NCBI GenBank assembly: GCA_947630785.1
Contig: CANRIW010000016.1
Location: forward strand, 1-42,308
Source: an uncultured Oscillospiraceae bacterium
GTDB lineage: Bacteria; Bacillota; Clostridia; Oscillospirales; Oscillospiraceae
Direction: 5' to 3'
DNA: 42,308 nucleotides
The first letter of the stretch is position 1, and each line of letters begins with the position of its first letter. This document shows positions 1-42,308 of this stretch, piece after piece. A model generated the notes under the pieces. The model saw nothing but the letters and a program-made list of their open reading frames with translations. It was not told the origin of the DNA and searched no databases. The position numbers were made by a program, and so were the translations under genes.

Positions 1-963
1 GAGTTCCCCGAGCTGGTGGACCCCCGCACCGGCGAGACCCTGATGAAGCGCACCGTGCTGATCGCCAACACCTCCGATATGCCCGTGGCCGCCCGTGAGG
101 CGTCCATCTACACCGGCATCACTATCGCCGAGTACTTCCGCGACATGGGCTACGACGTGGCCGTCATCGCCGACTCCACCTCCCGCTGGGCCGAGGCTCT
201 CCGTGAGATGTCCGGTCGTCTGGAGGAGATGCCCGGCGAGGAGGGCTACCCCGCCTATCTGGCCTCCCGTCTGGCCCAGTTCTATGAGCGGGCGGGCGCC
301 GTGTCCTGCCTGGGCACCGACGAGCGGGCCGGCTCCCTCACCGCAGTGGGCGCCGTGTCCCCTCCCGGCGGCGACCTGTCCGAACCCGTGTCTCAGGGCA
401 CCATGCGCATCGTCAAGGTGTTCTGGGCCCTGGACGCCTCCCTGGCCTATAAGCGCCACTTCCCGGCCATCAACTGGCTGAACTCCTACTCCCTGTATCT
501 GGACTCTCTGAAGCCCTGGTTCGACGAGAATCTGGGCCGGGACTTCCTGAAGAACCGGGAACAGGCCATGGGCCTGCTCCAGAGCGAGGCCAGCCTCAAC
601 GAGATCGTCCAGCTGGTGGGCAAGGACTCCCTGAGTCCCAACGACCAGTTGACGCTGGAGTCCGCCCGGATGGTCCGCGAGGACTTCCTCCAGCAGAACT
701 CCTTCGTGGACATCGACTCCTTCTCCAGCTATGACCGGCAGGAGAAGCTGCTGTCCATGATCCTCTACTATGACAAGCTGTGCCGGGACGCCATCGCCAA
801 GGGCGCCCCCGCCGCGAAGCTGTTCGAGATCCCCGCCCGCGAGCGGGTGGGCCGGGCCAAGTCCGTCCCCGCCGAGGAGTACACGAAGGTCTATGCAGAC
901 ATCGTGGCCGACATGGAGCGGGAGATAGACGAAGTGACCAGAAAGGCAGGTGAGGAGCTGTGA
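1..963 (+). CDS. atpA: V-type ATP synthase subunit A, 3' part (5' end outside window)
   Basis: This is the catalytic A subunit of the V1 headpiece of a V/A-type ATP synthase, which couples ATP hydrolysis or synthesis to H+ or Na+ movement. The reading frame is open from base 1 and lacks a start, so the N-terminus, including the Walker A loop, lies upstream; 320 codons remain. Visible family signatures include the [13 protein letters not shown] block, the EEGYPAYL segment and the [11 protein letters not shown] stretch of the catalytic nucleotide fold, followed by the helical C-terminal domain. The TGA at 961-963 overlaps the GTG start of the B subunit by three bases, showing translational coupling. 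The TTG/GTG codons near base 16 are internal, not starts. Family assignment is secure; ion specificity cannot be read from this part. Confidence 0.97.
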
Positions 964-2342
964 TCCGAGAGTACAAGACCATCCAGGAGATCGTCTCCCC
1001 GCTGATGATGGTCAAGATGGTGGAAAACGTCACCTATGACGAGCTGGTGGAGGTGGAGCTGCCCGACGGCGGCATTCGCCGGGGCAAGGTGCTGGAGGTC
1101 AACGGCGACACCGCCGTGGTCCAGCTGTTCGAGTCCGCCGCCGGCATCAACCTGGCCGAGTCCAAGGTCCGTTTCCTGGGCCACCCCCTCCAGCTGGGCG
1201 TGTCCGCCGACATGCTGGGCCGGGTGTTCAACGGCATGGGCGTGCCCATCGACGGCGGCCCCGACATCCTGGCTGAGGAGTACCGGGACATCAACGGTCT
1301 GCCCATGAACCCCGCCGCCCGGGACTACCCCAACGAGTTCATCCAGACCGGCATCAGCACCATCGACGGCCTGAATACCCTGGTCCGCGGGCAGAAGCTG
1401 CCCATCTTCTCCGGCTCCGGCCTGCCCCACGCCAATCTGGCCGCCCAGATCGCCCGTCAGGCCAAGGTGCTGGGGGACGACGCCGGCAACTTCGCCGTGG
1501 TGTTCGCCGCTATCGGCATCACCTTCGAGGAGTCCGAGTTCTTTGTGCAAGAGTTCCGCCGCACCGGCGCCATCGACCGCACGGTGCTGTTCACCAACCT
1601 GGCCAACGACCCGGCCGTGGAGCGCATCTCCACCCCCCGTATGGCCCTGACGGCGGCCGAGTATCTGGCCTTCGAGAAGGACATGCACGTGCTGGTCATC
1701 CTGACCGACATCACCAACTACGCCGAGGCTCTCCGCGAGGTCTCCGCCGCCAAGAAGGAGGTCCCCGGACGGCGGGGCTTCCCGGGCTACCTGTACACCG
1801 ACCTTGCCACCATGTACGAGCGGGCCGGCCGCCAGCTGGGCAAGCCCGGCTCCATCACCATGATCCCCATCCTCACCATGCCCGAGGACGACAAGACCCA
1901 CCCCATCCCCGACCTGACCGGCTACATCACCGAGGGGCAGATCATCCTGTCCCGGCCGCTGTACCGCCAGGGCATCAATCCCCCGGTGGACGTGCTGCCC
2001 TCCCTGTCCCGTCTGAAGGACAAGGGCATCGGCGTGGGCAAGACCCGGGAGGACCACGCCAGCACCATGAACCAGCTGTTTGCCGCCTATTCCACCGGCA
2101 AGGACAACAAGGAGCTCATGTCCATCCTAGGCGAGGCCGCTCTGACCCCCACCGATCTGCTCTACGCCAAATTCGCCGACGAGTTCGAGAAGCGGTACGT
2201 CAACCAGGGGTACGAGGAGAACCGGTCCATCGAGGAGACCCTGAATCTGGGCTGGGAGCTGCTGTCCATCCTGCCCACCTCCGAGCTGAAGCGCATCAAG
2301 CCTGAGCTGATCGAGAAGTATCTGCCCAAAAAGGAGGGCTAA
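960..2342 (+). CDS. atpB: V-type ATP synthase subunit B
   Basis: Non-catalytic B subunit of the V1 hexamer, alternating with A. The 460-residue length is normal for the family. It starts with GTG at 960 inside the stop of the A gene. The N-terminal beta-barrel begins near residue 10 ([10 protein letters not shown]), the degenerate P-loop region reads [19 protein letters not shown], and a [21 protein letters not shown] segment follows, as in archaeal-type B subunits. It lies between A and D in the usual A-B-D order; three bases separate it from subunit D. No oddities seen. Confidence 0.97.
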
Positions 2343-2345
2343 ACA

Positions 2346-3038
2346 ATGGCCGCAACCGTTGTGAATCCCACCCGAATGGAGCTCACCCGGCTGAAGGGCA
2401 AGCTGCGCACCGCCCAGCGGGGCCACAAGCTGCTGAAGGACAAGCGGGACGAGCTGATGAAGCAGTTCCTGGAGACTGTCCGTGAGCTGCGGACCCTCCG
2501 GGCCCAGGTGGAGCAGGAGCTGATGAAGGTCCACAGCTCTTTCACCGTGGCCTCCGCCCTGATGAGCGGCCCCGCCATGGAGCAGGCCCTGATGTACCCC
2601 AAGCAGAGCGTGGAGCTGTCCATGACCTTCCGCAACGTGATGAGCGTCAACGTGCCGGAGTACCACTACAAGACCCGCACCGACGACGCCGGGGACATCT
2701 TCCCCTACGGCTTCGCCGCCACCTCCGGCGAGCTGGACGGCGCCGTGGCCGCCCTGGGCGAGGTGTTCCAGTCCATGCTCAAGCTGGCCGAGACCGAGAA
2801 GTCCATGCAGCTCATGGCGGAGGAGATCGAGAAGACTCGCCGCCGGGTCAACGCGCTGGAATACGTGGTCATCCCCGACACTGAGGAATCCATCCGCTAT
2901 ATCACCATGAAACTGGACGAGAACGACCGCGCCACCACCACTCGGCTGATGAAGGTGAAGGACATGATACTGAAGGAAGCCATTGAGGAAAAGCAGGCGA
3001 AAACGAAGGAAATGCTGGACAAATTCGAGAAACAGTAA
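2346..3038 (+). CDS. atpD: V-type ATP synthase subunit D
   Basis: Subunit D forms the central rotor shaft of V1, passing torque between the A/B hexamer and the membrane ring. The 230-residue protein begins with the typical PTRMELTRLKGKLRTAQRGHKLLKDKRDEL helix (residues 8-37) and ends in a long helix (residues 150-230), giving the antiparallel coiled coil expected of the family. ATG at 2346 follows the B stop by three bases, with the AAGGAGG near 2332-2338 as ribosome site. It is the last gene of the operon and is followed by a strong terminator at 3112-3152. Confidence 0.97.
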   Translation: MAATVVNPTRMELTRLKGKLRTAQRGHKLLKDKRDELMKQFLETVRELRTLRAQVEQELMKVHSSFTVASALMSGPAMEQALMYPKQSVELSMTFRNVMSVNVPEYHYKTRTDDAGDIFPYGFAATSGELDGAVAALGEVFQSMLKLAETEKSMQLMAEEIEKTRRRVNALEYVVIPDTEESIRYITMKLDENDRATTTRLMKVKDMILKEAIEEKQAKTKEMLDKFEKQ

Positions 3039-3111
3039 CTTTTCGAGTTTGTTTATCTGAGAACAAAGCCGGTGTACCGCCGTTTTGCCGCTTTTACGCT
3101 GGGACTGATTG

Positions 3112-3152
3112 AAAAAAGTACTGCCTGGGCTGACTCCAGGCAGTACTTTTTT
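3112..3152 (+). terminator. Rho-independent terminator of the V-ATPase operon
   Basis: Perfect 17-bp inverted repeat (arms 3112-3128 and 3136-3152) with a 7-nt loop. The arms begin with six A and end with six T, so it can terminate on either strand. It sits 74 bases after the subunit D stop. Confidence 0.93.
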
Positions 3153-3377
3153 CTCTTTATGTGAGGCAAAAAAGCCAATGATCCGAACCTTTCTTCCGCA
3201 AAAACGGGTGATAAGGTACAACAAGTTGACGCAGCCAGAAATATCATCCTGCTCAACATAGATGCCAAGAAAGGTGAACTTGTGTTGACCCAATTTCAGC
3301 ATAAAAGGGAACGGCCTGCATAAGCCGGGGTGCCATAAGAAAGTAATCCATTTAGAGGGAACGGTGTGGCCTTTAGG
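3153..3377. other. Non-coding stretch at the left edge of the mobile region
   Basis: This 225-bp stretch lies between the V-ATPase terminator and the truncated recombinase. Both strands carry only short open frames without a ribosome site or recognisable protein. It probably contains the left junction of the inserted element, but I found no clear attachment core or target duplication. Confidence 0.4.
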
Positions 3378-3755
3378 TCATGCCGTTTCCTCTTTTGCCA
3401 ACTTTTCCAGCGGGATAAATCCCACCAGGTCATAAGCGATGCGGATACCCTGACGCCGCTTGCCGGTACTCTTGTCCGGGGCCTCGATGTAGATGGCCTT
3501 GACAAGTTCCCGCAGGGCGTAGGGCGTCAACTCTTTCAGTTCCGTGTACTTGTGTACCCGCTGGATGAATTGGTCTATATCGTCGATCTGCCGTTCCTGC
3601 GCTTCGATTTCCTGCTTCAAGGACTGCGCCTCGGCCTTGAGCCGGGTCTGCTCGTCCTCATAGGTTTTGCTCATCATGGAAAACCGCTCGTCACTGATCC
3701 GCCCGCTTACATTGTCCTCATACAGACGGATGAACAGCCGGTTTACGGCGTGGCC
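3378..3755 (-). pseudogene. C-terminal stub of a large serine recombinase (DUF4368-type)
   Basis: Read on the minus strand, the last ~120 residues match the C-terminal part of TnpX/Tn4451-type large serine recombinases: the RLYEDNVSGRISDERFSMM block, a long Glu/Gln-rich helix (TYEDEQTRLKAEAQSLKQEI), then ELTPYALRELVKAIYIEAP and a KRRQGIRIAYDLVGFI strand ending at 3378. The N-terminal resolvase domain with its catalytic Ser and the zinc ribbon are absent, and similarity stops near 3745-3755, where the opposite strand becomes a RepA helicase. It is therefore a truncated, non-functional remnant of a third recombinase, distinct from the two intact-start copies at 6172 and 7835. The family is recalled from memory, without a search. 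Confidence 0.75.
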
Positions 3756-4283
3756 GTTCTGCTCATCCATCATCTGCGAAAGATGATCGACGACGATCCT
3801 CTGAACATGATCTCCGGCACCACGGGATTGAGCGGCGCGACGGATTCCAGTTTCGTTCTGAAGCCGGACCGGCGCGGCAGTGAGCTGGCGACGCTCTACT
3901 GCACAGGCCGGGACATTGAGTACCGGGAGCTGCCGCTCCGATTCCAGAAAGAGACTCACACCTGGGAACTGACCGCGCCGGTCATCGACGACGCACCTCC
4001 TGCCGACCCGGCGCTGAATTCTCTCTCTGTTTTTCTCTCCGGCGTCTCTCCCTTCGATGGCACCGCGACAGAACTGAGCGAGCTGCTGGAACTGCACACC
4101 GGCGAAAAAATCCTTCCCAGCGTTCTCTCAAAGCGTTTGGCCCGATACGCAAGTGAGTTAGACAAGGCCGGTATCCAGATCACCACTGGCCGCACCAGGG
4201 ACGCGCGAACGCTCCACATCAGCGCCCGTCCCAGTGACGGCAATGACGGGAATGACGGGAAAAATGATACGGCCTCTGTGTGA
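3744..4283 (+). pseudogene. C-terminal stub of a RepA-like AAA helicase of mobile elements
   Basis: From about 3744 the plus strand reads GVAVLLIHHLRKM, then a DDDPLNMISGTTGLSGATDSSF block and CTGRDIEYREL. These are hallmarks of the C-terminal half of the RepA-type hexameric replicative helicase carried by Firmicutes integrative elements. A winged-helix-like tail follows (GTATELSELLELHTGEKILPSVLSKRLARYASEL) and the protein ends in a short DGNDGNDGKND repeat. The Walker A and B motifs expected upstream are missing, because the frame runs into antisense of the recombinase stub. The stretch is open from 3366, but 3366-3743 is not helicase. I treat it as a truncated gene joined to another truncated gene. 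Confidence 0.72.
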
Positions 4284-4365
4284 AAATTCCTGTCACAGCC
4301 GTCACATCTGTCACGGCCCGTGACGGCCCCTGTTTGCCCCGTTGAGGCCCGTTGCGGCCCTCCTG

Positions 4366-4560
4366 CCCTCCGGGTGGGGTAGTTACCCATCCTGGACGAT
4401 TTTCCGAAAACAGCCCGTTGTTGCCCTTTTGGGCCAGGGCAGGTTTCGCCAGCAAGCAGAGAAGGTTCGTACACGGGGAAAGCCCACCCTCCGGGTGGGG
4501 CAAGCATAGCGTCCGGCTATACGCCGGACGCCTCGCCGGGGCAAGCCCGGCACCCCCCTG
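4366..4560. other. Candidate origin of transfer (oriT) upstream of mobC
   Basis: The 300-bp gap between repA and mobC is rich in dyads. A perfect 9-bp inverted repeat, GCGTCCGGC (4509-4517) and GCCGGACGC (4523-4531), flanks a 5-nt TATAC centre. A 14-bp direct repeat CCCTCCGGGTGGGG occurs at 4366-4379 and 4487-4500; the second copy lies in a hairpin (4483-4499). Position just ahead of a MobC/relaxase pair, with an inverted repeat near a GC-rich tail, is what oriT sites of MOBP-type elements show. The nick base cannot be assigned by eye. Confidence 0.55.
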
Positions 4561-4590
4561 CCCCCTGAAGGGGGAGAAAGAAGGTCACAT

Positions 4591-4905
4591 ATGCAGAAAA
4601 GAAAAACCTCGATCATCACCGCCAGGATGACCCCGGCGGACAAGAACGCCATCCAGCGGCGGGCCAAGGCCGCCGGCATGACGGTCACAGACTACCTCAC
4701 CGCCTGCGCCCTGGGCAAAGAGATCGTCCGGGTGGAAGGGCTGGACGCTGTGCTCTCTGAGCTGAAGGCCCAGGGCAGGAATCTCAACCAGCTCACCACG
4801 CTGGCCAACATGGGCCGCCTCTCTGTCCTGCGAGGCGACGAGCTGATCCGCGGCTACTCCGCGCTCTGCTCCGCAGTGCGCGCTCTCATTCAGGAGGCGG
4901 AGTGA
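4591..4905 (+). CDS. mobC: MobC-type relaxosome accessory protein
   Basis: A 104-residue DNA-binding accessory protein that helps the relaxase open oriT. The N-terminus (TSIITARMTPADKNAIQRRAKAAG) looks like a ribbon-helix-helix fold and is followed by MTVTDYLTACALGKEI. The C-terminal half (LKAQGRNLNQLTTLANMG) is the MobC family signature. ATG at 4591 follows a GGGGGAGAAAGAAGG ribosome site. Its stop overlaps the start of the relaxase (TGATG), so the two are translationally coupled. It lies directly downstream of the candidate oriT. Confidence 0.88.
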   Translation: MQKRKTSIITARMTPADKNAIQRRAKAAGMTVTDYLTACALGKEIVRVEGLDAVLSELKAQGRNLNQLTTLANMGRLSVLRGDELIRGYSALCSAVRALIQEAE

Positions 4906-5909
4906 TGGCGACCTTCACCGCGGTGCGAAACAAAAAGCAGACCGCCGGTACCATGAGAGCGGTGGTCAGTTACGTCACGCAGCTCAAAAAAGTTTCGTGG
5001 GACGGCGCTCAACTGGTCAGCGGACACAACTGCGTCCCTGCCTCCGCCCTCACCGAGATGCAGATGACCAAGGAGCGGTTCAGGAAAACCGGCGGCCGCC
5101 AGTTCTACCACTTCGTCCAGTCCTTCTCGCCGGACGACGACCTCACGCCTCAAGAGGTCAACGCCTTGGGGCTGGAGTTGGCGCGGCGTGAGTTCCCGGA
5201 CTACGAGGTGCTGGTGGCCACTCACGTGGACGCCAACTGTCTCCACAACCACCTGGTGATCAACAGCGTGAGCTGCGCGGACGGGCATAAGCTCCACCAG
5301 AACACCAAGGACCTGATCCAGCACCGCAGGGCCAACGATGAGATCTGCCTCGCCTTCGGGCTGAACGTTTTGGAGCAGCCCAGAAAACATGAGCAGAAGA
5401 AACGGATGAAGCCCGGCGAGTATCAGGCCGGCATCCGGGGCGAAAGCTGGAAGATGGATCTCATCCACACCATCAACGAAGCGCTGGAGTACGCCATGGA
5501 CCGGGAGACGTTCATTGAGAACATGGAGCAGGAGGGCTACGGCGTGATCTGGACGGACGCCCGCAAGCACATCACGTTCCTCTGTCCTGACGGCCACCGC
5601 TGCCGTGACAGCAGCCTCCACGACGAGACGTTCCTGAAAGAAAACCTGGAGGCGCTGTTCGCCTATCGGCAGGCAGTCGGGTTCACACCTGGCACAGAGG
5701 AGCCAAACATGGGTTGGCTGGGCGAGGCGGCCATGGGGTTGATCCAGATCGGCAGACGCCTGGAGCAGATGGCGGATCGACCGCCTCTCCCCTCCCCGCC
5801 CGTGTGGACGGACAGCAAGCAGCGCCGGCGGGAGGCGCTGAAGAAGCTGGCCATGGGACATAAGTTCAGCGGCTGGGACGAGCAAAACTACACCGTGAAT
5901 ATGTACTGA
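4905..5909 (+). CDS. Relaxase / mobilization nuclease (MOBP-like)
   Basis: This protein should nick oriT and lead the transferred strand during conjugative mobilization. The 334-residue product shows the relaxase domain: Tyr in AVVSYVTQ (residue 23) as candidate nucleophile, a RQFYHFVQSF strand, and the metal-binding triad H107-x6-H114-N-H116 in THVDANCLHNHLVIN. The C-terminus is short and helical, without a primase or helicase fusion. I chose ATG at 4905 over GTG at 4902 because AGGAGG at 4892-4897 is better spaced to it. It is coupled to mobC and followed by a small ORF and two serine recombinases, a typical mobilizable-element order. Confidence 0.88.
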   Translation: MATFTAVRNKKQTAGTMRAVVSYVTQLKKVSWDGAQLVSGHNCVPASALTEMQMTKERFRKTGGRQFYHFVQSFSPDDDLTPQEVNALGLELARREFPDYEVLVATHVDANCLHNHLVINSVSCADGHKLHQNTKDLIQHRRANDEICLAFGLNVLEQPRKHEQKKRMKPGEYQAGIRGESWKMDLIHTINEALEYAMDRETFIENMEQEGYGVIWTDARKHITFLCPDGHRCRDSSLHDETFLKENLEALFAYRQAVGFTPGTEEPNMGWLGEAAMGLIQIGRRLEQMADRPPLPSPPVWTDSKQRRREALKKLAMGHKFSGWDEQNYTVNMY

Positions 5910-5925
5910 AAGGAGTTTCACAACT

Positions 5926-6096
5926 ATGGTTGAAAACCGATACGCCGAACGCCTCGGCTCCGTGACCTACACCTACGTCGGCACGGACCAGGAGTTCGAT
6001 GAGTTCCTCAAAATGCTGATCCACGATTACCTGGCCGTGGATCTTCCCTATCAAAAGGACGGTGCCGATGACGATTGTCACTATCGTAGAAATTGA
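5926..6096 (+). CDS. Small hypothetical protein of the mobilizable element (56 aa)
   Basis: An ATG at 5926 preceded by AAAGGAG (5909-5915) opens a 56-codon frame ending TGA at 6094-6096. The product is acidic (MVENRYAERLGSVTYTYVG start) and ends in a Cys/His-containing tail. It lies 16 bases after the relaxase stop and before the recombinases, where related elements often carry a small conserved protein. I do not recognise a function. Good ribosome site, spacing and codon use support it as a gene. Confidence 0.6.
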   Translation: MVENRYAERLGSVTYTYVGTDQEFDEFLKMLIHDYLAVDLPYQKDGADDDCHYRRN

Positions 6097-6171
6097 AAAC
6101 ATGCGCGTTCTTTTCGTAGCTATTCCGAAGCGAGTGTGCTATGTTGTGTCGTGCGAAAGGAGGCGCCGCCG

Positions 6172-7875
6172 GTGAAGGTCTGGCTGTACTACCGTCTCTC
6201 CCGCGACGAGGACGAGGAACTGAACTCGCTGACCAACCAGCGCAAGATCATCTATGACTACGCCGTGGCCCAGGGCCATGAGATCGTGGGCGAATCCTTC
6301 GACGACAACGTCAGCGGGATGCACTTCAACCGGGAGGGCATCGAAAGGATCTACGAGGCGGTGGAAGCGGACCGTATCGAGGCCGTCATCGTCAAGGACC
6401 TCTCCCGGCTGGGGCGGCACCGCACCCAGACCGCTCTCTTCATCGACTACCTCCGGGAACACAATGTGCGCGTCCTCTCCGCCACCGAGAACATCGACAC
6501 CTTCAACGAGAACGACGACCTGATCATCGGCTTCAAGGGTCTGGTCAACGACTTCTACGCGCGGGACGGCAGCCGACGGGTGCGGACCGGGTACCGGCAG
6601 AAGCAGAAAGAGGGCATCGTGATGATCCCGCCCTTCGGTTACTTTAAGGACAAGAACACCAAGCAGGTGGTCATTGTGGAGGAGGCCGCCGAGACGGTGC
6701 GCCTCATCTACTCTCTGTATCTGGACGGCAGCGGCCTCAAGGCCATCGCCCGGAGGCTGAACGAGGAACACCGCAGGACTCCCGCCCAGATGCAGTTGGC
6801 ACTCCTCCGCAAGCGGGAACCAAGCACCCGCGGCGGCATCCGAAAGAAAAATATCTGGGAAGCCACCATGGTGTCCCGCATCCTCCAGGATGAGTTCTAC
6901 GCCGGCACACTGATCTGCCACAAGAGTGAGCGGAACAAGATCAACAAGACCTTCCGCTTCACCGAACCTGACGAGCAGTTCCGCCATGAGAATTTTGTCC
7001 CCGCCATCGTCACCAAAGAGATATGGCAGCAGGTACAGGCGCTGATAGCTCAGCGGAAGGAGGGCCGTGCCCGGGCCGCGCCGGGGAAAAAGCTCTTGCG
7101 GTACGGCGGCCTGCTGCGATGCGAGGACTGCGGCAGGACCTTCGTGGGCAAGCACATCAGGCTCAAAAGCAGGGACCGGGTGGAATACATCTGCGACACC
7201 TACCACCGCTACGGCAAGGAGCACTGTACCTCCCACGCCATCCGGGAGGAACTGCTGGATCAACTCATCATCGACGAGCTGCGGGACACCAAGCGGATGT
7301 ACCAACAGAATTGGGACAGCCTTCAGAAGCTGATCGACCGCTGGATCCCTCAACGATTCTCCGTGGATACCAAGCTAAGATCTCTCACCGAGCGGATCGA
7401 CACATTGGAAGAAGAAATGGAGGCCATCCTTATGGAGCGCATCCGGGACAAGGCCAACGCCGAACGCTACGACCGCATGATCCAGAAGCGTGAGGCGGAG
7501 ATCGCCGACCTCAAAAAGCAGATCGCGGAGCTGGAAAATCTGGAGGACACGCTGAAACAGCGTCAGGCCACCCTTCGCCGGGACATCAGGCTGATGGACA
7601 GCATCCTGACCGAGGGCGCCATCTCCGAGGCCAACCTGCGGCTGCTGGTGGACAAGATCTATATCGCGGAGCGGAACGGCAAACTGGACGTGGACATCCA
7701 CCTCAAAGCGCCTTTCCAGACCCACGGGCTGGTTTATGAAAATGGCGAGGTCACAGAGGCTTGGGGTTCGCAGGACTATGATTGGGATCGGTTGGGCGCG
7801 ATCCTAATGGAGGACTTCTGGAAAGGAGAAGGCAATGACGGCAACGAGGGCGTGGCTGTACTACCGGCTGTCTAA
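6172..7875 (+). CDS. Large serine recombinase, copy 1
   Basis: Site-specific integrase of the mobile element. The resolvase domain occupies residues 1-150 with catalytic Ser10 in WLYYRLSRDEDE and the Arg-containing VKDLSRLGRHRTQ motif. The recombinase domain follows (PPFGYFKDKN, EAAETVRLIYSLYLDGSGLKAIA, ATMVSRILQDEFYAG), then a zinc ribbon with CEDC and CDTYHRYGKEHC, then a long coiled coil (about 385-490) and a C-terminal beta segment. The 567-residue length is complete. The true start is GTG 6172 after AAAGGAGG (6156-6163), not the upstream frame from 6136. It overlaps recombinase 2 by 41 bases in another frame. Confidence 0.92.
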   Translation: MKVWLYYRLSRDEDEELNSLTNQRKIIYDYAVAQGHEIVGESFDDNVSGMHFNREGIERIYEAVEADRIEAVIVKDLSRLGRHRTQTALFIDYLREHNVRVLSATENIDTFNENDDLIIGFKGLVNDFYARDGSRRVRTGYRQKQKEGIVMIPPFGYFKDKNTKQVVIVEEAAETVRLIYSLYLDGSGLKAIARRLNEEHRRTPAQMQLALLRKREPSTRGGIRKKNIWEATMVSRILQDEFYAGTLICHKSERNKINKTFRFTEPDEQFRHENFVPAIVTKEIWQQVQALIAQRKEGRARAAPGKKLLRYGGLLRCEDCGRTFVGKHIRLKSRDRVEYICDTYHRYGKEHCTSHAIREELLDQLIIDELRDTKRMYQQNWDSLQKLIDRWIPQRFSVDTKLRSLTERIDTLEEEMEAILMERIRDKANAERYDRMIQKREAEIADLKKQIAELENLEDTLKQRQATLRRDIRLMDSILTEGAISEANLRLLVDKIYIAERNGKLDVDIHLKAPFQTHGLVYENGEVTEAWGSQDYDWDRLGAILMEDFWKGEGNDGNEGVAVLPAV

Positions 7876-9109
7876 CGACGACGACCCGGAGCGGAACTCC
7901 CTGCAAAACCAGCGGGCCATCTGCCGGGAGTTCGCGGTGAACCGTGGACTCACTATCGTAGGCGAGTCCTTTGACGACAACGTCAGCGGCATGACCTTCT
8001 CCCGGCCGGGACTCCGCCGCCTGTCCGAGGCGGCGGAGCGCGGGGGATTGGACGCGGTCGTGGTCAAGGACTTGTCTCGGTTGGGACGGCACAAAACGCA
8101 GACCGCCCTGTTCATCGACTATCTGCGGGAACGAAACATCTGCGTCCTCTCCGCCACAGAACACCTCGACACCCTCAATGAAAGCGACGACCTGATCATC
8201 GGCATCCGTGGGCTGATGAACGACTACTACGCCCGCGACATCGGCAACAAGATCCGCGCCGGGTACCGGCAGAAGCAGAAAGAAGGGCTGGTCATCATCC
8301 CGCCCTTTGGCTACTGGAAGGACAGAAACACCGGCAAGATCCAGGTGGTGGCCGAGGCCGCCGAGACGGTCCGGGCCATCTACCAGATGTACCTCGGCGG
8401 CATGGGACTCATGCCCATCGCCCGCTCGTTGAACGCAGAGGGCCGCCGGACGCCCGCGGAGCTGCAGGTCCAGTTCTACGGCAAGCACATGCGGGGCGTC
8501 CGGCGCTTCCTCTGGTCTTACACCAGCGTGAAAAACATCCTCCAAGACGAAAGCTATATCGGCGTCCTGCTCTGCCACCGGCAGGAATTCAAAAACGGGC
8601 GGCGTTCCCGGTACGTCCCGGAATCGGAGCAGTTCCGGCACGAGGGGTATTACCCCGCCGTCATTGCGAGGGAGGACTGGGAACAGGTCCAAGCCCTGCT
8701 CCGGCAGCGTCAGAGGAAACAACCCGCTGGGAACCGCCCCTGCCACCGATACGCGGGGCTGTTGGTCTGCAAAGACTGCGGCGGGCCGTTCGTGGCCATC
8801 AACCGGGAGTGGAACGGCTGCCGGCGGGTAGAGTATATCTGCAAGAGCTACATGCGGCACGGGAAGGCGTTCTGCCCCTCCCACCGCATCCATGAGGAAG
8901 TGCTGGACGGGCTGGTGTGGGACAGGCTGACGGCCTGCCGTAACGCCGCCGCCCAGGAACAGCGGAAACTGAAAGAATACCAGAAGCGCCTGGCGTTGAG
9001 GAAACCCGTCCTCGACGCCAGGCGCTTATTTCTATATCAGCGGATTCAAAAGTTGGAGCGGGAGCTGGATGAGATCTCAATGGAGAAAATCAGGAGTGGT
9101 AAAAAATAA
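7835..9109 (+). CDS. Large serine recombinase, copy 2, C-terminally truncated
   Basis: A paralogue of copy 1, starting at ATG 7835 after GGAAAGGAGAAGG. Catalytic Ser13 lies in WLYYRLSNDDDPERN. The VKDLSRLGRHKTQ, PPFGYWKDRN and zinc-ribbon cysteines (CKDC, CKSYMRHGKAFC) are all present. The 424-residue protein stops inside the coiled coil: its ISMEKIRSGKK* end aligns with ILMERIRDKAN of copy 1, after which copy 1 continues for about 140 residues. The domain lost is the coiled-coil tail that controls synapsis in large serine integrases, so integration directionality may be altered or the gene dead. The break near 9100 probably marks a deletion or insertion junction with the following restriction remnant. 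Confidence 0.88.
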   Translation: MTATRAWLYYRLSNDDDPERNSLQNQRAICREFAVNRGLTIVGESFDDNVSGMTFSRPGLRRLSEAAERGGLDAVVVKDLSRLGRHKTQTALFIDYLRERNICVLSATEHLDTLNESDDLIIGIRGLMNDYYARDIGNKIRAGYRQKQKEGLVIIPPFGYWKDRNTGKIQVVAEAAETVRAIYQMYLGGMGLMPIARSLNAEGRRTPAELQVQFYGKHMRGVRRFLWSYTSVKNILQDESYIGVLLCHRQEFKNGRRSRYVPESEQFRHEGYYPAVIAREDWEQVQALLRQRQRKQPAGNRPCHRYAGLLVCKDCGGPFVAINREWNGCRRVEYICKSYMRHGKAFCPSHRIHEEVLDGLVWDRLTACRNAAAQEQRKLKEYQKRLALRKPVLDARRLFLYQRIQKLERELDEISMEKIRSGKK

Positions 9110-9159
9110 GATACACGCCGTCGATAACGCAATACTGGCCCTGATCAATCGTTTTTATG

Positions 9160-9192
9160 GGAATCTTCTAAGGAATTCCTTGAAGATTCCTT
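9160..9192 (+). terminator. Hairpin terminator after the recombinase pair
   Basis: A long palindrome at 9160-9190 (GGAATCTTC with GAAGATTCC, inner AAGGAATTCCTT, one bulged T), followed by TTATTTTG. It separates the mobile element from the restriction remnant. Confidence 0.65.
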
Positions 9193-9207
9193 ATTTTGTG
9201 TTATACT
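9180..9207 (+). promoter_or_regulatory. Promoter for the HsdR-HsdS chimera
   Basis: TTGAAG at 9180-9185, 16-base spacer, TATACT at 9202-9207. The -35 overlaps the 3' arm of the preceding terminator hairpin. The gene start is at 9283. Confidence 0.5.
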
Positions 9208-9282
9208 GAAAAAAGTTAGTGTTATTTGCTTTTCAGCCGTAGAGATACCCGGACAGATGCACAAGCCGAGGGAGGTATACAC

Positions 9283-10098
9283 ATGAACCCAATTCTACCG
9301 AAAAAGGACATGTCAGAGGAAGACATCAAACTCCAGTACATCACCCCGGCTATTACCGCGAAGTGGGATATCAGCAAGATCACGATGGAAACACAGATCA
9401 CCGACGGCAAAGTCAATCTTAAGGGAAACCTCGTGGTTCGTGAGAAGCCGAAGCGGGCGGATTACATTCTGTATCTGAGCCCTAATAACCCTATCGCCAT
9501 TATTAAAGAGGGTAAGATCAAAAAGGAAAAACCTCTGCCGGAGATTACAGAGGAGGAAAAGTCGTTTGAGATTCCGGAGAGCTGGAAGTGGGTAAAACTT
9601 GGTAATATCGTAACTGTTTTAGGAGGGAAAAGAATTCCCGCTGGGCGAAAACTCACTACTGAAGATACAGGCCATAAGTACATTCGCGTTTCTGATATGA
9701 AAGATTGTTCCGTTTTAATAAGCAACTTATTGTTTGTCCCAGAAGATGTTTATCCATCAATCGCAAAGTACATCATTTGCAAAGAAGATGTTTATATTAC
9801 TGTTGCAGGAACAATTGGTCGAGTGGGAAAAATTCCAGACGAACTTGATGGGGCAAACCTTACTGAAAACGCAGATCGGCTGGTGTTTTCAATTTTGCAT
9901 CAGAATTGGCTGATAAAATGTCTTGAATCCTCCTTCGTACAATCCCAAATTGCAGATGTGACAACTAAAGTAGGGCAACCCAAATTGGCTATTAGGCGCA
10001 TACAAGAATTGATTATTCCCCTCCCACCCCTCGCCGAGCAGAAGCGCATCGTGGCCCGGCTGGAGGAGGTGCTGGCGGTGTGCGAGAGGTTGAAATGA
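9283..10098 (+). CDS. Chimeric type I restriction fragment: HsdR N-terminus fused in frame to HsdS
   Basis: Residues 1-73 (SEEDIKLQYITPAITAKWD, DGKVNLKGN, KRADYILYLSPNNPIAI) match the N-terminal nuclease region of type I restriction subunit HsdR. At about base 9500 the frame passes without a stop into HsdS: IKEGKIKKEKPLPEITEEEK, FEIPESWKWVKLGNIV, one target-recognition domain, then PLPPLAEQKRIVARLEEVL and a CERLK end. The HsdR nuclease needs an E-x-K just after PIAI; this is replaced by IKEGK, and the helicase motor and all of HsdM are missing. So an internal deletion of a type I locus left a 271-residue in-frame chimera. ATG 9283 follows AGGGAGG. The half-size HsdS module could still bind DNA; restriction is very unlikely. 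Confidence 0.8.
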   Translation: MNPILPKKDMSEEDIKLQYITPAITAKWDISKITMETQITDGKVNLKGNLVVREKPKRADYILYLSPNNPIAIIKEGKIKKEKPLPEITEEEKSFEIPESWKWVKLGNIVTVLGGKRIPAGRKLTTEDTGHKYIRVSDMKDCSVLISNLLFVPEDVYPSIAKYIICKEDVYITVAGTIGRVGKIPDELDGANLTENADRLVFSILHQNWLIKCLESSFVQSQIADVTTKVGQPKLAIRRIQELIIPLPPLAEQKRIVARLEEVLAVCERLK

Positions 10099-10130
10099 GG
10101 GAAAATTGACAAATTGGGAGGTGCCGAAGA

Positions 10131-10733
10131 ATGTCCCCCAAAAAATTCAAAGGAATTAAATTTACTCTTCAGGAAAAATGCAAAACCTGCCCACAATCCG
10201 AAACATGTTTCAGCAATGATTCTCTGTTTACAACTAAAATGATTATAATTGACTGCGAGGGGTTTTATCACATTTTCAAAGAACTGGAGGCATTTGAGAG
10301 GCTTCCTCAATTTGATGGTGATTTAGAAAAGCACAAAGAAGGGATGATTGCATATAAAAATAGGCATATGGACCTTCCTTTCCTTATCCCACCACTTGTT
10401 GTTAATGGTGCATTAGCCGCAGAATTGGCACTCAAATCTTTGATATATATAGAGAATGGTGAATTTGATTGCATCCATAATCTGCAGCAACTGTTCAGTT
10501 TGCTGCCCGATTGCCATAGGGCTAATTTGACTGAAATGATTTTTACACAAGCCCATCAAAATGAAGAAACGCTGCAAAAAAATCTGAGGCAAATTGCAGA
10601 TTCATTTGAAAACTGGCGGTACTTTTTTGAAACAGATGCTGTTGGGTACACAAATTTTTTCAATAATTTTGTGCATATTGTTTGTGATTATGCTATTGCG
10701 TTAAAGCCGGATGATGAAATATTGTTGAGGTGA
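10131..10733 (+). CDS. Hypothetical HEPN-like protein
   Basis: A 200-residue protein of AT-rich, foreign-looking composition. ATG 10131 is preceded by GGGAGGTG. The N-terminus has a CxxC...C cluster (CKTCPQSETC). The middle (NGALAAELALKSLIYIENGEFDCIHNLQQLF) resembles the helical core of HEPN-type proteins in which an AELxLK helix is followed by an HNLxxLF helix, and ENWRYFFE comes later. I do not see the R-x4-6-H ribonuclease motif in its usual place, so activity is uncertain. It is followed four bases later by a small gene that may be its partner. Similarity is by recall only. Confidence 0.6.
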   Translation: MSPKKFKGIKFTLQEKCKTCPQSETCFSNDSLFTTKMIIIDCEGFYHIFKELEAFERLPQFDGDLEKHKEGMIAYKNRHMDLPFLIPPLVVNGALAAELALKSLIYIENGEFDCIHNLQQLFSLLPDCHRANLTEMIFTQAHQNEETLQKNLRQIADSFENWRYFFETDAVGYTNFFNNFVHIVCDYAIALKPDDEILLR

Positions 10734-10737
10734 TTCA

Positions 10738-10983
10738 ATGACAGATTTTGATAATCTTAAAAGGAGTTATGCTGCCGCGATTCAATGCGGGATGGCAATG
10801 GGCAGCCCTTATCAAGATGTACGGCACGCAAATGATGTCATTCATAAGTTCTGCAAGGAATTGATTGATAATAGCGATAATCGCAGATATAGCCCAGCAG
10901 ATAAGCAGGCCATGAAGTGGGAGTTGGAGGCGTTGAAAGAAACACTTTCCCGTGAAATTGACGCTTATTATCGAGCAAATTAA
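10738..10983 (+). CDS. Small hypothetical protein, partner of the HEPN-like gene
   Basis: An 81-residue helical protein (MTDFDNLKRSYAAAIQCGMAMG start) beginning four bases after the stop of the HEPN-like gene, with GAGGTG overlapping that stop as ribosome site. The close coupling suggests a common transcript, as for toxin-antitoxin or effector-accessory pairs, but I do not recognise the family. A strong hairpin at 10985-11043 follows at once. Confidence 0.6.
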   Translation: MTDFDNLKRSYAAAIQCGMAMGSPYQDVRHANDVIHKFCKELIDNSDNRRYSPADKQAMKWELEALKETLSREIDAYYRAN

Positions 10984-10984
10984 C

Positions 10985-11043
10985 ACCAAAGGCACCCACC
11001 CCCAGTTTGGCAATAACGCCTGCTGAGAGTGGGTGCTTTTGGT
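10985..11043. terminator. Bidirectional hairpin between the hypothetical pair and tRNA-Leu
   Basis: Arms 10985-10999 and 11029-11043 form a 15-bp stem with one G-T wobble (core GCACCCAC / GTGGGTGC) and a TTTT run inside the 3' arm. The 3' arm includes the CCA end of tRNA-Leu, so the hairpin can also act as the 3' boundary of the minus-strand tRNA transcript. Confidence 0.6.
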
Positions 11044-11123
11044 GCGGGCAACAGGATTCGAACCTGCACGGATTTCTCCAGTGGCTCCTAAGACCACCGT
11101 GGCTACCATTACACCATGCCCGC
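11040..11123 (-). tRNA. tRNA-Leu (anticodon UAG), CCA encoded
   Basis: The minus strand folds as a class II tRNA. The acceptor is GCGGGCA / TGCCCGC. The anticodon arm is GTGGT-CTTAGGA-GCCAC with anticodon TAG, followed by a 13-nt variable region and a GCAGG-TTCGAAT-CCTGT T-arm. Discriminator A and an encoded CCA (11042-11040) follow. This is the only complete tRNA-Leu in the window; six truncated relatives lie upstream of it on the same strand. Confidence 0.88.
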
Positions 11124-11164
11124 GTATTCAATTGTTACGGGCCATGCCCTGTTTGTTCAAAAAA

Positions 11165-11222
11165 CCTTCACTGAGGTGACAGCACCTAAATCCATCGAGT
11201 CTACCAATTCCACCACGCCCGC
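11165..11222 (-). repeat. Truncated tRNA-Leu-like repeat R1 (type B)
   Basis: 58 nt from acceptor start GCGGGCG through D-arm (GTGGTGGAATTGGTAGAC) and anticodon loop TTTAGG (UAG), then the shared tail GTGCTGTCACCTCAGTGAAGG. No T-loop 3' half or acceptor 3' strand follows. A leader ending GAATAC separates it from the intact tRNA-Leu. Confidence 0.8.
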
Positions 11223-11266
11223 ATATATGAACGGCGGCTTCATGCCGTCGCTTTTTTATCAAAAAA

Positions 11267-11324
11267 CCTTCACTGAGGTCACAGCACCTAAATCCATCGT
11301 GTATACCAATTTCACCACGGGTGC
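11267..11324 (-). repeat. Truncated tRNA-Leu-like repeat R2 (type A)
   Basis: 58 nt beginning GCACCCGTGGTGAAATTGG with loop TTTAGG and the shared GTGCTGT/CAGTGAAGG tail. The next bases (to 11223) match only the 3' end of the small unknown gene seen downstream of R4 and R6, so this unit appears to have lost its gene by deletion. Confidence 0.78.
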
Positions 11325-11364
11325 GTATTCAATTTTTACGGGTTATGCCCTGTTTGTTCAAAAT

Positions 11365-11422
11365 CCTTCACTGTGGTCACAGCACCTAAATCCTGCGCGT
11401 CTGCCAATTCCGCCATACCCGC
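11365..11422 (-). repeat. Truncated tRNA-Leu-like repeat R3 (type B)
   Basis: 58 nt beginning GCGGGTATGGCGGAATTGG with loop TTTAGG. Nearly identical to R5. It follows the 3' end of the broken small gene (11441-11984) and precedes the leader of R2. Confidence 0.8.
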
Positions 11423-11440
11423 ATATGTGCGGCGGCTCCA

Positions 11441-11984
11441 TCACCGCCGCTTTTCATCAAAATCCACCGCTATTTTGGCCATCGGCAGGGCCGTTCGCAC
11501 CGTTCGGGACATTGCCTCCCCGCAGACGATCACAATGGCCCATCCGTCATAGCAAACGATCTCCATCTGCGTCAGCGGCATCTGAAAACGATACTCTGGT
11601 GAGAAAAGCCCTTTGGCCTCCCAGAAGGGGGCATAGTCCCTCACCGCCTCCACCCCAGTCCCGCGGGGGACGGCGGCCCTGTGTTTAAAAAAGGACCTCA
11701 ATCCATCCCACCGCCTCCACCCCAGTCCCGCGGGGGACGGCAGAAAGGACGCCCGACAGGATCCTGACGCTGCCGCTCCGCAAATACCCGAGCAGTTCGC
11801 GTCCCTCCATCAGCAGGCCCGTCCAACCCCAGCGCCGGCGGACTTCCTCTGTGGCATTGGATCCAAACCACAGGTCGGTGCCGCTGACCACCCAATCGTA
11901 CCGTTCCAGTATACCGTTCAACGCGGAAAACACATCCAGCAGGTCCCCGGGAAGTTCCGCCCGATCGATTATCCAATAATCCAT
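11441..11984 (-). pseudogene. Broken copy of a small unknown gene (paralogue of 13685-14158)
   Basis: The product begins MDYWIIDRAELPGDLLDVF at ATG 11984, seven bases after the GAAGG tail of repeat R4, which serves as ribosome site. It is about 90% like the intact copy. At 11675-11741 a 67-bp insertion that includes a second copy of a 33-bp segment (11642-11674 and 11709-11741) shifts the frame, so the first part ends early and the second part (PFWEAKGLFSPEYRF to DFDEKRR) is out of frame. The intact copy has this segment once. Function unknown; the small acidic, Trp-rich character is reminiscent of immunity-type proteins, but that is only an impression. Confidence 0.78.
11642..11741. repeat. 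33-bp direct duplication inside the broken gene
   Basis: Identical 33-bp segments at 11642-11674 and 11709-11741 separated by 34 bp (period 67). This is a local duplication that introduces a +1 frameshift in the minus-strand gene. Confidence 0.85.
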
Positions 11985-11991
11985 AGCAATT

Positions 11992-12049
11992 CCTTCACTG
12001 AGGTAACAGCACTTAAATCCATCGTATGTACCAATTTCACCACGGATAC
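11992..12049 (-). repeat. Truncated tRNA-Leu-like repeat R4 (type A)
   Basis: 58 nt with acceptor-side GTATCCG, D-arm GTGGTGAAATTGGTACATA, loop TTTAAG (UAA-like) and the shared tail CAGTGAAGG. ATTGCT and then the ATG of the broken small gene follow directly, so the tail acts as the Shine-Dalgarno. Confidence 0.8.
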
Positions 12050-12095
12050 GTATACATTTTTACAAAACCACCCCACAGGGCATATAAGCAATCTA

Positions 12096-12124
12096 TTGAC
12101 AAAAAAGGACAATGCCGCTATTAT
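12096..12124 (+). promoter_or_regulatory. Consensus sigma-A promoter for the sigma-like gene
   Basis: TTGACA at 12096-12101, exact 17-base spacer, TATTAT at 12119-12124. The ribosome site AGTGAGGAG and ATG 12166 follow. This is the strongest plus-strand promoter in the tRNA-bounded region. Confidence 0.82.
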
Positions 12125-12165
12125 GAAACAATTATAGTGTCTGCAGTTCAGTGAGGAGTATCAAT

Positions 12166-12766
12166 ATGCTTCAAAAAAACCGACTCTCGCTATCCCTATT
12201 ATTCCCGGGACTTGGATTTCGCACTTGCACAACAAGCGTTGGCAGGGGATGTTAGCGCTTGGAATGAACTCTACATCTCTGCACACCCTCTTGTCCTGAA
12301 AAGTGTTCAGTCCGCAGATCACCATAACCTTCTCACGCATGATGAACGCATTGACATTACTGACGAAGCTTTTAAACGATGCTACGAACAGTTAAATCGC
12401 TATCAGGGGCTCAGCAGATTTCATCGCTGGGTAACCGGATACGCAAAAAAACTGCTTCAAAATTTGTATTCCCGCAAAGCAACCGTGCGGCGGAACCAGT
12501 ATTTATTAAAATGTATCACAGAATCCCAAGCAAGAAATCAAAATCCGCTTCTAATTTTGATTCAATTGGAACGGAATCAATTCCTTTGGGAAGCATTTTA
12601 CCAACTTACTGACACGGAGCAGAACATTGTGTACTGTGCTCTTTTTCTCCGATTTTCCCCACGTAAAATTTCCAAAATAGTACAATTAACACGAAAGCAA
12701 GTGCTTCAGGCTTACAACGATGCACTATTCAAAATCCGCTGGCAATTTCTTCGCTTATATCGTTAA
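12166..12766 (+). CDS. Sigma-70 family (ECF-like) sigma factor with an A7-tract frameshift at its 5' end
   Basis: The in-frame body (12212-12766) reads DFALAQQALAGDVSAWNELY, DITDEAFKRCYEQL, SRFHRWVTGYAKKLLQNL, then a C-terminal helix-turn-helix (LTDTEQNIVYCALFLRFSPRKISKIVQLTRKQVLQAY). This matches short sigma-70 region 2 and region 4 proteins of Clostridia. The only good start, ATG 12166 after GTGAGGAG, is in another frame; the real frame has no ATG upstream. Removing one A from the A7 run at 12173-12179 joins them as MLQKTDSRYPYYSRDLDFA. So the gene is a frameshift mutant, is expressed through slippage at the A7 tract, or the base count is wrong. The plus orientation is opposite to its neighbours, with its own consensus promoter. 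Confidence 0.7.
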
Positions 12767-12781
12767 CGGGCTAATCTCTCA

Positions 12782-13543
12782 CTACTTGTTTAAACCAAAC
12801 GCTTTCCCGGTTTGAAAAAGGCTTTGAACCGCATTCTCAACTACATCAAGGACTGTATTCTTTTGTGTTTGGATATCCACAGAATATGTATTCAGTTCCT
12901 CCATAAAATACCTATATCGTCTTGGAAAACTGTGGTCATAACTCGCAATTCTGCATCGAACACTTTCAAGCGCATCGGAGGCAATTGTCTCTACTGCGCA
13001 TATCCATAACTTCTCTTGCTTTCCATAATCGGCTTCATTTACCATGTCCTCAAACAGTAATCGGTACAAAATTCCTGCATAGCTACGGAACCTGGCCTGC
13101 TTAGAAACCGTCCCCTCTGTTTGGTATATTGTCAGGCAAGTACAAACCATTTCCTGTATTGTTGTATAGAACCGTGGGTCTACCGGTCTGTCTGGCAAGC
13201 CGGAATGTCTTTCGCGTTCCGCCTGATATGCCGCTTTTTTCCATTCCCTCAGCTTTTCGGGAGGATATGCGCTCACATCACGATCGATCAACGCTGCACA
13301 TTTACTGCAAAGGAGGATCCCATTTTCTTCTCCTGCCCGTTCTTTTCTCGTCATAGACGCATCATAACGGGGACCATTCGGAGAAGCGGCGCAAATATGC
13401 GCAACAACGCCTGTATTGATGACTCTCTCTCCATCCTCAGTATAGGAACGCGTTCTTGCGGGGCAATCCGGATTTGAACAACGGAATCCACTTTTTAAAC
13501 TGATTTGGTTTTTTACCGCGTCTGAAAAATTATCCCGTGTCAT
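12782..13543 (-). CDS. HNH endonuclease-like protein
   Basis: A predicted 253-residue protein with an N-terminal HNH/zinc-finger module: C22 and C27 in FRCSNPDCPAR, H49 in VVAHICAAS, the NGPRYDASMTRKER loop, N74 in ENGILLCSKC, C79/C82. The last His of classic HNH motifs is replaced here (SKCAALID). The C-terminal 150 residues are helical and unrecognised. Such HNH proteins are common in defence islands as DNA-cutting effectors; that role is inferred. I chose ATG 13543 (GGGGCAGGA upstream). The frame is open to 13657, but its first residues (MAELADAQDLG) are translation of tRNA-like repeat R5. The stop faces the sigma-like gene, 15 bases away. Confidence 0.68.
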   Translation of the reverse strand: MTRDNFSDAVKNQISLKSGFRCSNPDCPARTRSYTEDGERVINTGVVAHICAASPNGPRYDASMTRKERAGEENGILLCSKCAALIDRDVSAYPPEKLREWKKAAYQAERERHSGLPDRPVDPRFYTTIQEMVCTCLTIYQTEGTVSKQARFRSYAGILYRLLFEDMVNEADYGKQEKLWICAVETIASDALESVRCRIASYDHSFPRRYRYFMEELNTYSVDIQTQKNTVLDVVENAVQSLFQTGKAFGLNK

Positions 13544-13605
13544 CTTATTAAATCCTGCCCCATCCGAGTTTTCCTCTTGACTTTCACCTTTCGCGCTATT
13601 TGGAA

Positions 13606-13663
13606 ACATCACTGAGGTGACAGCACCTAAATCCTGCGCGTCTGCCAATTCCGCCATACCCGC
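13606..13663 (-). repeat. Truncated tRNA-Leu-like repeat R5 (type B)
   Basis: 58 nt beginning GCGGGTATGGCGGAATTGG, loop TTTAGG, tail GTGCTGTCACCTCAGTGATG. It matches R3 except for the last bases, where the GAAGG ribosome-site motif is changed to GATG. The HNH gene lies downstream. Confidence 0.8.
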
Positions 13664-13684
13664 ATATAAGCGGCGGCCTCATTA

Positions 13685-14158
13685 CTACCGCTTCTTATCA
13701 AAATCCACCGCTCTTTTTGCCATCGGCAGAGCCGTTCGCACCGTCCGGGACATTGCCTTCCCGCAGACGATCACAATGGCCCATCCGTCATAGCAAATGA
13801 TCTCCATCTGCGTCAGCGGCGTCTGAAAACGATACTCTGGTGAGAAAAGCCCTTTGGCCTCCCAGAAGGGGGCATAGTTCCTCACCGCCTCCGCCCTGGT
13901 CCCGCGGGGGACGGCAGACAGGACGCCCGACAGGATCCTGACGCTGCCGTCCTGCAGATATCCGAGCAGTTCACGCCCCTCCATCAGCAGGCCCGTCCAA
14001 CCCCAGCGCCGGCGGACTTTCTCTGTGGCATTGGGGCCAAACCACAGGTCGGTGTCGCTGACCACCCAATCGTACCGTTCCAGTATACCGTTCAACGCGG
14101 AAAACACATCCGGCAGGTCTCCCGGAAGTTCCGCCCGATCAATCGTCCAATGATCCAT
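13685..14158 (-). CDS. Small unknown protein, intact copy (157 aa)
   Basis: Starts at ATG 14158, seven bases after the GAAGG that ends tRNA-like repeat R6. It reads MDHWTIDRAELPGDLPDVF, then WVVSDTDLWFGPNATEKV, LLMEGRELLGYL, and ends with MEIICYDGWAIVIVCGKAM and a basic tail. No signal peptide or membrane segment. A broken paralogue lies at 11441-11984 in an equivalent unit. I do not recognise the family; size, Trp/Asp content and duplication resemble immunity or accessory proteins of toxin systems, but no toxin partner is evident unless the HNH protein next door is one. A hairpin (AAGCGG / CCGCTT) overlaps its stop. Confidence 0.72.
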   Translation of the reverse strand: MDHWTIDRAELPGDLPDVFSALNGILERYDWVVSDTDLWFGPNATEKVRRRWGWTGLLMEGRELLGYLQDGSVRILSGVLSAVPRGTRAEAVRNYAPFWEAKGLFSPEYRFQTPLTQMEIICYDGWAIVIVCGKAMSRTVRTALPMAKRAVDFDKKR

Positions 14159-14165
14159 AGCAATT

Positions 14166-14223
14166 CCTTCACTGAGGTCACAGCACTTAAATCCATCGTA
14201 TGTACCAATTTCACCACGGGTGC
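14166..14223 (-). repeat. Truncated tRNA-Leu-like repeat R6 (type A)
   Basis: 58 nt beginning GCACCCGTGGTGAAATTGG, loop TTTAAG, tail CTGTGACCTCAGTGAAGG, then ATTGCT and the ATG of the small unknown gene. Its upstream leader (CAAACAGGGC block near 14243-14258) recurs before R2 and before the intact tRNA-Leu. Confidence 0.8.
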
Positions 14224-14293
14224 ATTCCATTTTTAACGGTTCGTGCCCTGTTTGTTCAACAAATTACATCAAAAAGTACCGAGACACAGAGGA

Positions 14294-14327
14294 AATCCGC
14301 CCGAAACCTTACGATTTCAGGCGGATT
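14294..14327 (-). terminator. Hairpin downstream of tRNA-Val
   Basis: Arms AATCCGCC (14294-14301) and GGCGGATT (14320-14327) extended by inner pairs to about 13 bp. It lies three bases after the tRNA-Val CCA on the minus strand. The following bases are only weakly T-rich, so read-through into the tRNA-like array is possible. Confidence 0.55.
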
Positions 14328-14329
14328 GT

Positions 14330-14406
14330 TGGTGGACGATACAGGACTTGAACCTGTGACCTCCCGCACGTCAAGCGGATGCTCATACCAGCTGAGCTAA
14401 TCGTCC
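14330..14406 (-). tRNA. tRNA-Val (anticodon GAC), CCA encoded
   Basis: On the minus strand: acceptor GGACGAT / ATCGTCC, D-arm GCTCAGCTGGTATGAGC, anticodon arm TCCGC-TTGACGT-GCGGG with anticodon GAC, T-arm ACAGG-TTCAAGT-CCTGT, discriminator A and encoded CCA (14332-14330). A standard complete tRNA of 77 nt. Confidence 0.95.
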
Positions 14407-14537
14407 ATTTCTGGCTGCGTTGGGCGCTTACCGCTCAACGGAATTGTATTATATCCGCAAACCGCGCCTTTGTCAAGGGCTTTTTCCACGTTTCCCCGGC
14501 AAGTTATGACGCAACTGTAAATCCTTGCGTTCAGAGG

Positions 14538-14566
14538 TGGACTTTTTCGTTTCGATGTGGTATACT
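14538..14566 (+). promoter_or_regulatory. Promoter for the tagA-like gene
   Basis: TGGACT at 14538-14543, 17-base spacer, TATACT at 14561-14566. The -10 is good and the -35 matches four of six. Transcription would start about 40 bases before ATG 14612. Confidence 0.55.
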
Positions 14567-14611
14567 ACCCCCAAATTGGGTCGTTGTGACTGAACGAAAG
14601 GAGCAGCGGCA

Positions 14612-15334
14612 ATGCGGATCGACGTGTTGGGCGTCAGCTTTGACAATATCACGCCGGAGGAGGCGGTGGACCGGGCCCTGGCCATGCTGGAAGAGGACCG
14701 GCCGCATCTGGCTGTCACGCCTAACCCGGAGATGATCCAGCGGGCGGGAAAGGACCCGGCCTTTGCCAAGGTGCTCTCGGAGGCCGACCTGGTCCTGCCC
14801 GACGGGATCGGTGTCATCTACGCCGCAAAGATCCTGGGCCGGCCCCTGAAGGGGAGAGTCACCGGAGTGGATTTTGCCTCCGCGCTGATGGAAAAGCTGG
14901 CCGGGATGGACAAACGCCTGTTCCTGCTGGGGGCCAAGCCCGGCGTGGCGGAGGAGGCGGCCAGACGGCTGACCGTCCAGTATCCCGGCTTAAACATCTG
15001 CGGCGTCCATGACGGCTATTTTCAGGATGACGCCCCGGTGGTGGAGGCCATTCGGGCCGCGAAGGCCGATGTGGTGTTCGTCTGTCTGGGTTTCCCCAAG
15101 CAGGAGCTGTGGGCCTCAGCCCATGGGGCCGAGGCGGGCGCGAAGCTGTACGTGGGCCTGGGCGGCTCGCTGGACGTGTTTGCCGGCAAGGCGGAGCGGG
15201 CCCCGGAGAGGATGCAGAAGCTGGGCCTGGAGTGGCTCTATCGCTTGTATAAAGAGCCGTCCCGCATCGGCAGGATGGCCAAATTGCCCTTGATCTTATT
15301 CCAGGCTCTTGGAGCCCGCTTGAAAGGAAAGTGA
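14612..15334 (+). CDS. tagA: WecG/TagA/CpsF family glycosyltransferase
   Basis: Transfers an N-acetylmannosamine-type sugar onto a lipid-linked GlcNAc in teichoic acid or surface polysaccharide synthesis, on the cytoplasmic membrane face. The 240-residue length is typical. Key blocks: VTPNPEMIQRA (T36, N38), VLPDGIGVIYAAK (D64), RVTGVDF, VCLGFPKQE and GGSLDVFAGKAERAPERMQ. T36 and D64 correspond to active-site residues reported for TagA enzymes. The C-terminal LEWLYRLYKEPSR segment is the membrane-associating appendage. ATG 14612 follows AAAGGAG. It starts a plus-strand run and is coupled to the DJ-1 gene. Confidence 0.9.
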   Translation: MRIDVLGVSFDNITPEEAVDRALAMLEEDRPHLAVTPNPEMIQRAGKDPAFAKVLSEADLVLPDGIGVIYAAKILGRPLKGRVTGVDFASALMEKLAGMDKRLFLLGAKPGVAEEAARRLTVQYPGLNICGVHDGYFQDDAPVVEAIRAAKADVVFVCLGFPKQELWASAHGAEAGAKLYVGLGGSLDVFAGKAERAPERMQKLGLEWLYRLYKEPSRIGRMAKLPLILFQALGARLKGK

Positions 15335-15339
15335 CAGAC

Positions 15340-15897
15340 ATGATCTACATTCTGCTGGGCGCCGGCTTTGAGGAAGCTGAGGCCCTGGTCACCGCCGATG
15401 TGCTCCGCCGGGCGGACCTGCCTGTGACCCTGACCGGGGTGGAGGGGCGCACCGTTACCGGAAGCCACGGCATCACCGTCCAGGCGGACCTGCCGGCCGC
15501 GGCGGTCACCCTGGCTCCAAACGATATGCTTGTCCTCCCGGGCGGCCTGGGCGGAGTCTCCGCCATGGAGCACAGCCCCGCCGCCATGAAACTGATCCGC
15601 CAGGCGATGGGCGACCCCCAGCTCTGGCTGGCCGCCATCTGTGCCGCCCCTACACTGCTGGCAAGGGCGGGCCTGCTGTCTCCCGGCGTCCACGCGGTGT
15701 GCTATCCCGGCATGGAGGGCGAGCTCACCGCCTCCGGCGCCGTCCCAGTGATGGACCGGCCGGTGGTGGCGGAGGGCCGACTCATCACCGGCCGGGGCCC
15801 TGGCTCCGCGTTCGACTTCGGCCTGGCCATCGTGGAGATTTTGGCCGGCACCGCGAAAGCCGACCAGGTCCGTGCCGCCATCCATTACGGGGAGTGA
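15340..15897 (+). CDS. DJ-1/PfpI (ThiJ) family protein
   Basis: A 185-residue class I glutamine-amidotransferase-like fold. The N-terminal GAGFEEAEAL carries the conserved Glu, LVLPGG precedes the middle helix, and the nucleophile elbow AAICAAPTLLARAGLL holds Cys101. The C-terminal GRGPGSAFDFGLAIVE is the family signature. Members include deglycases, glyoxalases and stress proteins; the exact reaction is unknown. I chose ATG 15340, spaced from GAAAGGA at 15322-15328; the GTG at 15331 overlapping the tagA stop is too near that site. It is likely co-transcribed with tagA. Confidence 0.88.
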   Translation: MIYILLGAGFEEAEALVTADVLRRADLPVTLTGVEGRTVTGSHGITVQADLPAAAVTLAPNDMLVLPGGLGGVSAMEHSPAAMKLIRQAMGDPQLWLAAICAAPTLLARAGLLSPGVHAVCYPGMEGELTASGAVPVMDRPVVAEGRLITGRGPGSAFDFGLAIVEILAGTAKADQVRAAIHYGE

Positions 15898-15977
15898 CCG
15901 CCTGGGGAGGCCCGTCCCTCTCCCGCGGAGGACAGGGGGCGGAGAAGCCCCGCTCCCCCGCCCCTGCCAAAGTACGT

Positions 15978-16139
15978 TCAACAGCCGCAGCCGTCGTTGC
16001 AGCCGCAGCTGTTGCCGCAGCTGTTGCCGCAGCTATTGCCGCAGCCGCTGCCGCCGTTGCAGCAGCAGCACAGGATGAGGATCAGGATGATGATCCACCA
16101 GCAGCCCCCGCCGAAACCACCATTGTTACCACAACACAT
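15978..16139 (-). CDS. 53-aa Cys/Gly-rich membrane peptide with GNSC repeats
   Basis: A minus-strand ATG at 16139 is preceded by GTGAGGTG at good spacing and opens a 53-codon frame ending at 15978. The product has a MCCGNNGGFGGGCWW head, one hydrophobic segment of Ile/Leu (about residues 14-27) ending in four Cys, and a tail of three G-N-S-C-type repeats closing in CGCNDGCGC; 15 of 53 residues are Cys. It resembles small sporulation proteins of the YjcZ kind in layout (Gly-rich ends, one membrane helix) but is far richer in Cys. It lies antisense to nothing else credible. Coding is supported by ribosome site, coherent composition and framing of the repeat. Confidence 0.62.
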   Translation of the reverse strand: MCCGNNGGFGGGCWWIIILILILCCCCNGGSGCGNSCGNSCGNSCGCNDGCGC

Positions 16140-16165
16140 GATTTTGTCACCTCACATAAAATGTC

Positions 16166-16182
16166 CCGGTCCCAGGGACCGG
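16166..16182. promoter_or_regulatory. Perfect 17-bp palindrome upstream of the Cys-rich peptide
   Basis: CCGGTCCC-A-GGGACCGG at 16166-16182, 27 bases ahead of the minus-strand ATG at 16139 and 131 bases before mltG. It could be an operator or a leader hairpin for either gene. Confidence 0.35.
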
Positions 16183-16312
16183 CTCAGACGCCGCGCCGGC
16201 TGAGCGCTTGCTGCTGCGGCGCCGGAGCCGGGCTCCGTTCCCGTTTCCAGGTCATACTATGCGGTGCGTCCGATGCCGGTGACACGCCGCCCCCCATAAA
16301 GGAGTGAACCCC

Positions 16313-17527
16313 ATGGCAGATAACAACCGTGCCCGTTCCCAGCGTTCCAGCCAGGAGCCCGAGGGGCGGCGCACCTCCACCCGCCGACGGTCCCGCCAGG
16401 TGAAACACAGCGGCGGCGCCAAGATCGCCGGAGCCCTGCTGTATGTGCTGGTAGTCATCGGCCTTGCCGGCATCATCGCCACCATGGGCTGGATCTGGGC
16501 CTGCGACCTGCTGGGGCTCAACAAGGAATATGCCTCCGTCATCATCTCCGTGCCCGAGTCCTCCATGGTGGAAGTAAAGGAGACGGATGACGACGGCAAG
16601 CCTGTCACCTCCACCCGGGCGGATATGACCGCCATCGTGGATCAGCTGGAGGACGAGGGCCTGATCCAGTACAAATGGCTGTTCAAACTCTACGCCTGGT
16701 TCTCTCACGCCGACCGGAAGATCGTCCCCGGCACCTATGAGTTGAATACCGAGATGGATTACCGGGCCCTGGTGGTCAATATGAGCTCGTCCTCCTCCAC
16801 CCGGCAGACGGTGGACGTCACCATCCCGGAGGGCTACAGCATCGATCAGGTCTTCGCTCTGCTGGAGAATCGGGGGGTTTGCAGTGTGGACAGGCTCCAG
16901 GAGATGGCCGCCACCCACGACTATGCCTTTGAATGGCTCCAGGGGCACGAACCCCTGGGGGACTATCACCGGCTGGAGGGCTATCTGTTCCCCGACACCT
17001 ACACCTTCTATATGGGCGAGGACCCGCTGTACGTCATCAATAAGATGCTGGTGCAGTTCCACCTGAAGATGGAGGATTATTTCAGCAGCTTCACCGAGGA
17101 GAGCGCCTATTCCCTCCATGATATCGTCACCATCGCCTCCCTCATCGAGAAGGAGACCGACGGCAAGGACTATGGCAAGATCTCCTCCGTCATCCGCAAC
17201 CGTCTGGAGAATCTGAACGCCGAGACGGTGGGCTATCTTCAGATCGACGCCACCCTGGTCTATATCAACGGCGGCAGACAGCCCACGGAGGAGGACAAGC
17301 TCATCGACTCCCCCTATAACACCTATATGTATCAGGGCCTGCCCATCGGGCCCATCTCCAATCCCGGCATGGAATCCTTGAAGGCCGCCATGGACCCGGA
17401 GAACACCAACTACTATTATTATGTGCTTGACCCCGCCCTCGGTGAGCACGGCGAGCACGTCTTTGCCCGCACTCTTGCCGAGCACCAGGCCAACATCGAT
17501 CGGATCAACCGTGAATCCGGGAACTAA
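16313..17527 (+). CDS. mltG: Endolytic transglycosylase MltG
   Basis: Membrane-anchored lytic transglycosylase that cuts nascent peptidoglycan strands and sets glycan length. 404 residues from ATG 16313, chosen for AAAGGAG at 16298-16304. A basic cytoplasmic head (residues 1-34, many Arg) precedes one membrane helix (about 36-64), a LysM-like region, then the YceG catalytic domain with EGYLFPDTYTF and the catalytic Glu in IASLIEKETDG. SVIRNRL and the C-terminal YYYYVLDP segment are family marks. The 3' end overlaps the U32 gene by 17 bases, indicating coupling. Confidence 0.94.
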   Translation: MADNNRARSQRSSQEPEGRRTSTRRRSRQVKHSGGAKIAGALLYVLVVIGLAGIIATMGWIWACDLLGLNKEYASVIISVPESSMVEVKETDDDGKPVTSTRADMTAIVDQLEDEGLIQYKWLFKLYAWFSHADRKIVPGTYELNTEMDYRALVVNMSSSSSTRQTVDVTIPEGYSIDQVFALLENRGVCSVDRLQEMAATHDYAFEWLQGHEPLGDYHRLEGYLFPDTYTFYMGEDPLYVINKMLVQFHLKMEDYFSSFTEESAYSLHDIVTIASLIEKETDGKDYGKISSVIRNRLENLNAETVGYLQIDATLVYINGGRQPTEEDKLIDSPYNTYMYQGLPIGPISNPGMESLKAAMDPENTNYYYYVLDPALGEHGEHVFARTLAEHQANIDRINRESGN

Positions 17528-18731
17528 GCCGGAACTGCTGGCCCCGGCGGGGGACATGGAGCGGCTGGAGATGGCCCTGGCCTACGGGGCGGACGCGGTC
17601 TATCTGGCGGGCCCCGCCTTTGGGATGCGGGCCTTCGCCGGCAACTTCTCGGAGGAGGAGCTGCCCCGGGCCGTGGAGCTGGCCCACCGCTATGGGGCCA
17701 GGGTCCACGTGACCTGCAACACCATGGCCCGGAACAGCGAGATCGAAAAACTCCCCGCATGGCTGGAGTTGCTGGACGGGGCCGGGGCGGACGCGGTCAT
17801 CGCCGGGGACGGGGCGGTGCTGTCCCTGTGTAAACGCCACGCCCCCCGGCTCCAGGTCCATATGTCCACCCAGACCGGCATCACCAACTACGAGATGGCC
17901 CGGTTCTGGCATGAGCAGGGGGCCAGCCGGGTGATCCTGGCCCGGGAACTCCATCTGGACGAGGTGGCCGAGCTCTGCGCCAGGGCCCCAAGGGGGCTGG
18001 AGGTGGAGGGCTTCGTCCACGGGGCCATATGCGTCAGCTATTCGGGCCGGTGCCTTCTGTCCAACTACATGACCGGGCGGGACGCCACCAGGGGGGCCTG
18101 TGCCCAGCCCTGCCGTTACAAATACGCCCTCATGGAGGAGAAGCGCCCCGGCGAGTACTTCCCCGTGTACGAGGAGAACAACGAGACCTTCATCCTCAAC
18201 AGCCGGGACATGTGCATGATCGACCACATCCCGGAACTGATGGCCGCCGGCCTCCGCTCGCTGAAGATCGAGGGGCGGGCCAAGAGCGCCTACTACGCCG
18301 GCATGACCACCGCCGCCTACCGCCACGCCATCGACGCGGCGGGGGAGGGGAGACCTCTGGACCCGGTGTGGCGCTCCGAGGTGGACAAGGTGAGCCACCG
18401 GCCCTACTCCACCGGCTTCTGGTTCGGCCAGCCGGGGCAGTACACCGGCGACGCCCGGTACATCCGGGACTGGCAGGTGCTGGCCATGGTGGTCAGCTGC
18501 GCCCCCGACGGGGAGGCCCTGCTGTCCCTGCGGAACAAATTCGCCGCCGGGGACGAAGTGGAGATCGTGGGCCCGGATGTGGCCGCGATCCCCTTTACCG
18601 CCCCCATGCCTGTCACCGGGGACGGCGTCACGGTCCGGGAGGTCAGGACCCCGCAGACCCTGTTCCGCCTGAAGCTCCCCCGGCAGATGCCGCCCTTGTC
18701 GGTGCTGCGGGCCTGCCGCCCCAGCTCGTAA
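17511..18731 (+). CDS. U32 family peptidase-like protein (TrhP-type)
   Basis: U32 proteins are annotated as peptidases, but several (TrhP, RlhA) are prephenate-dependent RNA hydroxylation enzymes. The 406-residue product starts KPELLAPAGDMERLEMALAYGADAVYL, the standard N-terminus. The U32 signature region EGFVHGAICVSYSGRCLLSN is followed by GACAQPCRYKY, giving the cysteines of the family's iron-sulfur site. RSLKIEGRAKSAYY and the C-terminal beta-barrel region follow. GTG 17511 lies inside mltG; there is no better start and the upstream open frame has no similarity. Placement after mltG is common in Clostridia. A clear terminator follows. Confidence 0.9.
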   Translation: MNPGTKPELLAPAGDMERLEMALAYGADAVYLAGPAFGMRAFAGNFSEEELPRAVELAHRYGARVHVTCNTMARNSEIEKLPAWLELLDGAGADAVIAGDGAVLSLCKRHAPRLQVHMSTQTGITNYEMARFWHEQGASRVILARELHLDEVAELCARAPRGLEVEGFVHGAICVSYSGRCLLSNYMTGRDATRGACAQPCRYKYALMEEKRPGEYFPVYEENNETFILNSRDMCMIDHIPELMAAGLRSLKIEGRAKSAYYAGMTTAAYRHAIDAAGEGRPLDPVWRSEVDKVSHRPYSTGFWFGQPGQYTGDARYIRDWQVLAMVVSCAPDGEALLSLRNKFAAGDEVEIVGPDVAAIPFTAPMPVTGDGVTVREVRTPQTLFRLKLPRQMPPLSVLRACRPSS

Positions 18732-18735
18732 AAAT

Positions 18736-18763
18736 GAGAAAGCCGCCCGCGGGCGGTTTTCTT
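18736..18763 (+). terminator. Rho-independent terminator after the U32 gene
   Basis: AGAAAG-CCGCCC-GC-GGGCGG-TTTTCTT: GC palindrome at 18743-18756 followed by a T-rich run. Confidence 0.9.
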
Positions 18764-18860
18764 GTATCCGCTGCTGTCATAGGGGACAGGCGGAAGGTAC
18801 TATGATAAAAGCATATCTCCCTGTTTCACATGAAATATACGTTCTATGACGGAGGGTTCT

Positions 18861-19985
18861 ATGGACGAGACGACCCAAAGCCGACAATCGAAAGGCGCCT
18901 TCGCCGGATGGGTGGGGGTGGGGGCCAATCTGGCCCTGTTCGCCGTCAAGCTGATCGCCGGTCTGCTCACCGGGGCGGTGTCGGTCACCGCCGACGCCTT
19001 CAACAATCTGTCCGACGCCGCCGGCTCCCTGGTGACCCTGATCGGTTTCCGGCTGTCCGCCCAGCGGGCGGACGAGGAGCACCCCTTCGGCCATGGCCGG
19101 ATGGAGTATCTGGCGGGGCTTGGGGTGTCCCTGCTCATCCTGCTGGTAGGGGTGGAGCTGGCAAGGGACGCGATCCTCCAGATCATCCGCCCGGAGCAGG
19201 CCGCCCTCACCGTCCCGGCGGCGGTCATCCTGCTGCTGGCCATCCTGGCCAAAGCGGCCCTGTCGGGATTCGACAGACACTGGGCCAAAAAGCTCGGCTC
19301 TCCCGCTCTGGACGCCGCGGCCGCCGACGCCATGGGGGATGTGCTGGCCACCTCCGCGGTGCTGGCCGGTCTGGCCCTGACGCCGGTGTTCGGCCCCCGG
19401 GTGGATGGGGTGCTGGGACTGGTGGTAGCCCTTCTCATCCTCCGCTCCGGCTGGACGGCGGCCAAGGGGACCATAAGCCCCCTGCTGGGGGAGCCGCCCG
19501 ATCCCTCCGTCGTGGCGGAGGTGGAGTCTCTCATCCTCTCTCACGGGGAGGTCCTGGGAGTCCACGACCTCATCATACACGACTACGGCCCCGGTCGCCG
19601 GATGATGTCGGTCCACGCGGAGGTGCCGGAGGACTCCTCCCTGGCGGCCATCCACAGGGTGATCGATCACATAGAGCGGGAACTGAAGGAGCGGTTCGGC
19701 CTGGACGCCGTGATCCACATGGACCCGGTGGGAGCGGACGGCCCCCAGCTCCGCCGGCTGCGGGCATTGGCGGAGGAGGCCGCCAGGGAGCTGCACCCCG
19801 CCGCCACCGTCCACGACCTTCGCTGCGACGGCGACGACTCCATGGACCTGCGGTTCGACGTGGTGATACCCTATGCGGCGGAGCTCACCGACGAGGAGAT
19901 CAGGGCCGCTCTCACCGAAAAACTGAAGGAGAAGGAGCCCCGCTGCCGGCCGGACATCGGGGTGGACCGGTCCTATGTGCTGTAG
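18861..19985 (+). CDS. Cation diffusion facilitator (CDF) family transporter
   Basis: Exports divalent metals (Zn, Mn, Fe or Co) in exchange for protons. The 374-residue protein has six hydrophobic segments in the first 200 residues and a cytoplasmic C-terminal domain. Metal-site motifs: TADAFNNLSDAAGS in helix 2, HPFGHGRMEYLAGL after helix 2, and AAADAMGDVLATSAV in helix 5. In MntE/ZitB types the same positions carry D/N/H residues; the Asn-Asp pattern here does not settle the metal. The C-terminal part has VHDLIIHDYGPGRRMMSVHAEV. ATG 18861 is chosen for GGAGGG at 18851-18856 (short 4-base gap); ATG 18846 has no ribosome site. It is monocistronic, with a TATGAT -10 candidate near 18801. Confidence 0.9.
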   Translation: MDETTQSRQSKGAFAGWVGVGANLALFAVKLIAGLLTGAVSVTADAFNNLSDAAGSLVTLIGFRLSAQRADEEHPFGHGRMEYLAGLGVSLLILLVGVELARDAILQIIRPEQAALTVPAAVILLLAILAKAALSGFDRHWAKKLGSPALDAAAADAMGDVLATSAVLAGLALTPVFGPRVDGVLGLVVALLILRSGWTAAKGTISPLLGEPPDPSVVAEVESLILSHGEVLGVHDLIIHDYGPGRRMMSVHAEVPEDSSLAAIHRVIDHIERELKERFGLDAVIHMDPVGADGPQLRRLRALAEEAARELHPAATVHDLRCDGDDSMDLRFDVVIPYAAELTDEEIRAALTEKLKEKEPRCRPDIGVDRSYVL

Positions 19986-20051
19986 GCCCCGCTCAATTTA
20001 CAATTTCTCCAACAATTCTGCCCCCGTCTGCCGTATAATGTCCTTGCGGTC

Positions 20052-20080
20052 TTGCGAAGGCCGCGAGAATCAGGTATAAT
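20052..20080 (+). promoter_or_regulatory. Promoter of the two-component operon, with overlapping 8-bp dyad
   Basis: TTGCGA at 20052-20057, 17-base spacer, TATAAT at 20075-20080. An inverted repeat GCGGTCTT/AAGGCCGC (20046-20064, 3-nt loop, one wobble) is centred on the -35. A second TATAAT at 20034-20039 has no good -35. Confidence 0.6.
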
Positions 20081-20119
20081 ATCTCCACATTCAATTTTAC
20101 CGAGGAGAGGGTGTCATCC

Positions 20120-20818
20120 ATGCCCAAAAAGATTTTGGTCGTCGAGGACGACAAGAATATCGCCGATCTGATCCGCCTCTATATGGAAAAGGAGGGGATG
20201 GAGTGCCAGACCGCCGGCAACGGCGTGGAGGGCCTGGAGAAGTTCCAGTCCTTCCAGCCCGATCTGGTGCTGCTGGACATCATGCTGCCCGGCATGGACG
20301 GCTGGGCGGTGTGCCGGAAGATCCGGGAGACCTCCAAGACCCCCATCATCATGCTCACTGCCAAGGGCGAGTTGGAGGACAAGGTCAACGGCCTGGAGAT
20401 GGGGGCGGACGACTACATCACCAAGCCCTTTGAGACCAAGGAACTGCTGGCCCGGGTCCACGCCGTCCTCCGCCGCACGGGCGGCGAGGAGGAGACCGCC
20501 GGCCGCCGCCTGGTGTTCGACAAGCCCAAGTCCCTGGTCATCGATCTGGACTCCTATGAACTGGTGGTGGACGGCAGGCGGGTGGACACGCCCCCCAAGG
20601 AGCTGGAGCTGCTGTTCCACCTGGCCTCCTCCCCCAACCGGGTGTTCACCCGGAATCAGCTGCTGGATGAGGTGTGGGGTTTCGACTACTTCGGCGACTC
20701 CCGCACGGTGGATGTACACATCAAGCGCCTGCGGGAGAAGATCGAGGACGACCCCGCCAACCCCGAGCTGCTGCTGACTGTGTGGGGCGTAGGTTATAAG
20801 TTCAAGGTGACCGGCTGA
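20120..20818 (+). CDS. OmpR/PhoB family response regulator
   Basis: Transcription factor activated by phosphorylation. The receiver domain (residues 1-118) has acidic D10/D11, phospho-acceptor D53 in LLLDIMLPGMDG, Thr in MLTAKGE and Lys in YITKPFE. The winged-helix domain follows (about 133-230) with the LLDEVWGFDYFGDSRTVDVHIKRLREKI recognition region. ATG 20120 is spaced from AGGAGAGG at 20103-20110 better than GTG 20111. The stop overlaps the kinase ATG (ATGA), making a coupled pair. The regulated genes may include the downstream protease. Confidence 0.95.
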   Translation: MPKKILVVEDDKNIADLIRLYMEKEGMECQTAGNGVEGLEKFQSFQPDLVLLDIMLPGMDGWAVCRKIRETSKTPIIMLTAKGELEDKVNGLEMGADDYITKPFETKELLARVHAVLRRTGGEEETAGRRLVFDKPKSLVIDLDSYELVVDGRRVDTPPKELELLFHLASSPNRVFTRNQLLDEVWGFDYFGDSRTVDVHIKRLREKIEDDPANPELLLTVWGVGYKFKVTG

Positions 20819-22236
20819 TGAAGACCATGTACGGACGGCAGTTCGCCGCCATGGCGAGCATGGTGCTGCTGTCCTTCCTTATGCTGGGCGTCTCCTTCGC
20901 CACTCTGAGCTATCAGTACGCCATCCGGGAGCAGGAGCAGGCTCTGGAGCGCAACGCCGGGTACATCGCCGCCTTCACCTCCAACTATGTGAGCGCCTAC
21001 GGCGGCACCAGCTGGCAGAGCAAGGAGTTCCAGGGCTACCTGTCCACCGTGGCCCAGGTGGGCGGCTCCCACATCATGATCTGCGACAACTCCGGCCTGG
21101 TGCTGTATGCCACCAGCGGCCAGCAGGAGCTGGCCGGTCTGGAGGACCGTGTCCTTGCCGCCGCCCTGGTCGACCGGGTAAAGAACGGCTCCTACGCCGG
21201 GATGACCAATCTGGACGGATTGTACGCCGAGGCCCGCTATCTGGTGGGCCTGCCCATCACCAGCGGCGGGCATTTACAGGGCCTGGTGATGGTGTCCAGC
21301 GACGCGTCCTCTATCAGCGGGATGTGGCGGGAACTGGCGGGCATCTTTCTGGTCACGGCTGTGGCGGTGGTGCTCATCGCCGCCATCCTCTGCTCCTTCA
21401 CCAGCATGCGCCAGTCCAAGCCCATCAAGGAGATCGCCGCCGCCGCCCGGCAGTTCGGCCTGGGGCAGCTGGACGTGCGGGTGGACGTGGGCAAGCGCCG
21501 GGACGAGGTGGGCGAGCTGGCCGAGGCATTCAACTCCATGGCCGACTCCCTCTCCCGCAGCGAGCAGCGCCGCAGCGAATTCATCGCCAATGTGTCCCAC
21601 GAGTTGAAAACCCCCATGACCACCATTGCCGGCTTCGCCGACGGTATCCTGGACGGCACCATCCCTCCGGAGAAGGAGCGGGAGTATCTCCAGATCATCT
21701 CCTCCGAGACCCGCCGGCTGTCCCGGCTGGTGCGCTCCATGCTGGACCTGTCCCGGCTCCAGTCCGACGAGCGGGCCGCCCAGCAGCAGTTCGACATCTC
21801 GGAGACTCTGGTCCGCACCCTCATCACCCTGGAGAGCAAGGTGGACGCCGCCCGGCTCCAGGTGGATATGCAGCTCCCCGAGGAGCCGGTGCCCGTCTGG
21901 GGCGACCAGGACGCCATCACCCAGGTGTGCTACAACCTGCTGGACAACGCCATCAAGTTCTCCAAAAACGGAGGCACCCTGGGAGTGTCGGTGGTGGCCA
22001 AGGGGCCTAAGGCCACCATCACCATCAGCAACCAGGGGGACACCATTCCTCCGGAGGAGCTGGCCCTCATCTTCGACCGGTTCCACAAGACCGACCACTC
22101 CCGCAGCGTGGATCGTGACGGGGTGGGTCTGGGGCTCTATATCGTCAAGACCATCCTCAACAGCCACAAGGAGAACATCACCTGCACCAGCGAGGACGGC
22201 CTCACCAAATTCGTATTCACCCTGACCAGAGCATAA
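20818..22236 (+). CDS. Membrane sensor histidine kinase
   Basis: Partner kinase of the preceding regulator, 472 residues. Membrane helix 1 (about 10-32), an extracytoplasmic sensor of about 140 residues, helix 2 (about 172-195), HAMP linker (196-248), dimerization helix with phospho-acceptor His261 in NVSHELKTPMTTIAGF, N-box NLLDNAIKFS and G-box DRDGVGLGLYIVKTI. The architecture is the PhoR/ResE type. The ligand is not evident. An HtrA-type protease follows 23 bases later, which suggests an envelope-stress or secretion role for the system (inference). Confidence 0.95.
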   Translation: MKTMYGRQFAAMASMVLLSFLMLGVSFATLSYQYAIREQEQALERNAGYIAAFTSNYVSAYGGTSWQSKEFQGYLSTVAQVGGSHIMICDNSGLVLYATSGQQELAGLEDRVLAAALVDRVKNGSYAGMTNLDGLYAEARYLVGLPITSGGHLQGLVMVSSDASSISGMWRELAGIFLVTAVAVVLIAAILCSFTSMRQSKPIKEIAAAARQFGLGQLDVRVDVGKRRDEVGELAEAFNSMADSLSRSEQRRSEFIANVSHELKTPMTTIAGFADGILDGTIPPEKEREYLQIISSETRRLSRLVRSMLDLSRLQSDERAAQQQFDISETLVRTLITLESKVDAARLQVDMQLPEEPVPVWGDQDAITQVCYNLLDNAIKFSKNGGTLGVSVVAKGPKATITISNQGDTIPPEELALIFDRFHKTDHSRSVDRDGVGLGLYIVKTILNSHKENITCTSEDGLTKFVFTLTRA

Positions 22237-22259
22237 AACGCCGAAAAGGAGGGATCTCC

Positions 22260-23483
22260 ATGGACAACTATCTGTCCCACCGCTGGCCGGCGGCCGCAGA
22301 GGGCTCCCTGCCCATGCCGCCCAAGCCCCGCAGGTCCCGGTGGAACGTGTTCCAGGTGATCCTGCTGGTCACCGGCATCCTGGCCCTTGTCGCCATGCTG
22401 ATGCTCATCGGCTTCCTCGCCATCCGCCTCGTCCTGTTGACACAGATCGCCGCCGACCCGCGCCCGGCGCCCGGCGCCACGAACCAACCCGTTTACAGCG
22501 GGCAGCCCACCGGCTGGACGCCGGAGGACCTCCCCTGGGGCGGCCCCGATCCGGCGGTCCAGCTGTCCCTGGTCCCCTCCGCTGGGGAGGCGCGGCCCGC
22601 GCCGGACATCTATGAGAGGACGCTGCCGGGGGTGGTGTCCGTTACCGCCACACTGCGGGGCGGCTACAGCACCGGCACCGGTTTCCTGGTGGAGAGCTCC
22701 GGCTACCTGCTCACCAACTATCACATCATCGATAAGGGCATCGCCCTGGAGGTCATGCTGCTGTCCGACAGATCCGTCTATCCCGCCCAGGTGATCGGCT
22801 TTGACGAGGAGTTTGACCTGGCGGTGCTGAAGATCGAAGGCTATGACCTGCCCACCCTCCCCCTGGGAGACTCGGACGCCCTCTCGGTGGGCGACCAGGT
22901 ATACGCCATCGGCAACCCCATGGGGGATCTGTACGGCTCCATGACCGAGGGCATCGTGTCCGCTCTGGGCCGGGAGGGACACAAAGTTCCCGACGGACTG
23001 GGCATGATCCAGACCTCCGCCGCTCTGAACAGCGGCAACTCCGGCGGCCCCCTGCTGAACGACAGGGGCCAGGTGGTGGGCATCACCTCCGCCAAGATTA
23101 CCGGCATGGAGAACGACACCGTTATCGAGGGGCTGGGGCTGGCCATCCCCATGACCGACCTGCTCCCCTTTGTCAACCACATCCTGGCCGCCGGGGAGAG
23201 CTGGCGGCCCGCCATCGGCATTTCCTGCACCGTCGCCACGCTGGACGGTAAAACGGGTATTCTGGTGAAGGAGATCACTGCGGATACCGCCTATGAGGCC
23301 GGTCTCCGGCCGAACGATCTGATCTTGGCCGCCGGCGGGCAGGATACCCCTACTCTGGCCTCTCTGCGCCGGGTGCTGTATACCACCGGAGTGGGTGAGA
23401 CCGTGACCTGCACCGTCCTCCGGGACGGAGAGGAGCTGGAGGTCACCCTTGCCCTCATCGACACCCTAGGGCAGACGCCATGA
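22260..23483 (+). CDS. HtrA/DegP-type membrane-anchored serine protease (S1C) with PDZ domain
   Basis: Quality-control protease acting outside the membrane. 407 residues from ATG 22260 after AAAAGGAGGG. A short cytoplasmic head, one membrane helix (about 29-61), a Pro-rich linker, then the trypsin fold with triad His155 (LTNYHIIDKG), Asp186 (DEEFDLAVLKI) and Ser261 (NSGNSGGPLL). One C-terminal PDZ domain (about 315-400; AGLRPNDLILAAGGQDT). It sits directly behind a two-component pair, a common arrangement for stress-induced HtrA genes. Its stop overlaps the birA start. Confidence 0.93.
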   Translation: MDNYLSHRWPAAAEGSLPMPPKPRRSRWNVFQVILLVTGILALVAMLMLIGFLAIRLVLLTQIAADPRPAPGATNQPVYSGQPTGWTPEDLPWGGPDPAVQLSLVPSAGEARPAPDIYERTLPGVVSVTATLRGGYSTGTGFLVESSGYLLTNYHIIDKGIALEVMLLSDRSVYPAQVIGFDEEFDLAVLKIEGYDLPTLPLGDSDALSVGDQVYAIGNPMGDLYGSMTEGIVSALGREGHKVPDGLGMIQTSAALNSGNSGGPLLNDRGQVVGITSAKITGMENDTVIEGLGLAIPMTDLLPFVNHILAAGESWRPAIGISCTVATLDGKTGILVKEITADTAYEAGLRPNDLILAAGGQDTPTLASLRRVLYTTGVGETVTCTVLRDGEELEVTLALIDTLGQTP

Positions 23484-24295
23484 CCGACCTGGAGCGCATA
23501 CCGCCCATCCTCTCCGCCCCCTGGCTCAACGCCGCGATCCCGGCGGACAGCCTGTTCGCGGGAAAGGTCGTCGTGGAGGACAGGGTGGACTCCACCAACA
23601 CCCGGCTGAAGGCCCTGGCCGGCGGCGGCGCCCCGGCGGGCACCGTCCTTCTGGCCCTGGAGCAGACCGCCGGCCGGGGCACCCACGGGCGCTCCTTCCG
23701 ATCCCCCAGAGGAGAGGGGCTCTATCTGTCGGTGCTGCTACGGCCAAGCGCCGCCGTCGAAGACCTGCTCACCCTCACCGGCTGGGCGGCCGTGGCTGTC
23801 CGGGAGGCCGTCGAGAGGGCCAGCGGCGCCTCTGCGGAGATCAAATGGCTCAACGACATCTATCTCAATGGCCGCAAGCTGGTGGGCATCCTGGCCGAGC
23901 TGGCCCCGCTGGACGGGCGCGGGGAGGCCCCCTGGGCGGTGATCGGCATGGGGGTCAACCTGACTCAGACCGCGGACACCTTCCGGGCCCAGGGGCTGGA
24001 GGACATCGCCGTCTCCCTGGCCCAGGCGGGATACCCCGTGAACCCCAACGTCCTGACCCTGGCCCTGCTGGAGAGGCTGGACGCCCTGGCGCGGGAGTTT
24101 CCCGCCTGCCGGGAGGACTGGTTGGAGCGCTACCGGGCCCGCTGCCTCACTCCCGGACGGCGGGTGTCCTTCGAGCGGGACGGAACGCTCCGCACCGGCA
24201 CAGCCAGGAAGATCGACGGCCGCTTTGCCCTGCTGGTGGACGGGGACGACGGAACGGGCTATGCCGTCTCCTCCGGGACGGTAAAAATGCTGTAA
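23480..24295 (+). CDS. birA: Biotin--[acetyl-CoA-carboxylase] ligase, short form
   Basis: Attaches biotin to carboxylase carrier domains through biotinyl-5'-AMP. The 271-residue protein lacks the N-terminal DNA-binding domain of regulatory BirA, so it is a class I ligase. Visible: VDSTNTRLKALA, the adenylate loop GRGTHGRSFRSP, KWLNDIYLNGRKLVGIL with the catalytic Lys region, GMGVNL, and the small C-terminal SH3-like domain. ATG 23480 overlaps the protease stop (ATGA). It ends the plus-strand run and is followed by two hairpins. Confidence 0.93.
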   Translation: MTDLERIPPILSAPWLNAAIPADSLFAGKVVVEDRVDSTNTRLKALAGGGAPAGTVLLALEQTAGRGTHGRSFRSPRGEGLYLSVLLRPSAAVEDLLTLTGWAAVAVREAVERASGASAEIKWLNDIYLNGRKLVGILAELAPLDGRGEAPWAVIGMGVNLTQTADTFRAQGLEDIAVSLAQAGYPVNPNVLTLALLERLDALAREFPACREDWLERYRARCLTPGRRVSFERDGTLRTGTARKIDGRFALLVDGDDGTGYAVSSGTVKML

Positions 24296-24320
24296 AAGAA
24301 AAAGCGCAATCACCATTCAA

Positions 24321-24387
24321 GCCCCGCCTTGCCGGCGGGGCCTTTCGCGCGCAAAAGAGGGCGTCGGGAACTCTCGGCGCCCTCTTT
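24321..24387. terminator. Two hairpins between convergent birA and kinase genes
   Basis: GCCCCGC (24321-24327) with GCGGGGC (24335-24341), followed by CTTT; and AAAGAGGGCG (24354-24363) with CGCCCTCTTT (24378-24387). The second has A/T-rich ends on both sides, so it serves both strands. Confidence 0.85.
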
Positions 24388-24402
24388 ATCTGACAGATGG
24401 AA

Positions 24403-25512
24403 TCAAATGCCTCCCGCCGTCCGAACGATGGCGTTCAGCTCCTTCCACCGTGCCTCCATGTCTCTCACCAGCGTGAACTGAGTACGGGCCCGGTCCAGAT
24501 TCTGACCCGGGCGCTCGGTGCGGAAGTACACATCCCCCTCCAGATAGTCGGTGAGGAATCGGATCCCGCACTCCAGCGTCATGAGTCTCGCCCCCCAGGG
24601 AAGGTATTCGATCTCCGCCGGGGTGAGGATACCTCCGGCACCCTCCAGAAAGGCGGCGGTGTACGCGGCGAACAGCTCCACGTCCAGGCGGACCCTGCTC
24701 TGGTCACGCTCGTCTTCGGCGCAGCGGTTGGCGCCTGAACGTATGGAGTCCCCAAAGTCGTTGATGGCCAGCCCCGGCATCACCGTGTCCAGGTCGATGA
24801 CACAGACGGCCTCTCCGGTCCTCGTGTCAAAGAGGACGTTATCCAGTTTGGCGTCGTTGTGGGTCACCCGGAGGGGCAGTTCTCCCCGCCGGTGAGCGTC
24901 CAGCGCCACCGAGCAGTCTCCCTCCCGCTCCAGGGCAAATGTGAGCTCGGCGGCACAGCTCCCGGCCCTGCCCAGCGGGTCGGCGGCCGCGGCGGTCCTC
25001 AGCTTTGCCAGACGGTCCACTGTGTCGTGGAACCGGGGGATAGTCTCGTACAGGGCTCCGGCGGGATAGCCGTCCATCAGGCGTTGGAACCGTCCAAAGG
25101 CGCGGCCGGAGGCGGCGAACACCTCCGGCGTCCCGGCGGCCGGAAGGCTGCAGGCGTCCCGGATAAAGGGAAAGGCCCGCCATACACCGCCCAGGCGGTC
25201 GGTGTACCAGCCCGCGCCGCTCCGGGTGCGGAGGACCTCCAGCGTCTCCCGGCTGGGGTCCCCGCCCGCGGCGGCGATCTTCTCCCTCAGGTATTCGGTG
25301 ACGCCGATGACGTTGACCATCACCTGGTCAGGCCGCCTGAAGGCGGCGGCGCTGAGCCGCTGGAGGATAAAACAGCGTCCCTGCGGGGATACGGGACGGA
25401 CACAGAAGGTGTCGTTCACATGGCCGCGGCCAAAGCGGCCCACGGCCGCCTCCGGCGCGCCGAAATCAAAGACCGCCAGCGCCTCGTCCAGAGTCTGTTC
25501 CGCGTCGTTCAA
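24403..25512 (-). CDS. Aminoglycoside-phosphotransferase-fold sugar kinase (NahK-like)
   Basis: A 369-residue kinase of the APH fold, close in pattern to N-acetylhexosamine 1-kinase: GRFGRGHVNDTF nucleotide loop, FILQRLSAAAF with the Lys-position strand, catalytic loop VTHNDAKLDNVLFD, and metal Asp in VCVIDLDTVMPGLAINDFGDSIR. NahK makes GlcNAc/GalNAc-1-phosphate in mucin or milk-oligosaccharide use. The start is TTG at 25512 behind AAGGGGG; I see no ATG in the right place. It follows asrB by 36 bases on the same strand and may be read from the same transcript, although a link to sulfite/molybdenum chemistry is not obvious. Confidence 0.8.
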   Translation of the reverse strand: MNDAEQTLDEALAVFDFGAPEAAVGRFGRGHVNDTFCVRPVSPQGRCFILQRLSAAAFRRPDQVMVNVIGVTEYLREKIAAAGGDPSRETLEVLRTRSGAGWYTDRLGGVWRAFPFIRDACSLPAAGTPEVFAASGRAFGRFQRLMDGYPAGALYETIPRFHDTVDRLAKLRTAAAADPLGRAGSCAAELTFALEREGDCSVALDAHRRGELPLRVTHNDAKLDNVLFDTRTGEAVCVIDLDTVMPGLAINDFGDSIRSGANRCAEDERDQSRVRLDVELFAAYTAAFLEGAGGILTPAEIEYLPWGARLMTLECGIRFLTDYLEGDVYFRTERPGQNLDRARTQFTLVRDMEARWKELNAIVRTAGGI

Positions 25513-25548
25513 ATCAGCTCGCCCCCTTGGACGCGGCTGTCCGGCCGC

Positions 25549-26337
25549 TCAGTCCAGCAGCTCCCTGGCCCGGCTGTAATTGAACACCGGGCCCTCCAGG
25601 CAGACGTAGGTCTCGTTGATCTTGCAGTGGCCGCACTTGCCCACGGCGCAGGACATCCGCCGCTCAAAGGACACCCAGATCTTGTCCTCCGGCACCCCGT
25701 GCTTCACGCACTCCAGGGCGGCGAAGCGCATCATCACCGGCGGCCCTACGATGACCACGTTGTAGTCCTCAAAGCTGTTGAAGGGGATTTTCCCGATGTG
25801 GGCGGTGACCATGCCGGTCTCGAAGCCGGGGGCGGAGGAGTTGTCCAGGGTAGGGATGACGTGGAACTTCCCCTTGAACTTCTCGATCTCCTCAGTGAAC
25901 AGCACGCAGCCCAAGTCCTTGAACCCGCAGATCAGGTGGACGGACTTCCCCTCCTCCGGGTGGTCGTAGAAGTGGTTCAGAAGGGTCTTGACGGGGGCCA
26001 TGCCGGTGCCGCCGCAGATGACCACCAGATCCTTGCCCTTGAACTGGTCGACGGGGAAGGCGTTGCCGTAGGGCCCCCGCATGAACAGCACGTCCCCTGG
26101 CTGGAGGCCGAAGATTCCTTGGGTGAGCCGGCCGATCTTGCGGATGGTGAACTCGATGTAGCCCTCCCCCTTGCCGCTGACGGAGATGGGGGCCTCTCCC
26201 ACCTTGGGGATGGACAGCTGGAAGAACTGGCCGTGTTTCGTCTCGCCCTCATAGGCCACCCGGAAGGTGTACTCCGCCTGGGTCTCCTTGACGATGCTGA
26301 GGATCTTGTGGGGGCTGGGCAGCATGATGTTTTCCAT
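25549..26337 (-). CDS. asrB: Anaerobic sulfite reductase subunit B-type flavoprotein (AsrB)
   Basis: Ferredoxin-NAD(P)H reductase-like subunit that takes electrons from NAD(P)H to the iron-sulfur protein AsrA. 262 residues: flavin-binding barrel (residues 1-100, FRVAYEGETKHGQFFQLSIP and RGPYGNAFP), nucleotide domain with VICGGTGMAPVKTLLNHF, and the C-terminal [2Fe-2S] loop SCAVGKCGHCKINETYVC. In dissimilatory sulfite reduction, asrA-asrB are followed by asrC, the siroheme subunit. No asrC is present here; the next gene is a sugar kinase. The gene lies two bases after the TorD-AsrA stop. Confidence 0.92.
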   Translation of the reverse strand: MENIMLPSPHKILSIVKETQAEYTFRVAYEGETKHGQFFQLSIPKVGEAPISVSGKGEGYIEFTIRKIGRLTQGIFGLQPGDVLFMRGPYGNAFPVDQFKGKDLVVICGGTGMAPVKTLLNHFYDHPEEGKSVHLICGFKDLGCVLFTEEIEKFKGKFHVIPTLDNSSAPGFETGMVTAHIGKIPFNSFEDYNVVIVGPPVMMRFAALECVKHGVPEDKIWVSFERRMSCAVGKCGHCKINETYVCLEGPVFNYSRARELLD

Positions 26338-26339
26338 GT

Positions 26340-27980
26340 TCAGCCCTCCTTTCCGGCCAGCAGATCGCTGAGGCCGTTGATGGCGTCCAGATAGTCGATG
26401 TCCTTGGGGCAGCGGTCAATGCACCGGCCGCAGCCCACGCACATGTGTTCCTCCCCAAAGCGGAGCTTGAAGTCGAAGATCTTGTGCAGCACCTTGAAGC
26501 GCATATTGGCGCCGGGGGTCTTCCGGGCCAGGGCGCCCCCGGCGGTGCGGGTGAAATCCTCCAGCATACAGCCGGACCACACCCGGCGGCGCTCCCCGTC
26601 CCGGCTGGTCTCGTGATAGATGACGTCCACCGTGTCGAAGCAGGAGCAGGTGGGGCAGGCGGTGTTGCAGCCGCCGCAGCCGATGCATTTGTCGTCGAAC
26701 TGCTTCCAGTAGTCCAGGACGGTGATCTCCGCCAGCTGCTCCCGCCTGATCTCCGGGACCCGGGCAGCCCGGCGGTTCTCACTGACGAACTCAGGCGCGA
26801 AGTCGATGGGCACCTCGTCCTGGAAATAGGGCAGGAACGCCTCGTTTTTGACCTCCACCAGGGCGCAGATATCGTCGATGCGGACGGCGGCCTCATAGTC
26901 CAGAGCCACATTGGAGCCCATGGACACGCAGAAGCAGTTGTCGAAGCCCTCCTTACACTCCAGCAGGAACAGGTGGAGCTTTTCCCGCATCCGGGCGTAG
27001 TAAAGGTCGGGCTGGCCGTTGCGGAGGAAAATGGTATCCAGCCGGCGGACGGCGTTGATGTCGCAGGGGCGGGCCAGCAGGATGATCTCCCGGCCGTCCG
27101 CCGGCTCCTCCTGGGTACACTCCTCCCCGTTGAAGCGGAACAGCGTCTGAGAGACGGGATAGAACACCTCCTTGGCGGACAGGTGGGACTTCTCCTTGTA
27201 CACGATGTCCGTCAGGGCGTCGATCTCCCCGTAGCGGATGAGGTCGGCCCCCTTGAGGCCCCGTTTCGGGAACCGTTTTGGGGCGAATACCCGGTATTGC
27301 TCCTTCAGCCGGGCAAGGATGGGGGCTAACCGGTCGTTCCGCACGGAAAAGCTCCGTGCCATGGACAGCTCGCCGGACTCCAGCCCCTCCAGCAATCCCC
27401 GCTCCAGCGCCAGAAAGCCCAGCGTGATACGGGTCACCGCCTTGTAGAAGGGGGTGCGGCCGTACTTGTCCACGTCGGCGGCGAAGGCGGGCAGCCAGTT
27501 CAGCAGGTGGCTTTCCAGGAAGGACTTCTGCTCCCGGACCGTGCCGTTATCCACCAGCCAGCCCTGGAAGGCCAGCTCCAGGGCCAGGTGGTCCTCCATC
27601 AGGTCGGCCCGGCCCTCCGCCCTGCCCAGGCCCTTCCCCGCGTACAGCCTGCATACCTGCTCCCATGCCTCCTGCATGAAGATGCGCCGGGGGCTGGTGT
27701 ACACCGACTCGCAGGGCAGGGCGGCGGCCCCCTCCGCTGAGCCGGCGGCCAGGAAGACGGCGGCGTAGTCCACCGCCAGCTCGTCCACCGCGTCCGGCCC
27801 GGCGGCGGCCAGATAGTCCCGCAGGGCGGCGGCCCCCTGCTTCAGGTCGTCGTTGTCCTCCGGGAGGGAGAGGCCCCGCAGGCTGTCCAGCAGGGCCTGG
27901 TCCGCCTCCCGCTCGTACAGCCGGGACAGCAGGCGGTACAGGTCCGCCCTGCCCCGGGATTCCGCTTTAGAGATCATCAT
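26340..27980 (-). CDS. asrA: TorD-like chaperone fused to anaerobic sulfite reductase subunit A (AsrA)
   Basis: A single 546-residue frame. Residues 8-200 are a TorD/DmsD-type molybdoenzyme chaperone (RADLYRLLSRLYE, DYAAVFLAAGSAEG, CESVYTSPRRIFMQEAWEQV, EDHLALELAFQ). From about residue 207 it is AsrA: SVRNDRLAPILARLKEQYRVFAP, ARPCDINAVRRLDTIFL, and two [4Fe-4S] motifs, CIGCGGCNTACP and CVGCGRCIDRCP. No stop lies between the halves, and the internal ATG at 27362 has no ribosome site, so this is a true fusion rather than two genes. ATG 27980 follows GGGAGGACGGGG and overlaps the upstream ferredoxin stop. The fusion physically ties an electron-input subunit to Mo-enzyme maturation. Confidence 0.88.
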   Translation of the reverse strand: MMISKAESRGRADLYRLLSRLYEREADQALLDSLRGLSLPEDNDDLKQGAAALRDYLAAAGPDAVDELAVDYAAVFLAAGSAEGAAALPCESVYTSPRRIFMQEAWEQVCRLYAGKGLGRAEGRADLMEDHLALELAFQGWLVDNGTVREQKSFLESHLLNWLPAFAADVDKYGRTPFYKAVTRITLGFLALERGLLEGLESGELSMARSFSVRNDRLAPILARLKEQYRVFAPKRFPKRGLKGADLIRYGEIDALTDIVYKEKSHLSAKEVFYPVSQTLFRFNGEECTQEEPADGREIILLARPCDINAVRRLDTIFLRNGQPDLYYARMREKLHLFLLECKEGFDNCFCVSMGSNVALDYEAAVRIDDICALVEVKNEAFLPYFQDEVPIDFAPEFVSENRRAARVPEIRREQLAEITVLDYWKQFDDKCIGCGGCNTACPTCSCFDTVDVIYHETSRDGERRRVWSGCMLEDFTRTAGGALARKTPGANMRFKVLHKIFDFKLRFGEEHMCVGCGRCIDRCPKDIDYLDAINGLSDLLAGKEG

Positions 27981-28603
27981 CTTCCCCGTCCTCCCTTCCG
28001 ATGGGCGCTGTGCTCCACGCAGTCCTGGGGGCGGATATCCACCCAATCGGCGCGGCGCAGGATGTAGCGGGCGGTGGGGCCGTTGCCCTCGTCCCGCAGG
28101 GTGTGGATGTGCTCTGGGGCCTCAGCGGCCAGCAGCCTGCTGACCTCGCTGTCGGGGTCGTCCACGTCCCCGTAGTGGAGGGCGCCGCCGGCGCAGTTGC
28201 GGACGCAGGCCGGCGTGTCGCCAATCTCCCGCAGATGGGCGCACAGATCGCACTTGTCGGAGACCCGAAGCTCCTTATTCTCCTGGATGCACCCGTAGGG
28301 GCAGGCCCGGCGGCAGGAGCCGCAGCCGATGCAGAGGTCCCGGTTGATGCGGACCACGCCGTCCTCGTCCTTGTAGCAAGCCCCGGTGGGGCACACCGCC
28401 GTACAGGCGGGATTTTCACACTGCTGGCACATCACGGTGGCGAAATACATCTGCAAGTCGGGATAGACCCCGGCGGGGCCCACGGTGCAGACCTTGTTCC
28501 GGCCGGGGCCCAGGGCCACCGTGTTCTCCAGCTTGCAGGCCACCTGGCAGCCCTTGCAGCCGATGCAGCGGTCGGCGTCGATGACGAAGGTATACTGGCT
28601 CAT
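27977..28603 (-). CDS. DmsB/PhsB-type four-cluster ferredoxin subunit
   Basis: Electron-transfer subunit of a molybdopterin oxidoreductase. 208 residues from ATG 28603 with AGGAGGTGAGAGC ahead. Cysteine motifs for about four [4Fe-4S] clusters: CIGCKGCQVACK, CQQCENPACTAVCPTGAC, CIGCGSCRRACPYGC and CDLCAHLREIGDTPACVRNC. There is no signal peptide or membrane segment. Start and stop overlap the neighbouring Mo subunit and TorD-AsrA genes by four bases each, so the three are strictly coupled. Confidence 0.93.
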   Translation of the reverse strand: MSQYTFVIDADRCIGCKGCQVACKLENTVALGPGRNKVCTVGPAGVYPDLQMYFATVMCQQCENPACTAVCPTGACYKDEDGVVRINRDLCIGCGSCRRACPYGCIQENKELRVSDKCDLCAHLREIGDTPACVRNCAGGALHYGDVDDPDSEVSRLLAAEAPEHIHTLRDEGNGPTARYILRRADWVDIRPQDCVEHSAHRKGGRGR

Positions 28604-31254
28604 GCTCTCACCTCCTGGGTGGGATCGGCGGGGACGGGCAGCCAGGGCCGGAAGTCCTCCGGGTCCAGCCAGACCCCCTCGGGGGCCCCCTCCGCCTTGT
28701 AGACCTTCACCTGAAAGGCCCGGAGGGTGTAGGTGCCCACCACATCGTTGAAGGGGGCGGTGGCCTTGGTCAGCAGGTTCACGTTCATCTCCTGCCAGCC
28801 GTGGGTGGGGCCGTTCAGGTTCTCCGGCGCCCAGAACCGCTCCATGAATACGGTGCCGGGGTTGATGCCCGCCGTGACCTTGGCCACGGCCCGGGTCTTC
28901 CCCCGCAGGGACTCCACCCACACCCAGTCCCCGTCCTCCACGGCGTACTTTGCCGCCGCGTCGGGGTGGATCCACAGCTCGGGCGCGGGGTACATCTCCC
29001 GCAGCCAGGGGATGTTCCGCAGGGTGCTGTGGTGGTAATAGGGCACCCGCCCGCCGGTGTAGACCAGGGGGTACTCCTTGGCGATCTCGGCGTTGGGGCT
29101 CTCCACCGGCTCCAGGTAATAGGGCAGCGGGTCGTAGTCCTGGTCCGCCGGCTCCAGCTCGATGGGGCTGAAGGGCTTGCCCGTGCGGCCCAGGGTGATC
29201 ATGCTCTCCAGGTACAGCTCGCACTTTTTGGAGGGGGTGGGGAAGCCCGCCGGTTTGCCGCCGTTCTTCGGGTCGGGCTGCTGATATACATAGTAGGACC
29301 GCCACTGGTCCTTGGGCAGATACTCGATGGGGGCCTTGGCGGCGAACTCCTTCCAGCTCATGCCCAGCCGGTTGACCCAGTGGTCCAGGAACTCCTCCAT
29401 GCTGTCCCAGTAGGGCAGGTCGTGGCCCATGTACTCCGCGTCAAAGGCTTTGGCGCACCCCTCGTGGCCCAGCTCGCCGCAGCGCTTGGCCAGTTTGGAC
29501 CAAAACAGGGTCTCATCCATGGTCTCCCACAGGTGGGTCACCTGCTGGCGGGCGACGAGGGTGTTGCAGGTCTCCACCAGCATGTCCGTCTCCAGCCATT
29601 CCTCCGAGGGGATGAGGATGTCGGCGTAGGCGGAGAAGGAGGTGGGGTACATATACACGTGGACGATGAAGTCCAGCTTCTCAATGGCCTGTGCCCACCT
29701 CTTGGAGTCGGCGGTGGCGGCCAGCTTGTTGCCGGAGCGGTCGATCCACACCCGGGGTTGATAGGGCTTCCCGGTGAGGATGGCCTCCAGGATGGAGGAC
29801 GGGTGCCCCGCCCACCAGATGCCCAGGCCCTTGTGGGCACGGCCCCCCAGCCGCTTTTTCAGCTGCTCCGGGGGCAGGCGGTCCGCCGCCACGGGCACCG
29901 GGTAGTTGGGCATATCGAAGCAGCCGCTGGTGCGGAACCGCTGGAGCAGGGCGCCGGGGCGTTCCACGTTGCCCATCAGCAGGTCGATGGTGGCCGCCGC
30001 CATGGCCGCCTGGACCGAGTTGGGGGTCTGGTCGGTGGCCACGCCGATGGCAAGGCCGCTGGGGGCGTTGTCGGTGAACACCCGGATGGCCTTTTCGATG
30101 CGCTCTGGCTCCAGCTGGCAGATCTCGCCCGCCCGTTCCAGGGTGAACTCCTCGCACCGCTCCCGGAGGAGGCGATAGCCCGTCTTGCAAACACGGCCGT
30201 CCACCATAAACTCGCCGTCCAGCTCCGGGTCCAGAGCGTCGTCCCAGGGATACGCCAGAGGCCTCGCGGAGTTGGTCTTTTTGTCCCACACCATAAAGGT
30301 GTCGGGCTCCCCCTCCCCGCCGGTTTTGGCCCGCAGGAGCATTTTGGTCTCCGCGTCCACCAGATAGGGCAGGTTGGTCCACTTCATCACGAAGTCGGCG
30401 TCGTACAGTTTATTGTCCAGGATGTACCGCACCCAGGCCAGCTCCAGGGCCACGTCGGTGCCCGGGCGGATGGGCAGCCACACGTCGGCCTTGGCGGCGT
30501 CGGGGGTGAGGCGGGGGTCCACCACCACCGTTTTGACCCTCTTGGCCCGCAGGTCGGCCACCATGCCGCCGCCGGAGGCGGGACAGGAGTAGGAGGGATC
30601 AGTGCCCCACAGCACCAGGGCCTTGATAGGGGTGTCCTCCGGGAAGTACAGCTCCAAAGCGTTGGAGTCGGCGATGCTGGGGTCCACCCCGCCGTACATC
30701 ATGGTGTAGGCCAAAACCCGGGGCAGATAGCACTGGGCGCACCCCGGCTCGAACCAGTTAGGGGTGCCGAAGATGTTGCAGAACCGGGCGATGGACCAGA
30801 TCTCCGGGTTGCCGCCGCCGCCGGTGGAGCAGAACACCGCCTCCGCGCCGTACTTCTTCCGGGTCTCCATCAGCTTTCTGGCGATGGTGTCCAGGGCCTC
30901 GTCCCAGCTGATGCGCTTCCACTGACCGCTGCCTCTGGGACCCACCCGCTTCATGGGGTACTTGTTCCGGTTGGGGTGGTACAGCGCCTGGATGCCGGAC
31001 AGGCCCTTGGCGCACATCCGCCCCTTGCTCATGGGGTCCTCCGGGTTGCCCCGGAGGCTCACCACCCGGCCGTTCTTCACTGTGGCCAGTACCCCGCAGT
31101 TGGCGATGCAGGCTCGGCATGCAGTCTTGATGACCTTCACCTCGTCCTGCCCGGTGCATGCCCCTTCCCGGCGGGTCAGCGGGCTCTCTTCCGCCGCCCC
31201 CCTGGGGATGCGGATGCCCCGCAAATACGCCCCTTTCTGAACTGTCTGCTCCAT
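28600..31254 (-). CDS. Molybdopterin-dependent oxidoreductase catalytic subunit (DMSO reductase family)
   Basis: An 884-residue bis-MGD enzyme. The N-terminal [4Fe-4S] motif is C46-x2-C49-x3-C53 then C81 (GRMCAKG). WKRISWDEALDTIARKL and VLWGTDPSYSCPASG are pterin-fold landmarks, and GCAQCYLPRV (C172, C175) lies near the usual Mo-ligand position, suggesting a Cys ligand as in PhsA/nitrate-type enzymes. It has no twin-arginine signal, so it is cytoplasmic. ATG 31254 is chosen for GGAGGAAGGAGGAGCT; the upstream ATG 31293 lacks one. No NrfD/DmsC anchor is nearby. The substrate is unknown; candidates are sulfur oxyanions, because of AsrAB, or aromatic hydroxyl compounds, because of the PhlG-like neighbour and related gut dehydroxylases (inference). 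Confidence 0.93.
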   Translation of the reverse strand: MEQTVQKGAYLRGIRIPRGAAEESPLTRREGACTGQDEVKVIKTACRACIANCGVLATVKNGRVVSLRGNPEDPMSKGRMCAKGLSGIQALYHPNRNKYPMKRVGPRGSGQWKRISWDEALDTIARKLMETRKKYGAEAVFCSTGGGGNPEIWSIARFCNIFGTPNWFEPGCAQCYLPRVLAYTMMYGGVDPSIADSNALELYFPEDTPIKALVLWGTDPSYSCPASGGGMVADLRAKRVKTVVVDPRLTPDAAKADVWLPIRPGTDVALELAWVRYILDNKLYDADFVMKWTNLPYLVDAETKMLLRAKTGGEGEPDTFMVWDKKTNSARPLAYPWDDALDPELDGEFMVDGRVCKTGYRLLRERCEEFTLERAGEICQLEPERIEKAIRVFTDNAPSGLAIGVATDQTPNSVQAAMAAATIDLLMGNVERPGALLQRFRTSGCFDMPNYPVPVAADRLPPEQLKKRLGGRAHKGLGIWWAGHPSSILEAILTGKPYQPRVWIDRSGNKLAATADSKRWAQAIEKLDFIVHVYMYPTSFSAYADILIPSEEWLETDMLVETCNTLVARQQVTHLWETMDETLFWSKLAKRCGELGHEGCAKAFDAEYMGHDLPYWDSMEEFLDHWVNRLGMSWKEFAAKAPIEYLPKDQWRSYYVYQQPDPKNGGKPAGFPTPSKKCELYLESMITLGRTGKPFSPIELEPADQDYDPLPYYLEPVESPNAEIAKEYPLVYTGGRVPYYHHSTLRNIPWLREMYPAPELWIHPDAAAKYAVEDGDWVWVESLRGKTRAVAKVTAGINPGTVFMERFWAPENLNGPTHGWQEMNVNLLTKATAPFNDVVGTYTLRAFQVKVYKAEGAPEGVWLDPEDFRPWLPVPADPTQEVRA

Positions 31255-31289
31255 AGCTCCTCCTTCCTCCCGCGCCTTGAGCGGGATGG

Positions 31290-32018
31290 TCATTCTTCCG
31301 CTGCGTCCTCCTCGGTGGTCTCCCGGATGGACTCGATGTGCTCCCGCATGGCGTCCTCCGCCCCGTCCTCATCCCGGCTGGCGATGGCGTCCGCCACCTG
31401 CCGGTGGAAGTCCACCGAGTCATAGTACTTCTCCGGGTGCCGGCCATAGGTCCGCTCATACAGGCCCATGTCGGTGCCCGCCGTGTGGACAATGTTCACG
31501 AACTGGATGTAGAACTGATTGTGGGAGGCGGCGGCGCACCGCAGATGGAACAGGTCGTCCAGCAGGAGCATATCCGCCAGACGCTTCTCGCCCCGGATGT
31601 AGGCGGGGATGGCCTCCTCCATGCGTTCGATCTCCTCGTAGAGGGCGTCCACGTCCTCCGGCAGGGCGCTGCGGGCGGCCAGCCGGGCGGCGGCCCCCTC
31701 CACCAGGGCCCTGGCCTCGAACAGATCGGCGGCCAGACCGTGGTCCAGGATGGCGTAGGTCCGCAAAATGCGGCCCAGGGCCTCCGGGGAGGAACCGGCG
31801 ATGTAGTTGCCGTCCCCCTGCCGCCGATCCACAATGCCCATAGCGGTCAGGGCGGCGATGGCCTCCCGCAGGGGGGCCCGGGAGATGCCCAGCCGTTCGG
31901 CGAACTCCCGCTCCACCGGGAGGCGGTCCCCCCGCTTCAACTCTCCCCGGTCGATGCGGTCCAGGATGTAGTCCAACACCTGCTGGCTGACGCTGGTTTT
32001 TTGGATGATGCTTGACAT
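31290..32018 (-). CDS. GntR family (FadR-type) transcriptional regulator
   Basis: A 242-residue regulator. The winged helix at residues 8-75 (VLDYILDRIDRGELKRGDRLPVEREFAERLGISRAPLREAIAAL) is followed by an all-helical FCD effector domain with DDLFHLRCAAASHNQ and FHRQVADAIASRD metal/ligand-site histidines. ATG 32018 has AAAGGAG upstream. It is the first gene of the Mo/Asr operon (stop 36 bases before the Mo gene start) and diverges from mobA. A 27-bp palindrome overlaps its own -10, so it likely represses itself and the whole operon until an organic-acid-type ligand binds. Confidence 0.92.
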   Translation of the reverse strand: MSSIIQKTSVSQQVLDYILDRIDRGELKRGDRLPVEREFAERLGISRAPLREAIAALTAMGIVDRRQGDGNYIAGSSPEALGRILRTYAILDHGLAADLFEARALVEGAAARLAARSALPEDVDALYEEIERMEEAIPAYIRGEKRLADMLLLDDLFHLRCAAASHNQFYIQFVNIVHTAGTDMGLYERTYGRHPEKYYDSVDFHRQVADAIASRDEDGAEDAMREHIESIRETTEEDAAEE

Positions 32019-32031
32019 AGACGGGCTCCTT

Positions 32032-32058
32032 TGGTATATTGGTAATACCAATATACCA
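32032..32058. promoter_or_regulatory. 27-bp perfect palindrome, GntR operator
   Basis: Arms TGGTATATTGGTA (32032-32044) and TACCAATATACCA (32046-32058) with one central base. The core TTGGTAATACCAA fits the FadR-family T-x-G-T-N3-A-C-x-A pattern. It covers the -10 and start region of gntR and lies 50 bases ahead of mobA. Confidence 0.88.
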
Positions 32059-32078
32059 GACAAAACGGGCCCTGTCAA
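32050..32078 (-). promoter_or_regulatory. gntR / Mo-Asr operon promoter
   Basis: On the minus strand: TTGACA (32078-32073), 17-base spacer, TATATT (32055-32050). The -10 lies within the palindromic operator. Confidence 0.85.
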
Positions 32079-32108
32079 GCGAAAGCAGGGGCCCGCGGAG
32101 GAAAAGCT

Positions 32109-32759
32109 ATGACGCTCAAATCAGACGGCCCCGCCCGCTTTTCCGGCGTTATCCTGGCCGGAGGACGCTCCTCCCGGATGGGCCGGGACAAGTGGGCCCT
32201 CCGGTTGAACGGGAGGACCCTGCTGGAGCTCCAGACGGACAAGCTCCGGGCCCTGGGGATCGGCGACATCCTGCTCTCCGGGGCGGGCTGCCCGCCCCTG
32301 CCCGGCACCCGCGTGATCCCGGACGAATACCAGGACCGAGGGCCCCTGGGAGGGCTCCACGCCTGCCTGCGGGCCGCCCGCGGCCCCGCCTGCCTGGTGG
32401 TGGGCGTGGATGTGCCCCTCCTCCCCACAGAGGCCCTGGCCGCCCTGTGCGAGGCCCACCGGGGGGGCGTGACCGTGCTCTGCCACGAGGGGATGGACGA
32501 GCCCCTCATCGGCGTCTACGACACATCCGCCGCCGGGGCCGCCGCCGCCCTGCTGGACAGCGGCAAAAGCGCCGTCCGCGCCCTGGAGGACGCCCTCCCC
32601 TGGCGCCAGTGGAACTATGACGGGCCGGAGGAGCTGCTCCTCAACTGCAACGCCCCGGAGGACTTCGCCGCGGCGGAACGGCTGTTGCAATCGCCGCGCC
32701 TTGGTGGTATGATAGCGGCAGAGCCGGAAATCTTTTCTTGGGGGAATCACAATGGATAG
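32109..32759 (+). CDS. mobA: Molybdenum cofactor guanylyltransferase
   Basis: Adds GMP to Mo-molybdopterin to give the (bis-)MGD cofactor required by DMSO-reductase-family enzymes. 216 residues, with the nucleotidyltransferase signature LAGGRSSRMGRDKW at residues 17-30, a Gly-rich GPLGGLHACL, the metal Asp in VVGVDVPLLP, and NCNAPEDF near the C-terminus. ATG 32109 follows GGAGGAAAAGC. It is divergent from the Mo-enzyme operon across a shared operator, so cofactor completion is probably induced together with the enzyme. It overlaps the next gene by eight bases. Confidence 0.92.
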   Translation: MTLKSDGPARFSGVILAGGRSSRMGRDKWALRLNGRTLLELQTDKLRALGIGDILLSGAGCPPLPGTRVIPDEYQDRGPLGGLHACLRAARGPACLVVGVDVPLLPTEALAALCEAHRGGVTVLCHEGMDEPLIGVYDTSAAGAAAALLDSGKSAVRALEDALPWRQWNYDGPEELLLNCNAPEDFAAAERLLQSPRLGGMIAAEPEIFSWGNHNG

Positions 32760-33552
32760 AGCAGAGTACCTTCCCAACGCCGGACAGACCTACCTCCCGT
32801 TCCGCGGCAATATCCTCGTCCCGTTCCGCCCCTCGGAGGGGCCCGTCTATCCCGACCCGCCCCTGCCCACCCCCGTCCTGAAGCCGGACTTCGCCGCCCG
32901 CGGCATCCGCGTCAAGGAGATGTCCCAGCACTTCCTGCCCGGCGTCACGCCGGAGATGATCGACTGGTTCTGGGCCAACATGGAAAAGGGCTATTACCTC
33001 TGGGCCCCCGGCGCCCACAAGCGCTTCAACTGGGTCCGCTCGCCCGGACAGTACGGCTTCCTCAACTCCGCCCATATGATCTCCGAGATCCACGTCCCCG
33101 GCGGGCCCGTCTTCGGCGGGGAGGGCGTCATGATCCAGCGGATGCCCCTGTGCTGGTTCCCCTTCACCTCCCACATGGAGCACGTGATCCTGGAGGGCAT
33201 CTTCACCGAAAACGGCCAGATGTTCGACTGCACCATCCATATGTGGGAGGCCGCCGGGAACGGCTCCAACCACATCACCGCCGCCATCGAAAACACCCGC
33301 AACCCCCAGCTGCCCGAGTTCGTCACCGAGCTGCAAAACAGCCCCCCGCCCGCACCCCGGCCCGAGCTGGGCAACGGCCTGGCCCACAGCGAGTACGAGG
33401 CCGCCATGTGGCCCGTCTTCCTGCCCAGGCTGTACGATCTGTGGAAGGACCACCCCGACCCCGCCCAGAACGTCCCCTGCGACCTGCGCGTCCGTGAGCT
33501 GCCCGATGGCTCGCTGGAGTATATCGCCGAAAACGGCCCCGTCACCCCCTGA
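32752..33552 (+). CDS. PhlG / phloretin-hydrolase family C-C hydrolase-like protein
   Basis: 266 residues resembling the DAPG hydrolase (PhlG) domain: FLPGVTPEMIDWFWANM, YYLWAPGAHKRFNW, HMISEIHVPGG and TSHMEHVILEG, which supply the His/Glu residues expected for the zinc site. PhlG cleaves 2,4-diacetylphloroglucinol and the related Phy enzyme of gut Clostridia cleaves phloretin to phloroglucinol and a phenylpropionate. ATG 32752 lies inside mobA with GGGGGAA ahead, so it is co-transcribed with mobA and likely controlled by the same GntR palindrome. This ties the Mo enzyme to aromatic or acyl-ketone substrates (inference). Homology is judged by motif recall. Confidence 0.78.
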   Translation: MDRAEYLPNAGQTYLPFRGNILVPFRPSEGPVYPDPPLPTPVLKPDFAARGIRVKEMSQHFLPGVTPEMIDWFWANMEKGYYLWAPGAHKRFNWVRSPGQYGFLNSAHMISEIHVPGGPVFGGEGVMIQRMPLCWFPFTSHMEHVILEGIFTENGQMFDCTIHMWEAAGNGSNHITAAIENTRNPQLPEFVTELQNSPPPAPRPELGNGLAHSEYEAAMWPVFLPRLYDLWKDHPDPAQNVPCDLRVRELPDGSLEYIAENGPVTP

Positions 33553-33585
33553 CCCTCCCCGCTCAAACGCGGCGCGGACATGAGA

Positions 33586-33611
33586 AAAGCCCACCCCCCG
33601 GGGTGGGCTTT
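33586..33611 (+). terminator. Terminator after the PhlG-like gene
   Basis: AAAGCCCACCCC (33586-33597) with GGGGTGGGCTTT (33600-33611). Strong GC stem with A and T ends. Confidence 0.9.
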
Positions 33612-33622
33612 GCCGTGCAACG

Positions 33623-33651
33623 TTGACTTTTTGTGCCGTGTCATGTATAAT
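33623..33651 (+). promoter_or_regulatory. Consensus promoter of the small-peptide locus
   Basis: TTGACT at 33623-33628, 17-base spacer, TATAAT at 33646-33651. The transcript would start at about the left inverted repeat (33658). Confidence 0.88.
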
Positions 33652-33688
33652 ATCGTCGAGGGCGCTGTTACATATGGCGGTCAAGTAA

Positions 33689-33704
33689 CCTCCCGAAAGG
33701 GGGG
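33689..33704 (+). promoter_or_regulatory. Hairpin sequestering the small-peptide ribosome site
   Basis: CCTCCC-GAAA-GGGGGG: a six-pair stem closed by a GNRA tetraloop. The 3' strand is the Shine-Dalgarno of the peptide that starts at 33711. Confidence 0.75.
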
Positions 33705-33710
33705 ATGCCT

Positions 33711-33806
33711 ATGGAGCACGATCGGCGAACGAAATTCCTTTGTCTTGTAGTTCGCCTTATCGTCATCCTTTGGATGATGAGCTGTGTTATCCAGAAAGCG
33801 TACTAG
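33711..33806 (+). CDS. 31-aa hydrophobic membrane peptide, candidate type I toxin
   Basis: ATG 33711, TAG 33804-33806. A charged head (MEHDRRTK), one membrane segment (about residues 9-26, FLCLVVRLIVILWMMSCV) and a short QKAY tail. Small single-helix peptides of this layout are toxins of type I systems, repressed by RNA. Evidence for control here: strong promoter, hairpin-hidden ribosome site, immediate strong terminator, and a facing promoter that would give an overlapping antisense RNA. I recognise no named family; it could also be a small regulatory membrane peptide. Confidence 0.6.
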   Translation: MEHDRRTKFLCLVVRLIVILWMMSCVIQKAY

Positions 33807-33843
33807 CCGCCCGGCTCGCACCCGGACGGCTAGCGTTTTTTTT
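33803..33843 (+). terminator. Terminator overlapping the peptide stop codon
   Basis: CTAGCCG (33803-33809) with CGGCTAG (33827-33833), inner CCGG/CCGG pairs, followed by eight T (33836-33843). A second hairpin, GAGGGC/GCCCTC (33857-33885), then TTTATCTTTATT, follows. Confidence 0.9.
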
Positions 33844-33894
33844 GACCTAGCAATCTGAGGGCTTGACCGCTGTAACAGCGCCCTCTTTATCTTT

Positions 33895-33922
33895 ATTATA
33901 CCACGCCCCGTCCGTTTGTCAA
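33895..33922 (-). promoter_or_regulatory. Facing promoter for an antisense RNA
   Basis: Minus strand: TTGACA (33922-33917), 16-base spacer, TATAAT (33900-33895). The RNA would run through the right inverted repeat and the terminator stem towards the peptide gene, overlapping its 3' end. Confidence 0.75.
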
Positions 33923-33962
33923 CCTCGTTTTCGTTGCACGTTCCCCGGCAACCCCGCCCCCC

Positions 33963-33988
33963 TTATCCCTCCCTTCCGGGAGGGATAA
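33963..33988 (+). promoter_or_regulatory. Hairpin hiding the Shine-Dalgarno of the 33992 gene
   Basis: TTATCCCTCCC (33963-33973), TTCC loop, GGGAGGGATAA (33978-33988): a perfect 11-bp stem. The 3' strand holds the only ribosome site for ATG 33992, four bases on. Either an RNA switch or a terminator for upstream transcripts. Confidence 0.7.
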
Positions 33989-33991
33989 AAA

Positions 33992-34408
33992 ATGCAACAC
34001 ACTACCAAGTACCAGCTCAACCTCATTGAACCGTCCGACGAGTTTTCCCCGGACCCGCTCAACGACAACATGAACAAGGTGGAGGAGTTGTTCGCCGGCC
34101 AGTTGAAGTTCGAGGCCGGCAGCTACACCGGAAATGGCCGGACCTCCGAGGATATCCGGCTGGAATTCGGCATCCGGCCCTTCATGGTCATCGTCTACCA
34201 CAGCACGGACATCGAATACGGCGGTTTCCCCTGGTACCGGGACGCGCGCTATGGCCGCACCAGCAAATTGGGGTCCTCTTCGTGGGACGGTCCGGAGCTG
34301 ACCTGGACCGACAACACGGTCTCCTGGCACGTCAGCAACAACTATGTCATCAAGTGCTTTTTGAACGAGGCGGATGTGGTATACAACTATTTCGCCATCG
34401 GCATTTGA
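33992..34408 (+). CDS. Hypothetical protein with phage-tail-like N-terminus (138 aa)
   Basis: The first 35 residues (TTKYQLNLIEPSDEFSPDPLNDNMNKVEELF) resemble the opening of phage tail-fibre or baseplate-associated proteins, where a short PLNDNMN-type segment precedes a trimerising helix. The rest is beta-rich with many aromatic residues (FMVIVYHSTDIEY, WTDNTVSWHVSNNYVIK) and looks like a small receptor- or glycan-binding domain. There is no signal peptide. It is a lone gene, bracketed by a regulatory hairpin and a terminator, and may be a domesticated phage fragment. Function not recognised. Confidence 0.6.
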   Translation: MQHTTKYQLNLIEPSDEFSPDPLNDNMNKVEELFAGQLKFEAGSYTGNGRTSEDIRLEFGIRPFMVIVYHSTDIEYGGFPWYRDARYGRTSKLGSSSWDGPELTWTDNTVSWHVSNNYVIKCFLNEADVVYNYFAIGI

Positions 34409-34452
34409 GCAAAAGGACCCCCAGGCCGGAGCCTGGGGGCCCTTTTTTGCTC
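34407..34452. terminator. Bidirectional terminator between convergent genes
   Basis: CCCCCAGGC (34418-34426), CGGA loop, GCCTGGGGG (34431-34439), flanked by GAGCAAAAGG and CCTTTTTTGCTC. It serves the plus-strand small gene and the minus-strand surface protein. Confidence 0.93.
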
Positions 34453-34477
34453 GGTTTGTTTATCCGCGCGATACTGA

Positions 34478-37069
34478 TCACACAGTCTTCTTCGTCAGAT
34501 AGAGCGCGGTCAGGTCGCCGTCCTTAGTGGCATAGAAGCCGCTGTCCTGGCCGTCGATGGCGGAGGCGGCGATGCTGGTGATCGTGCCGTTCTTGTCGTA
34601 GGTGAACACCACCAGGTTGTCCTTCACGGTGTAGGTGGTCTCGCCGACCTTGATGACGCCGTCCGCGGGCGCGTTGACCTCAGCCTCGATGTTCGGCGTG
34701 GTCTTGCCGCTCAGGGAGCTCTTCGTGTAGTCGATAATGTCGGTGGTGCCGGTCACGAAGGTCACGCCCTCCACATAGGTGGCGGCCGTCACTTCGGCGC
34801 TTACCTTCACGGTGGTAATCTTGCCGTTCACGACCGCGTTGTACACATAGTAGCTCACCTTAGTGTCGCCGATCATTTCGGTGATTTGATTAGCGCCCTC
34901 GTGACCCGCGATGAAGTAGGTGTCCTTATCGGTCACATCCTCGCCGGCGGGGGCAGTGGCGTACTTGATCAGGATGGCGGCCACGGTGTCGGTCGCGGCA
35001 TCCACAGCCTGATAAGGAGCTGCCGAGCTGTGGTCAGACTCAGTCTTGCTCTTCAGGGCGACGACTTCGGTCTTTGTACCGCTCGAGCTGTACTGAGCGA
35101 CCATATCACTGATGTTGTTGATGCCGGTCACGACCTTCACCGTGTCGGGGTCGGCCTCCGTGGCGCCCTTGGAGACCAGGAAGAACACGGTCTTGTCATT
35201 GAACACGACCTTGTTATGGTCCGAGCTCACCTGTCCTTCTGCCTTGCCGGCGGTGATCTTCAGGTCGGTCGCGGCGGACACGGCAGTCGCCCCAAACGCG
35301 GTCCCAACGATCTTATAGGTTTTGCCGCCGTCGGCGCTGTAGTAGAACACCAGCTTGCCCATATCGTCGCTGCTGGCCGCGGTAGTCGTCTCAACGATCT
35401 TCTCCTCGCCGGTGCTCAGCAGGAGCTTGGCATAGTTCGTGCCTTCGCCCTTCGTGCTCTCCCAGCCGTCGCCGCTGTCCTTTTCGGTCTTGACGTCCAG
35501 CAGATAGGCGATGCCCTCCATAGGCTCGGTCTTGGCGCCGGGGTTCTTCGCGGCGTAGATGATGTTGCCGTTGGCGTCCAGGTACAGGTCGCAGGTCACG
35601 CCCACCTCGGTGGTCGTGTCCTGCTTCGCCTTGGCGTTGAAGGTGTACTCGGTGCTGTCCAGGGTAGCGGTGGTGGTGCCCACCAGTTTGGTCAGCTTGC
35701 CGGTGACCTTGGTGGCGGCCACGGCGGACTTGACGGTATAGTTGGAGGCGTCGGAAGTGGTGGCGGTGACGTACACGATGGTACCGTTGTCAACGTCGTC
35801 CTTGGTGAAGGCGTCGGTCTCGAACTTGCCGCTGGTGGCGAAAGTCACGCTGTCGGTCAGCGCGGTGACGTTGACATAAGCCTTGGCCTCGGTCTTCGCG
35901 TCGGCGGCGGTGTAGCCGGTGATCTTGCCGGCATAGTAGTTCATCACGTAGATGTTATAGTCGGCGCCGTCGTAATAGACGTCCACCACCGCGCCGGCGT
36001 TGCCGACGGAATTGGTCGCATCGTCCTTCTTCATGGTGATGGAGGACGTGCTGGTGTTGCCATCCGTCTTCACGGTGGCGCTGGTGTTCGCGGTCAGGCC
36101 CAGGTCGGTGTAGAGGGTGCCGGCAGTGACCTTGCCCACATAGTGCTTGAGGGGGGTCTTGGCGACCTTCACATACGCGTTGGCGCCCGTGTGGGTAGCA
36201 TCCACCCAGGTGTTGGCGGGACGGCCGAAGTCGTCGGGAGTGGAGGTGGAATGCAGGCCGTTGTAGGTAGTGTCGGCCAGGGAATCCTCATTGCTGGGGA
36301 CTTTGTTCACGTTGTAGTCAGTTCCCTGCACAGCCTCATTCGCAATGCTCAGGACGGCCAGGATGGCCTCGTTCTTGGAATCGAATTCCAGACCGGCAAG
36401 CTGTCCTTTGTATTTGTCGCTCGCGCTACCCGCAGTGACCTCCCACTTACCAGTGGTGGCGCCGGTGGGGCTGTAGTTCAGGCCGGCCATCAGCAGCTGG
36501 CAGGCGGCGTCACGGGCGATGGGGGCGGTGCCCAGGTCGCCCTCCTTCAGGGAGAAGGAGGTTTCGGCCGTCATCTTCTTGACGTCCTTGCTCACGTTGA
36601 TGGTCCAGTCGGGGGTGTTGGTGTACTTGGCGGGGTCGCCATACTCCAGGGCCACCAGCACCATCTTGCCGAACTCATGGCCGGTGACGGAGGCGGTGGG
36701 GCGGTAGTTCGCGTTGGCGGGATCAACGATCTCCTTCAGGGAGACATAGTTGATGTACCGGTTGCCCCAGTAGGTGACAGGCACGTCGTCAAAGACGGCG
36801 GCGGTGGCCAGCTGGTCGGCCTCGGTGCCGATCAGCAAGTAGGAGATCAGCTTGGCGGCCTCAGCGCGGTTCAGGGGGCCCTTCGGGTCGAAGGTGCCGT
36901 CCCCGCGCCCGCCCAGCACGCCGACGGCGGTCAGCACTTCGACAGCCTCTTTGTAGCTGGTGTCGATGCTCGCGTCGTCAGTGAAGCTGGTAGCGGAGAC
37001 GGTGACCATCACGGAGACGACCATCATCAGCGCCAGGACCAGCGCGAGGAACTTTTTCAAGTTTCTCAT
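34478..37069 (-). CDS. SLH-domain surface (S-layer-like) protein
   Basis: An 863-residue secreted protein. Signal peptide residues 1-26 (RNLKKFLALVLALMMVVSVMVTVSA). SLH motifs follow: YKEAVEVLTAVGVLGGRGDGTFDPKGPLNRAEAAKLI and FDDVPVTYWGNRYINY...YRPTASVTGHEFGKMV, which bind cell-wall polymers. The remaining 650 residues are Thr/Ala/Asp/Val-rich repeats of beta structure (VTAATYVEG, YTVKDNLVVFTYDKNGTIT), few Cys, as in S-layer proteins. ATG 37069 has AGGAGGAAAATATCCC upstream. Strong promoter and a leader of about 105 nt point to high expression. Its anchoring is by SLH, not by the neighbouring sortase. Confidence 0.9.
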   Translation of the reverse strand: MRNLKKFLALVLALMMVVSVMVTVSATSFTDDASIDTSYKEAVEVLTAVGVLGGRGDGTFDPKGPLNRAEAAKLISYLLIGTEADQLATAAVFDDVPVTYWGNRYINYVSLKEIVDPANANYRPTASVTGHEFGKMVLVALEYGDPAKYTNTPDWTINVSKDVKKMTAETSFSLKEGDLGTAPIARDAACQLLMAGLNYSPTGATTGKWEVTAGSASDKYKGQLAGLEFDSKNEAILAVLSIANEAVQGTDYNVNKVPSNEDSLADTTYNGLHSTSTPDDFGRPANTWVDATHTGANAYVKVAKTPLKHYVGKVTAGTLYTDLGLTANTSATVKTDGNTSTSSITMKKDDATNSVGNAGAVVDVYYDGADYNIYVMNYYAGKITGYTAADAKTEAKAYVNVTALTDSVTFATSGKFETDAFTKDDVDNGTIVYVTATTSDASNYTVKSAVAATKVTGKLTKLVGTTTATLDSTEYTFNAKAKQDTTTEVGVTCDLYLDANGNIIYAAKNPGAKTEPMEGIAYLLDVKTEKDSGDGWESTKGEGTNYAKLLLSTGEEKIVETTTAASSDDMGKLVFYYSADGGKTYKIVGTAFGATAVSAATDLKITAGKAEGQVSSDHNKVVFNDKTVFFLVSKGATEADPDTVKVVTGINNISDMVAQYSSSGTKTEVVALKSKTESDHSSAAPYQAVDAATDTVAAILIKYATAPAGEDVTDKDTYFIAGHEGANQITEMIGDTKVSYYVYNAVVNGKITTVKVSAEVTAATYVEGVTFVTGTTDIIDYTKSSLSGKTTPNIEAEVNAPADGVIKVGETTYTVKDNLVVFTYDKNGTITSIAASAIDGQDSGFYATKDGDLTALYLTKKTV

Positions 37070-37182
37070 GGGATATTTTCCTCCTCAACAAAAATTTGCC
37101 GTATTTCGGGCCCGCCCGCGGCCGAAGCCGGGGATGAGCCATCCTCATTGGCCGCGGATTGACCCTTCTTCAGGCTGGCCCC

Positions 37183-37211
37183 ATTATAAACTCGGCGCAT
37201 TCCGGTGTCAA
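37183..37211 (-). promoter_or_regulatory. Consensus promoter of the SLH protein, with long leader
   Basis: Minus strand: TTGACA (37211-37206), exact 17-base spacer, TATAAT (37188-37183). The leader to ATG 37069 is about 105 nt and contains a GGC-TTCG-GCC tetraloop hairpin near 37118-37134, as in stable S-layer mRNAs. Confidence 0.88.
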
Positions 37212-37344
37212 GGGTCCGGTCGGTTTTGCAATAAAACTGTAACAAACTCCCCAGGTTGCAGAATAACGTGCAAACTTTGGATAAAGCGGGGATTTCTCTC
37301 CAAAAAGTGAGGAGGGGCATTTCATCGCCGCCGGGCATGGGAAA

Positions 37345-37370
37345 GGGGCCCGCGCGCGGGCGCGGGCCCC
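37345..37370 (-). terminator. Terminator of the sortase gene
   Basis: GGGGCCCGCG (37345-37354) with CGCGGGCCCC (37361-37370), followed on the minus strand by TTTCCC. It begins three bases after the sortase stop. The interval 37212-37344 shows nothing else I can assign. Confidence 0.7.
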
Positions 37371-37373
37371 TGG

Positions 37374-38234
37374 TCATTCCGCCGGTTCCGGGGTCTCGTC
37401 CCCGGCGATCTCTCTGGCCACCACGACGAACCGGCCGTTTTTGGTGTGGTAGCTGCAGGTGATCAGGGTGAGGAGCTGGTCGCCGTACTCGGCGGTCACC
37501 CCTGTGTCGTAGAGCTTCACGGCGTCCACGCAGCTGATGAACTCGTCGAACACCGCCGGGTCGGTCAGGTCGGTGTAGTTATAGTACCGGAACACGTTTT
37601 CGTCGTCCATTTTGTAGACTTTGGCGTAGAAGGCGGCCATGACCTCGTACTCTCCGGCCTTTTCCAGGGTGTCGAACCGGATGACGGGGTGTTCCCGCCA
37701 GAAGTCCTCCTTGGCGTACTGGGCGATGGGGGCGAACATGGAGCCGTTCTCCATGTGGTGTCCGTAGACGATGTAGTTGCCGTCCCCGGTGAAGCAGTCC
37801 CCGTCCAGGAAGGGCACGCCGCTCAGGGAGTATTTTTTGTCGAAGCCCCGGCGCAGGTAGTATTCCGGGGATTGGGGCGTGTGCATGACGGGATAGTTCA
37901 CGGTGGTGCCGTCGATGCAGATCCAGCCGTACAGGTCCTGGTTCTGCTCGTAGAGGACCTGGTATTTGGCCACGTCGTCCACGGGCTCCTCCGGCTCAGT
38001 GGGGGCGGGCTCGCCGCTCTCGCCGGGCGGGGAGGAGGAGGCCGGCCGCCGGGAGGGGGCGGCCTGTTCGGCCTGTTCCAGCTGGTCGATCAGGTCCTCG
38101 AAGGCCTGTGCCTCTTTTCTGGCCTGGATCAGCTGGGTCACGATCATAAATGCGGACAGGCAGAACACGACCAGGCAGATCACGCCCACGATCAGCCGCA
38201 CCTTGCCGAATTTGCTTTGTTTCTCGTTCTCCAT
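37374..38234 (-). CDS. srtB: Class B sortase
   Basis: Membrane-bound transpeptidase joining surface proteins to peptidoglycan or to each other. 286 residues from ATG 38234 (AGGAG nine bases ahead; the ATG at 38243 has no spacing). One membrane helix (about 11-33), an acidic coiled and Pro-rich linker (40-85), then the sortase barrel with LYGWICIDGTTVNYPV, catalytic His159 in YGHHM, Cys260 in LLTLITCSYHT and Arg268 in NGRFVVVAR. The gene lies 23 bases behind pilT on the same strand, so it may act on the pilus or a pilus-associated substrate. No LPxTG protein is seen in the window. Confidence 0.93.
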   Translation of the reverse strand: MENEKQSKFGKVRLIVGVICLVVFCLSAFMIVTQLIQARKEAQAFEDLIDQLEQAEQAAPSRRPASSSPPGESGEPAPTEPEEPVDDVAKYQVLYEQNQDLYGWICIDGTTVNYPVMHTPQSPEYYLRRGFDKKYSLSGVPFLDGDCFTGDGNYIVYGHHMENGSMFAPIAQYAKEDFWREHPVIRFDTLEKAGEYEVMAAFYAKVYKMDDENVFRYYNYTDLTDPAVFDEFISCVDAVKLYDTGVTAEYGDQLLTLITCSYHTKNGRFVVVAREIAGDETPEPAE

Positions 38235-38256
38235 GGGACGCATCTCCTGCGGCGGC

Positions 38257-39312
38257 TCAGCCCATCCGGCGCTTGAGCTGTTCGGCGTTCACGGCGTACT
38301 CCAGGGCGGTCTCCCTGTCGATGAGGCCCTTTTTGCACAGATCCAGGATGGACTGGTCCATGGCGATCATGCCCTCCGCCCCGCCGGAGGCGATGGCGTT
38401 GTCGATCTGGTGGCTCTTGCTGTCCCGGATCAGGCTCTTGATGGCGCTGTTCATGTGCATGATCTCGTAGGCGGGCACCATGCCGCCGTCCTTCCCGGGG
38501 ATCAGCTGCTGGGACACCACCGTGTGCAGCACCGTGCTCAGCTGGATGCGGATCTGCCCCTGCTGTGCCGGCGGGAACGAGTCGATGATCCGGTCGATGG
38601 TGTTCACGGCCCCGTTGGTGTGCAGGGTGGCCAGCACCAGGTGCCCCGTCTCCGCCGCCGTCATGGCCGTCCGGATGGTCTCGTGGTCCCGCATCTCCCC
38701 CAGCAGGATCACGTCCGGCGCCTGCCGCAGGCAGGCCCGCAGCGCCGTCAGGTAGTTCTCCGTGTCGATGGCGATCTCCCGCTGGCTGATGATGCTCTGC
38801 TGGTCCCGGTGCAGGTACTCGATGGGGTCCTCCAGGGTGATCACGTGGCAGCTCCGGGTCTTGTTGATCCGGTCGATGATACACGCCTGCGTCGTCGATT
38901 TGCCGCTGCCGGCGGTGCCGGTCACCAGCACCATCCCGTGGTCCACCTCCGCCAGCGCCATGACCTCCTCCGGGATGTGCAGGCTCTGCCAGTCGGGGAT
39001 GTCGAACGCCACCACGCGCACCACCGCGGCCATGGAGCCCCGCTGCCGGTAGGTGTTCACCCGGAACCGCGCCAGGCCGCCCACGGCGAACGAAAAGTCG
39101 TCGTCCCCGCTCCGGATGTAGGGCCCGATATCCCGGTTCGCCTGTTCATACAGGCCCCGGATCAGCCGCTCCGCCTCCTGGGGGAACACTTTTTCCTCGT
39201 TGATGCCCCGGATCGCGCCTTTTACCTTATAGCTCACCGGTCCGCCCGCCACGATGAACAGGTCGGAGGCCCCGTTTTCTACCGCGGCCCGCAGATAATC
39301 TGTCATCTCCAT
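38257..39312 (-). CDS. pilT: PilT-like type IV pilus retraction ATPase
   Basis: Hexameric ATPase driving pilus retraction. 351 residues with an N-terminal PAS-like domain (TDYLRAAVENGASDLFIVAGG), Walker A GTAGSGKSTTQ, Asp box TLEDPIEYLH, Walker B DVILLGEMRD, His box HLVLATLHTNGAV, and the C-terminal AIKSLIRDSKSHQIDNAI motif typical of PilT rather than of assembly ATPases. ATG 39312 follows GGAGGG. It heads towards srtB and ends the pilus operon. An assembly ATPase (PilB) and main pilin are not in the window and may lie beyond 42308. Confidence 0.92.
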   Translation of the reverse strand: MEMTDYLRAAVENGASDLFIVAGGPVSYKVKGAIRGINEEKVFPQEAERLIRGLYEQANRDIGPYIRSGDDDFSFAVGGLARFRVNTYRQRGSMAAVVRVVAFDIPDWQSLHIPEEVMALAEVDHGMVLVTGTAGSGKSTTQACIIDRINKTRSCHVITLEDPIEYLHRDQQSIISQREIAIDTENYLTALRACLRQAPDVILLGEMRDHETIRTAMTAAETGHLVLATLHTNGAVNTIDRIIDSFPPAQQGQIRIQLSTVLHTVVSQQLIPGKDGGMVPAYEIMHMNSAIKSLIRDSKSHQIDNAIASGGAEGMIAMDQSILDLCKKGLIDRETALEYAVNAEQLKRRMG

Positions 39313-39325
39313 CCGGTCGCCCTCC

Positions 39326-39757
39326 TTATTGATCCACGCTCTCGCCGTCCCAGACGGTGATCCCGTCCTCCGGCTCCCAGTCGGCGGTGGACACCGCCTG
39401 CCAGCTCAAGATCCTGTAATTCTCGCCCAGGCCCTCCGGGAAGGCCACCCGCACCTGGAGCACCTGCGTGTCCGAGATGGCGCAGGCGTAACTGGCGGTC
39501 GCCTCGCCGCTCCCGGTCACCTTCACCCCGTCGGGGACCTCTCCCGCCCGCAGCCGGGCCAGGATGGCCTCCGCCCGGGCGTCGGCCTCATAGTAGCCGC
39601 TCACCGCCGCCGCCGAGACGTCGCCCAGCCGCCTGTCCGCCTGCACCGTGGACAGGGACAGCAGCGCGAACACCGTCAGGCACAGCACCGCGAAGATGAC
39701 CAGCAGCGAGCTGCCCCCCACCGTGGGCGGGGAGAAGCGCTTTTTCTCCTCGTTCAT
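39326..39757 (-). CDS. Pilin-like small membrane protein
   Basis: 143 residues. After a short basic/Pro head, TVGGSSLLVIFAVLCLTVFALLSLSTVQA looks like a type IV pilin or PilX-like N-terminal helix with a Gly-Ser cleavage context. The extracellular part (about 100 residues) has an alpha-helix (EADARAEAILARL) and a beta region. ATG 39757 follows GGAGGTG and overlaps the stop of the preceding gene (ATGA). Position in a PilC-PilT operon supports a minor pilin role; it is not a recognised named family. Confidence 0.75.
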   Translation of the reverse strand: MNEEKKRFSPPTVGGSSLLVIFAVLCLTVFALLSLSTVQADRRLGDVSAAAVSGYYEADARAEAILARLRAGEVPDGVKVTGSGEATASYACAISDTQVLQVRVAFPEGLGENYRILSWQAVSTADWEPEDGITVWDGESVDQ

Positions 39758-40215
39758 GCGCCCACCTCCGTCTGCCATGCGACCTCGATTTCAAAAAGGG
39801 GCGTCTCGTCACCGAGTTCTCTTACCTGGACAGCGGCTTTCATGAGTCCGGGGGTATCGCTCTCCACGGGACGCACCTGGAGGATGTATGCGGCGGACTC
39901 CCGGCTGTCGGCGGGGCTCCAATCCTCGTCATATGGGGCTGTCAGTACGGGGTCCGCGCCCTCATGGACGTTGCGGACCCCCAGCTTCTCCGCGGCCCGG
40001 GCCAGGACCGCTTCATAGTCCCCGCCCTGGCTGCCGGACCACTTGACGGTCTCGGCCATGGTCTGCACCTCGATCACCGCCCGGTCCCGCGCGATCCCCT
40101 GGGCCGACGTCCTGTCGCACCACACGAATACCCGCAGGCACAGCGCCGCCGCGACCACGAATATCAGCACCATAACCGCCTGCTCCATCAGCGCCAGCGG
40201 CGCTTTGCTCCTCAT
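39754..40215 (-). CDS. Pilin-like small membrane protein 2
   Basis: 153 residues, one N-terminal membrane helix (about residues 8-30, LALMEQAVMVLIFVVAAALCLRVFVW) with a Glu near the start of the helix like the Glu5 of type IV pilins, then a soluble domain of mixed helix and strand (MAETVKWSGSQGGDYEAVL). It overlaps both neighbours by four bases. It is most likely a minor pseudopilin of the same machine. Confidence 0.72.
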   Translation of the reverse strand: MRSKAPLALMEQAVMVLIFVVAAALCLRVFVWCDRTSAQGIARDRAVIEVQTMAETVKWSGSQGGDYEAVLARAAEKLGVRNVHEGADPVLTAPYDEDWSPADSRESAAYILQVRPVESDTPGLMKAAVQVRELGDETPLFEIEVAWQTEVGA

Positions 40216-40700
40216 GCCCCCGCGCCTCCTCTCAGCGCCAAGGCAAGCTCGGTCCCGCTCCCGTCAGCGCCCTCGATCTCCACGCGCAGCAGCCCGTCCT
40301 CCAGCGAGAACCGGACCTGCTCCGCCTCCACGATTCGTTCCCCGTCCTCCGGGAAAAATTCCGCGCCCTCGAAGGTGAACAGTTCGCGCACCCAGCCGTC
40401 GCTGCAATACACGCTGGTGATATAGGTCTCCCCGCCGATCTCCTCAGAGTAGGAGAGGATGTCTATGCCGTCCGACGTCTCCACCCTGAGCGCGCTCCCG
40501 GACGGCACCTGGCGCACCTTTGTCGCGATATACTGCGCGCATATCCGCCGCCCGTAGGCCGCCTGGCCCTCCGCCGTCAGATCCCGGTACACCTTCGCCC
40601 CCGTCAGCAGCACGGACAGTACGCATCCCGCGAACACCCCGAACAGCACCAGGGTGATCAGCCCGTCGATTTGATGTTTTCGCTGCCGTTGGCGCCCCAT
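40212..40700 (-). CDS. DUF4860-type pilus-operon protein
   Basis: 162 residues with one membrane helix (about 11-34, IDGLITLVLFGVFAGCVLSVLL) and a beta-rich extracellular domain (SALRVETSDGIDILSYSEEIGGETYITSVYCSDG). The IDGLxTLVLF start and layout fit DUF4860 proteins, which accompany type IV pilus genes in Clostridia. ATG 40700 follows GAGGAAGAG. Stop and next start overlap (ATGA). Confidence 0.75.
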   Translation of the reverse strand: MGRQRQRKHQIDGLITLVLFGVFAGCVLSVLLTGAKVYRDLTAEGQAAYGRRICAQYIATKVRQVPSGSALRVETSDGIDILSYSEEIGGETYITSVYCSDGWVRELFTFEGAEFFPEDGERIVEAEQVRFSLEDGLLRVEIEGADGSGTELALALRGGAGA

Positions 40701-40719
40701 GGCTCTTCCTCTCTTCCTC

Positions 40720-41046
40720 TCAGTCCGCTCGCTCCAGCACCGTGAACACGGGCATCAGATTCGACGCGAACACCTGATAGTCCACAAAGTATCGTTCCTC
40801 GTCCACCTGCAGGCCGTACCGCTCCTGCATGTACTCTACTGTGGGCGGATAGATGCCCTCCGCCGCGTAGCACGCCGCCGCGGTCCGCCGGATCGTCTCC
40901 TCCAGTTGCCGCCTGCCCTCGTCTCCGCTCCCGTTCTCCAGGTTGGAAAGCCCTGTGAAAAAGCACAGCAGCACCGCCACAACCAAGATCGGCATGATCA
41001 GTCCCCACAGCAGACCTGGCAGCCGCCTCTTTATCCGTTTCGTCAT
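40720..41046 (-). CDS. Small membrane protein of the pilus operon
   Basis: 108 residues: basic head (MTKRIKRRLPG), one membrane helix (about 12-32), then a soluble part with RRTAAACYAAEGIYPPTVEYMQERYGL, a segment reminiscent of the pilin alpha-1 C-terminal half and the YPP-x-L-xYL loop of pseudopilins. It begins seven bases after the PilC/GspF stop. Probable minor pilin or assembly factor; no named family recognised. Confidence 0.72.
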   Translation of the reverse strand: MTKRIKRRLPGLLWGLIMPILVVAVLLCFFTGLSNLENGSGDEGRRQLEETIRRTAAACYAAEGIYPPTVEYMQERYGLQVDEERYFVDYQVFASNLMPVFTVLERAD

Positions 41047-41052
41047 CGCCGC

Positions 41053-42099
41053 TCACCCGATCGCCGACATGATGTTCATCAGCGGCAGCATCACCGACAG
41101 CAGGATCAGGCCCACCAGGATCGACGTCACCATCACCAGCGCGGGCTCCACACGCCCCACCAGCTCCTGCAGCGCCATCTCGCTGTCCTCCGTCAGCCGC
41201 CGCGCGATCTGTTCCATCGCCGCGTCCCCGGTCCCGCTCCGCAGCCCCAGCTCCAGCAGCCGGCACTCCGCCTGCGGCAGCACTTGGGACCCCTTCATCG
41301 CCTCGGCCATGGACTCTCCGGCCTCCAGCCGCTTCACGCAGTCCAGACAGCGGGCCTTGGCCGGGGGCACCGAGTCCAGCAGGGAGGCGGCGGTGGACAG
41401 CGCCTCCTCCAGAGGCAGCCCGCTGCTCAGCCCCATGGACAGGGACTGGGCGAACCGCGCCGTGTTTATCTTCCGCGACACGCCTTTATCTCCCATCCGC
41501 TTCCGCCAAAAGCCCGTCAGCTTCTCCCGGAACGCCGGCACCGCGGCAAACAGGACGACCAGTACCACGATGACGGCCAATATCACGCACAGCGCCGGCA
41601 TCGCCGCGTCCAGCGCCTGGCCGAAGCGTAGCAGCCCTCCGGCGATGCCGGTCAGGCTCCCGCCCAGGTAGGCGTACACATCGTTGAACACCGGCAGCAC
41701 CCGCACCAGCAGGATCCCGATCACCGCCAGCATGATCACCAGCAGGATCGCCGGATACAGCAGCGCCGACCGGATCTGCCGGTTGAGCCTGGACCGGTCC
41801 TCGTAGTGCCGCGCCAAAGCGGACAGGGCCTCCTCCATCCGCCCGGAACGCTCTCCGACCTCCAGCAGGCCGCACACGTAGTCCGGAAAGCTCTTCGAAG
41901 CCCGGAACGCCTCCGCCAGTGAGGCGCCCTCGTCCACCTGCTGCGCCATCCCGCTCAGCACCTGGCGGCAGACGCCTTCCTGCTCCTCCTCCGCCAGCAG
42001 CGAAAGCCCGTCTCCGGCCCCTACGCCCGCGTGGAGCAGCATGGACAGCCCCTGGCACAGGGTGCTGATTTCATCGTTGGTCAGTTTTCGTTTTTCCAT
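41053..42099 (-). CDS. pilC: Type II secretion/pilus inner-membrane protein F (PilC/GspF)
   Basis: Polytopic platform protein of type IV pili. 348 residues with two repeated GspF domains: the first (LCQGLSMLLHAGVGAGDGLSLL, GASLAEAFRAS, VGERSGRMEEALSALARHYE) and the second (FAQSLSMGLSSGLPLEEALSTA, ELGLRSGTGDAAMEQIARRL), each followed by membrane helices; the last is LVMVTSILVGLILLSVMLPL. It is the first complete gene of the minus-strand pilus operon in the window; a hairpin lies 50 bases upstream of its start. Confidence 0.9.
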   Translation of the reverse strand: MEKRKLTNDEISTLCQGLSMLLHAGVGAGDGLSLLAEEEQEGVCRQVLSGMAQQVDEGASLAEAFRASKSFPDYVCGLLEVGERSGRMEEALSALARHYEDRSRLNRQIRSALLYPAILLVIMLAVIGILLVRVLPVFNDVYAYLGGSLTGIAGGLLRFGQALDAAMPALCVILAVIVVLVVLFAAVPAFREKLTGFWRKRMGDKGVSRKINTARFAQSLSMGLSSGLPLEEALSTAASLLDSVPPAKARCLDCVKRLEAGESMAEAMKGSQVLPQAECRLLELGLRSGTGDAAMEQIARRLTEDSEMALQELVGRVEPALVMVTSILVGLILLSVMLPLMNIMSAIG

Positions 42100-42148
42100 A
42101 TGCGGCAGCGCTCCAATCTGGACCGCCCGTGGGGGCGGACGATAAATA

Positions 42149-42177
42149 AATGGGCTTGCAGATTCTGCAAGCCCATT
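42149..42177 (-). terminator. Strong hairpin upstream of the pilus operon
   Basis: AATGGGCTTGCAG (42149-42161), ATT, CTGCAAGCCCATT (42165-42177): perfect 13-bp stem, followed on the minus strand by TTATTTATCG. Likely ends the transcript of the gene entering from the right. Confidence 0.85.
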
Positions 42178-42231
42178 CTAAACCATTTCCGGCCGTTCGT
42201 AAAGAGGGAATTTACACGCATTTTCCCCGGC

Positions 42232-42308
42232 TCAATAGAAATATTTGGCGCTGTAGTTTTTGCCGTCGCCGATGTATTTCATGATCGACGCGCTCTGTTT
42301 CCCGGAGG
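42232..42308 (-). CDS. C-terminal end of an unidentified gene (partial)
   Basis: A minus-strand frame runs from the window end to TGA at 42234-42232 and reads SGKQSASIMKYIGDGKNYSAKYFY at its end. The stop is followed by a terminator hairpin on the same strand. Only 24 codons are visible, so the family cannot be named. Confidence 0.4.
   Translation of the reverse strand, partial: SGKQSASIMKYIGDGKNYSAKYFY

What the first reader, a model, noticed from the sequence alone, without database searches (positions are those of the whole stretch)
11165..14223. Six 58-nt truncated tRNA-Leu-like repeats on one strand
Six minus-strand copies (R1 11165-11222, R2 11267-11324, R3 11365-11422, R4 11992-12049, R5 13606-13663, R6 14166-14223) keep a tRNA-Leu acceptor 5' strand, D-arm and a TTTAGG or TTTAAG anticodon loop, then share an unusual tail (GTGCTGT, ACC, CAGTGAAGG) and stop before the T-loop. 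All are about 58 nt. They alternate as type A (R2, R4, R6) and type B (R1, R3, R5), are bounded by intact tRNA-Leu and tRNA-Val, and share leader blocks with the intact tRNA-Leu. Constant length and conserved tail in all copies argue for a maintained element, not random decay.
Basis: partly seen in the sequence, partly recalled or inferred. Interest (0 to 1): 0.85.

Follow-up and report, generated by a model that had tools for sequence, protein, structure and literature searches.

The report
Insertion scars in a tRNA gene
The six odd repeats are the left-hand insertion scars of a family of mobile DNA elements that cut the bacterium's tRNA-Leu(UAG) gene in half and bring a replacement tRNA gene with them, so the array is a record of repeated takeovers of an important gene.

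Summary
The repeats are real and at the stated places. They are not a 58-nt RNA family. Each is an attL junction: 38 nt of tRNA-Leu(UAG), ending in the anticodon loop (TTTAGG), joined to 20 nt of a mobile element's att arm (TGCTGTCACCTCAGTGAAGG). In three relatives the predicted partner, attR (the same arm inverted, TTTAGG, then the tRNA 3' half), lies 16-26 kb away. Between the two sit tandem large serine recombinases, a relaxase, cargo (defence genes in the two elements tested) and, next to attL, an intact tRNA-Leu(UAG). For one element, attL half plus attR half equals, letter for letter, the intact tRNA at the unoccupied site of two congeners. The window holds the most recent such element (recombinases 6136-9109, relaxase 4902-5909), its right end and attR eroded; its tRNA-Leu is the only UAG-reading tRNA-Leu found in the assembly. 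Successive elements insert into the tRNA brought by the previous one, and attL scars pile up. The closest known case is tRNA-dependent lysogeny of actinophages (tyrosine integrases); new here are serine recombinases, a non-phage mobilizable element and scar arrays. I rate it a new variant of a known kind.

The parts
11165..11222 (-). R1, attL scar (5' half 11185-11222, P' arm 11165-11184)
   Evidence: boundary
11267..11324 (-). R2, attL scar, 5'-half class A
11365..11422 (-). R3, attL scar; 5' half identical to that of the tRNA carried at L055, G285 (L081) and G232 (L082)
11992..12049 (-). R4, attL scar, class A, TTTAAG loop
13606..13663 (-). R5, attL scar; 5' half identical to that of R3; last bases ATGT
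14166..14223 (-). R6, outermost attL scar (oldest in the model), class A, TTTAAG loop
11040..11123 (-). intact tRNA-Leu(UAG) carried by the last element; the only UAG-reading tRNA-Leu found in the assembly
6136..7875 (+). large serine recombinase RecB (Resolvase, Recombinase, Zn_ribbon_recom); 70% identical to that of the G232 element
7835..9109 (+). second serine recombinase RecA, 52% identical to RecB
4902..5909 (+). MobA/VirD2-like relaxase
4591..4905 (+). NikA-like mobilization protein
9226..10098 (+). type I restriction specificity subunit (cargo)
10131..10733 (+). HEPN-domain match below the Pfam cut-off (cargo, uncertain)
13685..14158 (-). left-end cargo gene of unknown function between R6 and R5; its ATG lies 7 nt after the attL arm
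11441..11984 (-). broken second copy of that gene between R4 and R3 (two overlapping shorter frames)
12782..13657 (-). HNH/effector-nuclease-like gene whose open frame begins inside R5 (true start uncertain)
12212..12766 (+). sigma-70-ECF-like gene between R5 and R4
3378..4097 (-). eroded right end: frame ending in a DUF4368 domain (found on serine recombinases, as I recall), probably from another element
16..3038 (+). V/A-type ATPase genes, chromosomal flank beyond the element

Best explanation
The repeats are attL scars of integrative mobilizable elements (IMEs) that use a pair of large serine recombinases to recombine a palindromic attP (about 19-bp arms around a central TT) with the anticodon loop of the host's tRNA-Leu(UAG) gene. 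Integration splits the tRNA: the 5' half stays at attL with one attP arm, the 3' half at attR with the other. The element carries its own tRNA-Leu(UAG) with leader close to attL, which replaces the broken one. That tRNA is the target for the next element. Loss of element bodies and attR, probably by homologous exchange between the carried and displaced tRNA 3' halves or between related elements, leaves one more attL per cycle, with any left-end cargo gene. Shown: att anatomy, unoccupied sites, carried tRNA, co-occurrence with recombinases. Inferred: recombination activity, that the carried tRNA is charged and used, and the route by which bodies are lost.
For:: one related contig (L055) has the inverted tail followed by TTTAGGT and a tRNA-Leu 3' half; joined to the 5' half of one of its attL it is called an intact tRNA-Leu(UAG); the attR pattern derived from it (19 fixed bases) was found with 0 mismatches in 3 of the 12 attL genomes, on the same contig and strand as attL, 16.0-26.3 kb away. 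G118's attL half plus attR half equals, 0 of 85 differences, the intact tRNA-Leu(UAG) of G022 and G182 (same genus), between matching flanks on both sides. G066 keeps the 5' half of its congeners G145/G202 as attL, has a different intact tRNA, and continues directly into the shared downstream flank. RecB found (E <= 1e-140) in 6 of 300 genomes, 5 of them among the 12 of 300 with attL (hypergeometric 2.4e-7, kinship ignored); one is the window; in 16 of 19 loci an intact tRNA-Leu(UAG) follows on the same strand 35-775 nt after the last attL; the other 3 run off the contig; 13 of 35 attL 5' halves are identical to that of a tRNA carried at another locus, R3 and R5 of the window among them; attP arms match at 16-18 of 19 positions.
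Against: No attR within 3 mismatches in the window's own genome, and an exact attR in only 3 of the 12 attL genomes; the window's right end is eroded. Only 5 of the 12 attL genomes have a RecB match, so 7 must be scars without a body or have incomplete assemblies; that search scored at most 4 first-look candidates in each genome row shown. G172 has a RecB fragment but no attL was found. Everything rests on genome sequences, many of them drafts; no excised circle or recombination assay. No tRNA-Leu(CAA) was found in the assembly, so it may lack tRNA genes. There is no unoccupied-site proof for the window's own position. The A/B alternation and the 92-93% similar duplicated blocks R6-R5 and R4-R3 could include a segmental duplication, so six repeats need not mean six independent insertions.
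Confidence: 0.94

Rival explanations
1. A maintained family of about 58-nt tRNA-like RNAs, processed by RNase P.
For: Constant length and conserved tail in all six copies; recurrence in other genomes.
Against: The tail is an inverted copy of the arm at attR; 5' parts are exact halves of intact tRNAs elsewhere; by eye the acceptor 5' strand has no partner in the repeat; no Rfam match at the repeats at gathering score.
Confidence: 0.03
2. Decayed tandem tRNA-Leu duplications.
For: Alternating classes, shared leaders and a duplicated block look like local duplication.
Against: The same breakpoint and tail occur in 35 attL copies at 19 loci; attR was seen at L055 and, as predicted from it, at 3 more loci; an unoccupied site matches exactly.
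Confidence: 0.02
3. A cassette system in which tRNA 5' halves act as capture sites for single genes, integron-like, without a large element.
For: Small genes lie between attL copies; in 7 of 33 testable attL an ATG with an open frame of 60 aa or more starts 4-7 nt after the tail, against a 4.7% background rate for a 3-12 nt range.
Against: Elements of 16-26 kb with recombinases and relaxase lie between attL and attR; small genes fit as left-end cargo.
Confidence: 0.04

Closest known systems
tRNA-dependent lysogeny (Guerrero-Bustamante and Hatfull 2024, PMC10865867; outline, abstract and passages seen)
   Same: Integration at an attB in an essential tRNA gene with a short shared core does not rebuild the tRNA; [quoted passage not shown]
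   Different: There: temperate actinophages with tyrosine integrases, dependence shown by experiment. Here: a non-phage mobilizable element with two serine recombinases in Oscillospiraceae, serial insertion into carried tRNAs and attL scar arrays; no experiment.
Dehalococcoides ssrA genomic islands (McMurdie 2011, PMC3146451; abstract and sections 5, 10, 11 read)
   Same: Serine recombinase pair; a single-copy RNA gene as target; tandem islands marked by repeated target fragments; presumed IMEs.
   Different: There the repeats are 20-bp copies of the ssrA 3' end, islands lie downstream of ssrA, and a tRNA-Gly-like locus is present that is not a copy of the target. Here the target is split and replaced.
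SCCmec CcrA/CcrB cassettes
   Same: Two serine recombinases; window proteins match the CcrA, CcrB and CcrC models.
   Different: 61-87 bits against cut-offs of 700-900; RecB scores higher against XisF (100 bits, cut-off 375), also below cut-off. SCC inserts in rlmH (recalled), not a tRNA.
Serine-recombinase IMEs of Bacillota (review PMC5704250, passages seen)
   Same: Serine recombinase plus relaxase, insertion inside a gene.
   Different: The passages seen describe a single serine recombinase and disruption of dispensable genes; they mention no replacement tRNA.

Membership tests
Integrative mobilizable element (IME) | own integration/excision recombinase | tested here: met
   tandem serine recombinases between attL and attR in G232, G118, G246, and in the window
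Integrative mobilizable element (IME) | relaxase/mobilization genes without a full conjugation apparatus | tested here: met
   relaxase in G232 and window by Pfam, in G118 and G246 by tblastn; no conjugation gene among the ORFs given to Pfam, but not every ORF was given
Integrative mobilizable element (IME) | excises and transfers | not testable with these tools
   needs PCR of attP circles and mating
tRNA-dependent lysogeny | insertion splits a tRNA gene without rebuilding it | tested here: met
   attL and attR halves against the intact unoccupied site
[quoted passage not shown]
   tRNA-Leu(UAG) downstream of the last attL in 16 of 19 loci, the other 3 run off the contig
tRNA-dependent lysogeny | the carried tRNA is required for the host | not testable with these tools
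   only one UAG-reading tRNA-Leu found in the window's assembly; essentiality not tested
tRNA-dependent lysogeny | element is a temperate phage with a tyrosine integrase | tested here: not met
   serine recombinases and a relaxase; exact att patterns not found in the viral collection; PHROGs was not searched
SCC (CcrAB) cassette | CcrA/CcrB by curated cut-off | tested here: not met
   61-87 bits against cut-offs of 700-900
Integron gene cassette array | IntI tyrosine recombinase and attC sites (recalled) | tested here: not met
   recombinases are serine type; sites are two-armed with a TT core; attC itself was not searched

The most novel reading that the evidence does not exclude
A 'tRNA takeover ratchet': defence-carrying IMEs repeatedly replace the host's only tRNA-Leu(UAG). 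Each cycle irreversibly leaves an attL scar that keeps the old tRNA promoter and can drive left-end cargo through the GAAGG of the att arm. The last carried tRNA in the window (GGTCTTAGGAGCC instead of GGATTTAGGTTCC) has lost the target sequence and so closes the site to competitors.
Probability: 0.3. Interest if true: 0.78.

Novelty: new variant of a known kind. Interest (0 to 1): 0.62.

Why it matters
It extends element-supplied tRNA replacement from phages with tyrosine integrases to mobilizable elements with paired serine recombinases. It means that the tRNA-Leu(UAG) of several lineages is of mobile origin. The scars are a readable, ordered insertion history and explain puzzling 'truncated tRNA' repeats. 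The att sites are precise enough to test the recombinases as tools that target a conserved anticodon loop. Cargo of the elements tested includes Avs2-like, restriction-modification and other defence-model genes, so the site looks like a defence hot spot.

Tried and rejected
Rfam scan at gathering score: only the two intact tRNAs. Viral-contig scans, exact matches only: one match to GGATTTARGTGCTGTNACC without a tRNA 5' half or tRNA gene, taken as chance, and none for the attL, attP and attR patterns. tagA as anchor for an unoccupied site at the window locus failed: 3 of 6 genomes had no match at E <= 1e-50, in G285 the tRNA-Val/tagA stretch has no tRNA-Leu, and in G247 the stretch held no tRNA, so there is no unoccupied-site proof for the window's own position. 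Early ideas of a regulatory leader RNA or integron-like cassettes were dropped once attR was found. No covariance model was built and no protein structure predicted: once the repeats proved to be DNA junctions these would not bear on the question. Rows dropped: L055:7238 was first listed as an attL by the fuzzy filter and is the attR; it is left out of the 35 attL. Two attL too near contig ends were left out of the start-codon count (33 of 35). L054, L069 and L088 are one contig (same length and sequence around attL) and were counted once. One diverged attL in G246 (TTTAGGTTCTGTCACC) is not among the 35. In one search three further hits have 3 mismatches (G066, G094, G143); the reversed control pattern also matched 3 times there, so I take them as chance. 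One search gave 19 places in 12 of 15 genomes; ARAGORN was run on 10 of these loci (L112-L121).
Full report
What is there. The six repeats are as described; their core pattern has no other exact match in the assembly. Read 5' to 3' on the minus strand the order is tRNA-Val, R6, small gene, R5, HNH-like gene and (on the other strand) a sigma-factor-like gene, R4, broken copy of the small gene, R3, R2, R1, intact tRNA-Leu(UAG), then genes on the opposite strand.

Recurrence. An exact scan of genome contigs with the core gave 8 contigs: 6 titled Oscillospiraceae, one Candidatus Faecousia faecavium, one uncultured Clostridia. In 300 genomes of the window's family 12 matched (up to 2 mismatches); the reversed control pattern matched in none of them. 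In an order-wide draw of 394 genomes with a somewhat stricter pattern (1 mismatch) 4 matched, all among the 43 of the same family, and none of the 351 genomes of other families (handles G300-G650). At every locus that extends far enough (16 of 19; the other 3 end on the contig edge) an intact tRNA-Leu(UAG) follows on the same strand, 35-775 nt after the last repeat.

The key. On L055 the mirror image of the tail stands before TTTAGGT and a tRNA-Leu 3' half. That predicts an attR, and the pattern was found without mismatch in 3 of the 12 attL genomes (G232, G118, G246), on the attL contig and strand, 18.8, 26.3 and 16.0 kb away. The other three hits have 3 mismatches; the reversed control also matched three times there, so I take them as chance. 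The two arms form an attP with 16-18 of 19 matching positions around a central TT, the layout expected of a large serine recombinase (recalled). The crossover falls at U33-U34 of the anticodon loop (inference from the alignment).

Unoccupied sites. G118's outer 5' half plus its attR 3' half is identical over 85 nt to the intact tRNA-Leu(UAG) of G022 and G182, congeners in which that tRNA lies between the same flanking DNA. G066 shows the scar state: its outer repeat has the 5' half of congeners G145/G202, it has a different intact tRNA, and the shared downstream flank begins right after CCA; no recombinase was found in the 7.4 kb after its tRNA and no RecB match at E <= 1e-140 in that genome, where 4 of 13 first-look candidates were scored. 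G232's attL and attR halves together equal the tRNA carried by G118's element, as expected if elements insert into the tRNA left by earlier ones. Over the 19 loci 13 of 35 attL 5' halves equal that of a carried tRNA from another locus, including R3 and R5 of the window.

The element. Between attL and attR lie two tandem serine recombinases and a relaxase (by Pfam in G232; by tblastn in G118 and G246). The G232 element also has an AAA protein and a sigma-like protein and matches to the Avs2 and PDC-S37 defence models; the G246 element has matches to PDC-S15 (FRG domain) and a type II methyltransferase. G118's cargo was not scanned. Both recombinases, or RecA and part of RecB, were found in 7 of the 16 loci that hold sequence after the tRNA; in several of the other 9 little sequence is held. 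RecB was found in 6 of 300 genomes, 5 of them among the 12 attL genomes; one is the window, at 6172-7827. The window also has RecA, relaxase and NikA-like genes. Its right end is broken off: at 3378-4097 a frame ends in DUF4368, then come V/A-ATPase genes. No attR was found in this genome. Of 39 tRNA matches in the assembly nine are longer than 80 bases, as tRNA-Leu must be; these nine were typed as Leu UAG, UAA, CAG and GAG, four Ser and one Tyr, so the window's gene is the only UAG-reading tRNA-Leu found. No CAA-reading tRNA-Leu was found, so the assembly may miss some.

Mechanism. Shown: split target, two-armed att site, carried tRNA, linked recombinases. Inferred: that RecA and RecB do the reaction; that the carried tRNA works; and that scars grow because bodies and attR are lost by recombination between the carried and displaced 3' halves or between related elements. 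The attL arm ends in GAAGG, and in 7 of 33 testable attL an ATG with an open frame of 60 aa or more follows 4-7 nt on (background 4.7% for a 3-12 nt range). Four of these seven start what looks by eye like one gene family, three of them in one genus, so independence is limited. Expression of left-end cargo from the old tRNA promoter is therefore possible but not shown.

Unexplained. The strict A/B alternation in the window, and why blocks R6-R5 and R4-R3 are 92-93% alike: two insertions of sister elements or a duplication. Six insertions is therefore an upper estimate.

Known work. PMC10865867 (outline, abstract, passages) describes the same logic for actinophages with tyrosine integrases. PMC3146451 (abstract, sections 5, 10, 11) describes serine-recombinase islands at tmRNA. 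PMC5704250 (passages) says that integration of site-specific serine-recombinase IMEs disrupts dispensable genes. PMC12884075 was seen in passages only. My literature searches (four of them returned nothing) showed nothing closer in their listings; they cover only the open-licence library and few word combinations.

Noticed in passing
window 11040-11123: The carried tRNA-Leu has GGTCTTAGGAGCC and an altered D arm instead of GGATTTAGGTTCC; the same tRNA is at L051, and none of the 35 attL 5' halves matches its 5' part. Possible resistance to further insertion.
   Followed up: partly
window 11441-11984 and 13685-14158: Two copies of a 157-aa gene, one broken; the intact one has no Pfam, PADLOC or NCBIfam match; look-alikes start right after attL in G285 and G143.
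   Followed up: partly
window 3378-4097: Frame ending in DUF4368 at the eroded right end, probably from a different mobile element.
   Followed up: partly
window 12782-13657: Open frame starts inside R5 with MAELADAQDLG, a translated tRNA-Leu; such starts may mislead gene annotation.
   Followed up: no
L055 7252 (oriented with the array on +): The attR lies about 3.7 kb past the intact tRNA, with genes that look chromosomal (rubrerythrin-, QueD- and Fur-like by eye, not searched) in between and no recombinase match.
   Followed up: partly
L062, L063, L067, L068 between attL and tRNA: A recurring leader block with a hairpin, a T run and CCGAGTAAAAATAGAGGG before the carried tRNA; perhaps terminator plus promoter.
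   Followed up: no
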